This document shows, one piece after another, positions 1-7,467 of a stretch of DNA of 7,467 nucleotides. Source of the DNA: an uncultured Treponema sp. (GTDB lineage Bacteria; Spirochaetota; Spirochaetia; Treponematales; Treponemataceae). The notes beneath the pieces are model-generated. The model did not search any database, was not told where the DNA came from, and saw nothing but the letters and a program-made list of their open reading frames with translations. The translations under genes were made by a program, and so were the position numbers. The DNA lies in contig CAMNHD010000068.1 of the NCBI GenBank assembly GCA_946538875.1, forward strand, positions 1-7,467. Reading direction: 5' to 3'. Positions within the stretch are counted from its first letter, which is position 1. Each line of letters starts with the position of its first letter.

Positions 1-240
1 ATAAGCTTGTATGTGCCACAATTTGCCTTTTTATTTATAGAGGCGTAAAGATAATTCAAGTCAAACATAACTAGCAGAAGTCCAGAAGGCTGGCCGTCTG
101 GCAGATAATCCAAAAAGACAGAGTCTTGTTGGCGGAGGATTAGAAAGGGCAACGTTGCCCTTCTCAGGTTTCCAAAGGGCAGAGCATTTTGGTGGCTATG
201 AAGTGGAGAAAAAAAGCGGTGAAAGCTTCCTTTTTTTTGC

Positions 241-269
241 TTGAAAAAATTTCTTCTTCTGAGTACACT
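241..269 (+). promoter_or_regulatory. Candidate sigma-70-type promoter for the TM2 gene or a short leader RNA
   Basis: A -35-like TTGAAA (241-246) and a -10-like TACACT (264-269) are separated by exactly 17 bp. Transcription would begin near 276 and meet the terminator-like hairpin at 294-341 before the TM2 start codon. Only about 15 bp lie between that hairpin and the ATG, so no promoter fits downstream of it. The elements are degenerate and could be chance. Confidence 0.4.
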
Positions 270-293
270 GAAGAAAGGGACTTGAAAGAGTTC

Positions 294-341
294 CTTTGGC
301 CGAAACGACGCCTTTGGCTGTTTCGGCCAAAGATTTTTTTT
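294..341 (+). terminator. Strong intrinsic terminator or attenuator directly upstream of the TM2 gene
   Basis: A perfect 13-bp stem (CTTTGGCCGAAAC at 294-306 with GTTTCGGCCAAAG at 320-332) has a 13-nt loop and is followed by eight T at 334-341. The loop carries a second CTTTGGC (312-318) that can pair with the same right arm (326-332), so a long and a short hairpin compete and both end at the T-run. It may end an upstream transcript, attenuate the TM2 gene, or define a roughly 65-nt RNA starting near 276. Confidence 0.8.
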
Positions 342-355
342 AAGGGGTTTACATT

Positions 356-805
356 ATGATTTGCAAGAACTGTGGAAACGAAATTCCTGAGGGCTCAAAG
401 TTTTGTCCGGCCTGCGGAAAAGAGGCGGAAAACACCGCAGGTGAAGGGGCTGTTTCTAAAAAGAGCCGCACTGAGGCTATGCTTTTCGGAATCTTTTTTG
501 GAAGCATCGGCGTGCACAATTTTTATCTTGGGCAGGTTGGCAAAGGAATTGCAAAACTTCTGCTCACAATATTTGGTTCCATCTTCTGCTCTGCTGGCTT
601 TACAAAAGTGATACTCCTGGCTTTTAGGATTCTAAGGAGCGGCTGGTATTATGACACGCCTTATTCCACCCTGCTGGACTGCTTCCTTGCAATGCTCGGC
701 TCCTGTATGATTCTTGGAGCGTCGGTCTGGTCATTGGTAGAATGGATTCTGATTGCATCTGGCAAGGCTAAGGATTCAAAGGGCTTGTCTGTCAGCAGAT
801 GGTAA
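356..805 (+). CDS. Zinc-ribbon and TM2-domain membrane protein
   Basis: This 149-residue protein begins with a rubredoxin-like zinc ribbon (C3-x2-C6 and C17-x2-C20, in MICKNCGNEIP and FCPACGK). A short polar linker follows, then a TM2 domain from about residue 41. The TM2 signature is clear: GIFFGSIGVHNFYLG (45-59), with the family H-x-F-Y-L-G core, and a second half WSLVEWILIASGKAKDSKG ending in the usual D-S-x-G tail. Between the two helices it carries about 35-40 extra residues (roughly 80-118) not found in a minimal TM2 unit. The start is supported by AAGGGG (342-347) eight bases before ATG. The molecular function of bacterial TM2 proteins is not established; the ribbon should be cytosolic. 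The gene's last ten codons recur, diverged, before repeat copy 2 at 3836-3865. Confidence 0.85.
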   Translation: MICKNCGNEIPEGSKFCPACGKEAENTAGEGAVSKKSRTEAMLFGIFFGSIGVHNFYLGQVGKGIAKLLLTIFGSIFCSAGFTKVILLAFRILRSGWYYDTPYSTLLDCFLAMLGSCMILGASVWSLVEWILIASGKAKDSKGLSVSRW

Positions 806-819
806 GAGGCCAAGCATCA

Positions 820-969
820 TAGCCCCGGTTGGAGGTGGCCGCCGGAAGGCGGCGTGCAAAGCACCGGAGCGGGAGCGAAGCACCGGAAAACGGGGAACTT
901 ACCAAGAGACGTCCACACGATTGCAGCCAAAAAGTGCATGGGGAAAAAGCCGCTGGCTCCAAGAAAAAA
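820..969 (+). repeat. Dispersed GC-rich repeat, copy 1 (left end of the cassette)
   Basis: It is identical over 150 bp to 3880-4029 and related to the inverted copy at 5915-6059. It opens with TAGCCCCGGTTGGAG, contains a GC hairpin with a GNRA-type GGAA loop (GCCGCC 838-843, GGCGGC 848-853), and has a later CGGGGAACTT that can face the opening CCCCG. It also holds an internal CACGATTGCAG echoing the opening motif, and ends in GGCTCC followed by an A-tract. Short open frames across it are the same in both copies and look like by-products of the repeat. It begins 14 bp after the TM2 stop codon. Confidence 0.9.
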
Positions 970-1311
970 AATTTCGGAATCCCTGCACTGTACAGTGTAG
1001 ATGCTGAAACAAATGACTGTAGCTAATGTGCAGTCTTGGTGTAGAGTTCTGCATGACAAAAACTGTTAAACATGACAATGCTTGGTGGACAGCCCCGTCT
1101 TTTGCCATGGAACTGTTGTAAGCAAACATGGCATTTTTTTTCATCACTATTTAATACGTTCTTGTTCAAATACCAATGGATTGTAGCTTTTTTTGATTTG
1201 TGCAGAGTGTGCATATCCAGACGTAGAAAAAAAGGACTTTGCGGAAATAGCAAGTAAATTCTAATAGAAGTGCATTATATCACGATGCTTTGTATCGATC
1301 CTAGGTGAGTT
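970..1311. other. Gene-poor AT-rich stretch inside the cassette
   Basis: I see no convincing gene here. It contains a 12-bp palindrome CACTGTACAGTG (986-997) and a terminator-like element in which TGCCATG (1103-1109) can pair with CATGGCA (1127-1133) before eight T (1134-1141). Two short protein-like pieces occur in different frames: a 22-codon frame from ATG 1053 (MTKTVKHDNAWWTAPSFAME...) and a C-terminus-like piece ending at the stop 1262-1264 (YPDVEKKDFAEIASKF). They could be debris of a decayed gene, but this is weak. Confidence 0.4.
1103..1141 (+). terminator. Possible intrinsic terminator
   Basis: A 7-bp stem (TGCCATG/CATGGCA) with a 17-nt loop is followed by eight T. The stem is short and the loop long, so this is only a candidate. 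It would stop transcripts entering from the TM2 gene and repeat copy 1 before they reach the FRG operon. Confidence 0.35.
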
Positions 1312-1396
1312 TGAATTAATGGTATACCATTAATTCATGGTTGACAGCCATGAATTAATTCGATTTTTCATCGCTTCGCTCGAAAAATCGAATTAA
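1312..1396. repeat. Chain of three overlapping inverted repeats upstream of the FRG operon
   Basis: First, 1312-1337 is a perfect 26-bp palindrome centred on GGTATACC. Second, ATTAATTCATGG (1329-1340) pairs with CCATGAATTAAT (1348-1359) around the 7-nt loop TTGACAG. Third, a 15-bp stem joins 1355-1369 to 1382-1396 (AATTCGATTTTTC against GAAAAATCGAATT plus two flanking pairs) with a 12-nt loop. Adjacent hairpins share arm bases, so neighbours cannot form fully at the same time. The word GAATTAA or its complement recurs five times. The block ends 26 bp before the FRG start, suggesting an operator or alternative leader structure. A consensus -35 TTGACA sits exactly in the middle loop but lacks a good -10. 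Confidence 0.85.
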
Positions 1397-1422
1397 AATC
1401 AACTAATTTGCAACAGGACAAT

Positions 1423-2124
1423 ATGGTTACAGTAAACACCAACACATCGCAATCTTTCTGCATGTACTTAAAGAAATACTGTCTCAACAATAATGCAAAC
1501 GAAAAATTTATCTGGTGTTTTCGTGGGCACAAAAGCATAGACTTTGAATACGTCCCGTCAATATTACGTAAACAAAATGAGTATCTTCTCAAACATGAAG
1601 ATATAATCAAAAAAGAGACTATTAGCCGATATCCTGATAAGTTCAATTCCTTTGAAAAAATCACGCCTGAAGATATTGCCCTTATGCAACATTATGGACT
1701 TCCTACAAGATTCCTTGACATTACATTTAATCCATTTGTTGCGCTTTTCTTTGCATCAGAGTCAGTAAACAAATCAGAAAAAATCAGCTTAACAGGTGAA
1801 GTTGCTGTATTGAAAATCCCAAAGGATATCGTTGTTTATTCAAGTGAGTACTCAAGCAACAAAAACAAACTATGTCTTGTAAAAACTGCTCTTGACAATC
1901 CACGGATAAAAAGTCAAAACGGAGCCTTTTTAACATTTGGAGATACCGGCGAAAACAATCAAATCCCAGAAGATTGGTTCGTCCTGAAAATACGGATTCA
2001 GAATTCGAAAAAGAAAGCCCTCAGGGATGAGCTTGCAATAATGAACATCACAGAAAGCACACTTTTCCCAGAACTTGAAAATTTTCAGTCTGAAATAAAA
2101 CGTAAATATGGAAAGGATAAATAA
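1423..2124 (+). CDS. FRG-domain protein
   Basis: This 233-residue, probably cytosolic protein has the hallmarks of the FRG domain. They are the namesake F-R-G (IWCFRGH, F33-R34-G35), the central MQHYGLPTRFLDIT followed by NPFVALFFA (about 88-111), a PRIKSQNGAFLTFG segment, and the C-terminal I..ITESTLFPELENF tail. FRG proteins are widespread in phages, prophages and accessory islands; their activity is not established. I chose ATG 1423 because AGGA (1415-1418) lies four bases upstream. A TTG at 1408 would add five residues but has no ribosome binding site. The next gene starts two bases after its stop. The gene is much richer in A+T than thrS, which fits acquisition from elsewhere. Being an FRG protein is nearly certain; a defence or toxin role is inference. 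Confidence 0.85.
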   Translation: MVTVNTNTSQSFCMYLKKYCLNNNANEKFIWCFRGHKSIDFEYVPSILRKQNEYLLKHEDIIKKETISRYPDKFNSFEKITPEDIALMQHYGLPTRFLDITFNPFVALFFASESVNKSEKISLTGEVAVLKIPKDIVVYSSEYSSNKNKLCLVKTALDNPRIKSQNGAFLTFGDTGENNQIPEDWFVLKIRIQNSKKKALRDELAIMNITESTLFPELENFQSEIKRKYGKDK

Positions 2125-2126
2125 AA

Positions 2127-3710
2127 ATGTCTACACTTACATGTAAATGGTGTGGTAGGGAATTTGAAAAAGGTCATGGATTTGGCTTTGTGGAATGGTA
2201 TTGTTCCCAAAAATGTTTCGAAGAAGCTAAACAAAACGAAGAGAACAAGAAGCTTCGCGAACAAGAAGAAGCCATAAGACACCAAGAAATGCTTGATGCA
2301 CAGGCTCGCTCTCTTGGATACAGAAACCATGCCCATTATGTAGCTGCCCAAAAGCAGGCAGTAATAGATGAAGTAGATGAAGTTGCAAATGATATAGTTG
2401 CACGTGGAAATGCAATTTCAAACGAATATGATGAAATCACGAAACATAAAGGACACATGACAATAAAAGATCTTGCACTAACTTTTAAAAGTGTTTCAGG
2501 TAACTTTCCAGGAAAAGACTTTTGTGATAGGGATTATAATTTTGTCGGCATAGGTTCAGATGCACAAGTATATTGCGTTGAAGGCATTTCATCAGAAAAA
2601 GCTAAGAAATTGCTTGCATCTTTTAAAAATTTGGCAAGTCGATACTCCACTACACATGAAATTGAAAGGAAAAACAAATATGTAAAAGTTAGTCAGAAAG
2701 TGACTGCAACATCCTCAATTTCAATCACTTCGCGTGATGTAGCAACTTATCTTCTTTCAAAAAAAGATGGTATCGAAGATACTATTGCGCCATTATTAAA
2801 AAGAGCAGAAAAAACAAATATCAGAAATGAAGCAAAAAATTTTTTCATAATGTCATGTGTTAGCATAATTTGTTTCTTGATTAGTACCATAGTTTATAAA
2901 CCCATAAATAATGGTGGAGCAAGTTTCTGGGGATTTCTTTTTTCATTCGCCGCATTCGCAACTACAGTTTTATCCGGCGGTTACCGGAAAAATAACATTT
3001 TTTCCTTGGTAGGAACAGTGCTTTTACCCATAGTGCTTACAATTATTTATTTATTTGTTCCAGGAGAGATAAATACGCCTTCTGGATATATTGAAAGCAA
3101 AACGCTTCTACTCCAAGGGCCATTATTCATTGGAACGATTTTTTCTGGAGAAAATCCCCCATTCACGCTTTTCGTAGACGAACTGACAATATTCGCTTCC
3201 CTGCTTGCTATAATTCCTGCTGCAAAGAATTATAAAACAAAATTATGGGATTTAAATACAAATCTAAAGGAAGATGATTTAAATTACCTTTCTTTAGATA
3301 ATTTAACAGGTAAATACAGTACAATCACGTTAATGATTCCCATTTTGCTACTCTCAGTTGCTCTTGTCTTTACATTAGGTTGGGAATATATCGATACAGA
3401 TAGCTACGAAGGATTAAATATAGGAAATTTCTTTTGGGCAACAATATTTATCATTCCTTCATACCTTGCTCTTTTTTATACACCATCCAAAAGCATACGT
3501 TTTCGTCCATCATTTTTTATAATAGAAGCTGTACTTATATTCACCTTTGCCTTATGGGCTATCCTCTTTTTTGCGCAATCAACTGGTGGATTCACATTTC
3601 TTGGCATCCTATGCATAATTTTTGCTGTTGGTATGACTATAAAAACCGTTATTGAAATCAAGAAACGTATATTTCCTTCAAAAAAGAGCGTTAATTTAAG
3701 CAAACGCTAA
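2127..3710 (+). CDS. Zinc-finger, coiled-coil, multi-pass membrane protein of unknown function
   Basis: This 527-residue protein is not one I can name. Residues 6-30 form a C-x2-C...C-x3-C finger (CKWCGREF, then YCSQKCFEEA, with C6, C9, C26, C30). A charged, probably helical segment follows (31-60). Residues 61-235 are soluble, with a compact alpha/beta-looking part (FVGIGSDAQVYCVEGISSEK at 139-158). From about 239 on there are seven or eight predicted membrane helices (roughly 239-258, 265-284, 291-311, 343-365, 398-418, 434-452, 461-483, 486-508), then a basic tail IKKRIFPSKK. Thus the N-terminal half should be a cytosolic sensor or effector domain on a membrane anchor. AAAGGA (2112-2117) lies inside the FRG gene's end and the ATG is two bases after its stop, so the pair is translationally coupled. 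Base composition is very AT-rich. Confidence 0.8.
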   Translation: MSTLTCKWCGREFEKGHGFGFVEWYCSQKCFEEAKQNEENKKLREQEEAIRHQEMLDAQARSLGYRNHAHYVAAQKQAVIDEVDEVANDIVARGNAISNEYDEITKHKGHMTIKDLALTFKSVSGNFPGKDFCDRDYNFVGIGSDAQVYCVEGISSEKAKKLLASFKNLASRYSTTHEIERKNKYVKVSQKVTATSSISITSRDVATYLLSKKDGIEDTIAPLLKRAEKTNIRNEAKNFFIMSCVSIICFLISTIVYKPINNGGASFWGFLFSFAAFATTVLSGGYRKNNIFSLVGTVLLPIVLTIIYLFVPGEINTPSGYIESKTLLLQGPLFIGTIFSGENPPFTLFVDELTIFASLLAIIPAAKNYKTKLWDLNTNLKEDDLNYLSLDNLTGKYSTITLMIPILLLSVALVFTLGWEYIDTDSYEGLNIGNFFWATIFIIPSYLALFYTPSKSIRFRPSFFIIEAVLIFTFALWAILFFAQSTGGFTFLGILCIIFAVGMTIKTVIEIKKRIFPSKKSVNLSKR

Positions 3711-3735
3711 TACAAAACAATTTTTTACACAATCA

Positions 3736-3778
3736 GGATATCAGTCGTGAAAAATTTTCTTTTTCACGATTGATATTC
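3736..3778 (+). terminator. Long hairpin closing the FRG operon
   Basis: A 19-bp stem with two G-T wobbles pairs 3736-3754 with 3760-3778 around the 5-nt loop TTTTC. It starts 25 bp after the membrane-protein stop. The inner stem is A5/T5, so U-rich RNA lies in the hairpin itself, and the following bases (CCAACATTACATTTTT) are not a classic immediate T-run. It is likely a terminator or an RNA 3'-end stabiliser, but could also be an end structure of the cassette. Confidence 0.55.
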
Positions 3779-3835
3779 CAACATTACATTTTTCTTCCCT
3801 ACTACCCACACAAAAAAAAATTTCTTCAATATATA

Positions 3836-3865
3836 TCAAAGGGACTGCCTGTTACCAGATGGTAA
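3836..3865 (+). pseudogene. Ten-codon 3' remnant of a second TM2-domain gene
   Basis: In the frame corresponding to the intact TM2 gene this reads SKGLPVTRW-stop, against SKGLSVSRW-stop at 776-805, at the same distance before the 150-bp repeat. Five of 30 bases differ; three changes are silent and two conservative (S/P, S/T). Homology stops abruptly upstream of 3836. This looks like the tail of a paralogous TM2 gene whose body was lost or replaced. It is short, but the coding-type substitutions and preserved position argue against chance. Confidence 0.6.
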
Positions 3866-3879
3866 GAGACAAATCCTCC

Positions 3880-4029
3880 TAGCCCCGGTTGGAGGTGGCC
3901 GCCGGAAGGCGGCGTGCAAAGCACCGGAGCGGGAGCGAAGCACCGGAAAACGGGGAACTTACCAAGAGACGTCCACACGATTGCAGCCAAAAAGTGCATG
4001 GGGAAAAAGCCGCTGGCTCCAAGAAAAAA
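3880..4029 (+). repeat. Dispersed GC-rich repeat, copy 2 (right end of the cassette)
   Basis: It is identical over all 150 bp to 820-969, although the adjoining TM2-tail sequence has diverged. That pattern indicates recent duplication or gene conversion of the repeat. It begins 14 bp after the TM2-remnant stop and ends eight bases before the proposed thrS -35 element. Confidence 0.9.
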
Positions 4030-4036
4030 CACCCTA

Positions 4037-4065
4037 TTGAAACGTTGTAAAAAAAGGTTTATTCT
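4037..4065 (+). promoter_or_regulatory. Candidate thrS promoter
   Basis: TTGAAA (4037-4042) and TATTCT (4060-4065) are separated by 17 bp and lie between repeat copy 2 and the thrS ribosome binding site. Alternative -10-like words occur in the same AT-rich run (TTTAAT 4067-4072). The predicted leader is only about 27 nt, too short for a T-box. Confidence 0.5.
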
Positions 4066-4098
4066 ATTTAATATTTTTGATTTTCCAAGGATGTACAC

Positions 4099-5856
4099 AT
4101 GGCTGTTGATGAACACTTACAGACTGTGCGCCACAGTTGCGCTCATGTTATGGCAGAAGCTGTACTCAAGCTTTTCCCGGGTACCAAAATTGCTATTGGT
4201 CCTGCCATTGACAATGGTTTTTACTATGATTTTGAATTTCCGGCTGACCACAAACTGACTGAAGCGGACTTTCCGGAAGTTGAAAAGGAGATGCGCCGTA
4301 TTCTTGCCGGCAACCACGAATTTGTCCGCAAGGAAGTTTCCAAGGAAGAAGCCCGCACTATCTTTGCCGACCAGCCTTACAAGATTGAGCTTATCAATGA
4401 CCTGCCTGATGATGCGGTTGTCACTACATACACTCAGGATACTTTCACAGACCTTTGCCGCGGTCCTCATGTCGCAAACACTAAGGAAATCAATGCACAG
4501 TCTTTCAAACTGATGAAGACTGCCGGTGCTTACTGGCGCGGGGACTCAAGCCGCACTATGCTGAGCCGTGTCTATGCTGTCTGCTTTGCAAAGCCCAACG
4601 ACCTCAAGGACTACCTCAAGATGCTTGAGGAAGCCGACAAGCGCGACCACCGTAAGATTGGTGTCCAGATGGATCTCTTCCACCTTGACCCGGAAGACCC
4701 GGGACAGATTTTCTGGCACCCCAACGGATGGAGCATGTATGTGACTCTCCAGGATTATATGCGTAAAAAGGTGACCCGCGACGGCTATGTAGAAGTGAAC
4801 ACTCCTGCTGTCATGCCCCGCACTCTTTGGGAACGCTCAGGCCACTGGGGACACTACCAGCAGAACATGTTCGTGACAGAAAGCGAAAAGCGTGTGTTCG
4901 CAATCAAGCCGATGAACTGTCCCGGCGCACTGGAAATCTTCAAGAGCAAGATACGCTCCTACAAGGACCTGCCTCTGCGCATGGCTGAATTCGGCCACTG
5001 TGTGCGCAACGAGCCAAGCGGAACTCTGCACGGAATCATGCGTGTACGCGGTTTTGTTCAGGACGATGCCCACATTCTTTGTACCGAGGAGCAGATTGAG
5101 GCGGAAGTCACAAAGTTCTGCCATCTGCTCAAGGATGTGTACAAGGACTTTGGCTTTGACAAGAATCTTCTGGTAAAGCTTTCCACTATGCCTGAAGACC
5201 ATGTGGGTGACCTTGCCACCTGGCAGCATGCAGAAACTGCTTTGGGCAACGCTTGTAAGAGCGCCGGTCTGGAGTACGAGATTCAGCCTGGCGAAGGTGC
5301 CTTCTACGGACCTAAGCTTGAGTTCACCCTCATAGATGCCCTTGGACGCCAGTGGCAGTGCGGTACTATCCAGCTTGACTACCAGCTTCCGTCTGCTGAA
5401 CGCCTGAATGCTGAATACATCGGTGCGGACAACCAGAAGCACCACCCTGTCATGCTGCACCGTGCGGTTCTTGGCTCACTGGAACGCTTTATGGGTATTC
5501 TTATTGAAAACTATGCCGGAGCATTCCCTGCATGGCTGCACTTTGAGCAGGCTGCGGTTGTGCCGGTTGGAGAAGAATTCAATGACTATGCGCTTAAAGT
5601 GGCGGACTTCCTTGGTGCCGCAGGCATAAGGGCAAAGGCTTACACTGACAGCGACAACATGAAGGCAAAGATAAAGATGATTTCTTCCGAGCACAAGACT
5701 CCTTACATTCTTGTTGTGGGTGCAAAGGAACGCGACGAAGAGTCTGTCACCTGCCGTTTCCGCTTTAGCTCACAGATTCCGCAGAGGACGTTCAAGCTGA
5801 ACGAATTCAGGGATTATGTCCTGGACAAGGTTGAGACTCACTTCAACGGTATCTAA
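4099..5856 (+). CDS. thrS: Threonyl-tRNA synthetase (short form lacking the TGS domain)
   Basis: This class II synthetase activates threonine with ATP and charges tRNA-Thr in the cytosol. At 585 residues it starts directly in the editing domain; the 60-odd-residue TGS domain of the E. coli enzyme is absent. Editing residues are intact: H12-x3-H16 (RHSCAH) and C120 with H124 (CRGPHV). SAD-type sequence [15 protein letters not shown] follows. The catalytic core has the zinc ligands C274 (MNCPG), H325 (DDAHI) and H454 (LHRAV), motif 2 with R303 (RNEPSG), and motif 3 [11 protein letters not shown]. The anticodon-binding domain occupies about 485-585. AAGGA (4087-4091) seven bases upstream supports the ATG, and an in-frame TGA at 4078-4080 excludes a longer start. 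G+C is far higher than in the adjoining cassette genes. Confidence 0.97.
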
Positions 5857-5885
5857 AAGGTAACACTTATTTTTTTCAAAGCAAG

Positions 5886-5922
5886 TCCGCCGGAAACATA
5901 AATTTTTCGGCGGATTTTTTTT
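5886..5922 (+). terminator. Intrinsic terminator of thrS
   Basis: TCCGCCG (5886-5892) pairs with CGGCGGA (5908-5914). The stem can be extended inward by a G-T and three A-T pairs to leave a 7-nt loop, and eight T follow (5915-5922). It starts 30 bp after the thrS stop. Its T-run is also the A-rich end of repeat copy 3 on the other strand. Confidence 0.92.
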
Positions 5923-6059
5923 ATCTGGAGCCAATTCTCTTTTTTTACATCCTGTCTTTTTCCTCCAACCGTGGGAATACCCCCTTTGCTTTCCCCGCTT
6001 TTCGCCACCAGGCCCTTCGGGCTGCCTGCCTCCGGCAGTCATGGCTACAATCGGGGCTA
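5915..6059 (-). repeat. Divergent inverted copy 3 of the dispersed repeat family
   Basis: Read on the minus strand it matches the plan of copies 1 and 2: TTAGCCCCGATTGTAG at the start, a GC hairpin, GCGAA then CGGGGAA, CACGGTTGGAGG, then GGCTCCAGAT and an A-tract. Length is about 145 bp against 150. The internal hairpin keeps its fold with different bases (CTGCC/GGCAG at 6026-6030 and 6034-6038, plus GCCC/GGGC at 6012-6015 and 6019-6022). That points to a structured family rather than random GC-rich DNA. The relationship is by motif order, not high identity. Confidence 0.65.
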
Positions 6060-6210
6060 AGACTAACCGCCCTGAACCCTTATTTCCAAGGGAAAACTTG
6101 CCTACCCTACCCCCACCGCTGAATTCAATGAAAATTCCTAAATTCTTAATAAGAAAGAATTTGGCTATACAAAAAATTTAAAAAAATTCAGAAATTCACA
6201 AAGAATTCCC
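6060..6210. other. AT-rich intergenic stretch upstream of the flaB promoter
   Basis: I see no gene. It holds an 8-bp inverted repeat, AAATTCTT (6140-6147) and AAGAATTT (6155-6162), and long A-runs that could act as an upstream promoter element for flaB. Confidence 0.45.
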
Positions 6211-6237
6211 TAAAGTCAATTTTTGTGCGTCCGAAAT
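6211..6237 (+). promoter_or_regulatory. Sigma-28 (FliA)-type promoter of flaB
   Basis: TAAA (6211-6214) is followed after exactly 15 bp by TCCGAAAT (6230-6237), compared with the sigma-28 plan TAAA-N15-GCCGATAA. The TAAA is perfect, the spacing is perfect, and five of eight -10 bases match, including the CCGA core. Sigma-28 control is usual for flagellar filament genes. Confidence 0.7.
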
Positions 6238-6268
6238 AGTTAGTATAGGGTGGTACAACCCGGGGGCA

Positions 6269-6289
6269 GCAAACATGCTCAATGTTTGC
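6269..6289 (+). promoter_or_regulatory. Leader hairpin in the flaB 5' untranslated region
   Basis: GCAAACAT (6269-6276) and ATGTTTGC (6282-6289) form a perfect 8-bp stem with a 5-nt loop, about 22 bases before the ribosome binding site. No T-run follows, so it is not a terminator. It may stabilise the abundant flagellin mRNA or take part in translational control. Confidence 0.5.
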
Positions 6290-6325
6290 CTGTAACTCTT
6301 AAACTCGTTCTAGAGGAGATACATT

Positions 6326-7186
6326 ATGGTTATCAATCACAACATGAGTGCTATGTTTGCACAGCGTTCTGAAGGCATCACCGAAGGTAGCCTGCAGAAG
6401 AACATGGAAAAGCTCTCATCAGGTATGAAGATCAATCGTGCCGGTGACGATGCTTCAGGTCTTGCCGTTTCTGAAAAGATGCGCAGCCAGATTCGCGGTT
6501 TGAATCAGGCTTCTACAAACGCAAAGAACGGTATTTCTTTCATCCAGACAACTGAAGGCTACCTCCAGGAGACTGAAGACATCATCCAGCGCATCCGCGA
6601 GCTTGCTGTTCAGTCAAGCAACGGTATCTACACTGATGAAGACCGCATCATGATCCAGGTTGAGGTTTCTTCTTTGATTGCTGAAGTTGACCGCATCGCT
6701 TCACACGCTCAGTTCAACGGCATGAACATGCTGACTGGACGCTTTGCACGCCCAACTGGCGAGAACAGCGTTACTGCTTCTATGTGGCTGCACATTGGTG
6801 CCAACATGGACCAGAGAACACAGGTTTACATTGGTACAATGTCTGCTGCTGCTCTCGGACTCCGCAACGTTGGAAACGAAGAGATCCTTACTCTTGCTAC
6901 TCCAGACGAAGCAAACCGCGCAATCGGTACTTTGGACGAGGCTATCAAGAAGATCAACAAGCAGCGTGCTGACCTGGGTGCTTACCAGAACCGCTTGGAG
7001 AAGACTGTTGTTGGTCTCGACATCGGTGCTGAGAACCTCCAGGCTTCTGAGAGCCGCATCCGCGACACTGACATGGCAAAGGAAATGGTGGAGTTCACCA
7101 AGAACCAGGTTCTGCAGCAGGCAGGTACCGCTATGTTGGCTCAGGCAAACCAGAGCTCACAGAACGTTCTCTCTTTGATCAAATAA
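6326..7186 (+). CDS. flaB: FlaB periplasmic flagellar filament core protein (flagellin)
   Basis: This flagellin of 286 residues forms the core of the spirochaete periplasmic flagellum. It has no signal peptide, as expected for type III flagellar export. The N-terminal D0/D1 region is textbook: [14 protein letters not shown], then [20 protein letters not shown] and [18 protein letters not shown]. The middle reads [20 protein letters not shown] and [13 protein letters not shown]. The C-terminus has [19 protein letters not shown] and ends [17 protein letters not shown]. There is no large variable D2/D3 insertion, as usual for FlaB. The region around 16-28 ([13 protein letters not shown]) is less conserved. 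AGAGGAG (6312-6318), seven bases before ATG, fixes the start. Which FlaB paralogue this is cannot be told here. It is apparently monocistronic, between a sigma-28 promoter and a terminator. Confidence 0.98.
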
Positions 7187-7212
7187 TCAATAGGGACGTA
7201 GCTTAAACCTAG

Positions 7213-7245
7213 AAAAAAGGCACTCCGTAATGGGGTGCTTTTTTT
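7213..7245 (+). terminator. Intrinsic terminator of flaB
   Basis: GCACTCC (7220-7226) pairs with GGGGTGC (7232-7238) through one T-G wobble around a 5-nt loop. Seven T follow (7239-7245), and the A-run at 7213-7218 can lengthen the stem and make it work in both directions. Confidence 0.92.
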
Positions 7246-7255
7246 ATGCAAATTG

Positions 7256-7264
7256 TGTTATACT
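7256..7264 (+). promoter_or_regulatory. Extended -10 promoter of the last gene
   Basis: TGTTATACT has the form TG-N-TATACT, with the -10 hexamer at 7259-7264 and no clear -35 element. Transcription would start at about 7271, essentially at the ATG at 7272. Confidence 0.5.
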
Positions 7265-7271
7265 GTAAGAT

Positions 7272-7467
7272 ATGAAGAAACTTTCCAAAATATTGATTTG
7301 CGTCACGGCTGCCCTTCTGATTGCGGCGGCACTTATAGTCTGCATTGTATTTGTCACAAGAAAAGACAAACCTGTACAGATTGCTTTTTATAATCTCACT
7401 CCGGCACAGGAACAGACTGTCACCGAACAGATTCTTTCATCCCCTTCCCTTGTAAAGAAGAGCAGGA
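7272..7467 (+). CDS. N-terminal part of a membrane-anchored or exported protein (cut by the window edge)
   Basis: Only 65 codons are visible. They begin MKKLSK, then a long hydrophobic segment (about 7-28) without an obvious signal-peptidase or lipobox site, then a polar stretch starting TRKDKPVQIAFYNLTPAQEQ. This fits a type II signal anchor or an uncleaved signal peptide, with the rest in the periplasm. The segment PVQIAFYNLTP is weakly reminiscent of the first strand of a periplasmic binding-type fold, but that is a guess. There is no good ribosome binding site, and the -10 element sits eight bases before the ATG, so a leaderless mRNA is likely. Confidence 0.7.
   Translation, partial: MKKLSKILICVTAALLIAAALIVCIVFVTRKDKPVQIAFYNLTPAQEQTVTEQILSSPSLVKKSR

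Follow-up and report, generated by a model that had tools for sequence, protein, structure and literature searches.

The window, the whole 7,467-nt stretch of uncultured Treponema sp. DNA analysed here, contains a short FRG-domain gene that is followed by a gene for an orphan multi-pass membrane protein (gene 2), and the two genes lie between two copies of a direct repeat. FRG as defence cargo with an ADP-ribosyltransferase (ART)-like enzyme is supported by its family, its predicted structure and some of its neighbourhoods. The pairing of FRG with a membrane protein as an undescribed system is so far based on one locus, a single sighting.

Organisation and composition of the locus

356..805, + strand: neighbouring gene for a zinc-ribbon and TM2 domain protein
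776..969, + strand: left direct repeat (194 nt), opening with the 30 nt that close the TM2 gene at its 3' end (SKGLSVSRW and stop)
1311..1400, + strand: three stacked hairpins upstream of FRG (RNA fold z -6.6; as DNA, z -5.2)
1423..2124, + strand: gene for the FRG-domain protein, 233 aa (Pfam FRG, PADLOC PDC-S15, ART-like model)
2112..2117, + strand: AAAGGA ribosome-binding site of gene 2, within the FRG gene and 9 bases before the ATG at 2127
2127..3710, + strand: gene 2, orphan membrane protein of 527 aa with a zinc finger and hydrophobic segments
3736..3778, + strand: 19-pair hairpin downstream of gene 2 (RNA fold z -7.2; missed by the terminator scan)
3836..4029, + strand: right direct repeat (194 nt), opening with an orphan in-frame tail (SKGLPVTRW and stop)
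4099..5856, + strand: neighbouring core gene for threonyl-tRNA synthetase (thrS)
6326-7186: neighbouring flagellin gene

The FRG ORF begins at an ATG (1423) that is consistent with the starts of the relatives P0003 and P0004 and ends at a TAA stop codon (2122-2124). Two bases (2125-2126) separate this stop codon from the start of gene 2. Both genes have a GC content of approximately 35% (FRG, 34.9%; gene 2, 34.6%), compared with 47-51% for their neighbours (TM2 gene, 47.1%; flagellin gene, 50.2%; thrS, 51.3%). GC3 values differ likewise, at 0.34 for FRG and 0.25 for gene 2 versus 0.51, 0.57 and 0.58 for the TM2 gene, the flagellin gene and thrS, respectively. The two-base spacing, the ribosome-binding site inside FRG and the foreign-looking composition common to both genes had been described in the first-pass annotation and are confirmed here. 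The open frame of gene 2 is longer than expected by chance, given that the longest open run in 500 mononucleotide shuffles of positions 1423-3710 is at most 157 codons versus 527.

The two repeat copies are identical at 184 of 194 positions; all ten differences fall within the first 44 nt, leaving the last 150 nt without a mismatch. The start of the left copy closes an intact TM2 gene, and at the right copy the tail alone is recognisable. This orphan TM2-type tail points to a lost second TM2 gene, and in the most economical reading such a gene, followed by its own repeat, would have occupied this place until the FRG pair replaced its body. A recombination event joining the two copies would excise 3,060 bp, including both genes. 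The repeat has no match in plasmids or phages, and no exact 41-nt stretch of it was found in viral contigs. Phage or plasmid genes are likewise absent from the five window proteins scanned, and a phage or plasmid origin of the cassette is therefore unsupported.

The hairpins upstream of FRG include a 24-nt perfect palindrome (1313-1336) and a 15-pair stem, and may represent an operator, a terminator or an element edge. The hairpin downstream of gene 2 possibly marks the end of the transcription unit. Rfam returned nothing at its gathering score in the window, including at the upstream hairpins, and neither promoter-like (13 versus 10.0 in shuffles) nor terminator-like (2 versus 2.9) elements are in excess.

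The FRG protein and its family

The whole FRG domain of the window protein scores over the Pfam cut-off (PF08867; E = 8.2e-18, 65.5 bits versus a gathering cut-off of 25), which places it in the family. The QHYG.PTR.LD and R...Q.G.F motifs are common to the window protein and 87 aligned relatives. FRG also matches 14 PADLOC PDC-S15 models at E ≤ 0.001 (best, 1.1e-53) when PADLOC's own coverage rule is left aside; PDC-S15 candidates are termed uncharacterised in the available part of PMC12482510. The protein database contains six FRG relatives at 52-66% identity, one of which is named as Treponema sp. This relative and the flagellin, thrS and TM2 genes around the pair agree with a Treponema-type spirochaete. 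The N-terminus of the window protein is short, with 88 residues ahead of the QHYG motif. Similarly short N-termini (<120 residues) are observed in 47 of 94 phage, viral or plasmid loci, and N-termini of at least 200 residues in 41 (for example, many of L004-L031).

The predicted FRG structure is a confident model that resembles ART-superfamily enzymes and suggests an ART-like enzyme. The likeness to this superfamily (Tre toxins, Scabin, Tpt1/KptA and cholera/pertussis-type enzymes) is drawn from the model, and no PDB sequence matched a 14-sequence FRG profile at E ≤ 1. The catalytic signature of ART enzymes at the NAD site consists of R-S-E or H-Y-E type residues. R34/H36, H90, R161 and Q165 are candidate catalytic residues of FRG, selected by conservation. 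In the accessible text of PMC9503650, FRG is assigned to the ART superfamily as a possible NADase. The earlier statement that FRG proteins have no settled activity thus holds for assays, none of which was found in a search of the literature in its available portions, but not for classification, since a superfamily and a possible activity are already in print.

FRG relatives are present in at least 312 of 72,556 plasmid records and in 10 of 50,697 phage records. In the regions read, FRG is located near Drt2 in Rhizobium, near an Abi gene in Enterobacter, and near restriction genes in Shewanella and Pantoea. Two Vibrio plasmids have toxin-antitoxin genes near FRG, and so does Thiolapillus, where TIR and caspase-like genes follow farther along. 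Integrases are located near FRG in some regions, and other regions contain no neighbours of these kinds; these observations are a tally of individual cases. Together with PDC-S15, the neighbourhoods bear out the earlier view of FRG as a mobile family, and one that is frequently listed among or located near defence genes. The FRG gene of Peduovirus P22H1 resembles the P2 hotspot arrangement (old/tin locus), sitting at the genome end past the replication gene; this cos-proximal region is described as a defence hotspot in the portion of PMC9122126 available. The P22H1 protein differs from the window protein in its length (454 aa) and has no membrane partner among the genes read, whereas the window has no annotated phage genes.

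Gene 2 and the search for a recurrent pair

The description of gene 2 as a zinc-finger, multi-pass protein with a soluble N-terminal region proved accurate. Four cysteines at residues 6-30 form a C6-x2-C9-x16-C26-x3-C30 (CX2C-x16-CX3C) zinc finger, and the soluble region extends to residue 238. Residues 239-509 contain eight hydrophobic segments at a threshold of 1.2 and seven at a threshold of 1.6, with none before residue 239. The predicted model is of low confidence overall and includes a long helix (residues 19-107) that is confident only to about residue 55. The best Pfam profile for the first 60 residues is L24e (E = 3e-4; 21.4 bits, below the cut-off of 27). The NCBIfam L24e profile gives E = 6.5e-6 and 26 bits, below its cut-off of 73, and the NinG, VATC and zf-FCS profiles match more weakly than Pfam L24e. 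Because all of these scores are below cut-off, the zinc finger is described as treble-clef-like and is given no family name.

Relationships of gene 2 to ribosomal L24e and to 5'-3' exonucleases were considered and rejected, as the matches are sub-threshold and restricted to short stretches. No known ligand-binding domain scores over any Pfam or NCBIfam cut-off. A known two-gene system was also rejected, given that gene 2 matches no PADLOC model, has no NCBIfam match over cut-off and reaches a best E value of 0.0011 in PHROGs.

A whole-length search of 5.77 billion proteins, in which the 7,996 candidates sharing most words were scored, returned only the gene 2 protein's own cluster (one sequence, on four contigs). 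Residues 1-240 yielded no relative beyond this cluster in the same proteins at E ≤ 10, with all 1,135 candidates scored. No relative was found in plasmids or phages or, by insensitive single-protein scans, in genome or viral contigs, and tblastn against 102 FRG-related loci reached E = 7.8 at best. The low sensitivity of single-protein scans follows from their performance with FRG: scans with FRG alone or its close group returned zero relatives, yet a broader FRG alignment found 122 in viral contigs. The genome-contig scan also missed FRG relatives, and the silence of gene 2 there is therefore weak evidence. In one Treponema plasmid record, a family search detected neither FRG nor its own controls and so carries no weight. 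At 52-66% identity, several shared 5-residue words are expected arithmetically, and a partner co-inherited with FRG should thus have been found. The missing relatives would reflect either much faster evolution of gene 2, a local pairing or a partner located off the contigs.

FRG neighbourhoods were read at 101 loci, comprising 80 of the 122 viral-contig matches and 21 phage or plasmid regions (17 of the 312 plasmid records and 4 of the 10 phage records). A motif-bearing FRG ORF is present in 94 loci, including 73 of the 80 viral loci; the neighbour count leaves out the other seven (L044, L049, L059, L070, L075, L076 and L081). Near-copies are frequent among the 94 loci, which represent 76 distinct length/offset pairs. 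A closely coupled neighbour with at least four membrane segments was observed in none of the 94. The sole same-strand neighbour with at least four segments within 300 bp, at L077, has ten segments and is loosely placed about 300 bp away. Downstream of FRG, 84 of the 94 loci have at least 1,600 nt, enough to accommodate a gene as long as gene 2, and 10 have less; the upstream room is <1,600 nt in 15. In general, few ORFs of the viral loci encode membrane proteins (30 of 945 have at least two segments). Smaller membrane genes adjoin FRG at L050 (223 aa, one segment, 4-base overlap), L030 (240 aa, two segments, 26 bases upstream), and L024 and L039 (one segment each, 30 and 46 bases upstream, respectively). 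The tightly spaced membrane gene next downstream distinguishes the window FRG from the family members read.

The first-pass annotation had proposed a recurrent module of FRG with a zinc-finger, multi-pass protein. As far as the collections reach, this proposal is not supported by the 94 loci or by the search for gene 2 relatives. The search for adjacent pairs, set beforehand as its refutation, went against the module within the loci read, which do not include the contexts of the six closest FRG relatives.

At four viral-contig loci (L039, L045, L061 and L062), a gene of 360-378 aa without membrane segments is next after FRG with a 4-base overlap and is possibly a recurrent FRG partner. In the Treponema saccharophilum plasmid pTS1 (L091, 5653-6795), a divergent FRG gene shares 8 bases with the end of a leucine-rich repeat gene, and no membrane partner is annotated alongside.

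Candidate roles of the two genes

The explanation that we tentatively favour is a horizontally acquired two-gene accessory cassette in a Treponema-type chromosome, flanked by repeats that duplicate a TM2 gene end. As a working ART-like enzyme, FRG would respond to phage infection most likely by attacking NAD+ or by transferring ADP-ribose, and this activity would stop the infection. The gene 2 protein would be a local partner, probably co-translated, whose cytosolic zinc-finger/coiled part anchors or restrains the FRG protein, and it may sense membrane disturbance. A role as a membrane anchor or restraint is preferred for gene 2, with unrelated cargo almost as likely. If the two genes are unrelated cargo, FRG would be a stand-alone defence candidate and gene 2 an accessory membrane protein merely in the same operon. 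Such an arrangement, which is possible if somewhat unlikely, is consistent with the mostly uncoupled FRG genes elsewhere and with the lack of gene 2 relatives in the database that holds the six FRG relatives, three of which have longest contigs of 15.9, 19.3 and 142 kb. However, the tight spacing, the internal ribosome-binding site and the shared composition argue against unrelated cargo, as does the strong hairpin after gene 2, the two intergenic bases being too few for one there.

It is improbable that FRG makes a nucleotide signal (an ADP-ribose derivative) for gene 2 as a membrane effector acting by pore formation or depolarisation. The layout, a putative soluble signal-maker next to a multi-pass protein whose N-terminal part is soluble, fits this explanation, and Frg is listed among signal-generating ART domains in the available portion of PMC9503650, but gene 2 lacks a ligand-binding domain over cut-off and has no relatives in support. 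The probability is smaller again for a new defence system whose short FRG enzyme would be under the control of a separate, fast-evolving membrane sensor. This sensor would stand in for the N-terminal extension seen in many phage FRG proteins, and the whole would be excisable between the direct repeats. Least probable is a toxin-antitoxin style pair of an autotoxic FRG enzyme and gene 2 as its neutraliser. The tight operon and the toxin-antitoxin genes around some plasmid FRG genes agree with such a pair, but a membrane protein with seven to eight segments would be an unusual antitoxin, and many FRG genes lack such a neighbour.

The confident ART-like model and the short list of invariant residues allow a direct test of whether FRG is an NADase. 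From the orphan partner it may be possible to learn how lineage-specific membrane components are acquired by defence cargo, although one sighting gives it little weight so far.
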